Shown here: positions 1 to 64,000 of the stretch, one piece after another
How the letters are laid out: each line of letters starts with the position of its first letter
Position numbering within the stretch: the first letter of the stretch is position 1
Assembly: GCA_021816865.1 (NCBI GenBank)
Contig: JAKAWX010000005.1
Span: forward strand, 62,001 to 126,000
Origin: Thermoplasmata archaeon
GTDB taxonomy: Archaea > Thermoplasmatota > Thermoplasmata > Lutacidiplasmatales > UBA184
Length of the DNA stretch: 64,000 nt
Direction: 5' to 3'
Notes under the pieces: model-generated
Told to the model about the DNA's origin: nothing
What the model saw: the letters and a program-made list of their open reading frames with translations, nothing else
Database searches by the model: none
Program-made: the position numbers and the translations under genes

Positions 1-767
1 GAGACCAGGATGCCCCGGGCGCCGTGGTCGACGGCGCGTCGCGCGTCCGGCCCGGTCAAGATCCCCTTGACGACGATCGGGAGCCGGGTCGCCTCGCTTA
101 GCTGGTCGAGGACCTCCCAGGTCGCTCCCGCGTCCGAGCGCAGCCGGAACTCCTCCCCCTGGAGGAGGGGCGCGCGTGACGGGGGCACGACGTCGGCCCC
201 GTTGCCGACCGGGACGCTCGCGTCGATCGCGAACCCGCCCTGTGCCTGACGGTCGCGGCTACCGAGGACCGGCACGTCGGCCGTCAGGACGATCGCGGCG
301 TAGCCGGCACGCTCCGCCCGCTCGACGAGGCTCTTCGAGACGGTGAAGTCGGGCTGGAGGTAGAGCTGGAACCAGCGCACGCCGTCCCCCGAGGCGGCGG
401 CGATCTCCTCGAGCGAGCGGGAGGAGAGGGTCGAGAACGCGCCGAGGAGGCCCGCGTCGCGCGCCGCGCGGGCGACCGCCACCTCTCCGTCGGGATGGAT
501 CATGCCCTGGTAGGCGGTCGGCGCGACGAAGAACGGTGCGCGGACGCGCCGGCCGAGGACGGTCGTCGAGAGATCGAGGGCCGTCACGTCCACGAGGACG
601 CGGGGCTTCAGGCTGCGCCGGCGGAACGCCGCCAGGTTCGCGGCGAGCGTTCGCTCGTCGCCGGAGCCGCCCTGAATGTACGCCCAGACATGGTCGAGCA
701 CTCGGTGCGAGGCGCTCTCCTCGAGGTCACGGAGCGTGCGGAACCCGTACGCGAGCTGGTCGTCCAC
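1..767 (-). CDS. FMN-dependent alpha-hydroxy-acid dehydrogenase/oxidase (lactate/glycolate oxidase family), C-terminus truncated by window edge
   Basis: Reverse-strand translation VDDQLAYGFRTLRDLEESASHRVLDHVWAYIQGGSGDERT...RAPFFVAPTAYQGMIHPDGEVAVARAA...LPIVVKGILTGPDARRAVDHGARGILVS; typical family motifs. GTG start at 767. Not in the supplied ORF list because it is open at the edge. Confidence 0.9.
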   Translation of the reverse strand, partial: MDDQLAYGFRTLRDLEESASHRVLDHVWAYIQGGSGDERTLAANLAAFRRRSLKPRVLVDVTALDLSTTVLGRRVRAPFFVAPTAYQGMIHPDGEVAVARAARDAGLLGAFSTLSSRSLEEIAAASGDGVRWFQLYLQPDFTVSKSLVERAERAGYAAIVLTADVPVLGSRDRQAQGGFAIDASVPVGNGADVVPPSRAPLLQGEEFRLRSDAGATWEVLDQLSEATRLPIVVKGILTGPDARRAVDHGARGILV

Positions 768-943
768 GGTCGTTGAAAGGCTCGACCGGCCGAGGGGCCC
801 GCCGGACTTGAAAGCATCGATGACTCAGGTCCCCGAGCGGCCGGCGGACGGGGGGAGGGCCGGGGGCCTCCGAGGCCCCGGCCGCCGGCCGAGGCGCCGA
901 GAGGGGTCGGGGATACCTTCATAAAGGTAGAGCGCGCGTTTCA

Positions 944-1726
944 TTGGTCGTGACCGCGTCCAGTCCCTCGCTCGAATGGCCCAAGTGGCCGCGATGGAAG
1001 CTCCCCGAGGTGCCTTCGCCGGATACCTCCGAAGGTCGGCTCGTCATCCTCGGCGTGCTCGTTGCGGCGGTCTACGTCCTCTTGCTCCTTGCCGACAACA
1101 CCGCCCTGGCCGACCAGGCGGGCGCCTTCGTGCCCCTCCTTCTGGTCCTCGGTACGGTGATCATGTTTTCCATCGGTGGCATGCTCGGTGCGGACGAGGC
1201 TCGCCAGCGCCACTTTGAGCTCGAGCTCGCCCGGACGGTCGCCGTCCACTCGGGGGCCGGACAGCTCCCCGAACCGAACACCCCGCTCGGCCGGGTCCTC
1301 GTGGAGTACCTGCGCAGCGCCGAGGAGACGCGCGAGCACGGCCGGATCCACGCCTACGCCGCCGGACCGGCGCTCTACGGAGCGGCCGCTGCGCTCGGCG
1401 CCGCGATCTTCTGGGGGATCGGCCTCGCGACCGGTACGATCTGGCTCGGCTACCTTGCGGTGGTCGTTGAGCTTCCGGCGATGGTTCTGCTCGCGTTCTC
1501 GGTCGCGATGCTCGCGAACGGCTCGCGTCGGGTCCGAACGACCGCCGGCTTCACCGTTTTGACGCCGCACCGGTGGCGGCAGCACGAGACCCGCAGCTCC
1601 GCGCTCGACGAAGCGCTTACGACCCTTCCCTGGCTCAAGGAAGCCGCGGAGACGATGGCGGCGCCCCGGCGAACCACAACCGCCCTCGCGCCGATAAGCG
1701 CGGGCGCCGCCGACGCCCAGCCCTGA
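944..1726 (+). CDS. hypothetical membrane protein
   Basis: 260 aa ORF with several hydrophobic segments (VILGVLVAAVYVLLLLA, FVPLLLVLGTVIMFSIGGML, LGAAIFWGIGLATGTIWLGYLAVVVELPAMVLLAFSVAMLA); TATA-like AT-rich patch just upstream. Confidence 0.7.
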   Translation: MVVTASSPSLEWPKWPRWKLPEVPSPDTSEGRLVILGVLVAAVYVLLLLADNTALADQAGAFVPLLLVLGTVIMFSIGGMLGADEARQRHFELELARTVAVHSGAGQLPEPNTPLGRVLVEYLRSAEETREHGRIHAYAAGPALYGAAAALGAAIFWGIGLATGTIWLGYLAVVVELPAMVLLAFSVAMLANGSRRVRTTAGFTVLTPHRWRQHETRSSALDEALTTLPWLKEAAETMAAPRRTTTALAPISAGAADAQP

Positions 1727-2109
1727 GCGCGCGTTGCGTCCGAAGCCCGCCTCGGGGGCGGTTCCCTCCGTTCCTCTTGGAAGCGGTCGGCCGGTCCCGC
1801 GCTCTCGCACGAGCGGCCACGCGACCGGACGATGCCGGCCCGCTCGTTCCCTGACCTTCGGACGGGGGTCGCTCGCGCGTACGCGAGAGGATTCCCTTCA
1901 AGCCTGCCCGCCCTCGAGCCGGCGCAAGAGGTCGACCGGTGCCCACGCGGGGAGCGGCGGGAACCGCTTGGCCGGTCGAGCGGCGCCGACGCGTCGGGCC
2001 ACCCGCCAGCGTGCCCGGCGACCGCCGAGACGGTCCCCCAAGCTTCCCGCACCGTCCGCTGCCCTCGGGGCCGAGCGGGCCGCTCAAGTAAATTCGATTT
2101 GACCTGCGA

Positions 2110-2694
2110 GTGAAATATCCTCGCCCCCACCCCTCGAACGGGGAGAATGCTGTGTGGGTGTACGTTCTGTTCGGAAACCGCACCGAAGGCACGGCCCGCA
2201 TCGCTCGCGCCATCGCGACGGCGGTGGACTGGTCGAACGAGGACCGGGCGAGGGCGGCCGCCGAGGTCGACCCGGCCGCGATCCGGAGCCCCGGGGTGAT
2301 CTTCCTCGGATGCGCCGCGGGCGGGTCGGAGCTGGACCGCTCGATCCGTCGGTTCCTCGACCGCCTCTCCCCGAGGACGTTCTATTCGTCGAGCTTCGCC
2401 GTGTTCGACACCCGGACCGATCCGGTCCCTCGGGTCGCCGGCTCCGGGGTCCGCCGCCTCCGCCGGGCGGTGGTGCATCGGGGCGGCCGCCTCGTGAGCC
2501 CGGGCGAGAGCTTCTACACCCCGTCGGGGGCCGATCGGGTCCCCTCCGCCGAGCTCGACCGGGCCCGGACGTGGGGGTACGGGACGATCGCCACCGCCGT
2601 GCGCCAGTTCCACGATCCCGAGGTACGCTCGGGGGTCCTCTCGATCGAGGTCCGCCACGAGCCTTGGGGGATCCCGACGCTCGTCGCGCCCTGA
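2110..2694 (+). CDS. hypothetical protein, weakly flavodoxin-like N-terminus
   Basis: 194 aa; VYVLFGNRTEGTARIARAIATAV resembles a flavodoxin phosphate loop; rest unrecognised. Start may be downstream of the listed ATG. Confidence 0.5.
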   Translation: MKYPRPHPSNGENAVWVYVLFGNRTEGTARIARAIATAVDWSNEDRARAAAEVDPAAIRSPGVIFLGCAAGGSELDRSIRRFLDRLSPRTFYSSSFAVFDTRTDPVPRVAGSGVRRLRRAVVHRGGRLVSPGESFYTPSGADRVPSAELDRARTWGYGTIATAVRQFHDPEVRSGVLSIEVRHEPWGIPTLVAP

Positions 2695-2763
2695 TCGACT
2701 CCCTCGGCGCGGACCAGGTTTCACGTTCCGTCCCTCCCATCCGGAGCAACTACCCCCGAGGCG

Positions 2764-5700
2764 ATGGGCGCGCGGGCGCCCATGACCCCTCGGCGATACG
2801 GCGGCACCCTCTTCGCGGCGGCGGCTCTGCTGACCGCTGCCTTGGTCCTCCTGTCGGGGGTGGGGCCGGGCCGCGGACCCGCCCCCGCTCGGGGAGCGCT
2901 CTCGGGAGTTCACCGGACTCCGGGGGAGCCGGCTTCGCCCTCGGAAGGTCGAACGACGGTCGGAGGGATTCCCCGCATCCTGTCGGACCGGGCGCTCGAG
3001 GCCACGCTCGCGGGCCGCAACGTCCCCGCCTTCGACGTTCGACCCCCCGACTTCGCGGCCGAGGGGCCGCGGCGAGCGGGACCGGTCGAGCCCACGTACG
3101 ACCGCGCTCCGGCGCCGATGGGCGTCGCGGATCTCGGGCTGAGCGGACCGCCCGCGGACCCCACCGGGTATTCCCTCGCCACGACGAGCGTGGAAGGCTC
3201 CGCGAACCTCACCGACGCGCGGTCGGTCTACCTCGACGGCGGGGGACCCGACACGTTCTCGGTCCAACTCGCGGCCGTCGCGACGGGGGTGTCGCTCCTC
3301 GGGAACGCGTCGTACGAGTTCTGGGCGGAGGAGTTCATCACCTACAGCCCATCGTCCGAACAGCTCACCTTCGGCGATAACCTCTGGAACTTCTCGGCTC
3401 CCGGCGCGGGCTTCCCGTCGGGCACCCTGTTCGCGCACGGGGCGAACGGCTCGCTCGTCGCGCCGGCGTTCTATTACGCGACGGGTCCGACGCTCCACCT
3501 GCCGTACCCGTTCGAGGTCTCGCTCTACCTCAACGCGAGCCTCGCGGGGGACCGGTCGACAATCTTCTTCAATGGCTCGCTTCGCGCGGCCGGCCGGGAG
3601 TGGTCGGGGTCGGTCGACGAGGCGGTCTTCGACTCGGGCTCGACCGCCCCGACGGCCCCGGGTCCGCCGGTGTTCCGGATCGACGGCTCCGCCTACGGCC
3701 CGACTGGACTCCCGAACGACATCGAGCTCGTCGTCGTCGGGAGCGGCTCCGGGGACACGACGACCTTCTTCCGCGCCAACGCGACGCTGGCGCTCGCGAC
3801 ACGGAACGCGTCGAGCGGCGGGTTCGAATCGGTCCCGACAGCGCTCGACGCCGGGTCGGATTCCGGCGAGACGAGCGACGGCCTCGCCGTCTGGGCCGTC
3901 GCGGGCCGCCCCCCGGCGCACCTCGGCGGTGGTCCGTCGTTCGTTGGCCCCCTCTTCGGTACCGGCGACGGCGCCGGCTCCCGTGCGGTGACGATCTCGG
4001 TCGTCCCGGCGAACGCGTTCCTGTTCGTCAACCGCGGCTCCGCGCGCAACGATAGCGGCGCCGAATGGGCCCCGACGGCTCCGACCGGGTCGTCCACGTT
4101 CCGCCTGCCGAACGTCGGTCCTTACTTACTCGAGGTCGAGCTGAGCGGCCATGCCCCTATCGGGCTCGCGATCGACCCTCCTCCGAACGGCAGCGTGTCG
4201 GTGACCGTCACCCTCGCCCCGGACCCGGCCGCGGGCGTCTACACGCCTCTCTTCGCCTGGGGGAACGGCGAGCTCTCCAGCATCTCCTCCTCCGGGGATG
4301 GCTCTCGAGGCGACCCGTTCGTGGTGTACGCCCGCGAGCCCGGCCCGCTCGACGCCGAGTTCGCGGCGTGGAACGACTTCGAGTTTCCGGTCTTCCCCGG
4401 TCTCCTCCTCGTCGACACTTCCGCCTTCGTCACCGTGACGCCACCGCCGCTGACGGTCGACTTCCCCGCTCCGATGGCGGCCGAGGCCCGGGCGCTCGGA
4501 CTTCCCTCGACCGACGAGCTCGGGCTCGAGCTCTGGAACGTCACGAACGCGGTGGTCCACGACGGTCCGGCGGTGAGCGGCTGGTCGTCGGCGAACCTCG
4601 CGCCGTTCCCCGAAGGGGAGCTCCTCGCCGTCGACGCGTACGGCGACCTGATCGCGAAGAACAGCTTCGAGGACGAAGGGTGCGGCATCACGTTGGTCGG
4701 AGGCACGGGCGATGTCGTCTGGGGGAACACCTTCACGAGCGTCGCGGTCAACGCCTCCGGCCCGTCCGCGGTGCTCGACGGCGGAGGCAACGTCACGGCC
4801 GTGACATCGGTCGAATCGGGCGATCTCGTGTACAACAACGTCTTCCGGGTCCCGGTCGGCGGAAACACCCCCTCGTTCGAGGGCCTCGGTGTTCCGGGAT
4901 CCCCCGCGGGCGGGCTGTCGGTACCGTCGTGGAACGTCTCGCGCGAGCCGGCGTCTGAAGTGCGAACGGTCCTTGGGGTGCCGCTGACGGGAAGCATCCT
5001 CGGCACGGAGTACCAGGGCGGGAACGTCTGGACGGAGTACGGCACCCGGGCCGCGCCGTACGGCGTCCTTCCGCTGAACGCGTCCGGGAGGATCGATCGA
5101 GGGGGTGATTACGTACCCCTCGTTCCGTTCGTCCTCTATCCGGTGTCGTTCGTCGTCGTGGGGCTGCCGGCCGGAACGCCCTGGACCGTCACGACGCCCG
5201 GCGCCGTCGTGACGACGAGCGGGAACGCCTCGCGCCTCTACGACCCGAACGGGAGTTACTCCTACGGGATCAGCTCGGTTCCCGGCTACGCGGCCGTCCT
5301 CAACGGCACCGTCGAGGTTTCGGGGGAAAGCGTGACGGTCACGACGACGTTCGTGCTCAAGGGCACGCTGACGTTCGTCGAGACCGGGCTGCCCGGCGGC
5401 ATCCCCTGGTCGGTGACCGTAGCCCCGGGGTCCGATGCCGGAACTCCGCGGACGACCGCGACCACCTCGGCCGCTACGGTGAGCGTCTCCCTTATCCCCG
5501 GGCCGTACAGCTTCTTCGTCCAGGCCACCGGGTACGCCGCCGTTCCCTCGAACGGTTCGGTGGACCTCGCCGCCGGAGAGACCGTCCTCCCCGTCGCGTT
5601 CAGCCCTCCGGCGGGACCGAGCGGCGCCCCGGCCCGCGCGCTGGGAACCGCGCCCGGGCCCGAGAACGTTCGGTCGGGCGAATCGGCACGGGTTCGTGAC

Positions 5701-5916
5701 CCCTCGCCTCGCCGGGGGACGCCGGCGGGGCGGAACCGGCGCCGGGTCCTCCGGGGGAGCGTCCGCGGTGGGGCGACACGGCCGGCACGCCCGGGTCCCG
5801 CGGCCGGGCCGGTCGAGAGAACCGCGCGACGGCGGCGAGCTTCGATTGGCCCACCGTTTCCCTTGCCGAGAGGAGGTCGCGGACGAGACACTCGCCGCCG
5901 TCGCCCCAATGGCTGA
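2764..5916 (+). CDS. thermopsin-family (peptidase A5-like) secreted/surface protein with C-terminal 'TGLP..W.V' repeats
   Basis: N-terminal signal/TM (LFAAAALLTAALVLLSG); block NDIELVVVGSGSGDTTTFFRANATLALATRN...FESVPTALDAGSDSGETSDGLAVW matches the thermopsin family pattern; C-terminal VVGLPAGTPWTVTTPG and FVETGLPGGIPWSVTVAPG repeats. The last ~100 aa are low-complexity Arg-rich and may be an artefact. Confidence 0.82.
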   Translation: MGARAPMTPRRYGGTLFAAAALLTAALVLLSGVGPGRGPAPARGALSGVHRTPGEPASPSEGRTTVGGIPRILSDRALEATLAGRNVPAFDVRPPDFAAEGPRRAGPVEPTYDRAPAPMGVADLGLSGPPADPTGYSLATTSVEGSANLTDARSVYLDGGGPDTFSVQLAAVATGVSLLGNASYEFWAEEFITYSPSSEQLTFGDNLWNFSAPGAGFPSGTLFAHGANGSLVAPAFYYATGPTLHLPYPFEVSLYLNASLAGDRSTIFFNGSLRAAGREWSGSVDEAVFDSGSTAPTAPGPPVFRIDGSAYGPTGLPNDIELVVVGSGSGDTTTFFRANATLALATRNASSGGFESVPTALDAGSDSGETSDGLAVWAVAGRPPAHLGGGPSFVGPLFGTGDGAGSRAVTISVVPANAFLFVNRGSARNDSGAEWAPTAPTGSSTFRLPNVGPYLLEVELSGHAPIGLAIDPPPNGSVSVTVTLAPDPAAGVYTPLFAWGNGELSSISSSGDGSRGDPFVVYAREPGPLDAEFAAWNDFEFPVFPGLLLVDTSAFVTVTPPPLTVDFPAPMAAEARALGLPSTDELGLELWNVTNAVVHDGPAVSGWSSANLAPFPEGELLAVDAYGDLIAKNSFEDEGCGITLVGGTGDVVWGNTFTSVAVNASGPSAVLDGGGNVTAVTSVESGDLVYNNVFRVPVGGNTPSFEGLGVPGSPAGGLSVPSWNVSREPASEVRTVLGVPLTGSILGTEYQGGNVWTEYGTRAAPYGVLPLNASGRIDRGGDYVPLVPFVLYPVSFVVVGLPAGTPWTVTTPGAVVTTSGNASRLYDPNGSYSYGISSVPGYAAVLNGTVEVSGESVTVTTTFVLKGTLTFVETGLPGGIPWSVTVAPGSDAGTPRTTATTSAATVSVSLIPGPYSFFVQATGYAAVPSNGSVDLAAGETVLPVAFSPPAGPSGAPARALGTAPGPENVRSGESARVRDPSPRRGTPAGRNRRRVLRGSVRGGATRPARPGPAAGPVERTARRRRASIGPPFPLPRGGRGRDTRRRRPNG

Positions 5917-6513
5917 CGAGCGTCCAGTTACCGGGGACCCAGCGGGGCCGCGACGACGCGAGCGTCAACGAGTGTCGGATCCAGGACCTCGTCGCGAGGG
6001 GCCGACCGGCGGTGGTGGTGACGAGGGGGATTCCGTGGCGGTTCCGGAGGTCCACGAACGGGCCGCACTGCTCCGGATGCGCGGCGGCCACCGCGTCCCA
6101 CCGGTCGAGGTATGAAAGGAGGCGGAGACGTGGGGGAGTCCGGGCCACGAGACGCGCGATCGCCCGCGCCACCGGGGCCGGGAGTCTCGCTCGAGCTCGG
6201 CCCCGTAGGACGCATCGTCGGAGAGGAGGCGGGATCCAAAACGCTCCCGACGGTCGGTCGAGAGGTCTTCCGTTCGGGGGACCCGCTCGGCGGTCCGTGC
6301 CACAATAGGGAACCCGCCGGCCGGAGCGGTGGGGTCTACCGCCGGCCCGGTGATCCCGTCCGTGACGTCGACCCGACCGAACCGCCGGTCGAGGCGACGC
6401 CCGAGCCTCCGGGCCGACTCGGTCAGCCCGGGCCGGCATCGGCCCCACCGGTACATCGAAGCGACGCGACCCACCTCGCGATCGAGCGGCCCGGAAAGGT
6501 AGATGACCTCCAC
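5600..6513 (-). pseudogene. hypothetical protein interrupted by an apparent single-base frameshift near 6172-6184; 3' end uncertain
   Basis: Minus frame A (from GTG 6513): VEVIYLSGPLDREVGRVASMYRWGRC...FGSRLLSDDASYGAELERDS; minus frame B continues PAPVARAIARLVARTPPRLRLLSYLDRWDAVAAAHPEQCGPFVDLRNRHGIPLVTTTAG...; one extra C in the C run would join them. Confidence 0.45.
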
Positions 6514-6628
6514 CGCCTCGCGTGAGCCGGTCGGCGGGGAGAACCCGGAGGTCGATCCGAATTGAGCCGACGCCCCCGGTAACGCCAAGCCGCTTGGCCG
6601 CTTACTCCGAGACGCGAGGGACGGTCGC

Positions 6629-7804
6629 GTGCGCGTCACCTTCTTCACCGACAGCTTCGCCCCGACGCACGACGGCGTGTCGCAGATCCTCGACCCGCTA
6701 GGGGCGGCGCTCGTGCGGCGAGGGGTCGATCTCCGTGTGGTGACCGTGCGACTTCCCGGGACCCCGAGGTTCGACCGGCGCCCGGACGGCGTCGTCGTCT
6801 ACCGGGCGCGGTCCGTTCCCCTCCCGAACTACCGACAGTACCGGGTCGCGCTCTTTCCGTATGCGGTCGGGGTCGGCCGGCCCGAGCTCCGGCAGTCGGA
6901 CGTCCTCCACCTCCACACGCCCGGCCCCGTCGGGCTGGCGGGCGAGCAGGCCGCTCGCCGCTGGGGCACACCGACCGTCGGGACGTTCCACACGAACCTC
7001 GAAGGAATGTTCCTGGCCTCGCCGCACGGGCGCCTGCGACGGCGCCTCGACCGGTCTTGGATACGTTTCGCACGGGGGCTCTGCCTGCGCGCGACGGTGG
7101 CGAGCGCGCCCACCCTCGTCGCGGCCCGAGAGTTGACCGAGGAGCTGCCGGCCGACGAGGGCCGACGCGTCCGCGTGGTCGGCAACGGGGTCGACACGCA
7201 CCGGTTCCGGCCCGGCGCGAACGACCCCGACTGGAGGGCGCGCCTCGGAACGGGGGACCGACCGCTCGTCACCTACGTCGGGCGATTGACGCGCGACAAG
7301 GGGATCGCCGTGCTCCTCGACGCCATCGCCCGCATCCCTCCGTCGCTCGACGCGACGTTCGTGATCGCCGGCGACGGGCCCGAGCGTGCGAACCTCCTCC
7401 GCCGCCTCGCCACCGACACGACGCTCCGCCGCCGGGTCCGGTACCTCGGGCCGGTCGCCGAGGCCGAGAAGCCTGCTCTGCTTGCCCAGAGCCACCTCTT
7501 CGTCCTGCCGTCCGTCGCCGACACCTCGTCGGTCGCCGTTCTCGAGGCGATGGCGTGCGGCGTAGCGCCGGTCGTGACCGACCGCGGGGGTCCGGCGGAG
7601 ATCGTCGCCGACGGGGAGACGGGGACGACCGTCGACCCTGAGGACCCGGTCGCGATCGCCGACGCGATCTCGGGGCGGCTCACCGACCGGGCCGGAACGC
7701 TCCGGCGCGCGGTCCACGCCCGGCGCTGGGTCGAGGAGCACGCGTCGATCGAGCGGACGGCCGACGAGTACCTGACGCTCTACTCGGAGCTCGTCCGAGG
7801 CTGA
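6629..7804 (+). CDS. glycosyltransferase family 4 (GT-B, mannosyltransferase-like)
   Basis: MRVTFFTDSFAPTHDGVSQ..., VVTVRLPG, VLHLHTPGPVGLAG, LVTYVGRLTRDKGIAVLLDAIARI, FVLPSVADTSSVAVLEAMACGVAPVVTDRGGPAEIV (EX7E region). Confidence 0.92.
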   Translation: MRVTFFTDSFAPTHDGVSQILDPLGAALVRRGVDLRVVTVRLPGTPRFDRRPDGVVVYRARSVPLPNYRQYRVALFPYAVGVGRPELRQSDVLHLHTPGPVGLAGEQAARRWGTPTVGTFHTNLEGMFLASPHGRLRRRLDRSWIRFARGLCLRATVASAPTLVAARELTEELPADEGRRVRVVGNGVDTHRFRPGANDPDWRARLGTGDRPLVTYVGRLTRDKGIAVLLDAIARIPPSLDATFVIAGDGPERANLLRRLATDTTLRRRVRYLGPVAEAEKPALLAQSHLFVLPSVADTSSVAVLEAMACGVAPVVTDRGGPAEIVADGETGTTVDPEDPVAIADAISGRLTDRAGTLRRAVHARRWVEEHASIERTADEYLTLYSELVRG

Positions 7805-8415
7805 CGAGAACGGTGCCGAGCGCCTGCCGCCCGACGGCGCGGTCCGGGGCGACGGAACGGCGCCCCGTGGCCCGGCACGATCGTGTCGGCGATCCGGAGC
7901 ACCCTCTTCCGCTCGCGCCGGAGGGACGCGTTGTCGCTGGCGAGCGGGTCGGGCGTTGGGCCGTCCGAGTTCCACCATAAGTGGGTGAACGCGGCGACCC
8001 CGCCCCGGGTCCCGACGAGGGTGGTGATGTCCTGGGGAGTGTGACCGGGGGTCTCGAGCAGCAGCACGGAGGGAGCGACGCGGTACCCTTCGGCGGCCCG
8101 GCTGGTCCAGAGGTCGTCGCGGTACTCGGCCCAGACATCGTGGATCCTCGCGTTCGGAAAAAGCGCGCAGTTGATGGTGTGGTCCGGATGGTGGTGGGAG
8201 AGGACGATGTCGGTGACGCTCTGCGGACGGATGCGGCGGCGGGAGAGGGGCTCGAGGATGCGGCCCGGGGAGGCGACCATGCCGGGGTCGATGATGATCC
8301 GGGACTTTCCGTCCTCGACAAACGAGACCGTCGACGCCACCCGGTCCCCGACGTACCCCGCGCAGAGCACCTCGAACGTCGCGTCGCGCGCGAAGGGGGG
8401 GATCGGCTTCGGCAT
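7780..8415 (-). CDS. metallo-beta-lactamase fold hydrolase
   Basis: HHHPDHT metal motif (VLSHHHPDHTIN), ETPGHTPQD, VPGHG; 211 aa. Confidence 0.9.
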   Translation of the reverse strand: MPKPIPPFARDATFEVLCAGYVGDRVASTVSFVEDGKSRIIIDPGMVASPGRILEPLSRRRIRPQSVTDIVLSHHHPDHTINCALFPNARIHDVWAEYRDDLWTSRAAEGYRVAPSVLLLETPGHTPQDITTLVGTRGGVAAFTHLWWNSDGPTPDPLASDNASLRRERKRVLRIADTIVPGHGAPFRRPGPRRRAAGARHRSRQPRTSSE

Positions 8416-8686
8416 GACGCTCGCTTGCGGTAGCGGCCCCGAGACTTAACGCCGTGGGTGCCCAGGGCCGCGCCGGAGTCCCGTTGACCGCGGGCGAGGT
8501 CCCCCACGCCGCACGGCCGACGGACCGACCGCCTCACGACGGTCCCCGAGCCGGCGCGACGCAACCCACTTGAGGGACCTCGACCATGGGTTCCTGACGA
8601 CCGAGACGCCGCGGCAGGGCGGGGAGAGGCGTACCTTCCTTACCGGCGTCGCAGCCACGACGGGGAAGCGGAAGCGGGTGGGACGG

Positions 8687-9040
8687 ATGGCGAACGGCGA
8701 CTCGGCCCAACGGCTGTGGAGCTGGACCGGCGTTCCGTCCCTCGAGAGCTTCCGGGGCCCGGTCGCGTCGTTCTGGCGCGGCCTCGGCTACCAGGTGACG
8801 TGGCACCAGAACGAGCTCACCGGGGAGCGGGAGCTCGAGGGGCAGCACCGCGAGTTCCGGGCCGACCTCGCCCAGCCGACGGCGGGGACCGTCGAGGTCC
8901 GATGTCTCGTCCGGTTCCACGGCGCGACGCCCGCCGTTCTGAGGGCCAACGAGGTGTACCGTCCCGAGATCCTGCTTCACCTCCTCGGGGATGCGCTCAC
9001 GAAGGGATTCGGCCCCGCGGCCCGCTCGGCCGACGGCTGA
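8687..9040 (+). CDS. hypothetical protein
   Basis: In-frame ATG at 8687 (MANGDSAQRLWSWTG...) within ORF 8570..9040; the longer N-terminus looks spurious. Confidence 0.55.
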   Translation: MANGDSAQRLWSWTGVPSLESFRGPVASFWRGLGYQVTWHQNELTGERELEGQHREFRADLAQPTAGTVEVRCLVRFHGATPAVLRANEVYRPEILLHLLGDALTKGFGPAARSADG

Positions 9041-9088
9041 GGCGCGGCGACGACCGCACGGCCTCCGCGACGGCGGACGGGCCGTCGG

Positions 9089-9574
9089 CTACTCGGGAAT
9101 CTCCGAGAGCAGGTAACCGGGAAGGGGTACGCCGGCCCGCTCCACGAGGTCGCGCCGCGCGGGTCGCCACGCGGCCTCGAGCGATCCGCACGGCTTTCCT
9201 TCCATCGTCTCGGTGGTCGCCCGGGTGGTGAGTCGCGACGGGTCGCGCTCGACCACTCGCCCAACGGCCCGATGCCTCACGCCGACCCGCGGGAGGCGGT
9301 CGGCCGTGTACTCCAGCGGCCCCGCGCTCACCCAGAGTCGCCCACCGAGCGTGAGTGCCGCCCAGTATGACGCTTCGTAGAGGACCGTGAAGTGGAGGCC
9401 GTGGTGGAAGAGCGTCGGCCAGCCGATTTCGTCAGGTCGAGGGGTGAACTCCGCCCGAACCTCCCGGACGCCGTCCGGGGCCGTCTCTTCCGCGAACTGC
9501 AGGCGCAGCCCCCGGGCGTGGCGGGGTCCGCATCCGAAGCACGGGTTCTCGATAGGGTTCTCGAGCGCGGGCAT
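9089..9574 (-). CDS. PaaI/YigI-like hotdog thioesterase-family protein
   Basis: MPALENPIENPCFGCGPRHARGLRLQF is a typical N-terminus (NPCFGCG) of this family; ATG at 9574, 161 aa. Confidence 0.75.
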   Translation of the reverse strand: MPALENPIENPCFGCGPRHARGLRLQFAEETAPDGVREVRAEFTPRPDEIGWPTLFHHGLHFTVLYEASYWAALTLGGRLWVSAGPLEYTADRLPRVGVRHRAVGRVVERDPSRLTTRATTETMEGKPCGSLEAAWRPARRDLVERAGVPLPGYLLSEIPE

Positions 9575-9636
9575 GGGTCGACGAGCGGGTCCGGGGACTT
9601 CGGCCTTTCGCTCGACGGCCGCTCCGCACCCCGACG

Positions 9637-11505
9637 CTACCCGTGCGGGGACCGGCGGGACCCGGGCGACGCGGAACGGGGGACCGGCTCGGCCCGGTAC
9701 GGACGCATCTCGCCGAGCGCCCGGGCCGCCCGCAACAGCCCGATGTGCGTGAGCGCCTGCGGGAAGTTCCCGATTCGAAGGTGGTTCCTGGGGTCGAACT
9801 CCTCCGAGAAGAGCCCGAGGGACGTCCCGGCCGCGAGCAGCTCCCCCCAGCTCTCGAGCGCCTCCTCGGTTCGTCCCCCGCGGGCGAGGCACTCGACGAG
9901 CCAGAACGAGGTCGGCAGGAACGCCCCCTCGTCACCCGGGATCCCGTCCGGGGTCCGGTAGCGGTAGACGAACGCGCCCCGGGCCAGCTCGCGCTGGACC
10001 CGATCGACGGTCCCGACGACCCGAGGATCGTCGTACGGGAGAAACCCGACGAGGGGGACGCGAAGGTTGGCGGCGTCGACCTCGGAGCTGCCCGCGGCCT
10101 GGCGGAAGCTCCCGGTCCTCGGGTCGAAGCCGTCGGTGAGGATCCACTCGCGGACCCTCTCGGCTTCGACCTTCCAGCGGTCCCGGGTCGCCCGCTCCTC
10201 CCTCGGATGCCCGAGGCGAGCCGCCCGGTCGAGCGCCACCCACGCCATCAATTTCGAATGGACGAACTGCTTCGGGAGACCGCGGATCTCCCAGATCCCC
10301 CGATCGGGGCGACGCCACAGCCGAACGACCTCATCGGCGAGCCCCGCGATCGCGTTCCAGTGGTCGTCCACGGCCGAGCGGTCGATCCCCTCGAGGACGA
10401 GCGCGCAGTCGAGGAGCTCGCCGTAGATGTCGAGCTGGAACTGCTGGGCGGCGGCGTTGCCGACCCGCACCGGCCGAGAGCCCCACATGCCGCGGAGGTG
10501 CGTCAGCCTTCGTTCCGCGAGGTCGCCCTCACCGTGCGCCCCGTAGACGACCCGCAGGCGGTGTCGGCCGTCCTCCCGGAGGCGCTCGAGCACCCACCGC
10601 AGGAACGACCGCGACTCGGTGAGGTGGCCGAGGTCGAGCATCGCCTGCGCCGAGAACGCCGCGTCTCGGATCCAGACGTACCGGTAGTCCCAGTTCCGGC
10701 TCCCGCCGGGCCACTCCGGGACGGAGGTCGTGGGCGCGGCGATGAACGCTCCGGTGTCGACGTTGGAGAGGAGCTTGAGGGTGATCTCGGAGCGCTCGAC
10801 CCAGCGGTGCCAGGCGCTCGCGTACTGGTGGAACGGTGCGGAGTGCACGTGCGTCCACCGCCGCCAGAACTGATCCGTGTGCTCGACGAGCTCGGCGAAC
10901 CCGGTGCGGACCGGACGCTCCGTGCCCCAACTGACCTCGATCTCGAGCGGCAGTTCGGGACGGACGATCCCCGAACCGACCGCGCGCCCGTCCGTGACGC
11001 GCAATAGCATCGGGTGGGAGTAGCGGAGAGCGTCGCCGTTCGAGCGCGCTTCCCACTCGCCGCCCCGGGCGACGATCTCGGCCGGCCGCGCGCCGTAGTC
11101 GAACCGAGGCTCGAAGCGCGTCTCGATCCCCACGGAGCCGCCGAACGCGCGAACCTCTCTCAGCAGCATCGGAGCGCCTTCGGGCCCGCTGTCGCGGAGG
11201 ACGGGCATGACGTCGGTCACCACGAGCTGTCGATGGTCCGAGAGCTCGAACCGGGTTTCGAGAACGGCGCTCGACGGCCGGTACGCCTGCCTCGACCGGA
11301 ACGCCTCGAGAGGAACCACGGACTGGTAGCCGCCCCTTCGCCCGTCGAGCAGGCGCGCGAAGACGCTTGGGGAGGAGAACCTCGGGAAGCAGGCCCAGTC
11401 GACCGAACCGAAACGGGAGACGAGGGCCGCGGTGTGGAGGTTGCCGACGAGACCGTAGTCGTCCAGCGCGGGATCGAGCGAGGGCAACGACACTCCCGTC
11501 CCCAC
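9637..11505 (-). CDS. glycoside hydrolase family 15 protein (glucoamylase/trehalase-like)
   Basis: MGTGVSLPSLDPALDDYGLVGNLHTAALVSRFGSVDWACFPRFSSPSVFARLLD..., NWDYRYVWIRDAAFSAQAMLDLGH, DAANLRVPLVGFLP, TSFWLVECLA...; full-length GH15. Confidence 0.95.
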   Translation of the reverse strand: MGTGVSLPSLDPALDDYGLVGNLHTAALVSRFGSVDWACFPRFSSPSVFARLLDGRRGGYQSVVPLEAFRSRQAYRPSSAVLETRFELSDHRQLVVTDVMPVLRDSGPEGAPMLLREVRAFGGSVGIETRFEPRFDYGARPAEIVARGGEWEARSNGDALRYSHPMLLRVTDGRAVGSGIVRPELPLEIEVSWGTERPVRTGFAELVEHTDQFWRRWTHVHSAPFHQYASAWHRWVERSEITLKLLSNVDTGAFIAAPTTSVPEWPGGSRNWDYRYVWIRDAAFSAQAMLDLGHLTESRSFLRWVLERLREDGRHRLRVVYGAHGEGDLAERRLTHLRGMWGSRPVRVGNAAAQQFQLDIYGELLDCALVLEGIDRSAVDDHWNAIAGLADEVVRLWRRPDRGIWEIRGLPKQFVHSKLMAWVALDRAARLGHPREERATRDRWKVEAERVREWILTDGFDPRTGSFRQAAGSSEVDAANLRVPLVGFLPYDDPRVVGTVDRVQRELARGAFVYRYRTPDGIPGDEGAFLPTSFWLVECLARGGRTEEALESWGELLAAGTSLGLFSEEFDPRNHLRIGNFPQALTHIGLLRAARALGEMRPYRAEPVPRSASPGSRRSPHG

Positions 11506-11602
11506 GGATCCGCCCTTCTTAGAACCTCGCCGCGCCGTGCGCGCCCGACGCGCCGGTCGGCCCGGCTCCGGAACCCTGTCGCCGGTCCCGGTGCGCCCGA
11601 GG

Positions 11603-12064
11603 TCAATCCCGCACGGCGGAGGACGGGCGACGGAGCGCCGCCTCCGCGTGCACCGCGAGGTCCGCAGTGAGGTGGAGGTCGAACCAGGGGTACACGGCTT
11701 CCTCCTCGCGCGAGTTGTGGGACCACAGGACGTTCACGAGCTCCGCTTCGAGCTCGACGGTCGACGACGGGCTCCCGCGCAGCTGCCGCTCGGTGCGGTC
11801 GAGCACGTCGAGGATGCGACGATGGTCGTCGCGCAGGCGCTCGGCGAGCCATCGATGGCTCGGCGACTCCCGTTCGAACGCCGGAAGGAGCTCCTCTTCC
11901 TCGACCTCGATGTGGCGGCGCAGGTCGCTCGCGAACGACCCGAACCGCTCGGCGCGCAGGTCCGCCGCCCCGGCGGGCGTCGAGCGGAACGCCTCGAGCC
12001 GATCGTCGAGCTCCCGGTGGTCCTCGACGAAGACCTTCGACAGCGGGACGGACGGTTCGCCCAT
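11603..12064 (-). CDS. hemerythrin HHE cation-binding domain protein
   Basis: VFVEDHRELDDRLEAF, LRRHIEVEEEELLPAFE, RDDHRRILDVLD, LWSHNSREEEAVYPWFD: His/Glu ligand spacing of HHE domains. Confidence 0.9.
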   Translation of the reverse strand: MGEPSVPLSKVFVEDHRELDDRLEAFRSTPAGAADLRAERFGSFASDLRRHIEVEEEELLPAFERESPSHRWLAERLRDDHRRILDVLDRTERQLRGSPSSTVELEAELVNVLWSHNSREEEAVYPWFDLHLTADLAVHAEAALRRPSSAVRD

Positions 12065-12383
12065 CGATCCCCCTCACGCTCCTCGGATTCGTGCGGCTTC
12101 GGAGTCGGCCGACCGACCGCCCAGGGGGCGACCGTACATCACGGAGAGGGTCGAGATCGCGCCGTGGGCGACGGTCGGGCGTCCGGGCTCGGCCGCCTTC
12201 CCGCGCGTCGGGGACCGCGGGCGTCGCGAAGAGGTCCCGGCCCCCGCCCCGTCGTCCTCGCCGGGACGGTCGTCCGGGCGTCGGCGCCCGACCGTGGGGA
12301 CTCCGCTCCGTCGCCGCGTCCGCGGCGGGCGTCAACCGGCCTTGACCGCGGCTACTTCTGCCCCGGCGTCCCCCGGGTACCCG

Positions 12384-14111
12384 ATGACGAGCATGGCGTC
12401 CCTTCCCGTCGGTTCGGTACTCCCCCTCTCCAGCCACCGGCTCTCCCCGCTGCCGGATCTCCGGGGTTCGAAGCTCCTCGAAGCGCCGTGCCTCAACAAG
12501 GGGACCGCGTTCACGGACGGGGAACGGACGGCGCTCGGGCTCCACGGCCTCCTGCCCCCCCAGGTCGAATCGCTCGACCAGCAGGTCCTCCGAGCGTACG
12601 AGGCCTACCGGCGCAAGGCGGACGACCTCGAGCGCCACATCTACCTGCGGGCGCTCCAGGACACGAACGAGACCCTGTTCTACCGACTCCTGCTCGACCA
12701 CACCGAGGAGATGACCCCGGTCGTCTACACGCCGGTGGTCGCCCTCGGGTGCCAGGAGTTCAGCCACATCTACCGGCGGCCGCGGGGACTCTTCGTGCCG
12801 TACCCCCTGCGGGCCTCGATCCGGGAGCTCCTGCGGCACCGGCCCCACCCCGACGTGGACGTGGTCGTCGTGACCGACGGCGAGCGGATCCTCGGGATCG
12901 GCGACCAGGGCGCGGGCGGGCTTGCAATCCCGATCGGGAAGCTCTCCCTCTACACCCTCATCGGGGGGATCAAGCCGGACCGGACCCTTCCGATCATCCT
13001 CGACGTGGGAACGAACAACGCCGAGCGCCTGCGCGACCCCGAGTACCTCGGGTGGCGCCACGAGCGCATCACCGGCGACGATTACGACGAGTTCATCGAC
13101 CGGTTCGTCCTCGCGGTCCGCCAGGAGCTCCCCGGCACGCTCGTCCAGTGGGAGGACTTCGGCGTCGCCCACGCCCGGCCGATCCTCGATCGGTACCGCG
13201 ACAAGTTCCTCACGTTCAACGACGACATTCAAGGCACCGGGGCGGTCGCGCTCGCCGCGGTCCTCGCCGCCCTCCGCCGGATCGGGACGCCGCTCGCGGA
13301 CCAGCGGATCGTGATCTTCGGCGCGGGGTCGGGCGGAACCGGCGTCGCCGACATGCTGAAGGGCGCGATGATCGCCGAGGGGCTCGACGAGACCGCGGCC
13401 CGCCGACGGTTCTACCTCGTCAACCATGGCGGTCTCTTGACGGACCGCCGCACCGACGTCCGGGCGGGGCAGTCGACGTTCCTCCAGCCGTGGGAGGAGG
13501 TCGGAGGATGGGCGAAGGAGGACCCCTCGCGCGTCCAGCTGACGGAAGTCGTCCGCGGCGCCCGGCCCACGATCCTGATCGGGCTCTCGACGGTCACGGG
13601 GGCGTTCGAGGAACCGCTCGTTCGGGAGATGTCGCGGGCGAGCGAACGTCCGATCATCTTCCCGCTGTCGAACCCGACGCAACGGTCGGAGGCGGTCCCC
13701 GGCGACCTCCTCGCGTGGACTGACGGCCGGGCGCTCGTCGCGACCGGCTCGCCGTTCCCGCCGGTGGAGGTGAACGGCCGCACCGTGCCGATCGCGCAGT
13801 GCAACAACGTCTACATCTTCCCGGCCGTCGGCCTCGGCGTGGTCGCGAGCGAAGCCCGCCGCGTCACGGACGGGATGTTCCTTGCGGCCGCGCGGGCCCT
13901 CGCCGGGGTCGCCCCCGATACCGACGATCCGACGGTACCGTTGCTTCCGCCGGTCGGCCGCCTGCGCGAGATCGCGGTCGAGCTCGCGGTCGCCGTCGGC
14001 CTCGAGGCTCAGCGGACCGGGCACGCCCCCCACCGGTCGCCGGACGAGCTCCGCCGACGGGTCGTCGAGACCCAATGGGTCCCCGAGTACCCGGTCTACG
14101 CCGGGGTCTAG
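12384..14111 (+). CDS. NAD-dependent malic enzyme (large, oxaloacetate-decarboxylating type)
   Basis: LNKGTAFTDGERTALGLHGLLPP, EEMTPVVYTPVVALGCQEFSHIYRRPRGLF, VVVTDGERILGIGDQGAGGLAIPIGKLSLY, FNDDIQGTGAVALAAVLAA; ATG at 12384. Confidence 0.96.
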   Translation: MTSMASLPVGSVLPLSSHRLSPLPDLRGSKLLEAPCLNKGTAFTDGERTALGLHGLLPPQVESLDQQVLRAYEAYRRKADDLERHIYLRALQDTNETLFYRLLLDHTEEMTPVVYTPVVALGCQEFSHIYRRPRGLFVPYPLRASIRELLRHRPHPDVDVVVVTDGERILGIGDQGAGGLAIPIGKLSLYTLIGGIKPDRTLPIILDVGTNNAERLRDPEYLGWRHERITGDDYDEFIDRFVLAVRQELPGTLVQWEDFGVAHARPILDRYRDKFLTFNDDIQGTGAVALAAVLAALRRIGTPLADQRIVIFGAGSGGTGVADMLKGAMIAEGLDETAARRRFYLVNHGGLLTDRRTDVRAGQSTFLQPWEEVGGWAKEDPSRVQLTEVVRGARPTILIGLSTVTGAFEEPLVREMSRASERPIIFPLSNPTQRSEAVPGDLLAWTDGRALVATGSPFPPVEVNGRTVPIAQCNNVYIFPAVGLGVVASEARRVTDGMFLAAARALAGVAPDTDDPTVPLLPPVGRLREIAVELAVAVGLEAQRTGHAPHRSPDELRRRVVETQWVPEYPVYAGV

Positions 14112-15799
14112 TCGGTGCCCGGGGGCCGGGCGCCCGACGCCTCGCTCCGGTCCGCGGGACGGGTCAGAACCCGTCCCGGCCGCTCTCCGGTAAGTCGACC
14201 GCGCCAGACGACCGGGACGCCGTTCACCCAGACGGACGAGAGGAGGCGGGAGTAGCGGGGCCGCTCGGCGTACTCGGGCCCGGCATCGTGCGCGCCCCGG
14301 GGCCAGGAGACGAGGTCGGCGACCTTCCCGACCTCGACCGACCCCCGGTCCGCGAGGCCGAAGTGGTCGCACGGGAGCGCCGTCACTCGACGCACGGCCG
14401 CGGAGAGCGCGAGAGACCCCTCCCGCCCGAGGTCGGCGAGAAACCGGGGGAACGCCCCGTAGTTCCGCGGGTGGATCGGTCCGTCGAACGGCCCGAGGGA
14501 AAGGGAGTTTCCGATGCCGTCCGAGCCGACGAAGGCGGTCGGGTCGCGTTCGACCGCCCTCACGTCGTCGGGCGCCATCCCGAAGAGGAGGACGGAGACC
14601 CCCCCGCGCTCGCGCAGCAAGAGGTCGACCGCCGCCTCGAACGGGCCCAGTCCGAGCTCGCGGCCGATCTCCGAGAGGTTCCTTCCGAGGAATCGTTCGC
14701 CGCCGCGCGTGGCAACCGCCGAGACGACGACGTCCTCCCAACGCAGGTCGTTCGGCCCGATCGTCCAGCCCCGGACGCCGTGCTCCACCTCCTCGCCGGC
14801 CCGCCGCCGGGCGACGGGGTCGCGCAACCGCGCCTCGGCCTCCTCCCAGCGACCTTCGAAGAGCCACCCCGGGAAGAGCGCCGTCAGCGCGGTCTCCCCG
14901 GCCTCGTAGGGGTACATGTCCGCGTGGACCCTCACGCCGTCGGCCCGGGCCCGAGCGATCCGGCGGAGGAGGCCGGGCATCGAGCCCCAGGTCCGCCGTC
15001 CGAAGCACTTCAGGTGCGAGATCTCGAGCCGAACCCGGGTGCGGCCGGCCAGGAGGAGCGCCGCCTCCACCGACACCGGCCCGCCCGTTCCTTCGTCCCG
15101 CAGGTGCGTCGCGTAGACGCCGCCCGCACGGGCGACGCGCTCGAGGAGCGGCTCGAGGTCGTCGGAGGTCGTCTCGAGCTCGGGGGAGTACGCGAGACCC
15201 GTCGAGAGCCCGAAGGCGCCCTGGGCGAGCGCCCGGTCGAGCGACGCCGCGAGCTCCGCGGCTCGGTCGTTCGGGATCGGTCCGTTGCGGAGGCCGACGG
15301 TCGCGATCCTCAGCGTTCCGTGGCCGACCAGGGGCGCGAGGTTCAGGGCCGGACGCGCTTCCGCGACGCGGTTCGACCAGCTCGCAAGGTCGTTCCAGTC
15401 CCAGCGCAGCCGGGACGCGACCCTTGGGAAGAACTGCTCCACGAACGCCGCGAGCTCGTCCCGGTGGAGCGCCGAAACCGGGAAGAGGCTCTCGCCGCAG
15501 TTCCCGACGACCTCCGTCGTGACCCCTTGCATCGCCTTGCTCTCGAGGCCCGGGTTCGCGAGGACGGTGATGTCGGAGTGGGAGTGGACGTCGACGAACC
15601 CGGGGGCCAGGTACTCGCCCGAAAGGTCGACGACCCGGGCGCCCCGTACGGCGAGCGCCTCGCCCCGTTCGAGGACCCTTCCCGACCCGAGACGGACATC
15701 CTCCCGCCGAGCCGGCGAGCCCGAGCCGTCGAGCACGAGCCCCCCGCGAAGGAGGACCTCGGACCGGCCGGAGGCGTCCGGCGCCTCTTCCTCTCTCAT
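14108..15799 (-). CDS. N-acyl-D-amino-acid deacylase (D-aminoacylase) family amidohydrolase
   Basis: LLRGGLVLDGSG, APGFVDVHSHSDI, QGVTTEVVGNCGES, GAFGLSTGLAYSPE, YATHLRDEG, LEISHLKCFG, VHADMYPYEAG. Confidence 0.93.
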   Translation of the reverse strand: MREEEAPDASGRSEVLLRGGLVLDGSGSPARREDVRLGSGRVLERGEALAVRGARVVDLSGEYLAPGFVDVHSHSDITVLANPGLESKAMQGVTTEVVGNCGESLFPVSALHRDELAAFVEQFFPRVASRLRWDWNDLASWSNRVAEARPALNLAPLVGHGTLRIATVGLRNGPIPNDRAAELAASLDRALAQGAFGLSTGLAYSPELETTSDDLEPLLERVARAGGVYATHLRDEGTGGPVSVEAALLLAGRTRVRLEISHLKCFGRRTWGSMPGLLRRIARARADGVRVHADMYPYEAGETALTALFPGWLFEGRWEEAEARLRDPVARRRAGEEVEHGVRGWTIGPNDLRWEDVVVSAVATRGGERFLGRNLSEIGRELGLGPFEAAVDLLLRERGGVSVLLFGMAPDDVRAVERDPTAFVGSDGIGNSLSLGPFDGPIHPRNYGAFPRFLADLGREGSLALSAAVRRVTALPCDHFGLADRGSVEVGKVADLVSWPRGAHDAGPEYAERPRYSRLLSSVWVNGVPVVWRGRLTGERPGRVLTRPADRSEASGARPPGTD

Positions 15800-15832
15800 G
15801 GTCGTCGACCCGCGCCTCCCCGTGGGCCGTCG

Positions 15833-15842
15833 CTATATATAG
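15833..15842. promoter_or_regulatory. palindromic TATA element (CTATATATAG) between divergent genes
   Basis: Perfect 10-bp palindrome about 23 bp upstream of the GTG at 15865 (+) and about 34 bp from the ATG at 15799 (-). Confidence 0.6.
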
Positions 15843-15864
15843 GCCGGGAGGCTCGCATCGCGAA

Positions 15865-16821
15865 GTGAGCCGGTACCGCATCCTGTTCGTCAGCGACCTC
15901 CATGGCTCCGAGGTCTGTTTCCGCAAGTTCCTCAACAGCGTCCCGGTCTACCGTCCGGACCTGCTCGTCTACGGCGGCGACATCATGGGCAAGATCCTGC
16001 AGCCCGTCTTCCCGGTCGGGAAGGGGCAGTATCGCTGGTTCCCGTCGGGCGACCGGGCGGTCGACTTCCCCGAGTCCGAGCTTCCTCAGGTCGAGCGGAA
16101 GATCGCGGACACCGGGCGGTACTCCCTCGTGACCAGTCCCGAGGATTGGGAACGCCGGCGCAAGGACCCCGAGGCGCTCGACGCCTTCTGCCGCGAGCTC
16201 GGGAAGGACCGCGTCCGAGCGTGGCTGCGCCTCGTCGAGGAGCGGCTGCTCCCGAAGAAGACCCCGCTCGTCATGAACGTCGGGAACGACGATACCGACG
16301 GCATCCTCGAGATCCTGCGCAAAGAGGGGCCCGCGAACCTCCTCGTGCCCGAGGGCCAGGTCGTGACGGCCGGCCCGTACGAGATCTACGGGTGCGGCTA
16401 CGCGAACATGACCCCCTGGCACTGTCCGCGGGACCTCGAGGAGGTCGACCTCGGGAGGTTCCTCGACCGTACCGCGGGCCAGATCGGCGCTCCCCGCCGC
16501 ACGATCTTCGACCTCCACGCTCCGCCGAGCGGTACGGCGATCGACCTCGCGCCCGAGCTCGACGCCGACCTCAAGCCGAAGACGGTCTCGGGCCAGATGC
16601 TGCTCACGCACGTGGGGTCGACCTCGGTGCGTCGGCTCATCGAGTCGGTGCGACCCGTCGTGAGCCTCCACGGCCATATCCACGAGTCGATGGGACTCGA
16701 CCGCGTCGCGGGCACGCCGGTGTTCAACCCGGGCAGCGTCTACTTCAGCGGGACCCTCCAGGGACTCGTCCTCGACCTCGAAGGCGACCACGTCGTGAAC
16801 CACCTCTTCATCACGGGGTGA
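15865..16821 (+). CDS. calcineurin-like metallophosphoesterase
   Basis: RILFVSDLHGSE, LLVYGGDIMG, MNVGNDD, LLTHVGSTS, VSLHGHIHES: canonical MPE motifs. Confidence 0.92.
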   Translation: MSRYRILFVSDLHGSEVCFRKFLNSVPVYRPDLLVYGGDIMGKILQPVFPVGKGQYRWFPSGDRAVDFPESELPQVERKIADTGRYSLVTSPEDWERRRKDPEALDAFCRELGKDRVRAWLRLVEERLLPKKTPLVMNVGNDDTDGILEILRKEGPANLLVPEGQVVTAGPYEIYGCGYANMTPWHCPRDLEEVDLGRFLDRTAGQIGAPRRTIFDLHAPPSGTAIDLAPELDADLKPKTVSGQMLLTHVGSTSVRRLIESVRPVVSLHGHIHESMGLDRVAGTPVFNPGSVYFSGTLQGLVLDLEGDHVVNHLFITG

Positions 16822-16827
16822 CGGACG

Positions 16828-17616
16828 GTGTCCGAGGTCCGGCTCGACGAGCACGCCTTCCTCCGCGAGGTCGAAGGGATCGTCGCTCGGGCGAACGAGC
16901 GCTCGATCCCGCTGCGCGCGATCGGCAGCGTCGGGATCTACCACCGCATCCGCGACCACCCGGCGGCGCGCGGGATCTACCTCCACCGCCACGGCGTGGC
17001 GCACGACGGGACGCCCCGGTTCAAGGACCTCGACCTCGCGAGCCTCGAAAAGCACTCGTCGGGGATCTACAAGCTGTTCGTCCGCGAGCTTCGGTTCACC
17101 GAGGACCGGGAGACGAACGCGCTCTTCGGGATGTACCGGAACATCTACTTCCACCCGCAGTTCACGATCGACGTCTTCTACGACTGCCTGCGCTTCAGCC
17201 ACGAGATCCCCCTCAAGAACCGGTTCCCGCCGGGCGTGACCCTCGCCCCCGAGGACCTCTTCCTCGGGAAGGCGCAGATCCACGTCGTGACCCCGCCCGA
17301 CCTCGCGGACATCGCGGCGCTCCTGACCGCGATCCCGCTCGGCCGCATGGACCGGGCGTACCTCGGCACCCGCCTCGGCGACGACTGGGGGCTCTGGTTC
17401 GACGTCCGGACGAACCTCGAGCGGACGGTCCATCGGCTCGCCGAGTGGACGCCGAACGACCGCGGCCTGACCGAGGAGAACCTCGCGACCGCCCGGCGGC
17501 ACATCCGCGACGTCCTCGAGTTCCTCGATGCGATCCCGAAGACCCGGCGCTGGGAGAAGCGATCCCAGAAGGGTACGAAGGAACCGTGGTTCGAGGAGGT
17601 CGACGAGATCCGCTAG
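16828..17616 (+). CDS. conserved hypothetical, possible nucleotidyltransferase-fold protein
   Basis: LRAIGSVGIYHRI ... RFKDLDLA spacing is reminiscent of NTase G[SG]...DxD; 6-nt spacing from the upstream MPE gene. Confidence 0.55.
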   Translation: MSEVRLDEHAFLREVEGIVARANERSIPLRAIGSVGIYHRIRDHPAARGIYLHRHGVAHDGTPRFKDLDLASLEKHSSGIYKLFVRELRFTEDRETNALFGMYRNIYFHPQFTIDVFYDCLRFSHEIPLKNRFPPGVTLAPEDLFLGKAQIHVVTPPDLADIAALLTAIPLGRMDRAYLGTRLGDDWGLWFDVRTNLERTVHRLAEWTPNDRGLTEENLATARRHIRDVLEFLDAIPKTRRWEKRSQKGTKEPWFEEVDEIR

Positions 17617-17735
17617 GGCCGCCTCCCGCGGTTTCCCTCGACCGGAGCCGGAACTCCCCTCTTCGGTCGTAGGGCCGGGGGGCGTGGCCGCACGGCGGAG
17701 ACGCGCGGGAGCTCGCGCCCCGCGCGGCCGGAGCG

Positions 17736-18692
17736 TTACGCGCGGCGTTCGGAGCGATGCCGGGCGAGCGCGCTCAGTCCCTCGTAGAGGACCGTCGCGG
17801 CGGCGAGGGCCGTCACCTGGCCCGTGTGGTCGTACTGGGGCGCGACCTCGACCACGTCGAACCCGACGACGTCGAGCGCGTGCAGCGGACGAAGGACCCG
17901 GACCAGCTCGCGCGTCGAGAGGCCGCCCGGTTCGGGGGTCCCGGTGCCGGGGGCGAACGCGGGGTCGAGGGTGTCGATGTCGACCGAGACGTAGGTCGGT
18001 CCGTCCCCGATCGCCCGGACGAGCGCGGACGCGACCCCCTCGGGCCCGAGCGAGTCGAGGTCCTCGGTGGTGAACGTCCGGTCGACGTACCGGGCGTTGT
18101 TCTCGACGTCCTCGGCCGAGTAGAGCGAACTGCGGATCCCGACCTGGAAGACCCCGCCCTTCTCGATCAGGCCCTCTTCGTAGGCCCGGCGGACCCACGT
18201 GCCGTGCGTGTACTTCTTGCCGCCCCAGTAGGTGTCCCACGTGTCGTAGTGCGCATCGAAGTGGAGGAGGCGGACCGGTCGACCGGTCGCGGCCTTTTGG
18301 GCGCGGAGGATCGGTAGCGTGATCGAGTGGTCCCCGCCGCCGACGAACGGCACGACGCCCGCCGCGAACAGCGGACGCATCCCGTCCTCGATACGCCGGA
18401 ACGTGTCGTCGAGGAACCCGGGGACGGGGTCGATGTCCCCGAAGTCGACCGTCTCGAGGACCCGGAACGGGTAGACTTTCTGGAAGAGGTGGTACGACCG
18501 CAGCAGCCGCGAGTGGTTGCGGATCGCCGACGGTCCTTCGCGGGCCCCGCTGCGGAAGCTCGTCGCATCGTCCCACGGGATCCCGACGAACGCGGAGCCG
18601 ACCCCCTCGAGGTCGGTCGTGTGGGGGAGCCGGGCGAACGTCGCGATCTGGGCGAATCGGGGCGACCGGGCCGGGTCGGTCGGCTCGGTCAT
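17736..18692 (-). CDS. speB: agmatinase/arginase (ureohydrolase) family protein
   Basis: FVGGGDHSITLP, LLHFDAHYDT, VSVDIDTLDPAFAPGTGTPEPGG; ATG at 18692. Confidence 0.93.
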   Translation of the reverse strand: MTEPTDPARSPRFAQIATFARLPHTTDLEGVGSAFVGIPWDDATSFRSGAREGPSAIRNHSRLLRSYHLFQKVYPFRVLETVDFGDIDPVPGFLDDTFRRIEDGMRPLFAAGVVPFVGGGDHSITLPILRAQKAATGRPVRLLHFDAHYDTWDTYWGGKKYTHGTWVRRAYEEGLIEKGGVFQVGIRSSLYSAEDVENNARYVDRTFTTEDLDSLGPEGVASALVRAIGDGPTYVSVDIDTLDPAFAPGTGTPEPGGLSTRELVRVLRPLHALDVVGFDVVEVAPQYDHTGQVTALAAATVLYEGLSALARHRSERRA

Positions 18693-18715
18693 CCTCGGAC
18701 GTCCGCCGACCCGAC

Positions 18716-20386
18716 CTAATCGGGCGGGAGCTCCTTGAACGCGAGCGAGATGTCGATACCGGACCGCCGGAGGTGGTAGGCGCGGGCCGAGAAGTACCAG
18801 ACCGCGGAGACGACCAGCACGAGGACGATCGCAATGTAGCCGGTCTGCTGGTTCGAGGAGGTGAACGCCGCCGCCGAGCCGAGGAGGGGCAACGTCGCGA
18901 CCAGGTACGCCGAGACCGCGGTGATCCCGAACGACACGATCCCGGCGAGGGTGTAGAGGGGTTTCTTGCGCATCATGCCGAGCCGGGCGAGCGAGAGCGA
19001 CGAGAGGCTCACCGAGATCATCGGCAGGAAGAACAAGAGGAAGACGAACGGCGTGTAGAGCTCGGTGTAGTTGTAGGTCATCAATGGCATCAGGATGAGC
19101 CCGAGGATCGAGATGATCACGATGCCGACGATCGGGGAGTGCGTCGAGCGCGTGGTCGTGCTCATGAACCGCGGGAAGAGCCGGTCGAGCGAGAACGAGA
19201 GCGCGTACCGGGAGAAGATGTAGAGGCCGAGGATGACCCAGAGGGCGTACCACGTCACCGACCCGAGGAAGATGATGCCGATCAGCAGGTTGTTGCCGTG
19301 CGCCGCCATCATCGGGTAGGACGTGAGGCCGGCCGCGAACGGCAGGAAGTACTGCGGGTTGCCGCCGTAGAGCCCGTAGAGCTGCGACGACGTCCCGTTG
19401 AGGAAGTTCATGCCGACGACCTGCTCGAACTCGAAGATCAGGAGGACGGAGAAGATCACCGCGAGCAGGAACGAGACCGTCATCCCGAGCCGGACGGTCC
19501 GCGAGCTGCGCCGGAACTCGCCCGCGATGTAGCTCGGCGCCGTCGTGAACATGAAATAGAACGCGAAGATCAGCGGCACGAACTCGAGCGTGTTCGTCCA
19601 GGACGAGCCGTACGCGCCGAACTGCGAGGAGCCGTACGCGGCGAGGTACTGGTAGGCGCCGGGCGCGGCCCCCTGGTTGACCATGAAGTTGTTGACCGCG
19701 TTCACGAAGGCCGAGTGACCCATCGCCGCCAGAAGGACCACCGAGACGATCAGTCCGAGAAGCTCGAGCATCAGCATGCCCGAGAAGATGCGGAACGCGG
19801 GCCGCGGCTTGAGGGTCACATAGAGGACCATCGCGACGACGGTGAGCAGCTCGCCGATGATCACTACGTCGAGGTTGTTCAGCGTCGGGAGGCCCAGACT
19901 GAGCAGGTTCCCCCAGCTGACGAACGCCGCGTTGCCGGTGATCGACCCCCACGCGCCGAACCCGGGCCCGACCGAAAGCGTGACGAACCAGTACGGAAGG
20001 ACCGCGGCGTAGATGATGACGTTCATCATCCGGGCCGCGCCCGAGACGAATCCGAAGTACGGGTGGAGGAGTCGGGACGCGTAGACGTACTCCCCGCCCG
20101 AACGGGGCATCTCGATGCTCATGATCGTGTACGTCACGACGATCGGCACCGCGATGAGCGCCGCGATGAGCGTGGCGTCCATCAGGTTCGCGCCGGTCAC
20201 GAAGAGCAGGATCGTGAAGAACAACCCAAATGCAGGCCCCGGGCCAAGCGAGATGAGGTTGATCGAGAACGACTCGAACGCCCCCAGCTCCTTGACGAGA
20301 CCGCTCGACTTTCGGGCAAAGACCGTCGGGCTCGCCGTCGGCGTCGACGCGTCGGAGGTCCCCGGATTCGTGGTTTCACCGCTCAT
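18716..20386 (-). CDS. APC-superfamily amino acid permease
   Basis: 556 aa, ~12 hydrophobic segments; SRYALSFSLDRLFPRFMSTTTRSTHSPIVGI and MPRSGGEYVYASRLLHPYFGFVSG are APC-family signatures. Confidence 0.92.
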   Translation of the reverse strand: MSGETTNPGTSDASTPTASPTVFARKSSGLVKELGAFESFSINLISLGPGPAFGLFFTILLFVTGANLMDATLIAALIAVPIVVTYTIMSIEMPRSGGEYVYASRLLHPYFGFVSGAARMMNVIIYAAVLPYWFVTLSVGPGFGAWGSITGNAAFVSWGNLLSLGLPTLNNLDVVIIGELLTVVAMVLYVTLKPRPAFRIFSGMLMLELLGLIVSVVLLAAMGHSAFVNAVNNFMVNQGAAPGAYQYLAAYGSSQFGAYGSSWTNTLEFVPLIFAFYFMFTTAPSYIAGEFRRSSRTVRLGMTVSFLLAVIFSVLLIFEFEQVVGMNFLNGTSSQLYGLYGGNPQYFLPFAAGLTSYPMMAAHGNNLLIGIIFLGSVTWYALWVILGLYIFSRYALSFSLDRLFPRFMSTTTRSTHSPIVGIVIISILGLILMPLMTYNYTELYTPFVFLLFFLPMISVSLSSLSLARLGMMRKKPLYTLAGIVSFGITAVSAYLVATLPLLGSAAAFTSSNQQTGYIAIVLVLVVSAVWYFSARAYHLRRSGIDISLAFKELPPD

Positions 20387-20661
20387 GAGTTGGTTACGCT
20401 CAAGCGAGAGTGGGAAGCACGGCCGATTCTCCTCCGAAGCGACCCGTCCGTCGATCGGTGGAGCGGCCGGGCGATCTTCGGATCCCCCGTCCCCCGCACG
20501 CGCGCTGCTAATGGGACGCGCTATTTAATCCGGCGGAAAACGACCGGCGCCGAAACCCCGTGTGTCTCGCCGTTTCTGCGCGTAACATCCCCGCGGCCTG
20601 CCCATCCGCCGCGGCGTCCAGGAAAGACGCTTTACCCCGTCCGAGCTCGGGAGCCGTGACG

Positions 20662-21882
20662 ATGAGGATCGTCGGACCGAAACGCCCGGACCGCCTGCCG
20701 CTGAGGATCGACGACCCGCGCGTCAGCGAGCGAGTGCAGCGATTCCCCGAATCCGTGATACGAGAAATGACGCGGATCGCGGACCTCCACCACGCGGTCA
20801 ACCTGGCCCAGGGGTTCCCGGACTTCGAGCCACCGCCCGAGGTCGTCGCGGCCGCCCAGGCCGCCATCGGGTCGGGCGGGAACCAGTACTCGGTCACCTG
20901 GGGGACGCCCGGGCTTCGCCGCGCGATCGCCGATAAGGGGCGTTCGTTCAACGGTATCGACGCCGACCCTGAGACGAACGTCGTCGTCACCTGCGGGGCG
21001 ACCGAAGCGATGATGGCCGCCATGCTGGCGATCGTCGATCCCGGTGACGAGGTCGTCGTGACCGAGCCGTTCTACGAGAACTACGGACCGGACGCGGTCG
21101 TGAGCGGAGCGGTCGTGCGCACGGTGCCTCTCAAGGAACCGGACTGGTCGCTCGACGAGGAGCGCCTCAAGGCGGCCGTCTCCCCAAAGACACGGGCGAT
21201 CGTGGTCAACACGCCGAACAACCCGAGCGGTCGCGTCTTCACGCGGTCCGAGCTCGGTCTTCTCGCCGACCTCTGCGTCGACCACGACGTGGTCGCGGTG
21301 ACCGACGAGATCTACGAGCACATCGTTTTCGACGGACGCCGCCATCTCTCGCTCGCGACGCTCCCCGGCATGGCCGAGCGGACGATCACGATCGACGGGG
21401 TGTCGAAGACCTACAGCGCGACCGGCTGGAGGGTCGGGTGGGCGATCGCCCCCCCGACGCTCGCCGCCGCGATGCGACGCGCCCACGATTTCCTCACCGT
21501 CTGCGCGCCGCACGCCTTCCAGGTCGCCGCGGAAGTCGCGCTCCGGCTCCCGGCCTCGTACTACACCCAGCTCGCCGCGGGCTATCAGAGGAAGCGGGAC
21601 CGCTTCGTCGAGGGGATCCGACGCGCCGGGCTCCGCTGCCGGCCGCCCGAGGGGGCGTACTACGTCCTCGCCGATTTCACGGAGTTCCCGTTCGCCGACG
21701 ACTGGGAGTTCGCGATGGCGCTCGTCGAGCGCCTCGGCGTTGCAAGCGTCCCCGGGAGCAGTTTCTACTCGAACCCTGAGGACGGGGCGCGCTTCGTACG
21801 GTTCGCCTTCCCGAAAAAGGAGGCGACGCTCGACGACGCCCTGGCCCGCCTCGCGGGTCTCGATGCCCTGCGGGCGGGCTAG
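20662..21882 (+). CDS. PLP-dependent aminotransferase class I/II
   Basis: VNLAQGFPDFEPP, NQYSVTWGTPGLRRAIA, VNTPNNPSGRVFT, DEIYEHIVFDG, DGVSKTYSATGWRVGW (PLP-Lys). Confidence 0.96.
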   Translation: MRIVGPKRPDRLPLRIDDPRVSERVQRFPESVIREMTRIADLHHAVNLAQGFPDFEPPPEVVAAAQAAIGSGGNQYSVTWGTPGLRRAIADKGRSFNGIDADPETNVVVTCGATEAMMAAMLAIVDPGDEVVVTEPFYENYGPDAVVSGAVVRTVPLKEPDWSLDEERLKAAVSPKTRAIVVNTPNNPSGRVFTRSELGLLADLCVDHDVVAVTDEIYEHIVFDGRRHLSLATLPGMAERTITIDGVSKTYSATGWRVGWAIAPPTLAAAMRRAHDFLTVCAPHAFQVAAEVALRLPASYYTQLAAGYQRKRDRFVEGIRRAGLRCRPPEGAYYVLADFTEFPFADDWEFAMALVERLGVASVPGSSFYSNPEDGARFVRFAFPKKEATLDDALARLAGLDALRAG

Positions 21883-21892
21883 GCGGGGACCG

Positions 21893-22741
21893 CTAGGAAA
21901 CGGTCCGCGCGGAGCCGCTCGCGCGCGTCGGGCCGTCCGCGGGACCGGGGGATACGATCGTCATGCGCGCGTCCTCGTCGACGTCGTTGAGAGCGGTCGG
22001 GCGCTTCGCCGTCGGCAAGAGGCCAAAGTCCATCCGGGTCTCAAGGATCCCCTCCTCCGCGCCGATGTGCTCGAGGCGGCCGAACGGGTCGGTGAGGCTC
22101 GACTGGCCCGGGAAGACGGCGCCGCGCTCGAGACCGGTTCGATTCGCGACGGCGACGAAGAGCCCGTGGGAGAACGCGGTCGCGATCGCAAGGTGGTTGT
22201 ACACCTCGAGCCCGGCGAGCGGCCCGCTCGCCTCCTCGGCCCAGGCCATCGGGACGAGGATCGCTTCCGCCCCTTGGTGGGAGTAGTACGACCCCAGTTC
22301 GGGGAACTGGAGGTCGTAGCAGACCTCGATCCCGAGCCGGTGACCCTGGAACTCGACGAGCAGCGGCCGGTCGCCCGGGCGGAAGATCCGCTTCTCCTTG
22401 TTCCAGAGATGGATCTTCCGGTAGATCCGGGTCCCGTCCGGACCCACGACGTACGCGCTGTTGAAGAGCTGGCCGTCCGCTTCCTCGGCGAACCCCCCGA
22501 CGAGCAGGCGCGCGCGGCGTCGTGCGATCTCCTCGAGCGGCGCGAGCGCGGCGCGGACGTCGGTGTACCCGCGGATCTCCTCCGGTCCCTCGTAGCAGTA
22601 CCCGCACGAAGAGAGCTCGGGGAACAGCACGACATCCGCTTCGCTCGCCTCCGCCCACTGCCGGATCCGCTTCCAGTTCTCGTCCCGACCCGGAAACTCC
22701 GGCGTGAACTGCACGATGGACAACCGCATCGTCCGTCCCAA
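21893..22741 (-). CDS. carbon-nitrogen hydrolase (nitrilase superfamily)
   Basis: VVLFPELSSCGYCYEGPEE (Glu), RKIHLWNKEKRIFRPGD (Lys), GIEVCYDLQFPELG (Cys); likely true start MRLSIVQF at 22729. Confidence 0.93.
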   Translation of the reverse strand: MGRTMRLSIVQFTPEFPGRDENWKRIRQWAEASEADVVLFPELSSCGYCYEGPEEIRGYTDVRAALAPLEEIARRRARLLVGGFAEEADGQLFNSAYVVGPDGTRIYRKIHLWNKEKRIFRPGDRPLLVEFQGHRLGIEVCYDLQFPELGSYYSHQGAEAILVPMAWAEEASGPLAGLEVYNHLAIATAFSHGLFVAVANRTGLERGAVFPGQSSLTDPFGRLEHIGAEEGILETRMDFGLLPTAKRPTALNDVDEDARMTIVSPGPADGPTRASGSARTVS

Positions 22742-22773
22742 GGCGCGGCGGCCTACAAAGCCTTCGAGGTCGG

Positions 22774-23475
22774 GTGGCGGACGCAGCCGTCCGCACCCGC
22801 CGCCGCGAAGAGGTATCTACCGGCGACGGTCCTCTTGGCTCCGTGCCGCCGCCACGACCCACCGGACCGGCCGTCTCCGCACCCGACCTGACCGGACCGA
22901 CGTCGATCCTCAACTGGCCGGTCGCCAGCTCGGGAAAGGGCCGGAAGGCCCGGGCGCGACCGTACTCGCACGTTCACCTCGAGATCGACCTCGAGCCCGA
23001 CGGGGCGCCCCCCTCGGCCAGCCCGATCGTCCGAAAGCTCGAAGCCCTCGTGCGCGAGCGCGAGGTCGTCGAGTCCGCCGACCTCCTCGGTCTCGCCGCC
23101 CGGCTCCTCCACGCCCTCTCGGCCGCCGGGTTCACGCGCGTCGCAGCATGGTCGTTCGAACCGGACGTCACCCTTCCGTCGCCCGCGACCGTTCGCGACC
23201 GGACGAGAGAGCCGGTCGGCCATCTTCTGGACGCCCTCCGGGACTCGAAGGAGCCTCGACTCGCGACGGCCCGGTCGTTCTCGGTGACCCTCACCGAGCC
23301 CGGCCCCAACCGAGTCGAGGCCTTGCTCCGTCGGGTCCACCGGGAACGACGGCACTCCCTGTCGCTCGACCTTCGCGGCACGATTCCCGAAGCGGGGCTG
23401 AAGGAGATCGTCACCGCCGTCCGGGAACGCCTCCCCGTACGTCGGTCGGCGGTCACGGCGTACGCCCGGCACTGA
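22774..23475 (+). CDS. hypothetical protein
   Basis: 233 aa ORF, internally protein-like (HVHLEIDLEPDG..., SLSLDLRGTIPEAGLKEIVTAVRERL); no family recognised. Confidence 0.5.
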   Translation: MADAAVRTRRREEVSTGDGPLGSVPPPRPTGPAVSAPDLTGPTSILNWPVASSGKGRKARARPYSHVHLEIDLEPDGAPPSASPIVRKLEALVREREVVESADLLGLAARLLHALSAAGFTRVAAWSFEPDVTLPSPATVRDRTREPVGHLLDALRDSKEPRLATARSFSVTLTEPGPNRVEALLRRVHRERRHSLSLDLRGTIPEAGLKEIVTAVRERLPVRRSAVTAYARH

Positions 23476-23591
23476 CGGCCCCCGGCCGCACCGAACCGTT
23501 ATGACCGTCCCGCCTCTCTCCGCGCGAGCAAGCGGCCGACGGCGCGGCGGGCGTCCCCGCGTCGTCGAACCGCCGGCCGAGGTTCGCGCGA

Positions 23592-24296
23592 ATGCTCCTC
23601 CTCTACGTCCCGGCCCTTCTCGTGGCCTTCGTCATCACCCTTCTCGAGATGACCGAAGTGGTCGCGCTCGTCTTCGCCCTCGGTGCCGACCAGCGAACGA
23701 TCGCCCACGGCGCCCTCGGAGCGATCGGGGGGACGGCGACGGTCGCGCTCGTCGCGCTCGGGTTCGGCGCCCTCTTCCTCGCCTTCCCAAGGGACGACCT
23801 TCTCTGGGTGTCGGCGGCCGTTCTCGCCGGGTTCGGGGTCTTCCTGTTCCGCAGCACGCTGCGGACCTACCGGCGGGAGAGGGCGGCCGCCGCGGGAGCG
23901 CCCACTCCCCTTCATCGACCCGTCGTCCAGTTCGCGGGCGGGTTCTCGGTGGGAGCGATCGAAGCGACCGAGGCGGTGGTCGTCCTCCTCGCGCTCGCCG
24001 CCGCCGGTTACGCCGCGAGCGCCATCGTGGGGGCGCTTGTCGCGGGCGTCGTCCTCGTGGTCGCGACCGCCCTCGTGCACGAGCGGATCCGGCGCATCAA
24101 GGTCCCCTGGCTCAAGCTCGGCGCGACCTCGCTCCTGTTCGCGTTCTCGGTCTTCTGGTTCGGTGAGGCGACGAATTATTCCTGGCCCGGGAGCGACCTC
24201 ATCCTGGTCGCCCTGTTCCTCGCCGGCGTGGTGATCGTCCGCACCGCGGTCGAGGTTGGATTGCGGCGGACCCGGTCGCTCGGGACCGCGCCCTGA
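23592..24296 (+). CDS. GDT1/UPF0016-like (COG4280-type) membrane protein with internal duplication
   Basis: Six or more TM segments; repeated motif LLEMTEVVALVFALGAD ... AIEATEAVVVLLALAAAG. Confidence 0.7.
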   Translation: MLLLYVPALLVAFVITLLEMTEVVALVFALGADQRTIAHGALGAIGGTATVALVALGFGALFLAFPRDDLLWVSAAVLAGFGVFLFRSTLRTYRRERAAAAGAPTPLHRPVVQFAGGFSVGAIEATEAVVVLLALAAAGYAASAIVGALVAGVVLVVATALVHERIRRIKVPWLKLGATSLLFAFSVFWFGEATNYSWPGSDLILVALFLAGVVIVRTAVEVGLRRTRSLGTAP

Positions 24297-24337
24297 GCCG
24301 GCCGGCGCTCTCCCGAGAGCCCTTCGCACGACCCGCC

Positions 24338-24532
24338 CTAGGGCGCGACGCGTGCCGGCGGGCGTTCGAGCGGCCGTGCTTCGGGCCGCGGCAGGTCGCT
24401 CCGGACGACGAGGCATCGGTCCCGACAGTGCGGGCAGGTCCCCCGAGCCCGCACGGGAATCTGCTCCGCGACCTGGCGGCACTCGTCGGCGAACTCATGC
24501 CCGCACATCGGACACGGATGCGAAGGTCGCAT
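24338..24532 (-). CDS. small zinc-ribbon protein
   Basis: MRPSHPCPMCGHEFADECRQVAEQIPVRARGTCPHCRDRCLVV: CxxC...CxxC; ORF extends upstream to 24613. Confidence 0.5.
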   Translation of the reverse strand: MRPSHPCPMCGHEFADECRQVAEQIPVRARGTCPHCRDRCLVVRSDLPRPEARPLERPPARVAP

Positions 24533-24721
24533 CGGACCTCTCGTGGGAGGGTGGGACGGGAAGTCCTCGAACCGGCCCGGCCCCGCGGAGCTTCCCCCTA
24601 GGGTGACTTCCACGGGCAGATCGGCTTCCGGTTTCCGGGTGTTCCCGTCCTCCCGGACGAGCAGGCCATCCCCAGTACTTACCCCGCCCGTCAGGTCGGG
24701 TTCACCCGGCAGAGATCTGCG

Positions 24722-25346
24722 CTATGGAAGGGGACGCGCGTCGCGCCCGAGGTCCGGCCCCCTGAGGTCGAGGAAGGACCGTAACGCCCTCTTGGGCGAG
24801 CCGGTCAGGATCGCGACCCCCCGATGGTGCCTACCGCCCGCCCTGGCGAATGTCACGGCGTCGAGCGCATCGTGGGTGAGGGCCGGCTTCGCGAGGTCTC
24901 CCCCAAGGCCGAGGGAGACGAGGTGTCGCTGCAAAGCGGCCACGCCGGCCCGCTTTCGCGGGGTCCCGAGGAGGTCTTGGGAACCGCCGGGGTATCCCTC
25001 GAGGACCTCGATCCTCCTCTGTCGCAGGGTCACGGCGAGCCGCATCCTCCCGTCGGTCAGCATTCGAATCGGGCCGCGCGTCAGCGGAAAGAACCGGATC
25101 CCGAGACGGCGGAGCTCGCGATCCCACTCACGGAAGGGCGGTGCCGACCGGTCGTACAAGGTCGCTCGACCCAAGGGAGCGAGAGCGGGGCGTCGATCAC
25201 GACGAGCGAGGGCCGAACGCGGTCGACGAGGGTCAGGACCTGGACGTCGGCGTAGACGCCGGACGCCGTCCAGCGGGCCGCCCCGAGCCGGACGCCGGCG
25301 CCGTTCGCCCGCGCCGGGGAGCCGGCGAGGTCGCCCCGAGGACCAG
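24722..25346 (-). pseudogene. DUF429-like predicted nuclease (RNase H fold), disrupted by two apparent 1-nt deletions (~25170-25177 and ~25334-25337)
   Basis: Three-frame reconstruction: VLG|GDLAGSPARANGAGVRLG...RPSLVVIDAPLSLP|LGRATLYDRSAPPFREWDRELRRLGIRFFPLTRGPIRMLTDGRMRLAVTL...VLEGYPGGSQDLLG; order of motifs typical of DUF429. Confidence 0.6.
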
Positions 25347-25896
25347 ACGAACGGGATCCCTGGCCCGTTCCGGTCGTTGCGAACCCGGTCCAGAGGTCAC
25401 CGCGGGCTCCCGGGAGGACGGCCCCCCGGCCACCGAGCGACGGAGCGCTCCCCTCGGCCGAGGGAACCGTGGACGAGAGGACGGGGCCGGAATCCCCCGT
25501 CTGCCGCGCCTCCCGGTCGATACGTCGCCGGTCGCGTGAGGCGCCGGGGTCCCGGTCAACGAGACCGAGGGTAAGGGACAGGGTCCGTGGGACGAAGTCT
25601 CTCGCCCCACGGGCAGGAGCTCGGGGCGGAGGATTCCGTCCCTTGCGCCCTCCGACCCGAACGGGAGGCCCCCCTCCTACCGAGCACGTGTTCCGGGCGC
25701 CGGGAGCCCCGTGGACGACGCGGGCCCGCTGCGGGAGAGAACCCCCCGCGCCCACCCGAAGTGGCGAGCGGCCGCACGCAGCGTGCCCGGGCGCTCGCAC
25801 CCACGGCTTAAGGCGCGACGCCACCCTGAGGCCAAGAATCCCAGCGAAGGAGAAGAAAAGGAAGGAAAGGGTTGGTCGCGGCTTCGCCGTCCCCGC

Positions 25897-26577
25897 CTAG
25901 GCCGGCAGGACCTTGCGCCCGTAGTTCCAGTTGGTCAGGTCCGCCGTGGCGACGTACCACGCCACGAGGCCGGTGAAGATGATCTCCCCGCCGACCGCCC
26001 AGTTCGCCGACCCGTCCGCCGCGAACGTCGACTGCCCGGCCGCCAAGCTGTAGAACTTGACGACGAGCAAGAGGAACGCGAGGAACAGGAACAGGAACAC
26101 CATGAAGATGCCCCAGCCGTGTTTCGGCGAATTGATCAGGAAGGTAAAGGTGAACATCATCCAGACGAACGAGAACCCGGCCACTCCATACAGCACCGGA
26201 GAGCCCGCGCCCGCCTGGCCAATGTACGTCGTCAGCATGAGCGTGAACGCCCACCAGAACGCTCCGTATCCCATGAACGCCGAACCGGCGAACATGTTCC
26301 CCTTTCGCAACGCGATCATCCCGGCGATCAGCTGGGCGGTCCCACCGAAAGCAAGGGCCATCCCATAGACCACCCAGTTACCCGAGAACCCCGCACCGTA
26401 CGGTGTTGGCAGGTTGCTGAGCCCGGCGATCATCGTCGTGGTCCCGAATCCCATCAGGCCCACGACGGCGGGGCTCGCCCACCATTCGGGTTTCTCCTCC
26501 ACTCGGGGGGGACCTTCCTCCATTCCACGCGCGGTTTCCATAGTCGGACCAGACGCTGGCATGCTATCGTCGCGCAC
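25897..26577 (-). CDS. satP: GPR1/FUN34/YaaH (AceTr, SatP-type) acetate/succinate transporter
   Basis: NPxxLGLMGFG-like motif (ASPAVVGLMGFGTTTMIAGL), ~6 TM, FGGTAQLIAGMIALRKGNMFAGSAFMGYGAFWW. Confidence 0.93.
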   Translation of the reverse strand: MRDDSMPASGPTMETARGMEEGPPRVEEKPEWWASPAVVGLMGFGTTTMIAGLSNLPTPYGAGFSGNWVVYGMALAFGGTAQLIAGMIALRKGNMFAGSAFMGYGAFWWAFTLMLTTYIGQAGAGSPVLYGVAGFSFVWMMFTFTFLINSPKHGWGIFMVFLFLFLAFLLLVVKFYSLAAGQSTFAADGSANWAVGGEIIFTGLVAWYVATADLTNWNYGRKVLPA

Positions 26578-26719
26578 GTCCTCCTAGTAGATAATCCCTG
26601 TTTTCGACGGCCTAATTCTGTTACAGACCGGCCCTGCCGAACGCTCGGTCCCGGACGCCCGTCGGCCGTTCCGACCCGCCGCTCACCTTAAGGTGGACCG
26701 CGCCCCCTACGCTAAACCC

Positions 26720-26995
26720 ATGGAAGACCGCGCCGAGCTCGACCGGATCGTCTTCAACCAGACCCGGGTCACCCTTACCCGAGACCTCTCCGTGATGAAC
26801 GGGAACCTGGTCGCGGGCTCCCAGGGGCTCGTGGTCGGCAAGCTCGCGAACTATACCCTCAAGGTCGCCTTTCCGCGGGTGACGGTCGGGGTGAGCTGGC
26901 GCGACTGCGAGATCGTGCCCGGGAAGACCGGGATGCCGACCGAAGCCGAGCAGCCCAAGGTGATCCCGAACCCCCGCCACATGGGCCAGGAGTAA
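26720..26995 (+). CDS. hypothetical protein
   Basis: 91 aa from ATG 26720 (MEDRAELDRIVFNQTRVTLTRDLSVMNGNLVAGSQGLVVGKL...). Confidence 0.6.
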   Translation: MEDRAELDRIVFNQTRVTLTRDLSVMNGNLVAGSQGLVVGKLANYTLKVAFPRVTVGVSWRDCEIVPGKTGMPTEAEQPKVIPNPRHMGQE

Positions 26996-27004
26996 GCTCC
27001 CCGG

Positions 27005-27787
27005 TTACCGCCCCTCTCCGGGAGGCAGGAGCTGCCGGACGAGGGTCCCGACCTCTTCGAGACGTCGGGCGACGTGCTCGCTCGGAGGATCGGCCCAGCC
27101 GTCGGGCAGGAACAAACGGCGGTATCGCTCCCCATACTCCCGGAGCCCCGTGAAGAGGATCCCCGCCCGATAGCCGGCACGTCGTGCCCCCTCGATGTCG
27201 GACCAGCCGTCCCCGACGTGGACGGCTTCCCCGGGCGATGCGCCGAGCCCGGAGAGCGCGGAGCGGAAGATCTCGGGGGCGGGCTTCGTCCAGGGCAGTT
27301 CGTCGCTGAAGACGTACGCCTCCACGTACGGGTCGAAGCCCATCGCCGTGAGCGTGGGCCGCAGGAACGCCCCCGGTTCTCCGACGGTGTTCGAGATCAC
27401 GGCCACCCCGTACCCGTCCTCGCGCAGCGACCTCAACAGCTCGAGCGCCCCGGGCGCCCGTCGGAGGGCCAACTGGCGGACCACGGGTTCGAGAGCGGCG
27501 AGGTAGGCCTCCACGTCCGCGTCGCGGCCGGTCGCTTCGGCCGTCCGCCGGAACTGCTCGGCGGGGGTCACGGTCACCCCATCCCCCGCGAGCGCGACCG
27601 CCCGGGCGTACTCCTCCTCGAACGCCCGCCCGAGCCCGGCCTCGGTCCGGTCCGGGGCGCCCGGCCGGCGGTTCGCCGCCGCGAGCGCCCGACGAGCGAC
27701 CTCGACCTGGGTCTCCATGTACCGCTCCTCCGCGTCCGCCGGGAGGAACATGAGCGTGTGCCAGAGGTCGAGGGTCACAGCGGGCAT
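27005..27787 (-). CDS. HAD-superfamily hydrolase
   Basis: MPAVTLDLWHTLMF (motif I), VISNTVGEPGA (II), TKPAPEIFRSAL (III), HVGDGWSDIEGARRAG (IV); ATG at 27787. Confidence 0.9.
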   Translation of the reverse strand: MPAVTLDLWHTLMFLPADAEERYMETQVEVARRALAAANRRPGAPDRTEAGLGRAFEEEYARAVALAGDGVTVTPAEQFRRTAEATGRDADVEAYLAALEPVVRQLALRRAPGALELLRSLREDGYGVAVISNTVGEPGAFLRPTLTAMGFDPYVEAYVFSDELPWTKPAPEIFRSALSGLGASPGEAVHVGDGWSDIEGARRAGYRAGILFTGLREYGERYRRLFLPDGWADPPSEHVARRLEEVGTLVRQLLPPGEGR

Positions 27788-27812
27788 GCCGCCGCCCTCG
27801 AGCCGAGGGGTC

Positions 27813-28229
27813 CTAATAGGTCTCACTTTCGACCCGCGGGCGGGGCGTGCCGTGGGTCCGCTCGGGACCGAGGAACTCGAGGCGGTTGCCGAACGGGTCT
27901 TCGGCGTAGAACCGGTCGCGGCCGGGGAACGGTTCGTCCTCCCAGGTCCGTACCCCGGCAGCATCGAGGCGCCGTCGGAGCTCGTCGAGGTCGGGCACCG
28001 TGAACGCGGGGTGCGCTTTCGAGGCCGGCCGGAAGGAACGCTCGATCCCGATATGGAGCTGGGCGCCGTCGAGGTCGAACCAAACGCCGCCCCGCTTCGC
28101 CAGGTTCGCGGGCTTTGACCGTTCGGCAAGCCCAAGGAGCCCGCCGAAGAAACGCCGCGCCGCGGCCTCGGAGCCCGGCGGGGCGGCCAATTGCACGTGG
28201 TGGAGACCGAGCGACCGAGCGCGCGCCAT
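27813..28229 (-). CDS. VOC/glyoxalase superfamily protein
   Basis: LHHVQLAAPPGSEAAARRFFGGLLGL ... GVWFDLDGAQLHIGI ... RFYAEDPFGNRLEFL; ATG at 28229. Confidence 0.9.
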   Translation of the reverse strand: MARARSLGLHHVQLAAPPGSEAAARRFFGGLLGLAERSKPANLAKRGGVWFDLDGAQLHIGIERSFRPASKAHPAFTVPDLDELRRRLDAAGVRTWEDEPFPGRDRFYAEDPFGNRLEFLGPERTHGTPRPRVESETY

Positions 28230-28329
28230 CGCCCGGCCCACCGGCGACGGGCTACATACCTCCGCGGGCGCGTCGGACCGACCGGAGTTCGCCACGGACG
28301 AAATGAACCCCTCCGGGTTGGGCCTCTCC

Positions 28330-29307
28330 ATGAGCTCACCGCTCCCCCGCCTCCTGGTCGCCCTGTCGCCCCGTGACGAGGTCGATGCCGCGCTCTCGCA
28401 GCAGCTCCCCACCCTCCCGTGGTCGTACGCCTCTCGGTCGACCCCGGCCGACTGGCCCGACGTCGAAGCCCTGCTCGTCGGGTCCGTGGAACGGGAGCTC
28501 GGCGACTTCACCGCGGCGCGAACGCCAAAGCTCGCGTTCGTGCAGGGGGTGTACACCGGTCTCGACGGGTTCCCGTTCGAAAGGTTCCCCCCGCCGATAC
28601 GGGTGGCGGGCAACGTCGGCGCGTTCGCTCCGTTCGTCGCCGAGCATGCGGTCGCGCTCGCCCTCGCCGCGGCCCGCGCCATCGTTCCCGCGCAGGCGAA
28701 GGTCCGAGCGGGCGAGCTGCGGCCCCCGCCCGAGCAGCGTCTCCTGTTCCGGGGCACCGCGGTCGTCCTCGGGTTCGGAGAGATCGGCCGCGAGGTAGCG
28801 ATCCGGCTCGCAGGGTTCGGCATGCGCGTGGTGGGTCTGAACCGAACGGGTCGCATGGCGCCGAACTGCGAGGCGATGTACCCGGCGGACCGGCTGCGCG
28901 AAGCGCTTGCCGAGGCCGACCTCGTCGTCGACGTCCGCCCGCTCACCCGGGCGACGGCGGGCTCGATCGGGGCGGGGGAGCTCGGGGCGATGCGGGCCGA
29001 GGCGATCTACGTCAACGTGGGCCGCGCCGGCACCGTCGACCCCTCGGCGCTGTACCACCACCTCGTCGACCGCCCGGGGTTCCGGGCCGCGCTCGACGTC
29101 TGGTGGGAGGAGGACTACGCGGCCGGACGGTTCGCCCTCCGCTTTCCCTTCGCCGATCTTCCGAACTTCGTCGGCACGCCCCACTGCGCCGGGCTCGGCC
29201 CGGGCTCGAGCGCCTACGTCCTCCGCCGCGCGGTCGCGAACCTCGCCCGGTTCTTCCGGGGAGAGTCGCTGCTCCACGTCGCGGACCGCGGGGACTACCT
29301 CGCCTAG
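28330..29307 (+). CDS. D-isomer-specific 2-hydroxyacid dehydrogenase family protein
   Basis: AVVLGFGEIGREVAIRLAGFGMRVVGLNRTG (Rossmann), VDVRPLTRATAGSIGAGELGAMRAEAIYVNVGRAGTVD, FVGTPHCAG. Confidence 0.9.
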   Translation: MSSPLPRLLVALSPRDEVDAALSQQLPTLPWSYASRSTPADWPDVEALLVGSVERELGDFTAARTPKLAFVQGVYTGLDGFPFERFPPPIRVAGNVGAFAPFVAEHAVALALAAARAIVPAQAKVRAGELRPPPEQRLLFRGTAVVLGFGEIGREVAIRLAGFGMRVVGLNRTGRMAPNCEAMYPADRLREALAEADLVVDVRPLTRATAGSIGAGELGAMRAEAIYVNVGRAGTVDPSALYHHLVDRPGFRAALDVWWEEDYAAGRFALRFPFADLPNFVGTPHCAGLGPGSSAYVLRRAVANLARFFRGESLLHVADRGDYLA

Positions 29308-29332
29308 GCTCGGCGACCGCCGCGGCGGGCGC

Positions 29333-32029
29333 CTACCGGATCCGCTCGAGGGCGAACGATCCCACGACGAGCGCGCGCTGGGTCGCCCGACACTCGACCC
29401 AGTCGCGGGTCTCGACTTCGCCGAATCCCTTCACCGACAGGTAGAGCCGGTCCCGCTCCTGCCGGAAGACGATCGCTCCGTCCATCCGGCTGAGCAGCGT
29501 CTCGACCGCGGCCTCGGAGAGCGCGCCCCCCTCGAGGGAGTACATCGCGACCGCGGCCCTCGGCTTCAGGATCCCGACGACGTTCTGAAGGAACGAGAAG
29601 CTCGCGCGCTCGTCCCCGTGGGCCAGGACCGCGGAAAGCCCGAGGAACCCGACGCGGAACCGCGGTTTCCTCGACCCCTCGGTCGCGTTCGCGACCTTCA
29701 CGAGGCTCGATAGGATCCCCGGCCGGTCGTCCGAGCTCGCGACGACCGTATGCTGGCTGTCGGACTTCCCGCCGGAGCCCGAGGCATCGATCCAGCGGAC
29801 CATCCCCATCTGCTCGTATTCGCGGAACTGCGGGAGGACGACGCCGAGGCTTTCGGAGACCTCGCTCGGCGAGCGGGCGGCGGTGACGAGAACGATCGGC
29901 TCGCCGCGCTTCAACCCTTCGGCGACGAACGCGTAGAGCACGACCTCCTTCCCGACGAACGCATCGCCGAGGAGGACGATGTGGCCGTGCGGGGGGAGCC
30001 CCCCGAGCAGAAGGTCGTCGAGCCGCGGCGTGCCCGTCGGCAGCCGGTCGGCGAACCGTCGGCCCGCCGGGGCCGTGAGAGTGTCCGGAACGGGGGCCGC
30101 CTCGGAGCTCATGTCCCGGATCGCGCCGGGGGGTTCCGCGCGGGACGAAGCGATTCGGGGGCCCTCCGACCGACGTCCCGGGCGGGACGCGGCCGCCGCC
30201 ACGGTCGCGGTGCCGAGCGGGGCGCGCTCGATCGCCTGGCGGCGGAGGCTGACCTCGGCCTCCATCGCCCGCAGCGCCTCCTCGCGGCTCAGAAGGTCGT
30301 GCTCGCGGCGGTCCAGGCCCTCGGTCGTGGCCCTTTGCCGTCGCTCGCGTTCGGCGAGGGCCGCCTCGCGGTCGGCGAGCGACTTCATGCTCCGGTCGAC
30401 GTCCGCGCTCTTCTTTGCGGTCTCGCTTTGGTGCTCGCCCAACTGGCGCACGCGGGCCTCGTGCTCCCGGACGGCCGACTCGTACTGCGCGCGCCGTTCG
30501 TCCGCGACCTTGAGACGGTCGGAGAGGTCACCCTCCCTCTGCCGGAGCGCCGCCTCGCGACGGGCGAGGTCGGCCTCCTTCTGGCTCGCGACGGTGAGGG
30601 CGTCCTTCGCGACCTTGGCGCGATCCGCGACCTCCCGGGCCCGGCGGCCGAGAACGACGTTCTGCTCGTCGAGCGCGAGCTTGAACTGCTGAAGCTTGAC
30701 CTCCCGGGCGGCGAGCTCTTGGGCGGCCCCCGCGGGGGCCGCGGGCCCGGACGGCGCCGCGAGCTCCCGGGCGGAGACGTCCCCCTCTCGGCGGAGGAGC
30801 TCGGCGGTCTTCTCCTCCACCTGCTTGCGACGCTCCTCGAGCCGAGCCTCACCTTCCGTGAGCGCCGTCGTTCGGCGGTCGACGTCCTGCCCCCGCTGGG
30901 TGAGCTCGACGTCCCGCTGGGTCTGGAGGCCTTCCTGCTGGACGAGCCGCTCCTCGCGAGCCGAAAGCTGGGGGCCGAGGCGCTGGACCTCTAGTTCGCG
31001 GAGCTCGAGCGCCTTCGTCCGGTCGTCGAGGAGGGTCGAGCGTGCGTCCATCTCGGCGATCCGGCCGGCCCACGCCCGCTCCTTTTCGACGAGCGCGTCG
31101 GAGCGCGTCCGGTAGTCCTCCTCGAGCCCGTCGAGCTGCGACCGGGCCTCTGCGAGGGAGTCGCGCTGGCGCCGGATCGAGGTCTCCGTGTTCTCGACGT
31201 CGGCGGCGCGCTTGACGACCGCAGCCTCGCGGAAGTGGAGCGCTTCCTCGCGTTCCCGCAGCTCGTCCGCGAAGCGGAACATCCGGCTCTGGCCCGAGGT
31301 GATCAGTTCGCGCTCGTGCACGCGCGTCCCCGACGAGATGAGGTGAAGGAACGACCCCGAGGTCTGGGTGAAGATCGCCGAGAGGAAGAGGCTCACGACG
31401 AGCGCGTCCGACGTCGCCCGGGAGCTCGCCGGCGGCACGTAGACGATCAGGGCCGTCGCGACCGGAAGGAGGGCCGAAAGGGCGCTCGCGAGCTGCCGAC
31501 CGCTCCAGCCGGACCACGTGAGGACGAACCCGAGCAGCGCGACCGATATCGCCGCGAGCTCGACGGGGTAGAACCAGGGAAAGAGGGCGACGTGGGCGAG
31601 CGGGCCCATCCCCACGATGCGCAGCGCGTACAGCACGGCGAGCAGGACGTTGAGGGCGAGCGCGCCGACCGTGGTCGCGAAGTGCCCTTCCCACGGCCAG
31701 AGCTGGAACGCCTCCCACTTCGACGCGACACCTATCGCCGCGAGGCCGAGACCGGCGAGGAGCGGGAGGAGGAGGTAGAAGGTCCGCTCGACCGCGACCG
31801 TGTAGCGGTCGGAGGCGCCGAGGGTGGGGAGCTGCGGATAGAACAGGAGGATCAGGATCCCGTCGAGCGCGAGCGCCGCGGAGACGAAGACCGTGTAAGC
31901 GTGGGCCGCGCGCCCGATCCTCAGCTGAAGAAGAGCGTCGTTCTTCGCCAGCTCGAGGTCTTCCGGAGCAGGAACGGTCACCTTGCGGGTGGCCGGTGGC
32001 GGCTTGCGGGCCGCCGTCGGCTTAGGCAT
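29333..32029 (-). CDS. multidomain protein: N-terminal 6-TM region, ~350 aa coiled coil, C-terminal KaiC/RAD55-like RecA-fold domain
   Basis: 898 aa; hydrophobic TMs in first ~230 aa; Arg/Glu/Leu/Ala-rich heptad-like region (EREEALHFREAAVVKRAADVENTETS...); C-term LPTGTPRLDDLLLGGLPPHGHIVLLGDAFVGKEVVLYAFVAEGLKRGEPIVLVTAARSPSEV is KaiC-like. Confidence 0.85.
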   Translation of the reverse strand: MPKPTAARKPPPATRKVTVPAPEDLELAKNDALLQLRIGRAAHAYTVFVSAALALDGILILLFYPQLPTLGASDRYTVAVERTFYLLLPLLAGLGLAAIGVASKWEAFQLWPWEGHFATTVGALALNVLLAVLYALRIVGMGPLAHVALFPWFYPVELAAISVALLGFVLTWSGWSGRQLASALSALLPVATALIVYVPPASSRATSDALVVSLFLSAIFTQTSGSFLHLISSGTRVHERELITSGQSRMFRFADELREREEALHFREAAVVKRAADVENTETSIRRQRDSLAEARSQLDGLEEDYRTRSDALVEKERAWAGRIAEMDARSTLLDDRTKALELRELEVQRLGPQLSAREERLVQQEGLQTQRDVELTQRGQDVDRRTTALTEGEARLEERRKQVEEKTAELLRREGDVSARELAAPSGPAAPAGAAQELAAREVKLQQFKLALDEQNVVLGRRAREVADRAKVAKDALTVASQKEADLARREAALRQREGDLSDRLKVADERRAQYESAVREHEARVRQLGEHQSETAKKSADVDRSMKSLADREAALAERERRQRATTEGLDRREHDLLSREEALRAMEAEVSLRRQAIERAPLGTATVAAAASRPGRRSEGPRIASSRAEPPGAIRDMSSEAAPVPDTLTAPAGRRFADRLPTGTPRLDDLLLGGLPPHGHIVLLGDAFVGKEVVLYAFVAEGLKRGEPIVLVTAARSPSEVSESLGVVLPQFREYEQMGMVRWIDASGSGGKSDSQHTVVASSDDRPGILSSLVKVANATEGSRKPRFRVGFLGLSAVLAHGDERASFSFLQNVVGILKPRAAVAMYSLEGGALSEAAVETLLSRMDGAIVFRQERDRLYLSVKGFGEVETRDWVECRATQRALVVGSFALERIR

Positions 32030-32068
32030 TGTAGCTCCCGAAGGGATTCAATGGGGTCCGGGGGTTAC

Positions 32069-33019
32069 TTAATGTTGCGCACGCAAGCGGGTCCGGCGGA
32101 GCGCCACCAGGACGGCCGCGGCCCGATCCCAGCGCTCGGTTCGGCGTCCGACCTCCTCCTCGACCTCGAGGAGGTGCTCCCACGCCTTCGGGTCCCCGTG
32201 CGCCGCCGCGACGCGCTCCGCGTCGGTCCCGAGGACGGGAGCGACGGCCATCGTCTCGACCGCCGACCACCCCGCGGGCCCGAGCCAGCGGTCGAGATCG
32301 AAGGGGCCGGCGCGGAGGAACCCCCCTTCCTCCGCGCGACGTTTCGGCTCTCCGGCGAACCCTTCCCGCTCGATCCGGGGCACGAGCGCGCGCACCGGCG
32401 AGCGGAGGAGGCGACCCACGACGCGCGCCGGAAGGCGCCCGAGGTATCGCGAACGCTCGCCGGATCCGGGAACGACCTCGACGACGAGGGTCCCCTCGGG
32501 CGAGACCAGGGCGGCCGCAGATTCGAGCACGGTCGGGCCTAGGGACCCGGCGAAGCCGACGAGGTTTCCGAGGAGGACGACCTCCCCGAAACGGCCCGGC
32601 GGGAACGGCGCGGAGGCGAGGTCGCCCCGGACTCGATCCGGCCGGGTCAGGGCGGCGATCGAGTCCGCCCAGTGGGCCTCGAGGCGTTCGAGCATCATCG
32701 ACGAGACGTCGAAGGCCACTCGGCGCGAGCGGGGCCCCCCCAGCCGGCCCGTAAACCGGCCGGGCCCGCTCCCCGCGTCGAGGACCCAGGGAGCGTCGAC
32801 CGCGTGCCGGTCGAGGAAGCGTTCGCGCAGGACCCGGAAGAGGTCGCGCTGGGGCGTTCCCTCGTATCTCGTCCACTCGCGCTCGACCCGGTAGGCGTCG
32901 GCCGCGAGGAACCGCGCACGCGCGGTGGGGGCGGGCGACCCGACCGAGGGGACGCCCGGCGGGGACGCTCGGTCCGTCCGCCGGGTGGGGCCGTGGGGGG
33001 TCCTCCTCGACCGGTCCAC
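32069..33019 (-). CDS. SAM-dependent class I methyltransferase
   Basis: PWVLDAGSGPGRFTGRLG (motif I), RVAFDVSSMMLERLE, DLASAPFPPGRFGEVVLLGNLVGF, EGTLVVEVVPG; start taken as GTG 33019 (uncertain). Confidence 0.82.
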   Translation of the reverse strand: MDRSRRTPHGPTRRTDRASPPGVPSVGSPAPTARARFLAADAYRVEREWTRYEGTPQRDLFRVLRERFLDRHAVDAPWVLDAGSGPGRFTGRLGGPRSRRVAFDVSSMMLERLEAHWADSIAALTRPDRVRGDLASAPFPPGRFGEVVLLGNLVGFAGSLGPTVLESAAALVSPEGTLVVEVVPGSGERSRYLGRLPARVVGRLLRSPVRALVPRIEREGFAGEPKRRAEEGGFLRAGPFDLDRWLGPAGWSAVETMAVAPVLGTDAERVAAAHGDPKAWEHLLEVEEEVGRRTERWDRAAAVLVALRRTRLRAQH

Positions 33020-33115
33020 GCGCCGGGGAACGCCCGGCGCCCATAGCGTCCCCCACCTCCCGTCCGGCTCGCCCCCTTTATAGGGGACCCTCCTACGGTG
33101 CCTCGGAGAGCCTAG

Positions 33116-33259
33116 ATGCCGTACTACGAGTGTCCCAAATGCGGGGGCGGCTACGTCATCGACGTTCCGCCGAGCGCCCGGCCGACCTGCGACCGCGACG
33201 GAGCCCGCCTGAAGCGTGCGAGCGACGCCTCCTACGAGCGCAACGCCCGGCGGGACTGA
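33116..33259 (+). CDS. 47-aa zinc-ribbon-like small protein
   Basis: MPYYECPKCGGGYVIDVPPSARPTCDRDGARLKRASDASYERNARRD; TTTATA element ~38 bp upstream; absent from supplied ORF list (short). Confidence 0.65.
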   Translation: MPYYECPKCGGGYVIDVPPSARPTCDRDGARLKRASDASYERNARRD

Positions 33260-33280
33260 CGTCGGGCACGGACGCGAGCG

Positions 33281-33994
33281 ATGGCGGTGAACCCTGAGCG
33301 GTACGGACCCCTCGTCCACCGCCGGGTCCACCACGGGGCGCTGCTCTGGGTCGTCGGCGTGCTCCAGTTCGTGGCCGCGATGATCGTCGTCCAGCTCGCG
33401 TGGACCACGCCGTACAGCCTCGCCCAGAACTACATCAGTGACCTCGGCAACACCGCGTGCGGGGAGTTCGGCTCCCATTTCGTCTGCTCCCCCTGGCACC
33501 TCCTCTTCAACGTCTCGATCGTCGTGATGGGGCTTTTGCTCATCGCCGGAGCCCTCCTCCTTCCGACCGCGTTCCCGACGCGGTCCTCCCGCACCGTCGG
33601 GCTCGGGCTCCTCATCGTCGCCGGGATCGGCTCGATCGGCGTCGGCCTCTCTCCGGAAAACGTGAACCTGACCGTCCACTCGCTCTCCGCGCTCCTCGCG
33701 TTCGGCGGGGGGGCGCTCGCTCTCCTCGTCCTCGGCGTCGCGATGTTCCGCGACACCCGCTGGGACGGCTTCCGGTCGTACACCGTGATCTCGGGGCTCG
33801 TCTCGCTGGTAGCGCTCCTCCTCTTCGTCGCCCACGCGTACCGCTGGGGCGGGCTCTGGTCGACCTGGGGGCCCGGCGGGATCGAGCGGCTCGTCGCGGC
33901 TCCGCCGCTTCTCTGGGCGGTGGTCGCAGGGATCCACCTTCTGCGGATCCGATCCTTCGCACCGCGCCTCCTCCCGAAGCTCACGAACCCCTAG
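33281..33994 (+). CDS. DUF998-family membrane protein
   Basis: 237 aa, ~6 TM; LAQNYISDLGNTAC...FNVSIVVMGLLLIAGALLL typical of DUF998. Confidence 0.82.
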   Translation: MAVNPERYGPLVHRRVHHGALLWVVGVLQFVAAMIVVQLAWTTPYSLAQNYISDLGNTACGEFGSHFVCSPWHLLFNVSIVVMGLLLIAGALLLPTAFPTRSSRTVGLGLLIVAGIGSIGVGLSPENVNLTVHSLSALLAFGGGALALLVLGVAMFRDTRWDGFRSYTVISGLVSLVALLLFVAHAYRWGGLWSTWGPGGIERLVAAPPLLWAVVAGIHLLRIRSFAPRLLPKLTNP

Positions 33995-34051
33995 GCCCGT
34001 ACCGGCACGCCTTATCGGCTCGCCCGCCATCGTCTCGGGGTCGGTGGCTTC

Positions 34052-34207
34052 GTGACCGTCCTCCCCTCCCGCTCCGGACCCTCGCCGTGTCCGGAGTGTG
34101 GCGGACCGCTGAGCGAACCGATCAGCGGGGACGTCCACTGCTACGTGGAGTGTACGCACTGCGGGGCGCGCTTCGACCTCAAGGACCCGCGCATCGACGT
34201 CGGGTGA
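34052..34207 (+). CDS. 51-aa zinc-ribbon small protein
   Basis: VTVLPSRSGPSPCPECGGPLSEPISGDVHCYVECTHCGARFDLKDPRIDVG; CxxC x n CxxC, GTG start. Confidence 0.6.
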   Translation: MTVLPSRSGPSPCPECGGPLSEPISGDVHCYVECTHCGARFDLKDPRIDVG

Positions 34208-34267
34208 ACCCCCGGCGCACCGGGGGCCACGGGAGCTCCTGCGCGCCCCCTCCGCGTCGAGGCGGCC

Positions 34268-35245
34268 CTAGGGCGCCTCCCGCTCGGGAAGCGGAGCGCC
34301 GACCGCCACGCGGCTCACCCAGAGGCCCACCGCCTGGCGCTCGGCCGGCTCGAAGCCGACCCGTCGGAAGAGGCGGATCGCGCGAAGGTCGTGGCTGGTC
34401 GTGACCAGGTGGGGCTCTCCCGCTTCCCGTTCCCTCAGCGCTCGGACCGACTCGAGGGCGAGGTGGTACCCGAGGCCGATCCCCCGCAGCTCGGCGGCGA
34501 CCATCACGTCGCAGAGGACCGGAACGTCGAGGCGTGTGACCAGCGACGCCCCCCGGAGGACGCCCGAGACCTCGACCCCGAACGAAGCCCAGTCGAGCCA
34601 CTCGCCGCGGCGGTCCTCGAGGATCTCCTCGACCGCCTCGCGCGCATCCTGGGTCGGGTCGCGGTAGACGAGCCAGGGGGCAGGGGTGCCGGCAAGCTGG
34701 TCGTAGGCCGACCGCATCAGCTCGACCAGCGCGTCCCGGTCTCCGGAATCGAGCGGCCGCAGGTCGGGCCGGCCGACGAGCGTCTCGTCCGGTAGCGGGG
34801 TCTCGGCCGGAAGACGGAGGGCGAGACGCTCCACCGGGAAGTAGCCGCGGTCGGTGAAGACCTCCGGCGGAAGCCCCCCCGGATATCCGGGCACGAAGTC
34901 GACGACGCTCGCGATCGGTCCGTCGTGCTCGCTCCGAGCGTCCAGTTCGTCGAGCAGGGCGGCGAGCGCGAGGGGCGTCCGGTGGCCGCGCGCGAGGTAG
35001 AGCCGGACGCGTCGGCCGACGCCCGGTACGAAGTCCCACACGGCGAGCCCCCCGGGTTCGGAGCGGGCGACGACCCACAACGCCGCGCGGAGCTCCCCGC
35101 TCTCGAGACGGGAGGCCTCCCCCCGCGCGACCTCGGCGACCCAGCGGCCGGGCTCGGCGGCGAGGAGCGACTCGTACTCGGCGAGGATCGCGGCGCCCAC
35201 TCCTTCGCGGTCGGTCGGGCGGGCCGCGATCGGACGCAGCGGCAT
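34268..35245 (-). CDS. GNAT-family N-acetyltransferase
   Basis: C-terminal VMVAAELRGIGLGYHLALESVRALREREAGEPHLVTTSHDLRAIRLFRRVGFEPAER typical GNAT. Confidence 0.85.
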   Translation of the reverse strand: MPLRPIAARPTDREGVGAAILAEYESLLAAEPGRWVAEVARGEASRLESGELRAALWVVARSEPGGLAVWDFVPGVGRRVRLYLARGHRTPLALAALLDELDARSEHDGPIASVVDFVPGYPGGLPPEVFTDRGYFPVERLALRLPAETPLPDETLVGRPDLRPLDSGDRDALVELMRSAYDQLAGTPAPWLVYRDPTQDAREAVEEILEDRRGEWLDWASFGVEVSGVLRGASLVTRLDVPVLCDVMVAAELRGIGLGYHLALESVRALREREAGEPHLVTTSHDLRAIRLFRRVGFEPAERQAVGLWVSRVAVGAPLPEREAP

Positions 35246-35365
35246 CGGTCCCCGTACGCGGACGGACGGCTTGGCGTTTGTCGCACCGGCCGACGTTCGC
35301 CGGTCGGGGCCCGGCGGGGTTCCCCGGGTCCCGGCGGACCCGGGGCGTGGTGGTCGGAGGGCGAC

Positions 35366-37513
35366 CTACGTCGTCTCGCCGAAGCGCCGGATGTCCTCGG
35401 GGGCGGTCTTCTTCTTCACCGGTCCGGCCCCCTGGACCTGGACACGGATCTGCTCGACGACCTCGGGATTCGAGAGGGTGGTGATGTCTCCGTAGTCCAT
35501 CTCGTTCGAGATCGCGGCGAGCACGCGGCGCATGATCTTGCCCGACCGGGTCTTCGGCATGTCGGGCACGATGCGGACGGCCTTCGGACGCGCGATCTTC
35601 CCGATCGTCGTCTCGATCGCCTTGGTGACCTTCTCCGCGATCTCCGGTCCGGCCTTAACGCCGGGCTTCAGCGAGACGTAGACCTCGGGAACGCGACCGC
35701 GCTCGGCGTCCACGATCGGGACGACCGCCGCCTCCGCGATCTCGGGGACCGTCAGGCACGCCGACTCGAGCTCCTTCGTCCCGAGCCGGTGGCCCGCGAC
35801 GTTGATGACGTCGTCGACGCGCCCGAGGATGCGGATGTAGCCGTCGCCGGCCCAGACGGCCCCGTCGCCGGCGAAGTACGGCCAGTCGCGCCAGTCCTTC
35901 GAGTTCTTGTCCTTGTTGTACTTCGCGTAGTAGTTCTTGACGAACCGGTCCGGGTCGCCCCAGATCGTCTGGAGGATCCCGGGCCAGGGGTTGCGGATGC
36001 AGATGTTCCCCGCCTTCCCGGCCCCGGGCGGGATCTCCTTGCCGTGCTCGTCGTAGATGACCGGATAGATACCGAGCATGGGCGGTCCGGCGCTCCCCGG
36101 CTTCATCGGGTCGAGCGCGGGCTTCGTCGAGCACAGGAAGCCCCCGTTCTCCGTCTGCCACCAGGTGTCGGTAATGGCCGCCTCGCGCCGCCCGACGGTG
36201 TTGTAGTACCAGAGCCATGCCTCGGGCTCGATCGGCTCGCCGACCGTCGTCATGCACTTGAAGTGGTAGTGGTACTTCTTCGGCTCGTCGGGCCCGAGCT
36301 TGCGCAGCATCCGGATCGAGGTCGGCGACGTGTGGAAGATGTTCACACCCAGCCGCTCGGCGATCCGCCAGACCCGGCCCGCGTCGGGGTAGGTCGGGAC
36401 CCCCTCGTACATCACGCTGGTCGCCGCGAGGGCGAGCGGCCCGTAGACGATGTAGGAGTGGCCCGTGATCCAGCCGATGTCGGCCATGCACCAGTAGATG
36501 TCCGTCGGATGGATGTCCTGGATGAACTTCGACGTCGCGGTCACGTAGGCGAGGTAGCCGCCCGTCGAGTGCTGGCAGCCCTTCGGCTTGCCGGTCGACC
36601 CGCTCGTGTACATCAGGAAGAGCGGCGCCTCGGCCGGCATCGAGACCGGCGGGACCAGCGCGCCCCGGTGGTGCTTCAGCAGGTCGTCCACGAAGTGGTC
36701 GCGACCTTCGACCATCGGGGTCGGCGAAGAGTACTTGCCCGAGAACCGCTTCCAGACGAGGACCTTCTCGACCTTCGTCCCATCGCTCTCGGCCTTCTTC
36801 ACGGCGATGTCCGCGTTGACCTTGTGGTCGAGGAGCTTGCCCGAGCGGTAGTACCCGTCCATCGTGATCAGGACCCGGCTGCCGCTGTCGACGATGCGTG
36901 CCCCGCACGCCTCCCCGCTGAACCCGCCGAAGACGACCGAGTGGATCACGCCGAGGCGGGCGCACGCGAGCATCGTGACGGGAAGCTCGGGCACCATCGG
37001 CATGTGGATCGTGACCCGGTCGCCGGTCTTGAGCCCGCAGGAGTCGCGGAGCACCGCGGCCATCTCGTTGACGCGCACGTAGAGCTCCTGGTAGGTGATC
37101 GAGACGACCGGTTCGTCCTCCGCCTCGGAGACCCAGATGATCGCCGCCTTGTTGCCGTACTTCGCGAGATTGCGGTCGACGCAGTTGTAGCTGACGTTCA
37201 GCTTGCCCCCGACGAACCACTTCCAGAACGGGGGGTTGCTCGTGTCGAGGGTCGTCGTCCAGTACTTGTCCCACGTGAGCAGGTCGGCGTACGCCCGGAA
37301 GCACTCCGGAAAGTGCTTCTCTTGAAACGATTCGACGACCGCCGGGTCGGTCAAGTTCGCCTGACCGATGAACTTCGGGGTCGGATGGAAGAACGACTCT
37401 TCCTTCCAATGGACCGCGATCTCCGCTTCCGTGAGTCGATCCTCGTCGTCCTTCTCCGGCGTTCCGGTGTGGGCCTCCGCCATATCGATCTGGACACCCC
37501 GTGGTCGCGCCAC
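35366..37513 (-). CDS. acs: acetyl-CoA synthetase (AMP-forming)
   Basis: LFLMYTSGSTGKPKGCQHSTGGYL, YWCMADIGWITGHSYIVYGPL, DTWWQTENGGF, GRVDDVINVAGHRLGTKELESA, KTRSGKIMRRVL; likely start MAEAHTG at 37483, TATA-like ACCATATACC upstream. Confidence 0.97.
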   Translation of the reverse strand: MARPRGVQIDMAEAHTGTPEKDDEDRLTEAEIAVHWKEESFFHPTPKFIGQANLTDPAVVESFQEKHFPECFRAYADLLTWDKYWTTTLDTSNPPFWKWFVGGKLNVSYNCVDRNLAKYGNKAAIIWVSEAEDEPVVSITYQELYVRVNEMAAVLRDSCGLKTGDRVTIHMPMVPELPVTMLACARLGVIHSVVFGGFSGEACGARIVDSGSRVLITMDGYYRSGKLLDHKVNADIAVKKAESDGTKVEKVLVWKRFSGKYSSPTPMVEGRDHFVDDLLKHHRGALVPPVSMPAEAPLFLMYTSGSTGKPKGCQHSTGGYLAYVTATSKFIQDIHPTDIYWCMADIGWITGHSYIVYGPLALAATSVMYEGVPTYPDAGRVWRIAERLGVNIFHTSPTSIRMLRKLGPDEPKKYHYHFKCMTTVGEPIEPEAWLWYYNTVGRREAAITDTWWQTENGGFLCSTKPALDPMKPGSAGPPMLGIYPVIYDEHGKEIPPGAGKAGNICIRNPWPGILQTIWGDPDRFVKNYYAKYNKDKNSKDWRDWPYFAGDGAVWAGDGYIRILGRVDDVINVAGHRLGTKELESACLTVPEIAEAAVVPIVDAERGRVPEVYVSLKPGVKAGPEIAEKVTKAIETTIGKIARPKAVRIVPDMPKTRSGKIMRRVLAAISNEMDYGDITTLSNPEVVEQIRVQVQGAGPVKKKTAPEDIRRFGETT

Positions 37514-37706
37514 GTCCGCCTACCATATACCTGTTACGTTCTCGCACGCCACGCAGTAGCACCGCCTCGCCGCTCGCGGGGCGGAGGGGCTCCGAACGCG
37601 GGTCGCGGGGCCGTGCCTTGGCAGCCCCGACGCCCCCTTCCGCGGACCGCAGGGGGCGTCCTACTCCTTTTAGACCTCCCCCACGTTCCGTTCCCCTCGG
37701 AGCCTC

Positions 37707-37916
37707 ATGCCCGGGACGGGTCACACCTCCGAACGCCCCGAGAAGACGGTCCATCTGAGGATCGACCCCAATGACGAATCTACCACGCTCGAGGACGTCC
37801 TCACGCGCATCTCCGAACTCCAGCGCAAGCACCCCGACCGGGAGGTCTTCTTCGACGGGGACGAGTACGCCATCTGTTCCCGGCCGAAGCGCCTCCGCGC
37901 CTCGCCCGCTCACTGA
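37707..37916 (+). CDS. 69-aa hypothetical protein
   Basis: MPGTGHTSERPEKTVHLRIDPNDESTTLEDVLTRISELQRKHPDREVFFDGDEYAICSRPKRLRASPAH; immediately upstream of tpiA. Confidence 0.55.
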   Translation: MPGTGHTSERPEKTVHLRIDPNDESTTLEDVLTRISELQRKHPDREVFFDGDEYAICSRPKRLRASPAH

Positions 37917-37917
37917 C

Positions 37918-38598
37918 CCCGGGCTCGCCGGCCGCGCCCTCTTCCTCCTGAACCTCAAGACCTACCCCGAACACCTCGGGTCCCGCGCCGAACGCACCGC
38001 CCGCCTCCTGGAAACCGCCGGTCGTGAGCTCGGCGTGCCCGTCGCGATCGCCCCGGCGACGCCGGACCTCGCCCGGGTCGCCTCCCGGGTCGCGATCCCC
38101 GTCCTCGCGCAGCACGTCGACCCGGTCGAAGCCGGGCCGCGGACCGGCTTTGTGCCGGCCGAGGCGATCCGGGCCGCAGGGGCCTGGGGGAGCCTGGTGA
38201 ACCACTCGGAACACCCCCTCCCCACGGTCGAGGTCCGGTCGGTGGTCGACCGCCTCCACGCGCTCGAGCTCGTCGCCGTCGTCTGCGCCGGCGACGTGGA
38301 CGTCGCCCGCCGGCTCGCCTCGACGCGCCCGGCCTACGTCGCGGTCGAGCCGCCCGAGCTCATCGGGGGCAAGCGGGCGGTATCGACCGCTCGCCCCGAG
38401 GTCGTCTCGGGCGCGGTGGCCGCGGTGCGCGAGGTCTCCCCGTCGACCCGGGTCCTGTGCGGCGCCGGTGTCCACGACCGCCGTGACGTCCGGAAAGCGC
38501 TCGAGCTCGGAGCCTCGGGCGTCCTCGTGGCCAGCGCGGTGACGCTGGCCTCGGACCCCCGCGCCGCGATCGAAGAGCTGCTCGCGGGCTTCGTCTGA
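37918..38598 (+). CDS. tpiA: triosephosphate isomerase (archaeal type); start codon unresolved
   Basis: LFLLNLKTYPEHLG, VLAQHVDP, TGFVPAEAIRAAGAWGSLVNHSEHP, YVAVEPPELIGGKRAVS, VLCGAGVHDRRDVRKALELGASGVLVASAVTLASDPRAAI. Confidence 0.93.
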   Translation, partial: PGLAGRALFLLNLKTYPEHLGSRAERTARLLETAGRELGVPVAIAPATPDLARVASRVAIPVLAQHVDPVEAGPRTGFVPAEAIRAAGAWGSLVNHSEHPLPTVEVRSVVDRLHALELVAVVCAGDVDVARRLASTRPAYVAVEPPELIGGKRAVSTARPEVVSGAVAAVREVSPSTRVLCGAGVHDRRDVRKALELGASGVLVASAVTLASDPRAAIEELLAGFV

Positions 38599-38649
38599 GC
38601 GGCCGCGTGCGGCCCCCCCGTGGGCGGGCGCGAGCTCGGACGTGGCAGT

Positions 38650-39555
38650 TCAGCCCGCCGGCGGACACTCGACCTGGAACGTCGCGTGGAGGATCCCGAA
38701 CTCCCGCTCCATGCGGGCGCGCAGCGACTCCACGATGTCGATCGACTCCTTGAGGGACATATCCCGGACGGTGACGTGGGCGGTCATGCAGACGAGGGAG
38801 CTGCAGACCGACCAGACGTGGATGTCGTGGACCTCGGCGACGCCCGGTACCGCAAGCGTGCTTTTCGAGATCGCGTCGATCGAGATCCCGCGGGGGGTCC
38901 GCTCGGTCAGCACGTCCGCTCCCTCGCGCAAGAGGGGCACGGCCTCCCGGACGAGCACGCCCGCGATCACGAGGGCCGCGAGCGGGTCGACCCACGCGAG
39001 GTCGGGCCGGACCAAGAGGAGCCCGCCCGCGACCAGGAGCGCCCCCGTGATCGCGATATCGCTCGCGAGGTGGACGGCCACGCTCCTCAGGTTGAGGTCG
39101 CTCGACCGCACGGACCCCGGGGCGAGCACGCGGAGGTTGAGGGCCCGCAGCACGAGCGTGGGAACCGCGGCGAGGAGGAGCCACGCCGCGTCGACGGGGC
39201 CGGCAAAGGAGGTCGCGCGAACGAGCGAGTCGAGGGCTTCGTAGCCGAATACGAGGCCGGCCCCGAGCACGATCGCCCCGTTGACGATCCCGGCGAAGAC
39301 CTCGAGACGGTGGGTACCGAACGTGAACCGGTCGCTCGAACCGTCCCGGGTGCTCGCGAGCGCGGCGTACGAGATCGCGAACGCCGCGACGTCCGGCACG
39401 TTGTGGACGGCGTCGACCGTCAGCGAGAGGCTCCGGGAGAAGAACGCCCCGACCGACTCGATCACGAGGACCATGAGCGAGAGCCCGACGGCGATGCGGA
39501 AGCCGCGCAGCACCCGCTGCTGCGCTTCGCCTTCACCGTGGTGGGGAGTCGGCAT
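38650..39555 (-). CDS. cation diffusion facilitator (CDF) family metal exporter
   Basis: SLTVDAVHNVPDVAAF, FTFGTHRLEVFAGIVNGAIVL, LASDIAITGALLVAGG, DPLAALVIAGVLV, VHDIHVWSVCSSLVCMTAHV. Confidence 0.95.
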   Translation of the reverse strand: MPTPHHGEGEAQQRVLRGFRIAVGLSLMVLVIESVGAFFSRSLSLTVDAVHNVPDVAAFAISYAALASTRDGSSDRFTFGTHRLEVFAGIVNGAIVLGAGLVFGYEALDSLVRATSFAGPVDAAWLLLAAVPTLVLRALNLRVLAPGSVRSSDLNLRSVAVHLASDIAITGALLVAGGLLLVRPDLAWVDPLAALVIAGVLVREAVPLLREGADVLTERTPRGISIDAISKSTLAVPGVAEVHDIHVWSVCSSLVCMTAHVTVRDMSLKESIDIVESLRARMEREFGILHATFQVECPPAG

Positions 39556-39589
39556 TCCTCCGTACCGGGGACGGATCGCGGCGCGAGAC

Positions 39590-39853
39590 CTAGAGCGCGC
39601 TCGTGACGACTTCGCCGAGCTCCTCGATCACGGGCGCGAGGTCGGCCTTCGAGCCGGCCGTGCGCAGGCCGTGGTTCACGAGGTCGTCGACGATCGCCTG
39701 GACCACCGCGTCGAGCGACGCGCGGATCGCGGCGATCTGGTGGACCAGGTCGGGGTAGCTTCGACCCTCGTGGGCCATCGTATGGACGGCGTGGATGTGA
39801 CCTTCGATGCGCGCAAGCCGGCGTTCGATCGCGTGACGTTCCGACCCGGACAT
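39590..39853 (-). CDS. CsoR/RcnR/FrmR family (DUF156) metal-sensing transcriptional repressor
   Basis: RRLARIEGHIHAVHTMAHEGRSYPDLVHQIAAIRASLDAVVQAIVDDLVNHGL: DUF156 pattern; 34 nt upstream of the CDF gene, same strand. Confidence 0.9.
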   Translation of the reverse strand: MSGSERHAIERRLARIEGHIHAVHTMAHEGRSYPDLVHQIAAIRASLDAVVQAIVDDLVNHGLRTAGSKADLAPVIEELGEVVTSAL

Positions 39854-39876
39854 ATCCCCTCGGGGGGGAGGGGATA
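39853..39876. promoter_or_regulatory. candidate CsoR/RcnR-type operator palindrome TATCCCCT-N8-AGGGGATA
   Basis: Perfect 8-bp arms around CGGGGGGG, abutting the ATG of the DUF156 repressor. Confidence 0.65.
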
Positions 39877-40098
39877 CACCCCCGGGACTTAGCCCTGACG
39901 ATGCCGGTCGGTGGCGTTCGAACGACGTCCTCCGCCGCGAAGGACGGGACCGTCCCGCGCGCGGATCGGTACCGGCCCGCGAGAGGTTCGCCTCGTGCGC
40001 GGCCCGTCGCCGCCGTCCGGAGTCGGCTGCGTGGGCACGGTTTCATCTGCCCCTCCCGTCTTGGCCCCCCGGAGCCCTTCCCGGAGAACCTTGAAGGT

Positions 40099-41478
40099 AT
40101 GAGTCCAAGACGCCGACGCGCGGCACGTTCCTCCCGACGGCCCGCGACCCGGCGCCGTCGTCACTCTGGTCGCGGACGAGACCGGCCCCACGTGCGGCGG
40201 GAGAACCCAGAGGAGGCCCCCGGGGCCCTCGATTCGACCGGGAAGCTGGGTCCCGCCGCGCGCCGTCGGGGACGGGCGGTCGAAGAGGGGGCGCTGGGAA
40301 CGCCGCAGCGGGCCACGAGACCGCTGCGGATCGTGATGGTCGGTTGGGAGTTCCCCCCCAACCACACCGGGGGACTCGGCGTCCATTCCTACGAGATCAC
40401 GCGCGAACTGACGCGTCTCGGTCACCGGGTGCTCTTTCTCACGCCGTTCGCCGGACCGTTCACTCCGGTCGACGGCGTCACGTTCCGGTTTCCCGGAGAG
40501 CCCGTCGGGGACCCGGCCGCACGGTATCCTCCGGCGTACTGGTCGGGCGCGTCCCTCGACAGCCCGTTCGAGAACGCGACGGACGGGTACAACGCCTGGG
40601 TCGGCGGACTCCGCGACCTCGGGCCCGTGGACGTGGTCCACGTCCACGATTGGTTCGGAACGCTCGGCGCGCGCGAGCTCGCGGAGCGCCTCGGCCGGCC
40701 GCTCGTGATGACCGTCCACTCGACCGAGTACGATCGATCGCTCGGTCACCCGTGGGACCACATCCTCGCGCGCGAGCAGGCGGGGGTCGACGCCGCGCTG
40801 CGCGTGATCGCGGTCAGCCGTCATCTTCGCCAGCAGCTCATCGACCGATACCACGCCGACCCGAGCAAGGTGCGGGTGATCTACAACGCGGTCCGGCCCT
40901 CCGAGCGGCTCGAGCACATCGACCCCAAGAAGCGCGTGGTCCTCTACGTCGGCCGCCTCGCGGCGATGAAGGGCGTGGACACGTTCCTCAAGGCAGCGGC
41001 GCGGGTCGTCCCGGTCGTCCCGGACGTCCTCTTCGTGGTCGCCGGCGAGGGTCCGGAATACCCGCGCCTCCTCCAGCTCGCGGCGCGGCTCGAGATCGGC
41101 GACCGCGTGATGTTCCTCGGCCACGTCTCCGAAGAGGAACGCGAGCTCCTGCTCGCCGGTGCCTCGGTCTTCGTGCTACCGTCCGTGGTCGAGCCGTTCG
41201 GGATCGCCGCGCTCGAGGCGATGGCCGCCGGCGTACCGACGATCGTCTCAAGGACGAGCGGCGTCGCCGAGATCAGCTCGTCGATCTTCCGGGTCGATTT
41301 CTGGGACGTGGAGGAGTTCGCGAGCCGCATCGCCGAGCTGCTCGAATACCCGACGCTCCGCGCGGCGATGGGCGACCAGGGTCGCTGGGAGGCGCTCAAG
41401 GAGGGCTGGCCCGAGCGCGCCCGGGAGACGGTCGTGATCTACCTCGAGGCAATGGCCGCTCGGGGGGTGCCTCTCTGA
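40099..41478 (+). CDS. GT4 glycosyltransferase, glycogen/starch synthase-like
   Basis: LRIVMVGWEFPPNHTGGLGVHSYEITRELTRLGHRVLFLTP, VVHVHDWFGTLGARELAERLG, VLYVGRLAAMKGVDTFLKAA, VLPSVVEPFGIAALEAMAAGVPTIVS. Confidence 0.93.
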   Translation: MSPRRRRAARSSRRPATRRRRHSGRGRDRPHVRRENPEEAPGALDSTGKLGPAARRRGRAVEEGALGTPQRATRPLRIVMVGWEFPPNHTGGLGVHSYEITRELTRLGHRVLFLTPFAGPFTPVDGVTFRFPGEPVGDPAARYPPAYWSGASLDSPFENATDGYNAWVGGLRDLGPVDVVHVHDWFGTLGARELAERLGRPLVMTVHSTEYDRSLGHPWDHILAREQAGVDAALRVIAVSRHLRQQLIDRYHADPSKVRVIYNAVRPSERLEHIDPKKRVVLYVGRLAAMKGVDTFLKAAARVVPVVPDVLFVVAGEGPEYPRLLQLAARLEIGDRVMFLGHVSEEERELLLAGASVFVLPSVVEPFGIAALEAMAAGVPTIVSRTSGVAEISSSIFRVDFWDVEEFASRIAELLEYPTLRAAMGDQGRWEALKEGWPERARETVVIYLEAMAARGVPL

Positions 41479-42668
41479 GGGTCGTCCTCTACCTCCACCT
41501 CCACCAACCGTGGCGGCTCGCGCGGTTCCGGTTCCTCGACCTCGGCTCCGGTCGGTCGTACTTCGACCTCGAACGCAACCTCGCGATCTTCCGGGGGATC
41601 GCCGAGCGCTGCTACCGACCCGCGCTCGACCGGCTCGCCCGCGCGCTCGCGGAACACCCCGGCTTCCGCCTGAGCCTCTCGATCACGGGGACATTTCTCG
41701 AGCAGGCCCGCCTCGCGGCCCCGGACGTGATCGAGCGCCTGCGGGCTCTCTACGCGACGGGCCGCGTCGCGCTCCTCGCCGAGACGTACTACCATTCGCT
41801 CGCCTTCCTCGTCCCGCCGCCCGAGCTCGCCGAGGAGGTCGCCCAGCACCGGGCGATGCTCGAGCGCGAGTTCGGCGCGAGGCCGTCAGTGCTGCGGATG
41901 ACGGAACTCGCGTACTCCGACGACCTCGCGCGGTTCGCGGAGTCGCAGCGTTTCACCGGCATGCTCGCCGAAGGTTGGGAGGGAGTGCTCGGCGGCCAGC
42001 CGCCCACGTACCGCTACTGCGCGGCCTCGGCGCCGACCGTGAACCTTCTTTTGCGCCACTACCGGCTCAGCGACGACGTCGGGTTCCGGTTCTCGTCCCG
42101 GGAGTGGTCCGAGCACCCGCTCACCGCCGACAAGTACGCGCGATGGCTCGCCGCGACCCCGGGCGAGGTCGTCGGTCTGTTCATGGACTTCGAGACGTTC
42201 GGCGAACACCACGCCGCCCGCACCGGGATCCTCGAGTTCCTGAGCGCGCTGCCGCTCGAGGTCGCTCGCCACCCCCACCTTGAGTGGGCGACCGTCGAAG
42301 AGGCGATCGCGGGGCACCCGCGCGCGCCGCTGAGCGTTCCGGTGACGATGAGCTGGGCCGACCAGAACCGCGACCTCGGCGCCTGGCTCGGCAACGACCT
42401 CCAGCGCTCCGCGTTCGAGGCGGCGAAGAAGGTCGGGGTCGTGGCGCGGCGGTCCTCGGACCCCGCGGTCCTCGAGGACTGGAGGAAGCTTTTGACCTCG
42501 GACCACTTCTACTACATGTACGTGAGCGGCCACGGCGCCGACCAGGGCGTCCACCAGTACTTTTCGAGCTACGAGAGCCCGTACGACGCGTACGCGAACT
42601 ACATGAACGCGCTGACCGACCTTCGCCGTCGCGCCCTCGACCGGCTCGGTGTCCCCGTCCTCAAGTGA
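41475..42668 (+). CDS. glycoside hydrolase family 57 (alpha-amylase/4-alpha-glucanotransferase-like)
   Basis: LRVVLYLHLHQPWR, GRVALLAETYYHSLAFL, LRMTELAYSDDLA, VVGLFMDFETFGEHH conserved regions; start appears to be CTG in a CTGA overlap with the upstream stop. Confidence 0.92.
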   Translation: MRVVLYLHLHQPWRLARFRFLDLGSGRSYFDLERNLAIFRGIAERCYRPALDRLARALAEHPGFRLSLSITGTFLEQARLAAPDVIERLRALYATGRVALLAETYYHSLAFLVPPPELAEEVAQHRAMLEREFGARPSVLRMTELAYSDDLARFAESQRFTGMLAEGWEGVLGGQPPTYRYCAASAPTVNLLLRHYRLSDDVGFRFSSREWSEHPLTADKYARWLAATPGEVVGLFMDFETFGEHHAARTGILEFLSALPLEVARHPHLEWATVEEAIAGHPRAPLSVPVTMSWADQNRDLGAWLGNDLQRSAFEAAKKVGVVARRSSDPAVLEDWRKLLTSDHFYYMYVSGHGADQGVHQYFSSYESPYDAYANYMNALTDLRRRALDRLGVPVLK

Positions 42669-42693
42669 CGGATAAGGTCCCGGACGGGTGAGC

Positions 42694-43341
42694 TCAGCGC
42701 GCGAAGCCGTCGAGGAACGACCCCCACGCGTCCAGAGACCGGCGCACGCCGCGCTCCGCGTCGTGGCCCGCCTCGGGATCCGAGCGCAGGTGCCGTCCGA
42801 GCAGCCGGCGCTCGGCCGCCGAGTGGCCGACATCGGCCGTCACGTGCACCCGGAAGAAGGCGTGGGCGTCGGCCGACCGCAGGCCGTAGAAGGCCCGGAG
42901 CCCCCGGGACTTCTCGCGCGCGACCTCAGGAAACTGGGACTCGTAGGCGTAGAGCGCGCCCAGCGCTGACCCGATCGTGCCGTTGACCGTCTCGGCCTCG
43001 TACGCCCGAGAGAGGTCGACCGTCGCGGGGCCGGGGGGCGTCGCGAGACGACGTATCCCAAGCGAGCGCGCGAACCGCGACCAGAGCTCGGGATGGGTCG
43101 GCGCTCGTCCCTCCTCGTCGACGAGGTTCTCGAGCAGCACCCGGCGGTCCTCCGGGCGGGAGAGCCGCGCATACGCTCCGGCGACGTACCGGGGGAAGTT
43201 CGACTCGAAGTGGTAGTACTGCTGGGCGTACTGCCGGAGCGCCGAGAGCGGGAGGGTTCCGTTCGTCCAGGCCGAGTAGAACGGGTGCTTCAGGAGGTGC
43301 TGGCGCCGAACGATGCGGTCGAGCTCGTGGGTCGTCGTCAT
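42694..43341 (-). CDS. PqqC/CADD/TenA-like (heme-oxygenase-fold) protein
   Basis: LLKHPFYSAWTNGTLPLSALRQYAQQYYHFESNFPRYVAGAYAR, NLVDEEGRAPTHPELWSRFARSLG, HAFFRVHVTADVGHSAAER. Confidence 0.85.
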   Translation of the reverse strand: MTTTHELDRIVRRQHLLKHPFYSAWTNGTLPLSALRQYAQQYYHFESNFPRYVAGAYARLSRPEDRRVLLENLVDEEGRAPTHPELWSRFARSLGIRRLATPPGPATVDLSRAYEAETVNGTIGSALGALYAYESQFPEVAREKSRGLRAFYGLRSADAHAFFRVHVTADVGHSAAERRLLGRHLRSDPEAGHDAERGVRRSLDAWGSFLDGFAR

Positions 43342-43525
43342 CGTTTCCCGGAGTACGGGGAGGTAGAGGGACCTTTCGGTGCCGGCCGGAGCGTGCGGGG
43401 ACGACCGTCGCCGGCCCTCTTCGACCCCTCGCGGCTTCGAACCGAACCGTTATGGGCCGGCGCGCCCCCACCCGCCGACCGATGGAATCCGAGCTTCGGG
43501 GCGCCCGGCGCCCGACGCAACGCCG

Positions 43526-45391
43526 ATGATCACCCAGATCACGGGCAACGGCCGCCTTCTGGTCACCGTCAACGAGAACGGCGACTGGAACGAGCTCTTC
43601 TACCCTTACCCGGGCCAGTACCAGCAGTTACGCGAAGCTCGTCTCGGCCTCTACGACGTCCGGGAGTCCCGGTTCGCATGGCTGCGCCGCGGCAACGGTT
43701 ACGAGATCCAGCAGGAGCCGTTCGGCCCCGGCCATCTCCCCGAGTCCGTCTGGGCCGGGCACGGGATCCGAATCGCCGTCCGCGACCAGATCCACCCGAA
43801 CCACGACCTCGTGACCCGGGTCATTCGGGTCCGGGCCGACCCGCCCCGCCCGCTGCGCCTCTTCGCCTACCACGCCTTCCAGATCGCCGAGTCGATGTAC
43901 CAGGACACGGCGTTCGTCGACGACTCGACCCAGTCGCTCGTCCACTACAAGCGGGGATTCTTCTTCGAGTTCTTCTCCGAGCCGAACTTCGCCCGGGCCG
44001 TCTGCGGCGAGCACACGCTGAAGGGCCTGCGCGGGACCTACGTCGACGCAGAGGACGGGCGGCTCGAGGGCCGTCCCGTCGCCCACGGCGCCGCGGACAG
44101 CGTCATGGAGTGGGACATAGAGCCCACGTCCGACCGGGACACCGAGATCCGGCTCTTCCTCGCGGCCGGGAGAAGCCTGCCGGCGACCCGCCGCGTCCAT
44201 GCGTACGTCCAAACCGGAGGACCGGACCGCTTCGTCCGCGAGTCCGAGGCGTTCTGGACGACGTGGGTGCAGCGTCGCCTCCCGAACCCCCCCGACGGAC
44301 TGAGCGAGCTCGGCCGCAAGGTCTACCGGATGAGCGTCCTCCTGCTGCGGCACTGCATCGGGTCCACGGGCGCGGTGATCGCCTCCCCCGACACCCGATC
44401 GCTGGTCGCCGCAGGGGACACGTACAACTACTGCTGGTGGCGGGACGGCGGTTACGTGGCGAAGGCGATGGACGAAGCCGGCCTCTACGAGAACTCGGCC
44501 CGCTTCCTCCACTTCGCCCGCCAGTGCCAGAGCCCCGACGGCTCGTTCTTCCACCGGCACTTCCCGGACGGGGAGATCGGGAGCACGTGGCACCCGCCGC
44601 CGCACCTCCAGATCGACCAGACCGCGACCGTCATCGCGGCGACCTGGCACCACTTCAAACGCGGTGCGGACCCGGACATGCTCCTCGAGTACTGGCCGCT
44701 CGCGAAGGACGCGGCGAACTTCCTCGCGGGGTTCCGCAACGGTCCCGCGCGGCTCCCTTCGCCGAGCTTCGACCTCTGGGAAGAGCGGTTCGGGACGCAT
44801 GCTTACTCGACCGCCGCGGTCGTGCATGCGCTCGAGCGGGCCTCGCGGATCGCGACGGAGCTCGGCAAAGACGGCTCCGCGTGGCGGACCGCCTCCCGGG
44901 AGATCGGGGCGGCCGCGGTCGCCGAGTTCTGGGACGACGAGAACGGACGGTTCGTCCGCTCCCTGGCCCCGCGCGACGACCGCCTCGACGCGTCGATCCT
45001 GCTCGCGCTCAAGCTCGGCCTCGTTCCCTGGACCGACCCGAGGGCTCGTCGGGCTGTCGACGCGGTCGAGTCCCGCCTGTGGAACCCGAACCTGGGCGGC
45101 CTGGCCCGGTACGAAGGGGACGAGTACTACGGGCACGAGAACCCGTGGCTCGTGTGCACGCTCTGGCTGGCCGAAGCCCGGCTCCGGCTCGGCGAGCGCG
45201 ATCGTTGCCGGGAGCTCATCGAGTGGGTCGCCGGGCACGCGACCCCCACCCGCCTCCTCCCCGAACAGATCGACCGGACGACCGGAGAGCCCAAGAGCGC
45301 GACCCCGCTCACCTGGTCGCACTCCACGTTCGTGGACGTGGTCCACAAGTATGCCGAGTCCGAGCACCCGGGCGAGATCTCCGAAGAATAA
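43526..45391 (+). CDS. glycoside hydrolase family 15 protein (glucoamylase-like)
   Basis: ITGNGRLLVTVNENGDWNELFYPYPGQYQQL, YNYCWWRDGGYVAKAMDEAGL, LWEERFGTHAYSTAAVVHAL; ATG at 43526. Confidence 0.93.
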   Translation: MITQITGNGRLLVTVNENGDWNELFYPYPGQYQQLREARLGLYDVRESRFAWLRRGNGYEIQQEPFGPGHLPESVWAGHGIRIAVRDQIHPNHDLVTRVIRVRADPPRPLRLFAYHAFQIAESMYQDTAFVDDSTQSLVHYKRGFFFEFFSEPNFARAVCGEHTLKGLRGTYVDAEDGRLEGRPVAHGAADSVMEWDIEPTSDRDTEIRLFLAAGRSLPATRRVHAYVQTGGPDRFVRESEAFWTTWVQRRLPNPPDGLSELGRKVYRMSVLLLRHCIGSTGAVIASPDTRSLVAAGDTYNYCWWRDGGYVAKAMDEAGLYENSARFLHFARQCQSPDGSFFHRHFPDGEIGSTWHPPPHLQIDQTATVIAATWHHFKRGADPDMLLEYWPLAKDAANFLAGFRNGPARLPSPSFDLWEERFGTHAYSTAAVVHALERASRIATELGKDGSAWRTASREIGAAAVAEFWDDENGRFVRSLAPRDDRLDASILLALKLGLVPWTDPRARRAVDAVESRLWNPNLGGLARYEGDEYYGHENPWLVCTLWLAEARLRLGERDRCRELIEWVAGHATPTRLLPEQIDRTTGEPKSATPLTWSHSTFVDVVHKYAESEHPGEISEE

Positions 45392-45425
45392 TGGGCCTTC
45401 CGTCCCCCGCGGGCCCGAATCGCTC

Positions 45426-46373
45426 GTGCTCGGGATTGACCTTGGGGCGACCAAGGTGGTGAGCGGGCTCGTCGCCCCGGACGGCACGATCGTGCGCCAC
45501 AGCGGACGACACCTGCACGCGAACGACGGGCCCGGGGGCGTCATCCGTACGCTCGTGCGCAGCGCTCGCGCGTGCCTCGATGAGGCGGCGACGCCGCCGA
45601 AGGCGATCGGGGTCGCCGTGGCCGCGCAGGTCGACCCGCGCACGGGCACGGTCGTCCACGCGCCGAACCTCGGCTGGCGCGACGTACCCCTCGCCCGCCG
45701 GGTCGCCGAGGAGCTGGGGGGACCGGTCTACGTCGTCAACGACGCGCGGGCGGCCGCGTTCGCCGAGTGGCGTCTCGGCGCCGGCCGGGGGGTGGACGAC
45801 GTCTTCTGCCTGACCCTGGGGACGGGGGTCGGCGGTTCCGCGGTCGTCGGCGGCCGGCTGCTCGAAGGCGGCACGCACGCCCTCGGCGAGGTCGGCCACA
45901 TGACGATCGTCGTCGGCGGACGTCGCTGCCACTGCCCCAACTGGGGTTGCCTTGAGGCGTACGTGGGCGGCTGGGCGATCGCCGAGCGGGCCCAGGAGGC
46001 CGTCCGGCTCGATGCGACCGCCGGAGCCGCCCTTCTCCAACGGGCGGGCCGCGTCGAGGCGATCACCGCCCAGACCGTCTTCCTCGCGCACCGCACCGGG
46101 GACGCGCTCGCCGGCCGCCTCGTCCGCGAGACCGAGCGGTTCCTGGCGGACGGCACCGTCGGGATCGTGAACGCGTTCAACCCGTCGCTCCTCATCGTCG
46201 GAGGCGGACTCGTAGCGGGCCTGCCCGACTTCCTTCCGGTCATCGAGTCCGCGATCCGGGCCCGGTGCCAGCCGCCCGCCGCCGGCGCCCGTGTGGTGCG
46301 CGCCCAGCTCGGCGAGGATGCGGCGCTCGTCGGCGCGGCGGAGATGGCGCGCGCCACCGCTGGCCCACGGTAG
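45426..46373 (+). CDS. ROK-family sugar kinase
   Basis: VLGIDLGATKVVSGLV, VVNDARAAAFAEW, LTLGTGVGGSAVVGGRLLEGGTHALGEVGHMTI, CHCPNWGCLEAYVGG (ROK zinc motif); GTG at 45426. Confidence 0.93.
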   Translation: MLGIDLGATKVVSGLVAPDGTIVRHSGRHLHANDGPGGVIRTLVRSARACLDEAATPPKAIGVAVAAQVDPRTGTVVHAPNLGWRDVPLARRVAEELGGPVYVVNDARAAAFAEWRLGAGRGVDDVFCLTLGTGVGGSAVVGGRLLEGGTHALGEVGHMTIVVGGRRCHCPNWGCLEAYVGGWAIAERAQEAVRLDATAGAALLQRAGRVEAITAQTVFLAHRTGDALAGRLVRETERFLADGTVGIVNAFNPSLLIVGGGLVAGLPDFLPVIESAIRARCQPPAAGARVVRAQLGEDAALVGAAEMARATAGPR

Positions 46374-46499
46374 CCCGGGCCCCGATCGGCCCCCCCAGCG
46401 AAGACGGGCGTGGCGGGCCACGGTCGACCGGACCGAAACGACCGTCCGTACCCCGACGCCCGCCGGACCGGGCCCCCCCGCGCCGTCGGAGCCGGGCCG

Positions 46500-48161
46500 C
46501 TACTTCGGGCGCGTCGTGAGGGAGAACCAGGCGAAGGTTCGGCCCTCGATCCGGTACCCCAGTCGGCCGTCGGCGACCGTCCACGACGCTTCGCCCGGGC
46601 CCGGCTCGAGGACCGTCGGCTCGAGCGCCCGGGGGAGCCGCAGACTTCCGCTCGCCGCGTCGCGCGAGAAGTTGTAGATGTGGAGGGTCCGAGTCGAACC
46701 GCCGTTCCGCGAGAAGGCGAGGACCCCCGGAGGCTCGCCGTTCGGCCGGGAGAAGTCGTCCCCCACCGCCTCGGCCGGGTGCGCCTTCCGCCAGGCGATC
46801 AGTCGGCGGATCTCCGAGAAGAGGGAGCCGGGCCGCGAGGCCTGGTCGGCGACGTTCCGAGACTCGGGGGCGTACTTCGGGTCGAGGACGAGGGGCCGTA
46901 CGAGTCGATCGGGGGCCACCGTCGAGAATCCGCCCGAAGGGCCGCTCGTCCACTGCATCGGAGTCCGCACGCCGTCCCGGTCGGCGAGGTCGAGGCGGTC
47001 GCCCATACCGATCTCGTCGCCGTAGTACAGGAACGGGGTGCCGGGGAGGCTCAGGATGAGCGCGGTGAGGAAGAGGACGCTCGCGTCGTCGCCGTCCAGC
47101 ATCGGCGCGAGCCGGTGACGGATACCGCCGTTGATCACGGTCCGGTTGTCCCGTCCGTAGAGCCAGAGGAACATCTCGCGCTCGTCGTCGCTCGTCTGCT
47201 CGAGCGTGACCTCGTCGTGGTTCCGCAGGAAGTACGCCCAGGCCGAACCGTTCGGCGTCGGCAGGGTCGCCCGGAGGACGTGACGGACCCGCCGCGGATC
47301 GCCCTCGCCCCACGCGAGAAAGAGGTTCGGCATGAGAGGGAAGTGCATCACCATCTGGAACTCCTGTCCGTCGCCGAAGTACGGCACCGTCTCGGGAACC
47401 GACTGGTTCGCCTCGGCGACCAGGACCGAGCCGGGAAACTCGGCGTCCATCATCGCGCGCAGCTCGCGGAAGAAGCGGTGGACCTCGGGAAGGCTCTGGC
47501 ACCGGGTCCCTTCGCGCTTGTAGAGGTAGGGCACGGCGTCGCAGCGGTAGCCGTCGAGGCCGTGGCCGAGCCAGAACCGTGCGACCCGGAGCATCTCGGC
47601 GCGGACCTCGGGCGCGTCGTAGTTGAGGTCGGGCTGGAAGGCGTAGAACCGGTGGAAGTAGTACTGCCCTGCGACGTCGTCCCACGTCCAGTTCCCCCGT
47701 TCGAAGTCCCGGAAGATCACCCGGCTGCGCGAGAACTCCTTGCCGGTGTCCGACCAGAGGAACCAGGACCGGTACCGGGAGTCGCGGTCCCGCCGCGCCT
47801 CCTGGAACCACGGGTGGTCGAGGGAGACGTGGTTCGTCACGAGATCGCCAAGGACCCGGATCGAGCGGGCGTGGGCCTCCTCAACGAGGCGGTCAAGGTC
47901 GGCGACCGTGCCGAGGGAGGGGTCGACCGTGTAGTGGTCGGAGATGTCGTAGCCTTCGTCGCGCCAGGGCGACCGGTAGAACGGCAGGAGCCAGATCGCG
48001 CCGATGCCGAGGTCGGCCAGGTAGCTGAGCTTCTCCGTCACGCCGGCGAGGTCGCCGATCCCGTCGCCGTTCGCATCGCGGAACGAGCGGGGCACGACCT
48101 CGTAGACGACCGTCGACCGGAACCAGCGAGCGTTCCGCTGGGAGGGCGCCCGAGAGGCCAT
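46500..48161 (-). CDS. GH13 trehalose synthase/alpha-amylase family enzyme
   Basis: WFRSTVVYEVVPRSFRDANGDGIGDLAGVTEKLSYLADLGIGAIWLLPFYRSPWRDEGYDISDHYTVDPSLGT, GLDGYRCDAVPYLYKREGT, LVAEANQ, FLRNHDEVTLE. Confidence 0.88.
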   Translation of the reverse strand: MASRAPSQRNARWFRSTVVYEVVPRSFRDANGDGIGDLAGVTEKLSYLADLGIGAIWLLPFYRSPWRDEGYDISDHYTVDPSLGTVADLDRLVEEAHARSIRVLGDLVTNHVSLDHPWFQEARRDRDSRYRSWFLWSDTGKEFSRSRVIFRDFERGNWTWDDVAGQYYFHRFYAFQPDLNYDAPEVRAEMLRVARFWLGHGLDGYRCDAVPYLYKREGTRCQSLPEVHRFFRELRAMMDAEFPGSVLVAEANQSVPETVPYFGDGQEFQMVMHFPLMPNLFLAWGEGDPRRVRHVLRATLPTPNGSAWAYFLRNHDEVTLEQTSDDEREMFLWLYGRDNRTVINGGIRHRLAPMLDGDDASVLFLTALILSLPGTPFLYYGDEIGMGDRLDLADRDGVRTPMQWTSGPSGGFSTVAPDRLVRPLVLDPKYAPESRNVADQASRPGSLFSEIRRLIAWRKAHPAEAVGDDFSRPNGEPPGVLAFSRNGGSTRTLHIYNFSRDAASGSLRLPRALEPTVLEPGPGEASWTVADGRLGYRIEGRTFAWFSLTTRPK

Positions 48162-48239
48162 CCGACCACCGCGGGTGGGGGCTCCGGACCGACTATTAGA
48201 GTCCCCGCTCCAGAGGAACGGGCGGAGTCGCAGCGGCCG

Positions 48240-49406
48240 TCAGGCGTCGAGGAGGGCATCGCCTCGCGAGAGGATCGCCGCGACCTCGGGGCGGAGGATC
48301 TCGAGCGGGAGCTTCTCCCCCTTGGAGAGCGCGGTGCGGATCCGGGTCTGGCTCGTGTCGAGGCGATGCTCGACCGGATGGGCGCACGTCTTGGGGGTCG
48401 CCATCCACCCGCAGTCGCGGCAAAAGAACGTCTCGGCGTACTTGAGCGCCCGGATCCCCAGCGGGAGCTCGTCGAAGATCCGCTGACTCGCGAACGGGTC
48501 GTAGTACTTGCCGATCCCCGCCTGGTCGCGGCCGACGATGTACAGGCCGCAGCCGTAGTTCTTTCGGACGGTCGCGAGGAAGTGCGCGGCTTTGGGCCCG
48601 CCGTAGCGCATCGTGATGCTCAGCGACGCGAGCAGGACCCGGTCGGCGGGGTAGTAGTTCCGGACGAGGACGCGGTACGCTTCGAGGATGACCTCGGGGC
48701 GGTAGTCCCCCTTCTTGAGACGACCGAGGACGGGATGGACGAAGAGCCCGTCAACGTCGTCCCGGTCGAGGGTACACCGCTGGAGGTACTCGTGGGCCGT
48801 GTGCGGGACGTTGCGGGTCTGGTAGGCGGCCACGCTGTGCCAGTGGCGACGGGCGAACTCGGCGCGGACCTCGGCCGGGCTCATCTCGAACGGGCCGGTC
48901 GGGTGGTCGAGGCGACGGAGGAGCTCGATGCGCCCGGCGAGGGCGGTCTCTCCGCCGGCGAGGACGTCCGCGACGTTCGGGTGGTTGGGGTCCCGGGTCC
49001 CGTAGACGACCTCGGCAAACCGGCCCCGGTCGAAGCGGTACTTCTCGGTGAGCTTCAGGATCGCGAACAACCGGCCGTGCGTGTCGACGAGGCCGACCTC
49101 GTCGCCCGGGCGCACGCTCTCGACCACGGCGTCGTTCTCCCGACCGGTAGGGGCGAGGAGGATCGGCATGGTCCAGGGAAGACCGCTCTCGAGTCGGTTC
49201 GTCGTGAGGATCGACTCTAGGGTCGCCCGGTCCTGGAACCCGTCGAGCGGGCTGTAGGCCCCGAGACCGATCTTCTCGGCGTCGTAGACCTGGTCCACGA
49301 ACGGCGCGATACGGGGCAGGTCGTGGGCCTCGGCCTCGCGACGCTCGCGCTCCGAGTCGGAGACCTCGCAATTCACCAGGTGGCCGCCGTGCGGTTCGGG
49401 AATCAT
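48240..49406 (-). CDS. sat: sulfate adenylyltransferase (ATP sulfurylase)
   Basis: IGLGAYSPLDGFQ, AYQTRNVPHTAHEYLQRCTL (QxRNxxHxxH), YGGPKAAHFLATVRKNYGCGLYIVGRDQAGIGKYY, KTCAHPVEH. Confidence 0.97.
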   Translation of the reverse strand: MIPEPHGGHLVNCEVSDSERERREAEAHDLPRIAPFVDQVYDAEKIGLGAYSPLDGFQDRATLESILTTNRLESGLPWTMPILLAPTGRENDAVVESVRPGDEVGLVDTHGRLFAILKLTEKYRFDRGRFAEVVYGTRDPNHPNVADVLAGGETALAGRIELLRRLDHPTGPFEMSPAEVRAEFARRHWHSVAAYQTRNVPHTAHEYLQRCTLDRDDVDGLFVHPVLGRLKKGDYRPEVILEAYRVLVRNYYPADRVLLASLSITMRYGGPKAAHFLATVRKNYGCGLYIVGRDQAGIGKYYDPFASQRIFDELPLGIRALKYAETFFCRDCGWMATPKTCAHPVEHRLDTSQTRIRTALSKGEKLPLEILRPEVAAILSRGDALLDA

Positions 49407-49554
49407 GCCATCGCCTGGCGTTGGCCAGCCGGACGTGGGTTATATCGACTGCCGCACGAAGGCGTCAGTGCGGGCCGCGGGAGGTCGCTCACGAACCCCG
49501 GTCGCGGGGGCGGAACCGCGCGCCCGCGCCGGCCCGCTCGGGGAAACACATATT

Positions 49555-49896
49555 ATGCGACCGAGACTCATCGCCGTGCGGCCGATGGCGGAAACCCCCC
49601 CGGACGGTGCCCTTCCCGATGCTCGGGACTTCGACCGCCAGATGAACGCGAAGGTCCTCGCGTTCGGCTCCCGCGGCGACGCGCCGTGCCCGAAGTGCGG
49701 CAGCGTCGGCTATCGGCGAGTGGCGGACTCGGAGATGGTCGCGCTCTACGCCTGTCGGCTCTGCGGCTTCCAGCAGCAGATCCTCCACGATCCCGTGGAG
49801 GAGGTGGAACCGCCGTTCCGGGAGTACCGCGAGGGTCGGGGATTCCAGGCAGCGGTCGACGACGAGTCCCGAGACGAGCCGGGGGATGCCGCGTGA
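49555..49896 (+). CDS. zinc-ribbon protein
   Basis: APCPKCGSVGYRRVADSEMVALYACRLCGFQQQIL; ATG 49555 (or 49585). Confidence 0.65.
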   Translation: MRPRLIAVRPMAETPPDGALPDARDFDRQMNAKVLAFGSRGDAPCPKCGSVGYRRVADSEMVALYACRLCGFQQQILHDPVEEVEPPFREYREGRGFQAAVDDESRDEPGDAA

Positions 49897-50522
49897 GGGC
49901 GACCCGGTCGCGGCCGGACCGGACCCTCCCGGCGCATCCCAGCCCGAGACCGGCATCCACGACCCGGGCCCCGCTCGTCCGACGCGGTCGCCACCGCGGG
50001 CCGACCGAGCCTCTCGACCCGCTCGATGTCGCGATCCTTGCGGCGCTCCAGACGGACGGGCGAGCCTCGCTCCGCCGAGTGGCGAAGGACGTCGGCGCGA
50101 GCGTCACCACCGTCAGCAGCCGCGTCCGCGCCCTCGAACGCCTCGGCGTCCTCCAGGGGTTCGTCCCGCTCGTGAGCGTACAGCGTCTCGCGGCCGTGGG
50201 CCGTTCGCCTCACTGCGTCGTTCTCTTCGTCGCGCCGCGCGCGCGAACACGGGACGGTGTGGACGAGGTCGCCCGCACGGTCGCCGAGGCGCCGAGCGTC
50301 TGCTACCTGTTCCAGATGACCGGGACGTCCGAGCTGATGGCGTTCGCGTCAACAGTCTCCGAGCGCGCGACGGCCGAGCTCATCGATTCGCTCTCGAGGA
50401 TCCCCGGCGTGGACGGAGTGCGCCCGGTCTACATCGCGCGCGTCCACAAGGAGCGACCGGGGCACCCGGTCGGCGAGCCGACGCCGTCGGCCCGGTCCGT
50501 CCTCAAGGTCGCGGGCCGATGA
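49893..50522 (+). CDS. Lrp/AsnC-family transcriptional regulator
   Basis: LDPLDVAILAALQTDGRASLRRVAKDVGASVTTVSSRVRALERLGVLQGFVPLV (HTH) then RAM-like domain; GTGA overlap with preceding gene. Confidence 0.87.
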   Translation: MRATRSRPDRTLPAHPSPRPASTTRAPLVRRGRHRGPTEPLDPLDVAILAALQTDGRASLRRVAKDVGASVTTVSSRVRALERLGVLQGFVPLVSVQRLAAVGRSPHCVVLFVAPRARTRDGVDEVARTVAEAPSVCYLFQMTGTSELMAFASTVSERATAELIDSLSRIPGVDGVRPVYIARVHKERPGHPVGEPTPSARSVLKVAGR

Positions 50523-50590
50523 CACCGGAGCGTCGCGCGAGTCGGCCCCGAGGATGGGCCCGTGCAAATCCTTATCACGGACAGGCCTAT

Positions 50591-50604
50591 TGGACGTTTG
50601 TCCA
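50591..50604 (+). promoter_or_regulatory. upstream motif TGGACGTTTGTCCA (imperfect-loop inverted repeat) before the sHdr operon
   Basis: TGGAC-GTTT-GTCCA, 13 nt before ATG 50617; ACGTTTGTCCA recurs exactly at 63035-63045. Confidence 0.5.
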
Positions 50605-50616
50605 TCTGAGCGCCCC

Positions 50617-51453
50617 ATGAGCATCGTCGCCCATCTTCCGAGGCGTGTCCTCTCGCTGACCGAGGAAGAGGCCGCCTCGCCGCCGGTGATGGAACTCACG
50701 GGACGACGCCGAGCCACGTCCGAGGAGCGCACGGTCGCCGAAACCATCTACGCGGAGTTCCGGGCCGACCCCCGGCATCGGGAGTTCGTTCTCGGCTGCC
50801 TCAACTGCGGGGAGTGCACGACGGGCTGCCCCGCCGCGCGCTTCTACGACTTCTCGCCCCGCGAGATGCTCCAGATCGCGCAGAACGGTGACGCGACGAC
50901 GCTCTGGGACGCGATGCAGGAGAAGATCTGGGCGTGCTGCCAGTGCTACACCTGCAACATGCGCTGCCGGTTCGGCAACGACATCGCGGGGATCATCAGC
51001 GTCATGCGGGAGCTGTCGGTGATCCACGGCCTCGAGTCGACCCGCAAGGTCCTCGCGCCGTTCGGCCGTTCCCTCACCCTTCTCATGACCGTGGGGACTC
51101 AGGTCTCGTCGGACATGATCCAGCCGGACTTCTTCCGGGACTGGGGACCGTTCGCCACGGGGTCGGACAAGGTCTGGGACGTCGGCACCGACGTGATGCG
51201 CCGGGCGATCCCGAGCGACGTCCTCCACACGACCCGCTCGTCCTGGGAGGTGTCGGTCCAGACCTCCCTCGAGCTGTTCCGGATCTACGAGGAGACCGGG
51301 GTACTCGACATGTTGCGGGGCCTCGACCCGGACCTTACCGAGATGCTGGTCGACATCATCGAGGAGCGCCGCGAGGAGTTCGAGGAAGCCCGCGACCGGT
51401 TCCGCACCGAGCTCGCCGGCATGCACGGCCCGGTCGCGACGTTCATGGGGTGA
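50617..51453 (+). CDS. hdrC1: sHdr-type heterodisulfide reductase-like iron-sulfur subunit C1
   Basis: LGCLNCGECTTGCPAARFYDFSPREMLQIAQ ... IWACCQCYTCNMRCRFGNDIAGIIS: two 4Fe-4S motifs. Confidence 0.9.
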   Translation: MSIVAHLPRRVLSLTEEEAASPPVMELTGRRRATSEERTVAETIYAEFRADPRHREFVLGCLNCGECTTGCPAARFYDFSPREMLQIAQNGDATTLWDAMQEKIWACCQCYTCNMRCRFGNDIAGIISVMRELSVIHGLESTRKVLAPFGRSLTLLMTVGTQVSSDMIQPDFFRDWGPFATGSDKVWDVGTDVMRRAIPSDVLHTTRSSWEVSVQTSLELFRIYEETGVLDMLRGLDPDLTEMLVDIIEERREEFEEARDRFRTELAGMHGPVATFMG

Positions 51454-51463
51454 GCACGGTTCG

Positions 51464-52768
51464 ATGTTGAGCGCAAGCGAGATCCGCAAGGTCGTCGAGG
51501 AACGGACGCAACGCCAGAAGGGGACCGGCAAGAAGGTCGTGGACGTCCGGGAGGAGATGGAACACCTCGAGGCGAAGGGCGAGATCATCATCCACCGTAT
51601 CCGGCCGGAGAACCGCCCCGTCTCGGCGTCGACGCTCTTCGGCTGGACGAAGCGTATCCCGACCGACCGGCTCTGGCACCACAAGTCGTGCGGCCAGTGC
51701 GGCAACATTCCGGGGTACCCGGCCTCGCTCCTCTGGCTGATGAACGAGACGGGGCGCTCCTACCTCAACGAGCCCCACCAGACGTCGTGCACGGCCTGGA
51801 ACTACCACGGGACCGCGACGTCCAACCCGGTCGCGCTCGCGGCGGTGGCCGCGCGCAACTTCCATCGGGCGTACGAGACCGACCACTTCCCGCTGATCCA
51901 CTGCGGTACGAGCTACGGCGACTACAAGGAAATGCGCAAACTCCTGGTCGAGAACGCCACCGTGCGCACCAAGGTGCGCGACGTCCTCCGCGGGATGGGC
52001 CGGGAGCTCGTCCTCCCCGAAGAGATCGTGCACTACTCGGAGTGGGTCCATGCCATGACGCCCGAACTGCTCGCGCGCCAGAAGCACTCGGTCCGGGGGA
52101 TCGTCGCGACGGTGCACGAGCCGTGCCACTACTACAAGATGGTCCCCGAGGATGCCGTCTACGACGAGAACGTGTACGCCGGCCAGCGTCCCGCGGTGCC
52201 GTCGGGGATCCTCATGTCGCTCGGCGCGACGGTCGCCGACTACTCGACCTGGTACGACTGTTGCGGCTTCGGCTTCCGGCACATCCTGAGCGAGCGCGAA
52301 TTCAGCCGTTCGTTCGCGAACCTGCGCAAGATCCGGCCGATGGTGGACGAGGCGCACTCCGACGTCGCGATCACGAGCGACACCGGGTGCGTGACGACGC
52401 TCGACAAGAGCCAGTGGATCGGCAAGGCGCACGGGCAGCCGTACATGCTGCCGGTCCTCGCGGACGTACAGTTCGCCGCGCTCGCGCTCGGAGCGCATCC
52501 GTACAAGATCGCCCAGGTGCACTGGCACGCCGCATCGGCGGAAGCACTGATGACGAAGATGGGGATCGATTGGTCGACGGCGAAAGCCGAGTTCCGGGAG
52601 TATCTCAAGGCGCTCAAGAACGGCCAGGCGCCCGAGCTCCTCCACCCGGCCCACCCCGAGATCGAGACCTACTTCGCCGTCAACAAGGGCCAGGTCCTCC
52701 CCGAGGAGGCCCCTGCGACCGCCCCTGCCGAGATCGTCGCGAACGGTGGGGGGGGTCACCCTCGGTGA
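51464..52768 (+). CDS. hdrB1: sHdr-type heterodisulfide reductase-like subunit B1
   Basis: HHKSCGQCGNIPGYPASLLWLMNETG, VHEPCHYYKM, DYSTWYDCCGFGFRHI, CCG-type domains; between hdrC1 and hdrA. Confidence 0.9.
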   Translation: MLSASEIRKVVEERTQRQKGTGKKVVDVREEMEHLEAKGEIIIHRIRPENRPVSASTLFGWTKRIPTDRLWHHKSCGQCGNIPGYPASLLWLMNETGRSYLNEPHQTSCTAWNYHGTATSNPVALAAVAARNFHRAYETDHFPLIHCGTSYGDYKEMRKLLVENATVRTKVRDVLRGMGRELVLPEEIVHYSEWVHAMTPELLARQKHSVRGIVATVHEPCHYYKMVPEDAVYDENVYAGQRPAVPSGILMSLGATVADYSTWYDCCGFGFRHILSEREFSRSFANLRKIRPMVDEAHSDVAITSDTGCVTTLDKSQWIGKAHGQPYMLPVLADVQFAALALGAHPYKIAQVHWHAASAEALMTKMGIDWSTAKAEFREYLKALKNGQAPELLHPAHPEIETYFAVNKGQVLPEEAPATAPAEIVANGGGGHPR

Positions 52769-53802
52769 ATCCGATCCTGGTGCTGGGGGGCGGCCCGGCG
52801 GGATTGAGCGCCGCCGCGGAGCTTGCGGCGCTCGGCGCGGAAGCCCTCCTCGTCGAGCGAGAGGCGTACCTCGGCGGGAACCCGAAACGCTGGCACTATT
52901 CCCTGCTCGCCCCGGACCTGCGGCCGGCGGAGGAGATCCTTGGGCCGCTCCTCGGGAGGGTCGAAGGGAGCCCAAAGGTCGAGCGGCGCCTCTCCACGAC
53001 CCTCACGAAGTCCGAGCGGCTCGAGAAGGGGTTTCGGGTCACCCTCAAGACCGCCGACACGGTCGAGACCCGGGAGGTCTCCGCCGTCGTCCTCGCGACG
53101 GGGTTCGACCACTTCGACTCGCGCCGCAAGTTCGAGTACGGCTACGGCCGCTACCCGGACGTCATCGACTTCAAGGAGCTCGAGGGGATGATCCACGACG
53201 ACAAGGTCGTGCGGCCGTCCGACGGCCGCGCCCCGAAGCGGATCGCCTGGATCCTGTGCGTGGGTTCCCGGGACATCCAGGTCGGCAATCCCTGGTGTTG
53301 TCGACTCGGCTGTGTCGTGAGCATCAAGCAGGCGGTCGAGATCCGCCAGAAGCATCCCGAGATCGATGCATGGGTCTACTACATGGACATCCGGACCTAC
53401 GGCCTCTGGGAGGACCTCTACTGGAAGTCGATGCAGGAGTACGGCGTCAAGTTCATCCGGGGCCGCATCGGCCAGGTGACCCTCGCGGAGGGGGGCGCCC
53501 AACTCCTCGCGACCGGGGAGGACACGATCCTGAGCCGACCGACCGAGGTGCCGTTCGACATGATCGTGCTCGCGAGCGGCATGGAGCCCGGGACGGGAAC
53601 GAAGGAGGCGGCCGGCCTTTTCGGCCTTCCGGTCGGACCGGAAGGTTTCCTGACCCCTCGCCTCTCGGACATGAACCCGGTCGACTCGGGCTCGCCCGGC
53701 GTCTACTTCGCCGGAGCGGCGACCGGGCCGAAGGCGATCCCGGACGCCGTCACCGAAGGAATGGGCGCTGCCCTGAGAGCGTTCCAGTATGCTCGGGAGT
53801 GA
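52765..53802 (+). CDS. hdrA: sHdr-type heterodisulfide reductase-like FAD subunit A
   Basis: ILVLGGGPAGLSAAAELAALGAEALLVEREAYLGGN, VLATGFDHFD, ILCVGSRD...WCCRLGCVVSIKQAVEIRQKHPEIDAWVYYMDIRTYG; GTGA overlap with hdrB1. Confidence 0.93.
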   Translation: MNPILVLGGGPAGLSAAAELAALGAEALLVEREAYLGGNPKRWHYSLLAPDLRPAEEILGPLLGRVEGSPKVERRLSTTLTKSERLEKGFRVTLKTADTVETREVSAVVLATGFDHFDSRRKFEYGYGRYPDVIDFKELEGMIHDDKVVRPSDGRAPKRIAWILCVGSRDIQVGNPWCCRLGCVVSIKQAVEIRQKHPEIDAWVYYMDIRTYGLWEDLYWKSMQEYGVKFIRGRIGQVTLAEGGAQLLATGEDTILSRPTEVPFDMIVLASGMEPGTGTKEAAGLFGLPVGPEGFLTPRLSDMNPVDSGSPGVYFAGAATGPKAIPDAVTEGMGAALRAFQYARE

Positions 53803-54526
53803 ACCCGTGCGCGCCGGCGCAGGGCTGGGCGCGGACGCCAACCGGGTGGTCCAGGAGTTTCGCGAACGCGTGCTTCCCTGCGGGGTCGACGCGGTCAACC
53901 GGCTCGAAAGGGCCGTGGAGGCGAAGCTCGCCGAGGCGCGCGCGCTCGCCGAGGCTCCTCCCGAGCGGTTCGCCGCCGGATTCCGCGCCGTCGTCGAGGG
54001 CGTCGTATCGGCCCGCCCGCATCGCGCCGAGATCGTCGCCCGGAGCTCCCCCGAGGAGGTCCGGGACGTCCTGGAGGGGGCCCGCGTCGCCCGACTCGGT
54101 CCCGGCGACCTCCTCGGGGTCGCGGACCGTTTGGCCGGGGCACCGAGGGACGTACGCGTGGACGTCGCGAGCGAACTGCTCCACGCGGGAGCCCCGGACC
54201 GGCTCGGACTGCTCGCCCGCTGGGTCTGGAACCCCGAACGACGCACCGGGATCCTCGCCGTCTACGGCGGTCCTCCGCCCGAGACCTACCCCGGCGTGCA
54301 GGCCCGGCTCGGCGAGCTCCGGCTCGAGCTCGGGGCCGCCGGGTTCCCTTCCTCCACGTTCGCGGCGGTCGACGTCCTGCTGGCGCTCAGCTACTCCGCT
54401 CGGATGAACGCGGCCGTCGACCGCAGCTTCCAGGGCGGCGGGATCGAGCGCCTCCTCCCGGGCTCGTTCCCCCTCGCGGCCATGGTCCTCGGCGTCCGGA
54501 GGCGCCTGTTGCATGCCGATCGTTGA
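53789..54526 (+). CDS. conserved hypothetical protein of the sHdr cluster (Hyp position)
   Basis: 245 aa, located between hdrA and hdrC2 with 14-nt overlaps on both sides, the position of the 'hyp' gene in described shdrC1B1A-hyp-C2B2 clusters. Confidence 0.75.
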   Translation: MLGSEPVRAGAGLGADANRVVQEFRERVLPCGVDAVNRLERAVEAKLAEARALAEAPPERFAAGFRAVVEGVVSARPHRAEIVARSSPEEVRDVLEGARVARLGPGDLLGVADRLAGAPRDVRVDVASELLHAGAPDRLGLLARWVWNPERRTGILAVYGGPPPETYPGVQARLGELRLELGAAGFPSSTFAAVDVLLALSYSARMNAAVDRSFQGGGIERLLPGSFPLAAMVLGVRRRLLHADR

Positions 54527-55244
54527 GAAGTCGCTGGTCGAGGTCGACCGCACGGAGAAGCTCGAGATCGACGGGATCGACGTCTCGGGCGAGTGGAACA
54601 CGTTCCTTCGCTCGCGGGTCCAGGCCCACCTCGACGTTCGGGTCTCCGACTGGGTGAAGGGTCAGCCCCAGGGCGAAACGATCTCGCGGTGCTGGCAGTG
54701 CGGTACCTGCACCGCCGGCTGCTGCATGCACACCGACTACGGCTTGACCGAGTTCAACCCCCGCTACTTCATCTACCTCGCGCAGGTCGGCTACGAGGAG
54801 GAGCTACGCAAGTACGCGACCACCGTCTGGCGGTGCGTCTCGTGCAACAAGTGCGTCGAGCGCTGCCCCAAGGGCGTGAAGGTCGAAGAGGTCATTCATA
54901 CGATCGGAAGCTACCTCGAGCTGACCGGCGCCGCGCCCGAGAGCCCCGCGGACCGGTTCGACCGTGCCTACGCTTCGAACCTGCTCGAGCGCGGGATCCT
55001 CGACGAGGCCGCGCTCTTCCGGACCTACGAGCGCCTCGAGGGCCGAAAGACCCCCGCGCGAGACCTCATGCGCATGGGCCTCGCGCTCTTGCGCAGCGGT
55101 CGGCTCCACACCGGTCCGTTCGCCCACCGCACCCGGGGATGGAAGAAGATGGGTCGGGTGCTGCGCGAGAACCTCGAGGCGGACGAGCGGCGGAGGCGGG
55201 CGCTCGCGGTCCGAGCGGCGCCACCGAACGGGGGTCGACCGTGA
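54513..55244 (+). CDS. hdrC2: sHdr-type heterodisulfide reductase-like iron-sulfur subunit C2
   Basis: SRCWQCGTCTAGCCMHTDYGLTEFNPRYFIYLAQ ... WRCVSCNKCVERCPKGVKVEEVIHTIGSYL. Confidence 0.92.
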   Translation: MPIVEKSLVEVDRTEKLEIDGIDVSGEWNTFLRSRVQAHLDVRVSDWVKGQPQGETISRCWQCGTCTAGCCMHTDYGLTEFNPRYFIYLAQVGYEEELRKYATTVWRCVSCNKCVERCPKGVKVEEVIHTIGSYLELTGAAPESPADRFDRAYASNLLERGILDEAALFRTYERLEGRKTPARDLMRMGLALLRSGRLHTGPFAHRTRGWKKMGRVLRENLEADERRRRALAVRAAPPNGGRP

Positions 55245-56176
55245 GCGCCAGCGCCCCCCGGGGCCCCCCCGACGCGTCGCCCGCGTACTACCCGGGCTGC
55301 TCGCTCGACGGCCTCGGCAAGGCCTACGAGGTCACCGCCCAGCTGGTGATCGAGCGCCTCGGCCTCTCGCTCGACCGCATCGTGGACTACAACTGCTGCG
55401 GCGCGACCGAAGTGAAGAACCTGAGCCAGGACGTCTCGATCGCGCTGCCGGCGCGCAATCTCGCGCTCGCCCGCTCGATGGGGCGCCAGCAGGTCGTCGC
55501 CGCGTGCAACGGGTGCGTCTACTCGCTCGCCCGCGCGAACGACGCGGTCGCGGACCCGGCCACCCGGGGACGCATCAACGCCACGCTCGAGAAGGGCGGC
55601 GCCCCCGCGTACGACGGCGCGGCCTCGGTGCAGCACGTGCTCGAGTACATCTACGCCCGTGCGGGGCTCGAGCGCGTGCGCGCGGCCGTGACCCGACCGC
55701 TCGCCGGCCTCACGGTCGCCCCGTACTACGGGTGCCTCTACACCCGGCCGAAGCGCTACACCGGCGCCGGGAAGACCCCGGGCACCGACGACCCGGAACA
55801 CCCGCATTTCCTCGACGAGCTCCTCGAGGCGTGCGGCGCGAAGGTCCTCACGGACTACTCGGCGAAAACGATCTGCTGCGGCGGGGGCCACGCGCTCAGC
55901 GACCTCGACGTCTCGGTCGCGTTCGGCGCGTCGATCCTCAACGAGGCGAAACGGGCCGGGGCCGACCTGGTCGCGACGATCTGCCCGCTCGGCCAGATCA
56001 ACATCGAGAACCATCTCGACCGCATCCGGGCGAGCTACGGCGACGAGGTGGTCCGGCCCATCGCGTACTTCACCCAGCTGATGAGCCTCGCGTTCGGCGC
56101 GAGCGTTCGGGAGGCTCGGCTCCACGACAACTTCTCGCGGCCCGACCTCTTCTTCCGCGCCCGAGGGTTCCCCTGA
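55241..56176 (+). CDS. hdrB2: sHdr-type heterodisulfide reductase-like subunit B2
   Basis: AYYPGCSLDGLGKAYE, VDYNCCGATE, VVAACNGCVYSL, YYGCLYTRPKR, KTICCGGGHALSD, ATICPLGQINIENHL: two CCG domains; GTG start. Confidence 0.93.
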   Translation: MSASAPRGPPDASPAYYPGCSLDGLGKAYEVTAQLVIERLGLSLDRIVDYNCCGATEVKNLSQDVSIALPARNLALARSMGRQQVVAACNGCVYSLARANDAVADPATRGRINATLEKGGAPAYDGAASVQHVLEYIYARAGLERVRAAVTRPLAGLTVAPYYGCLYTRPKRYTGAGKTPGTDDPEHPHFLDELLEACGAKVLTDYSAKTICCGGGHALSDLDVSVAFGASILNEAKRAGADLVATICPLGQINIENHLDRIRASYGDEVVRPIAYFTQLMSLAFGASVREARLHDNFSRPDLFFRARGFP

Positions 56177-56193
56177 TCCGGCGGAGGACGAAC

Positions 56194-56643
56194 GTGACGA
56201 TCTTGAACGGATGCGAATTCCCGGACGACCGCGCCTACTTCATCGAACGCACCCAGATGACCTGGGTGAAGACCGACGGCGACCTACTGACGGTCGGGCT
56301 CACCGACCCGGCGCAGACCCGGGCCGGAAAGATCCTCCACGTCCGCGTCAAGGCGGCCGGGACCGCCCGGGAGCGAGGAAAGCCGATCGCGACGGTCGAG
56401 AGCGGCAAGTGGGCGGGCCCGGTGATGGCCCCCGTCTCGGGAACGGTCGTGGAGGCAAACGTCGAGGTCGAGAAGGACCCCGGCCTCCTCAACACGGACC
56501 CGTACGGGCGGGGATGGATCGTCCGGATGACGGCCGCGTCGCCCGCCGAGGTATCGGCGCTCCTCACGGGCGCCACCGCCCTCGCCCGGTTCAGGGAGAT
56601 CCTCGAGAAGGACAACATCCGATGCGTCCGCTGCCAGGCCTAG
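56194..56643 (+). CDS. lbpA: lipoate-binding GcvH-like protein (LbpA type)
   Basis: TVESGKWAGPVMAPVSGTVVEANVEVEKDPGLLNTDPYGRGWIVRM (lipoyl-Lys context); C-terminal RCVRC motif; GTG start. Confidence 0.88.
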   Translation: MTILNGCEFPDDRAYFIERTQMTWVKTDGDLLTVGLTDPAQTRAGKILHVRVKAAGTARERGKPIATVESGKWAGPVMAPVSGTVVEANVEVEKDPGLLNTDPYGRGWIVRMTAASPAEVSALLTGATALARFREILEKDNIRCVRCQA

Positions 56644-56653
56644 AGGGAGAACG

Positions 56654-57058
56654 ATGAACGAGACCCAGACCGCGAGCGCCCCGAGCGACCCTGCCGGCAA
56701 GAAGATCCTCATGATCATGACGAGCGGGCCCGAGGACCCGGACAAGACCTACGCCCCGTTCTACACGGCCGCCTTGATGGCGGCGATGGAGATCGACACG
56801 ACGATGTACTTCCTCATGCACGCCCCCGAACTGTTGCGCAAAGGCGCCGCCGAGAAGGTGCCGCTCAAGAAGGGCGGGAACCTGAAGATGTTCGTCGACA
56901 TGGCGCTCGAGAACGGCGTCAAGCTCATGGCCTGCGCGGAAAGCTGCCGGGACCTCTGCGAGATCCCCCCGGACGAGCTCATCGACGGCGTGAAGCTGGT
57001 CGGGTCGGCGACGCTCGCCGACCTCGCCCTCGACGCGGACTCGGTGGTCTCGTTCTAG
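56654..57058 (+). CDS. DsrE-family sulfur-carrier protein
   Basis: ILMIMTSGPEDPDKTYAPFYTAALMAAMEIDTTMYFLMHAPELL ... LMACAESCRDLCEIPPDELIDGVKLVGSATLADLAL. Confidence 0.85.
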   Translation: MNETQTASAPSDPAGKKILMIMTSGPEDPDKTYAPFYTAALMAAMEIDTTMYFLMHAPELLRKGAAEKVPLKKGGNLKMFVDMALENGVKLMACAESCRDLCEIPPDELIDGVKLVGSATLADLALDADSVVSF

Positions 57059-57078
57059 GCCCGCGGGCGGTTGGCGCC

Positions 57079-58203
57079 GTGGACGCACCGTGGCGCTGGA
57101 TCGACCTCGGCGGGGTCGACGGCGCCACGATGGTGAACGTCTTCGTCGCCGTCGCCCGGACCGTCGGCTCCGCCCGCTCGCCTCCGACCGTGCTCGTCCT
57201 CCACCCCGACCGGCCGTTCGCGAACGTCGGCTACCATCAGGAGGCCGAGAGGGAGGTCGACATCGCGTACTGCCGGGACGCGGGGATCCCGGTCGTGCGG
57301 AGGGTCGTCGGTGGGGGGGCGATCCTCGACGGCCCGTGGGAGCACGACTACATGGCCGTGGTCCCCTCCGGAGCGCCGGGGACCGAGGAGGGCGTCCCCG
57401 CGTTCTACGCGCGCTACCTCGAGCCGATCCGGGCGACCCTCGCCCGCCTCGGCGTCGCGGCCGTGCGGTCGGGCGTCAACGACCTCGCGGTCCGCGGGCG
57501 CAAGGTGAGCGCGAACGGGGCGATGCAGCTGGACGGCAGCTGGGTCCTGGTCGGGGACGTCCTGCTCGACCTTGACATCCCCGCGATGAGCCGGGCCCTC
57601 CGGGTCCCCGACGAGAAGTTCCGCGGAAAGCTCGCGACCGGCATGGCCGACTGGCTTACCTCGGTGAAGGCGGAGACCGGCCATCGGCCGGACCGAAGCG
57701 AGGTCTCCCGCCTCCTCGAAGAGGAGTTCGCGGCCGCGTTCGGGGTCTCGTTCGTCCGCGCCCCGCTCTCCGAGGAAGAGACGCGCGCCCTCGCCGGGCT
57801 CAAAGCGAGCCGGACGGGCGACGACTGGACGTTCCGGCGGGATCGGGCCCACCCGGGCTTCGCGCGCGCGCCCGTCGAAGGACGCGCGGTCAAGATCGCG
57901 AACGGCGCGCTCCTCGCCCGTCTTGACCGCAAGGCGGGCAAGCTCGTCCGCGTGACCCTCCTGCACCGTCACGGCCGGATCGAGGAGGTCGAGTTCTCCG
58001 GGGACTTCTTCACCCAGCCGTTCGACGCGGACCTCGCCGAGCTCGAAGCGAGGCTGAAGGGGGCGCCGGTCGACGCGGCCGCGCTGCGCGCGTCGATCGG
58101 GGACTGGGTCGAGGCGCGCGGGGTCCGGCTCCTGGGCGCGACCGCCGACGACCTCGCGGCCGCGGTCGTCGACGCAGCGGCGCTCTCGCCGGCGGCCCCG
58201 TAG
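57079..58203 (+). CDS. lipoate-protein ligase family protein (sLpl type)
   Basis: FANVGYHQEAEREVDIAYCRDAGIPVVRRVVGGGAILDGPWEHDYMAVV ... RSGVNDLAVRGRKVSANGAMQLDGSWVLVGDVLLDLD. Confidence 0.9.
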   Translation: MDAPWRWIDLGGVDGATMVNVFVAVARTVGSARSPPTVLVLHPDRPFANVGYHQEAEREVDIAYCRDAGIPVVRRVVGGGAILDGPWEHDYMAVVPSGAPGTEEGVPAFYARYLEPIRATLARLGVAAVRSGVNDLAVRGRKVSANGAMQLDGSWVLVGDVLLDLDIPAMSRALRVPDEKFRGKLATGMADWLTSVKAETGHRPDRSEVSRLLEEEFAAAFGVSFVRAPLSEEETRALAGLKASRTGDDWTFRRDRAHPGFARAPVEGRAVKIANGALLARLDRKAGKLVRVTLLHRHGRIEEVEFSGDFFTQPFDADLAELEARLKGAPVDAAALRASIGDWVEARGVRLLGATADDLAAAVVDAAALSPAAP

Positions 58204-58232
58204 CCGACCCCCCGGCCCGGTCGAAGGGTCGG

Positions 58233-59279
58233 TTACGCGAAGCCGGGGTCGTTCGCCACGGCGCGGGCGATCTCGGCGAACTCGTCCGTGCCTTCGGCGA
58301 GACGACGCGCACCCTCCCGACCGGCGGGGGGCCCTACGGCGTACGCCTCCCGCACGGTCGCGCCGTGGACCACCGCGACACCGAGGCGGTCCGTCCCGGT
58401 CGCCGAGAGGACGAGGAGGCCGTGCGGCCCGGCGATGCGCAGCCGGCGGACCACCGGCCCGGGGGCCTTCGCGGCCGGCGGCAGCTCCCGCCACGACGGG
58501 TCCTCGTGACGGGCCGTCGTCTCGGTCCGGAACCTCGTCTCCTCCGACGGCGTCGGTCGTCCCGGGCGACTACGGAACAACCCCTGGGCGCGGAACGCCT
58601 CCACGAGGTGGTCGCGCCAGGCCGCGTACGCCGGCAGCGACCCGGTCTCCGCTTCCCAGGAGGTGACCCGACGCTCGATCTCCTCTCTCACGATCGGGCG
58701 GATCGCGGGGTGCGGCAGTTTGAGGAGGTCGGACATCGCTCGATGGTCGGCGCGGCCGAGGACCCCGCCGACCAGGATGTGGGCACCGGCCCAGTCGCCG
58801 CCGGCGTTCCCGGAGACCTTGCGATCGCCCACGACGAGGTCGGACGGGGCGCGCAGCTCGGCCGAGAGGCCGAGGAGGCGGGCCGCCGCGACCGGCGCCC
58901 TCAGGAACCGGACGAGGTCGGCCGGCCCGCCCGGACCGCCGTCCTCCTCCCGGTAGGCCAGCTGGTAGAACCACTGGTCCGGGTCGAGCCAGGTGGTCCC
59001 TCCGCCCTCGACCCGGCGGAGGACGGGCACGCGACGCCGCGCGAGGAACCCCTCGTCGATCTCCTCGGAGAACGACTGATGGAAGCCGAGCGAGACGTAC
59101 GGCGCGTTCGGCTGGGCCGTGACGAGGGTGTTCGGGACCTCGCCGGCGGCGACCGATTCGGCGACGCTCTCCACGAACGCCTGGGCCCGCACGGGGTCGC
59201 ACCGCCCGAGGTCGAGGTGCCGCCAGAGCGCCCGGGGCTCCTCCCCGACCGAAGCGGCGATCGCGTCGTGCCCGCTCAC
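58233..59279 (-). CDS. second lipoate-protein ligase family protein
   Basis: YVSLGFHQSFSEEIDEGFLARRRVPVLRRVEGGGTTWLDPDQWFYQLAY ... APSDLVVGDRKVSGNAGGDWAGAHILVGGVLGRAD; GTG at 59279. Confidence 0.9.
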   Translation of the reverse strand: MSGHDAIAASVGEEPRALWRHLDLGRCDPVRAQAFVESVAESVAAGEVPNTLVTAQPNAPYVSLGFHQSFSEEIDEGFLARRRVPVLRRVEGGGTTWLDPDQWFYQLAYREEDGGPGGPADLVRFLRAPVAAARLLGLSAELRAPSDLVVGDRKVSGNAGGDWAGAHILVGGVLGRADHRAMSDLLKLPHPAIRPIVREEIERRVTSWEAETGSLPAYAAWRDHLVEAFRAQGLFRSRPGRPTPSEETRFRTETTARHEDPSWRELPPAAKAPGPVVRRLRIAGPHGLLVLSATGTDRLGVAVVHGATVREAYAVGPPAGREGARRLAEGTDEFAEIARAVANDPGFA

Positions 59280-59659
59280 AGGACCGGCCCCCGGCGCGCC
59301 TCGAGGTCGGCCGGGACGCGCGGGCGCATCCGGTAGAGCCAGCCGGCACCGTAGGGGTCCCGGTTGATCGTCCCCGGGTCCGTCTCGGCCGCCGGGTTCG
59401 TCGCGACGACCGTCCCGTCGACCGGCAAGCCGAGGTGGCCGACCCACTTCTCCGACTCGAGGGAGAGCGCGGGTTCGCCGGCCCGAAAGGACCGGCCGGG
59501 GAGGGGGCCGCGATAGTGGGCGAGCGCCCCCGCCCGCCGCTGCGCGGCGTCCGTGAGCCCGACGACGACCGTCCCGTCCGCCTCGGGCCGGTACCAGAGG
59601 TCGGGCCCGATCGCGCAGACGCCCGCGCCGGGGGGCACGCGCGGCGGGGCCGACGACAT
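59276..59659 (-). CDS. second lipoate-binding GcvH-like protein
   Basis: SLESEKWVGHLGLPVDGTVVATNPAAETDPGTINRDPYGAGWLYRM; 4-nt overlap with the ligase gene. Confidence 0.87.
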   Translation of the reverse strand: MSSAPPRVPPGAGVCAIGPDLWYRPEADGTVVVGLTDAAQRRAGALAHYRGPLPGRSFRAGEPALSLESEKWVGHLGLPVDGTVVATNPAAETDPGTINRDPYGAGWLYRMRPRVPADLEARRGPVL

Positions 59660-59668
59660 CCGGGGCGC

Positions 59669-60364
59669 CTAGCGTGGGACCGCGGGGCCCGACGAGCGAC
59701 CCAACTGCTTCAAGAGGAGCAGCATCACCTTGACGCCCCGCTGAGTGTCGGGGTCCCGCAGCGCCCGTCCGAGCGCGAAGACCCCGCCCACGTCGGGCAT
59801 GTCGGCGATCGCGCGCTCGCGACTGGCCGAATCGCCGACGACGGTCGTCGAGTCGGAGAGCATCCCGAGGACCGGGCCCGCCTTCACGGCCGCGTGGACG
59901 AGAGGCTCGATCTCGGACTTCGGGGGCAGCGACTCGACGAACTGGATCCAACCGATCGCGCTCGCGCCGGCGTGGCCGACCATCTGGTCGGTCGTCGCCT
60001 GGGCGACCCCGACAAGGCCCTCCGCGAGGGTGACGAGGGTTTCGAGCGCGCCGGTCTCCTTCCACTCGGCGATCCGGTCGATGAGGTAGACGATCGCGTC
60101 GCGCCGCTTCTCGTCCTGCGCGACCCAGTCGAGGAGCGAGAGCGCCCCGATGAGGGTCGTGCCGGCGGAGGCGAGCATCCGGTCGGTGATCGCGTCACTG
60201 ACGCCGACCGCGCCCTCCGCGAGAGAGAAGAGCCGGTCGAGGGTCCCGTCGGCCTGCCAGCGCGCCAGGCGCTCGGCGAGCGAGGCGAGCGCGGCGACGG
60301 ACTCCATCCCCGGCGGGGGCGTCGGGGGCGTGATCGGGGCCGCGGTTGCGGGGGGAGACGGCAT
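59669..60364 (-). CDS. DUF1641 domain protein
   Basis: LFSLAEGAVGVSDAITDRMLAS..., GVFALGRALRDPDTQRGVKVMLLLLKQLG: C-terminal DUF1641 signature. Confidence 0.82.
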   Translation of the reverse strand: MPSPPATAAPITPPTPPPGMESVAALASLAERLARWQADGTLDRLFSLAEGAVGVSDAITDRMLASAGTTLIGALSLLDWVAQDEKRRDAIVYLIDRIAEWKETGALETLVTLAEGLVGVAQATTDQMVGHAGASAIGWIQFVESLPPKSEIEPLVHAAVKAGPVLGMLSDSTTVVGDSASRERAIADMPDVGGVFALGRALRDPDTQRGVKVMLLLLKQLGRSSGPAVPR

Positions 60365-60377
60365 CGGGTGGGCCTCC

Positions 60378-61523
60378 CTAGAACAGCGCCCGCGCCGTCA
60401 GGTCCCAGTAGGTGCGGTTGTAGATCACTTTGTTCCAGTAGTGCGCGAACGACGGCGTCGGCGGGTGGGGCGGGTGCAGGTAATCGAACTTGATGTACGT
60501 CGCCTGCGCGAGGCCGGTCATGATCCAGCAGTAGACCCGGCCCTCGTAGCGGGTGGTTGGCGCCTCCCCGCGGATCATCGACGCCACGTTGTGCGTGACG
60601 GCCTCGGCCTCGTAGTCCGCGGTCGAACCGGCCTTCGAGATCGGGATGTTGGTCGCGTCGCCGAGGACGAAGATGTTCTCCTTGCCCTCGGCGCGCAGCA
60701 GGTAGCGGTCGGTCGGGATCCAGTTGCCTTTGTCGCCGAGGCCCGACGTCCCGACGAAGTCCGCGCCGCGATGCGGTGGGATCGCGATCAGGAGGTCGTA
60801 CGGGATCGTCTCGCCCTCGACCCCCTTGATCGTCTTCGCGGCGGGGTCGATCTTGTCGACGTTGAACGGTATGTGGACGGTCACGCCGCGCTCGCCCATC
60901 AGGCGCTGCATCGGCTGGGCGACCGTGTCGATCCCGAAGACTTTCGGGATCGGATAGGTGTAGTGGATCTCGCTCTTGTCGCGGATCCCCTGGCTGCGGA
61001 GGAAGTCGTCCAGCATGAACGTCACCTCGAGGGGGGCGACGGGGCATTTGTACGGCATGCCGGCGACCGAGACGACGATCTTCCCGCCCTTGAAGTCGTG
61101 GAGCGCGGCCCGGAGCTTCTGGGCGTTCGCGAGGTCGTAGAAGCTGTGCGCCCCTTCGGCGAACCCCGGCGTGAGCTCGGGGTGGATGACGGAGCCGCTC
61201 GCGATGACGAGGATGTCGTACGGGAGCTCCTTGCCGCCCTTCACGACGACCTTGTTGGCGGCGGAATCGACCTTCTCGACCTCCCCCTTCACGAGCTGGA
61301 CCGACTTGTGGAGGAGCTGAGCTTCGTCCCGCCGCGTCTCTTCCGGCCGCATCTTGTCGAAGACGACCATGAGATACCCCGGCTGATAGGCGTGGACCCC
61401 TTCCCGGTCGACCAGCTGGATCTGGACCTGGCCCGTGGCGACCTCCCCTTCGAGCGCCTTGCGAATCCGGTTCGCCACCGTCGTTCCGCCGATGCCTCCT
61501 CCCAAGATCACGACTCGCTTCAC
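60378..61523 (-). CDS. SQR/NDH-2-like FAD-dependent oxidoreductase
   Basis: VKRVVILGGGIGGTTVANRIRK, VDREGVHAYQPGYLMVVFDKM, LPYDILVIASGSVIHPE, FVLGDATNIPISKAGSTADYEAEAV; GTG 61523 (or 61544). Confidence 0.88.
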   Translation of the reverse strand: MKRVVILGGGIGGTTVANRIRKALEGEVATGQVQIQLVDREGVHAYQPGYLMVVFDKMRPEETRRDEAQLLHKSVQLVKGEVEKVDSAANKVVVKGGKELPYDILVIASGSVIHPELTPGFAEGAHSFYDLANAQKLRAALHDFKGGKIVVSVAGMPYKCPVAPLEVTFMLDDFLRSQGIRDKSEIHYTYPIPKVFGIDTVAQPMQRLMGERGVTVHIPFNVDKIDPAAKTIKGVEGETIPYDLLIAIPPHRGADFVGTSGLGDKGNWIPTDRYLLRAEGKENIFVLGDATNIPISKAGSTADYEAEAVTHNVASMIRGEAPTTRYEGRVYCWIMTGLAQATYIKFDYLHPPHPPTPSFAHYWNKVIYNRTYWDLTARALF

Positions 61524-61540
61524 TGCTCTTCTCCTCTCGT

Positions 61541-61813
61541 TCACTCGTGCGACTTGCGGACAATGTACCGGTCGTACCCGGACTCGGACCGGACCTCGAC
61601 CAACTGGTGACCGGCCTTTTCGAGCCACATCGGAACGTCCTTGCGCGACCCCTCGTCGCTCGACAGGAGCTCGAACTCCGTGCCGACCGGCTCTTCCTTG
61701 ATCACGCGGACCAGCTCCATCAGCGGGCCGGGGCACCAGCTCCCGCGGGCGTCCACGACCATCCGGCCCGGGGGCGCGGAAGGAGCCGCCGGCGCGTTCG
61801 CGGTCCCGCTCAT
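61541..61813 (-). CDS. TusA-family sulfurtransferase
   Basis: VVDARGSWCPGPLMELVRVIKEEPVGTEFELLSSDEGSRKDVPMWLEKAGHQLVEV (CPxP motif). Confidence 0.9.
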   Translation of the reverse strand: MSGTANAPAAPSAPPGRMVVDARGSWCPGPLMELVRVIKEEPVGTEFELLSSDEGSRKDVPMWLEKAGHQLVEVRSESGYDRYIVRKSHE

Positions 61814-62247
61814 ACGAAGTAGCTCACGTCGGCAGAGCGCGTCCGGTCAATGAAGGTTGCGACGCCGGTCACCCCGTCCACGAGCGGGTCCAGGTCCGCC
61901 TTCGTGAGGCCCATCATCTCCATCGACTGGGAGCAGGCGAAGATGTGGAGCTCCCCGATCGACTTCGCCATCTCGAGGATCGCCTTCCACGAGGGCGCCC
62001 GCGGCGCGTTGAGGGCGCGGGAGAGGCGGGTCCCCTCTTCGCCGTGGCCCGGGCTCACCTCGGGGGGCGGTGCCGCGGCTCGCTTGCGGAAGGCCATCAA
62101 GCCCCAGTAGCTCGCGAAGACGTCGACCCGGAACCCGAGCGCCAGCGCCCCGCTCACGAGCGTGGCGAACGGGAGGAGCTTGTCGTCCGAGCTCTCCGTC
62201 AGCACGATCGCCATCTGCTCGGACGGAGGGGCCGCCGGGGTGGACAT
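61810..62247 (-). CDS. DsrE/DsrE2-family protein
   Basis: LPFATLVSGALALGFRVDVFASYWGLMAF ... LHIFACSQSMEMMGLTKADL. Confidence 0.87.
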   Translation of the reverse strand: MSTPAAPPSEQMAIVLTESSDDKLLPFATLVSGALALGFRVDVFASYWGLMAFRKRAAAPPPEVSPGHGEEGTRLSRALNAPRAPSWKAILEMAKSIGELHIFACSQSMEMMGLTKADLDPLVDGVTGVATFIDRTRSADVSYFV

Positions 62248-62267
62248 CGGCCCCTCTTCCCTCTCTC

Positions 62268-62723
62268 TCAGATGAAGAGGGTCAGCGCGTCCGGACGGGC
62301 CGCGAACTCGAGGTACGTGCTCGCGCCGATCACGTCGTCCACCTCGTTGACGAGGTTGGCCTTCGTGAGGCCGAACATGTCCATCGTCGGCGAGCAGGCG
62401 TGGATGTGCACGCCGGCCTCCTTCGCCTGGTGCATGAACGCCTCGATCGTCGGGAACTTCGCCGCGATCGCCTTCTGCATCTCGGGCGGGAAAACGTCCA
62501 TCGACTTCTTGCGGCCCTCGGAGGTCAACAGCTGCATCCCCCAGAACGTGAAGTAGATGTGCGCGTCCATCCCGAGCGCCCGCGCCGTGGTGGCGAGGAT
62601 CAGCGTCGGATACGCCATGTCCGCCCCACCCTTCGACAGCACGAGGAAGAGCGACTTCTTCCCCTCCTGCTTCGCGTGCTCGATCGTCTCGCTCGCTCGT
62701 CCTGCGGCCACTCCTGTCGTCAT
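62268..62723 (-). CDS. DsrE/DsrE2-family protein
   Basis: LFLVLSKGGADMAYPTLILATTARALGMDAHIYFTFWGMQLL ... VHIHACSPTMDMFGLTKANLV. Confidence 0.88.
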   Translation of the reverse strand: MTTGVAAGRASETIEHAKQEGKKSLFLVLSKGGADMAYPTLILATTARALGMDAHIYFTFWGMQLLTSEGRKKSMDVFPPEMQKAIAAKFPTIEAFMHQAKEAGVHIHACSPTMDMFGLTKANLVNEVDDVIGASTYLEFAARPDALTLFI

Positions 62724-62749
62724 GGTTCCTCTTCGTTCCTCCCTCGGCG

Positions 62750-62986
62750 CTACTTGTGCTCCAGGACGAACCGGTACGTTCCCCCGCTCTCGGTGTTCTC
62801 GCGCAGGGGGTGACCCGTGCGCTTGGAGAACGCCACGAAATCCGAGGGGGCGGCGGGGTCGTCCGCGAGCACCTCGAGCTTTTGACCGGTATGGAGGGTC
62901 TCGATCATCTGGCTCGCTTTGAGGATCGGCATCGGGCAGAACAGGCCGCGCGCATCCAATCGTGCGATCGACTGAGCTTCGCTCAT
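62750..62986 (-). CDS. tusA: TusA-family sulfurtransferase
   Basis: MSEAQSIARLDARGLFCPMPILKASQMIETLHTGQKLEVLADDPAAPSDFVAFSKRTGHPL (CPMP); ATG 62986. Confidence 0.93.
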   Translation of the reverse strand: MSEAQSIARLDARGLFCPMPILKASQMIETLHTGQKLEVLADDPAAPSDFVAFSKRTGHPLRENTESGGTYRFVLEHK

Positions 62987-63034
62987 AAGGGCAAACTCCC
63001 TGGCGGCGGATGTCGTCTTCGCTATTTTGTCTTT

Positions 63035-63045
63035 ACGTTTGTCCA
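63035..63045 (+). promoter_or_regulatory. upstream motif ACGTTTGTCCA before the tusA/dsrE operon (operon is on minus strand)
   Basis: Exact 11-mer shared with 50594-50604; embedded in TTTGTCTTTACGTTTGTCCAAAAAGAC. Confidence 0.5.
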
Positions 63046-63093
63046 AAAAGACCGCGACCGCCCCGGAGGAGCTCCCCGGTCGGCGCCCCGGGT

Positions 63094-63456
63094 TCAGGGA
63101 ACGAGGTCGCGGCGCTCGACGATCGCCGCCTTGGGCACCGTCAGCACGTTACGGTAGGCCGGAAAGAGGTCCGCGCCGTACCGTCCGGCGAGCTCGGGGT
63201 TCTCCGGACCGAACGCGACCTCGCCCAGCGCAAGGAACTCCTCGTCCTCCCGAAGCACCACGCCGGCGGCGTGGAAGATCGGGCCCGGGAAACGCTCGGG
63301 TCGGTCCGGGAACTCGAGCGGGTTCGGGTCGCGGTATCGGATGTAGACGACGTGGACTTCCGGTGGCCCGCTCGGCGCGTCCGGGTCCGGCGGCTGCGGT
63401 GGGCGGGAAGCGACCATCGGCAACGGCACGAACGGGTGAGGCGGGGTCCCGGTCAT
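63094..63456 (-). CDS. hypothetical protein
   Basis: 120 aa from ATG 63456; EVHVVYIRYRDPNPLEFPDRPERFPGPIFHAAGVVLREDEEFLALGEVAF...FPAYRNVLTVPKAAIVERRDL; start overlaps stop of upstream gene. Confidence 0.65.
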   Translation of the reverse strand: MTGTPPHPFVPLPMVASRPPQPPDPDAPSGPPEVHVVYIRYRDPNPLEFPDRPERFPGPIFHAAGVVLREDEEFLALGEVAFGPENPELAGRYGADLFPAYRNVLTVPKAAIVERRDLVP

Positions 63457-63782
63457 GGGAACTGGACCACCCGCTTCGCGCTCATGAGCGCGCGGACGAG
63501 CTCCGACGCGGAGACCGTCCGAACGGGGCTCACGGATCGATCCGCCCGTATTCCCCGGCCCCGGGCGTCCTCCTCGAGCAGCCAGAGCTCGCCGGGCGGA
63601 CCTTCGGCGCCCGCGGGCCCCTCGGCGTCGTAGCTCGCCGACCCGAGGAGGACGGTGGCGGAACTCTCGCCTCGGTCCTCGAGTCTTCGACGCACAGCCG
63701 CGAGCACGCCCCGCTCCTCGGGAGAGATCGGTCCCTGGCGTACGAGAAGGCAATCGGGGGGGCCGGCCCCGTCCGTGGTCAC
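63453..63782 (-). CDS. possible DsrH/TusB-like small protein
   Basis: C-terminal LWLLEEDARGRGIRADRSVSPVRTVSASELVRALMSAKRVVQFP resembles DsrH/TusB ends; GTGA overlap with upstream gene. Confidence 0.5.
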   Translation of the reverse strand: MTTDGAGPPDCLLVRQGPISPEERGVLAAVRRRLEDRGESSATVLLGSASYDAEGPAGAEGPPGELWLLEEDARGRGIRADRSVSPVRTVSASELVRALMSAKRVVQFP

Positions 63783-64000
63783 AGCGGCACCGCCTGCGCG
63801 GATTCGAGAAGGAGATCGGCCACTTCGGCGTCGTCGACGAGCCGAAACGGTATCCCGCGGGAGAGGTTCTCGGGGCCGAGGCCCCGGCCGCCGAGCGACG
63901 GCGCGTGGACCAGCGCCGGCCGCTCGGAGGTGACGATGTCGCGCAAGCTCTTGTCGACCGGCGGACCGAGCCGGTACGGCTCCTGGCCCTCGACGAGAGC
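63779..64000 (-). CDS. possible DsrE/DsrF-like protein, N-terminus outside window
   Basis: ALVEGQEPYRLGPPVDKSLRDIVTSERPALVHAPSLGGRGLGPENLSRGIPFRLVDDAEVADLLLESAQAVPL; overlaps the downstream gene by 4 nt. Confidence 0.45.
   Translation of the reverse strand, partial: ALVEGQEPYRLGPPVDKSLRDIVTSERPALVHAPSLGGRGLGPENLSRGIPFRLVDDAEVADLLLESAQAVPL

Follow-up and report, generated by a model that had tools for sequence, protein, structure and literature searches.

Gene and domain architecture

The window analysed here, a 64,000-nucleotide stretch of DNA, comes from a metagenome-assembled genome (MAG; 83% complete) related to Candidatus Lutacidiplasma and belonging to a group of soil archaea. Its reverse strand carries a complete gene that combines a six-helix membrane domain, a long coiled coil and a KaiC-like domain, with a class I SAM methyltransferase gene directly upstream (Table 1). 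The codon-position GC content of the larger open reading frame is 75/49/91%. Two long antisense frames, at 29750-30994 and 31235-32542 of the forward strand, overlap this gene and are probably shadow ORFs of a high-GC coding sequence rather than genes.

Table 1. Features of the locus, in coordinates of the window
Feature	Residues	Position	Strand	Remarks
6-TM, coiled-coil and predicted pseudo-KaiC (GKE-KaiC) gene	1-898	29333..32029	-	complete; ATG start; 898 aa
Six-helix membrane domain	23-233	31331..31963	-	
Coiled coil	235-609	30203..31327	-	
Variable linker	610-660	30050..30202	-	from alignment
KaiC/RAD55-fold domain	661-898	29336..30049	-	
Modified Walker A, GDAFVGKE	688-695	29945..29968	-	
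TAARS	716-720	29870..29884	-	stands where KaiC has T-F-E-E-S, which includes the catalytic Glu pair
RVGFLGLSA	792-800	29630..29656	-	replaces Walker B RVVIDSITA
Class I SAM methyltransferase gene		32069..32932	-	upstream of the 898-aa gene, 39-nt gap; start codon approximate

Five to six transmembrane (TM) segments were found in the protein by hydropathy, and the AlphaFold model of the N-terminal region places helices at residues 23-63, 84-108, 115-139, 153-169, 177-197 and 203-233 (pLDDT 92.8 for the membrane domain). The Glu-rich stalk of about 375 residues that follows is interrupted by an Ala/Pro/Gly-rich break near residues 425-440. It exhibits a 7-residue hydrophobic periodicity with a power of 0.177, compared to 0.036 in shuffled sequences; none of 500 shuffles scored as high, and at period 3.5 four of 500 did. 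The first-pass annotation of this DNA, made by a model from the letters alone, had described membrane helices, a long coiled coil and a KaiC-like domain within one ORF and had suggested coiled-coil prediction as a check. Hydropathy, AlphaFold, heptad periodicity and the PF06745 match agree with that description.

Several residues of the membrane domain are invariant or nearly so across the family, namely LQL at 34-36, His43, Lys104-Trp105, His116, Trp172, Gly225 and His229, and the same holds for Thr235 just past the domain. If both the N-terminus and the coiled coil face the cytoplasm, these conserved positions would lie together at the cytoplasmic ends of the helices. Searches of the PDB by sequence and by structure gave no relative of the six-helix domain (by structure, no match at E<=0.001), and its assignment to a known transmembrane fold was rejected on these grounds.

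KaiC-fold domain and its altered motifs

The C-terminal domain, or tip, matches the KaiC family PF06745 (E=1e-10; 41.8 bits against a cut-off of 26.6). Its AlphaFold model has the KaiC/RAD55 fold (pLDDT 91.8), with PH0284 (2dr3) and KaiC as the best PDB matches and a TM-score of 0.74-0.79 to PH0284. When scanned alone, the tip also matches DUF7504 (PF24336) at 30.5 bits with a cut-off of 27, a match unreported for the full-length protein at E<=1. By fold and score the tip is a member of the KaiC superfamily, and it belongs to the broad class of inactivated KaiC domains. The likeness to PH0284 and cyanobacterial KaiC covers the fold and the N-terminal half of the sequence; in contrast to KaiC, the protein has a single KaiC domain, in which the Mg2+ ligand, the Walker B Asp and the catalytic Glu pair are all replaced. 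In the P-loop GDAFVGKE, the final Glu stands where the Mg2+-coordinating Ser/Thr of the Walker A consensus GxxxxGK[ST] would be. Alignments to KaiC put Leu796 at the Walker B Asp position and Ala718-Arg719 at the catalytic Glu pair. The domain ends with a conserved GSFALERIR.

The first-pass annotation had called the P-loop degenerate and had seen no clear Walker B Asp. The missing Asp was borne out, Leu796 lying within RVGFLGLSA, and the loss of the Glu pair had escaped that reading. The P-loop is indeed altered, but not as a peculiarity of this gene: GxxFxGKE is a conserved signature of the whole family. Every one of the 62 family members that have a G4GK motif reads xGKE, and GK itself is altered in three further members (TEKE in two, GRE in one). 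The canonical KaiCs of the window genome retain GKT. In our searches the GKE signature was confined to Thermoplasmatota, where the wider GKE-KaiC family extends to other classes. Since the P-loop of single-domain members in those classes already reads GKE, GKD or GRE while their Walker B Asp persists within DSLST, sequence comparison suggests that the P-loop was altered first and Walker B later.

The tip is under purifying selection and is constrained like the rest of the protein. Across four close pairs, dN/dS values of 0.05-0.17 were obtained in the KaiC domain, as against 0.08-0.19 in the membrane domain and 0.09-0.23 in the coil. Because the catalytic motifs are gone throughout the clade while dN/dS is low, the tip is probably a conserved non-hydrolysing pseudo-KaiC, as far as its sequence tells. 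Even so, slow hydrolysis by such a tip is conceivable, as is a failure to bind anything. It might even be an active, unconventional nucleotide hydrolase or kinase, with GKE and other residues providing a different catalysis and the protein serving as a membrane-bound ATP-driven switch. The near invariance of the P-loop Gly, Lys and following Glu, the strong purifying selection and the DSLST with Walker B Asp in sister single-domain members would suit such an enzyme. We nevertheless consider it unlikely, given that the Mg2+ ligand, the Walker B Asp and both catalytic Glu residues are replaced in the clade and that three members have lost GK itself.

Distribution of the fusion

Of 300 genomes sampled from the class, 96 have the membrane domain; they represent 17 of 90 genera. 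A scan of contigs gave 79 loci, nearly all labelled as Thermoplasmata, Thermoplasmatota or Euryarchaeota MAGs and including Candidatus Lutacidiplasma silvani. The architecture search proposed with the first-pass annotation recovered the fusion of membrane and KaiC domains in 58 of the 64 ORFs uncut by a contig end at these loci on Thermoplasmata contigs. In three of the six remaining ORFs, a probable frameshift has moved the KaiC domain into an adjacent frame. The other three truly stop after the coil, at 417, 418 and 565 aa (loci L138, L141 and L131 in genomes G013, G019 and G167, respectively). The KaiC domains that carry the membrane domain group together in the KaiC-domain tree (91/78 support), and this topology fits a single fusion event.

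Two circumstances had been named in advance as fatal to the first-pass proposal, namely three separate genes joined by misassembly, and an architecture both common and already characterised. Misassembly was ruled out by the identical fusion in dozens of independent contigs and by a clean empty site in genome G001, which lacks a homologue of the 898-aa gene and where the methyltransferase is followed directly by a glyoxalase-like gene, situated farther off in the window. The architecture did prove common in Thermoplasmata, but no characterisation was found in the literature searched. The fusion of six TM helices, coiled coil and KaiC is itself undescribed there, although an earlier survey of archaeal KaiC hubs may list it.

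Upstream methyltransferase

Wherever the sequence of a related locus extends far enough upstream (59 loci), the methyltransferase is adjacent and on the same strand, while the next conserved neighbour in the same direction occurs in about 29 of 62 loci. Its motif I is intact, and the enzyme family is found across the GTDB family of the window genome except in G016 (no match). PADLOC gave no match for the 898-aa protein and only weak ones for its neighbours, based on coiled-coil or methyltransferase similarity, and a defence system was rejected.

CheR methylates Glu/Gln residues in the coiled coils of methyl-accepting chemotaxis proteins, and a chemoreceptor-like sensor could be organised in the same manner, with the membrane domain sensing a signal and the adjacent methyltransferase modifying the stalk. 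The strict adjacency, the conserved His, Lys and Trp of the membrane domain and the Glu-rich stalk are compatible with this arrangement. However, the enzyme belongs to Methyltransf_25/11 and not to CheR; it is kept in genomes that lost the membrane gene, is non-adjacent in genera g19-g21, and was not found in eight other class genomes tested, from families that have the membrane protein. The linkage may therefore be positional and is no proof of partnership; the case for the methyltransferase as an obligate partner is weakened, and a chemoreceptor-like role appears improbable.

Co-occurrence with a soluble paralog and Roadblock

A soluble GKE-KaiC coiled-coil paralog was searched for in 57 genomes of the GTDB family, and the result was combined with the presence of the membrane type by manual tabulation. 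Forty genomes have both, two have the membrane type only (G083 and G204, soluble paralog undetected), five the soluble type only and ten neither (Fisher p~4e-6, a value that ignores the tree and draws on MAGs of uneven completeness). Among the ten are the three genomes whose membrane protein stops after the coil. Four of the five soluble-only genomes belong to genus g17; all four lack the membrane protein and have two soluble copies. In these g17 genomes (G048, G068, G143, G224; L219) the two copies form a tandem pair in at least three cases, which gives the impression that the second stands in for the membrane one. One soluble paralog is located at G000:C3:35351-36094. The N-terminus is a helix-hairpin-helix in the soluble paralogs at L026, L027 and L032 and a zinc ribbon in others, which hints at binding of DNA or protein.

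Roadblock/LC7 proteins (PF03259), one of them encoded at G000:C8:56522-56737, follow the same pattern. They were detected in 46 of 48 GKE-KaiC-positive genomes, the window genome included, versus one of ten negative genomes, G016 having Roadblock without GKE-KaiC. The loss genomes require three changes in the tree of the neighbouring methyltransferase, at least two of them forced by well-supported branches. There is moderate support for treating tip, soluble paralog and Roadblock as a single phyletic module, with co-loss events being few and the MAGs incomplete. Joint retention or loss of these three components suggests an uncharacterised membrane module for signalling or positioning.

The protein might instead be a passive structural filament or envelope scaffold, with the KaiC tip a mere oligomerisation remnant and nucleotide, paralog and Roadblock irrelevant to its function. 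In line with this, three genomes lack the KaiC domain but retain the membrane domain and some of the coil, which indicates that the membrane part works or persists alone. On the other side, the KaiC domain is constrained as strongly as the remainder of the protein, and it tends to be present where the soluble paralog and Roadblock are; we consider a passive role unlikely.

Proximity to type IV pilus genes

KaiC and Roadblock proteins near archaeal type IV pilus loci have been noted earlier (PMC4858521). In our analysis, with T2SSE and T2SSF families assigned by Pfam, seven of the 14 class genomes checked have a T2SSE ATPase no more than 8 kb from the soluble paralog, where about 3% would be expected per genome. 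In sister lineages of Thermoplasmatota (L222-L231), all ten loci exhibit a string of Roadblock/LC7, a KaiC-Ras-like GTPase fusion and a stand-alone GKE-KaiC. REC lies opposite in five of these loci, and T2SSE together with T2SSF is found within the available stretch in four. By analogy, this string may represent an MglA/MglB-like module, standing beside the pilus motor where T2SSE/T2SSF adjoin.

At the loci read, T2SSE/T2SSF genes do not neighbour the gene for the membrane-anchored protein itself, and genomes from which the entire module has been lost still have pilus ATPases; the pilus link thus rests on relatives of the gene. No T2SSE/T2SSF gene, the type IV pilus ATPase included, was found in the window genome; relatives carry such genes at other loci. 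Since 59 of the 61 genomes searched in the GTDB family have the ATPase, this gap is probably due to the incompleteness of the assembly.

Comparison with known systems

The closest functional parallel is offered by the archaellum motor, in which FlaH (ArlH) is a KaiC-like protein that binds ATP without hydrolysis and docks on partners, and FlaX (ArlX) is a membrane-anchored ring-forming holder (PMC6011876). In both cases a KaiC/RecA fold, non-hydrolysing in FlaH and a predicted pseudo-KaiC here, is held by a membrane protein or domain, and relatives of the 898-aa protein sit by T2SSE/T2SSF genes. Unlike in FlaH and FlaX, both functions would here share one chain with six TM helices. Moreover, nucleotide binding by FlaH requires the Walker A Lys and the Walker B Asp (PMC6011876), and the latter is absent from the tip. 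The FlaH profile NF004723 (NCBIfam) gives E=0.16 and 11.5-14.9 bits, far from its cut-off of 194. Judged by these parallels, the protein would work most like a fusion of FlaX and FlaH, yet it is not a FlaH member. A role as an archaellum component was rejected, archaellum genes being reported absent from Lutacidiplasmatales (PMC9287336).

Inactivated KaiC-like (iKaiC) domains, including MEDS, DUF835 and DUF7504, have lost their catalytic residues and are fused to archaeal signalling modules (PMC5847659). The tip resembles them as a KaiC fold with catalytic residues lost and differs in its fusion to a 6-TM domain and a long coiled coil, a combination undescribed in the literature searched.

MglA and MglB form polarity modules of a Ras-like GTPase and a Roadblock protein, which the Roadblock and KaiC-Ras string of the sister lineages presumably resembles. 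The likeness lies in GKE-KaiC genes that accompany Roadblock and a KaiC-Ras GTPase fusion, several adjoining type IV pilus motor genes; as a difference, no Ras-like GTPase was found beside the Roadblock gene in the GTDB family of the window genome.

Proposed role

Taken together, we favour a membrane scaffold of a pseudo-KaiC/Roadblock module, with the type IV pilus motor as the best current candidate for its client, and assign this reading a probability of roughly 55%. The six TM helices would hold the protein in the membrane and the coiled-coil stalk would extend into the cytoplasm, by up to ~55 nm at full stretch (375 residues at 0.15 nm each). The KaiC-fold tip may serve as a non-hydrolysing assembly or sensing domain, as FlaH/ArlH does in the archaellum motor, and most likely acts with the soluble GKE-KaiC coiled-coil paralog and Roadblock/LC7. 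The resulting membrane-tethered accessory module would position or regulate its client. Membrane topology, pseudo-enzyme behaviour, direct partnership and client are in each case what we infer. The original proposal, a signalling or scaffold protein anchored in the membrane whose ATPase activity may be altered or lost, agrees with all findings, with "degenerate" an understatement. A bolder version, in which the new six-helix-anchored pseudo-KaiC, its soluble counterpart and Roadblock form a previously unrecognised non-hydrolysing scaffold from membrane to cytoplasm that, in analogy to MglA/MglB, determines where an envelope machine such as the type IV pilus sits or how active it is, is offered tentatively and with considerably less confidence.

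KaiC-like proteins have been proposed as signalling hubs of archaea, with their connection to the membrane and their partners mostly obscure. The GxxFxGKE signature provides a simple marker for the family described here, and the conserved, membrane-tethered putative pseudo-KaiC, its phyletically linked soluble paralog and Roadblock define a concrete three-protein interaction to test. In uncultured Thermoplasmatota, these proteins are candidates for a system that controls polarity or pili.
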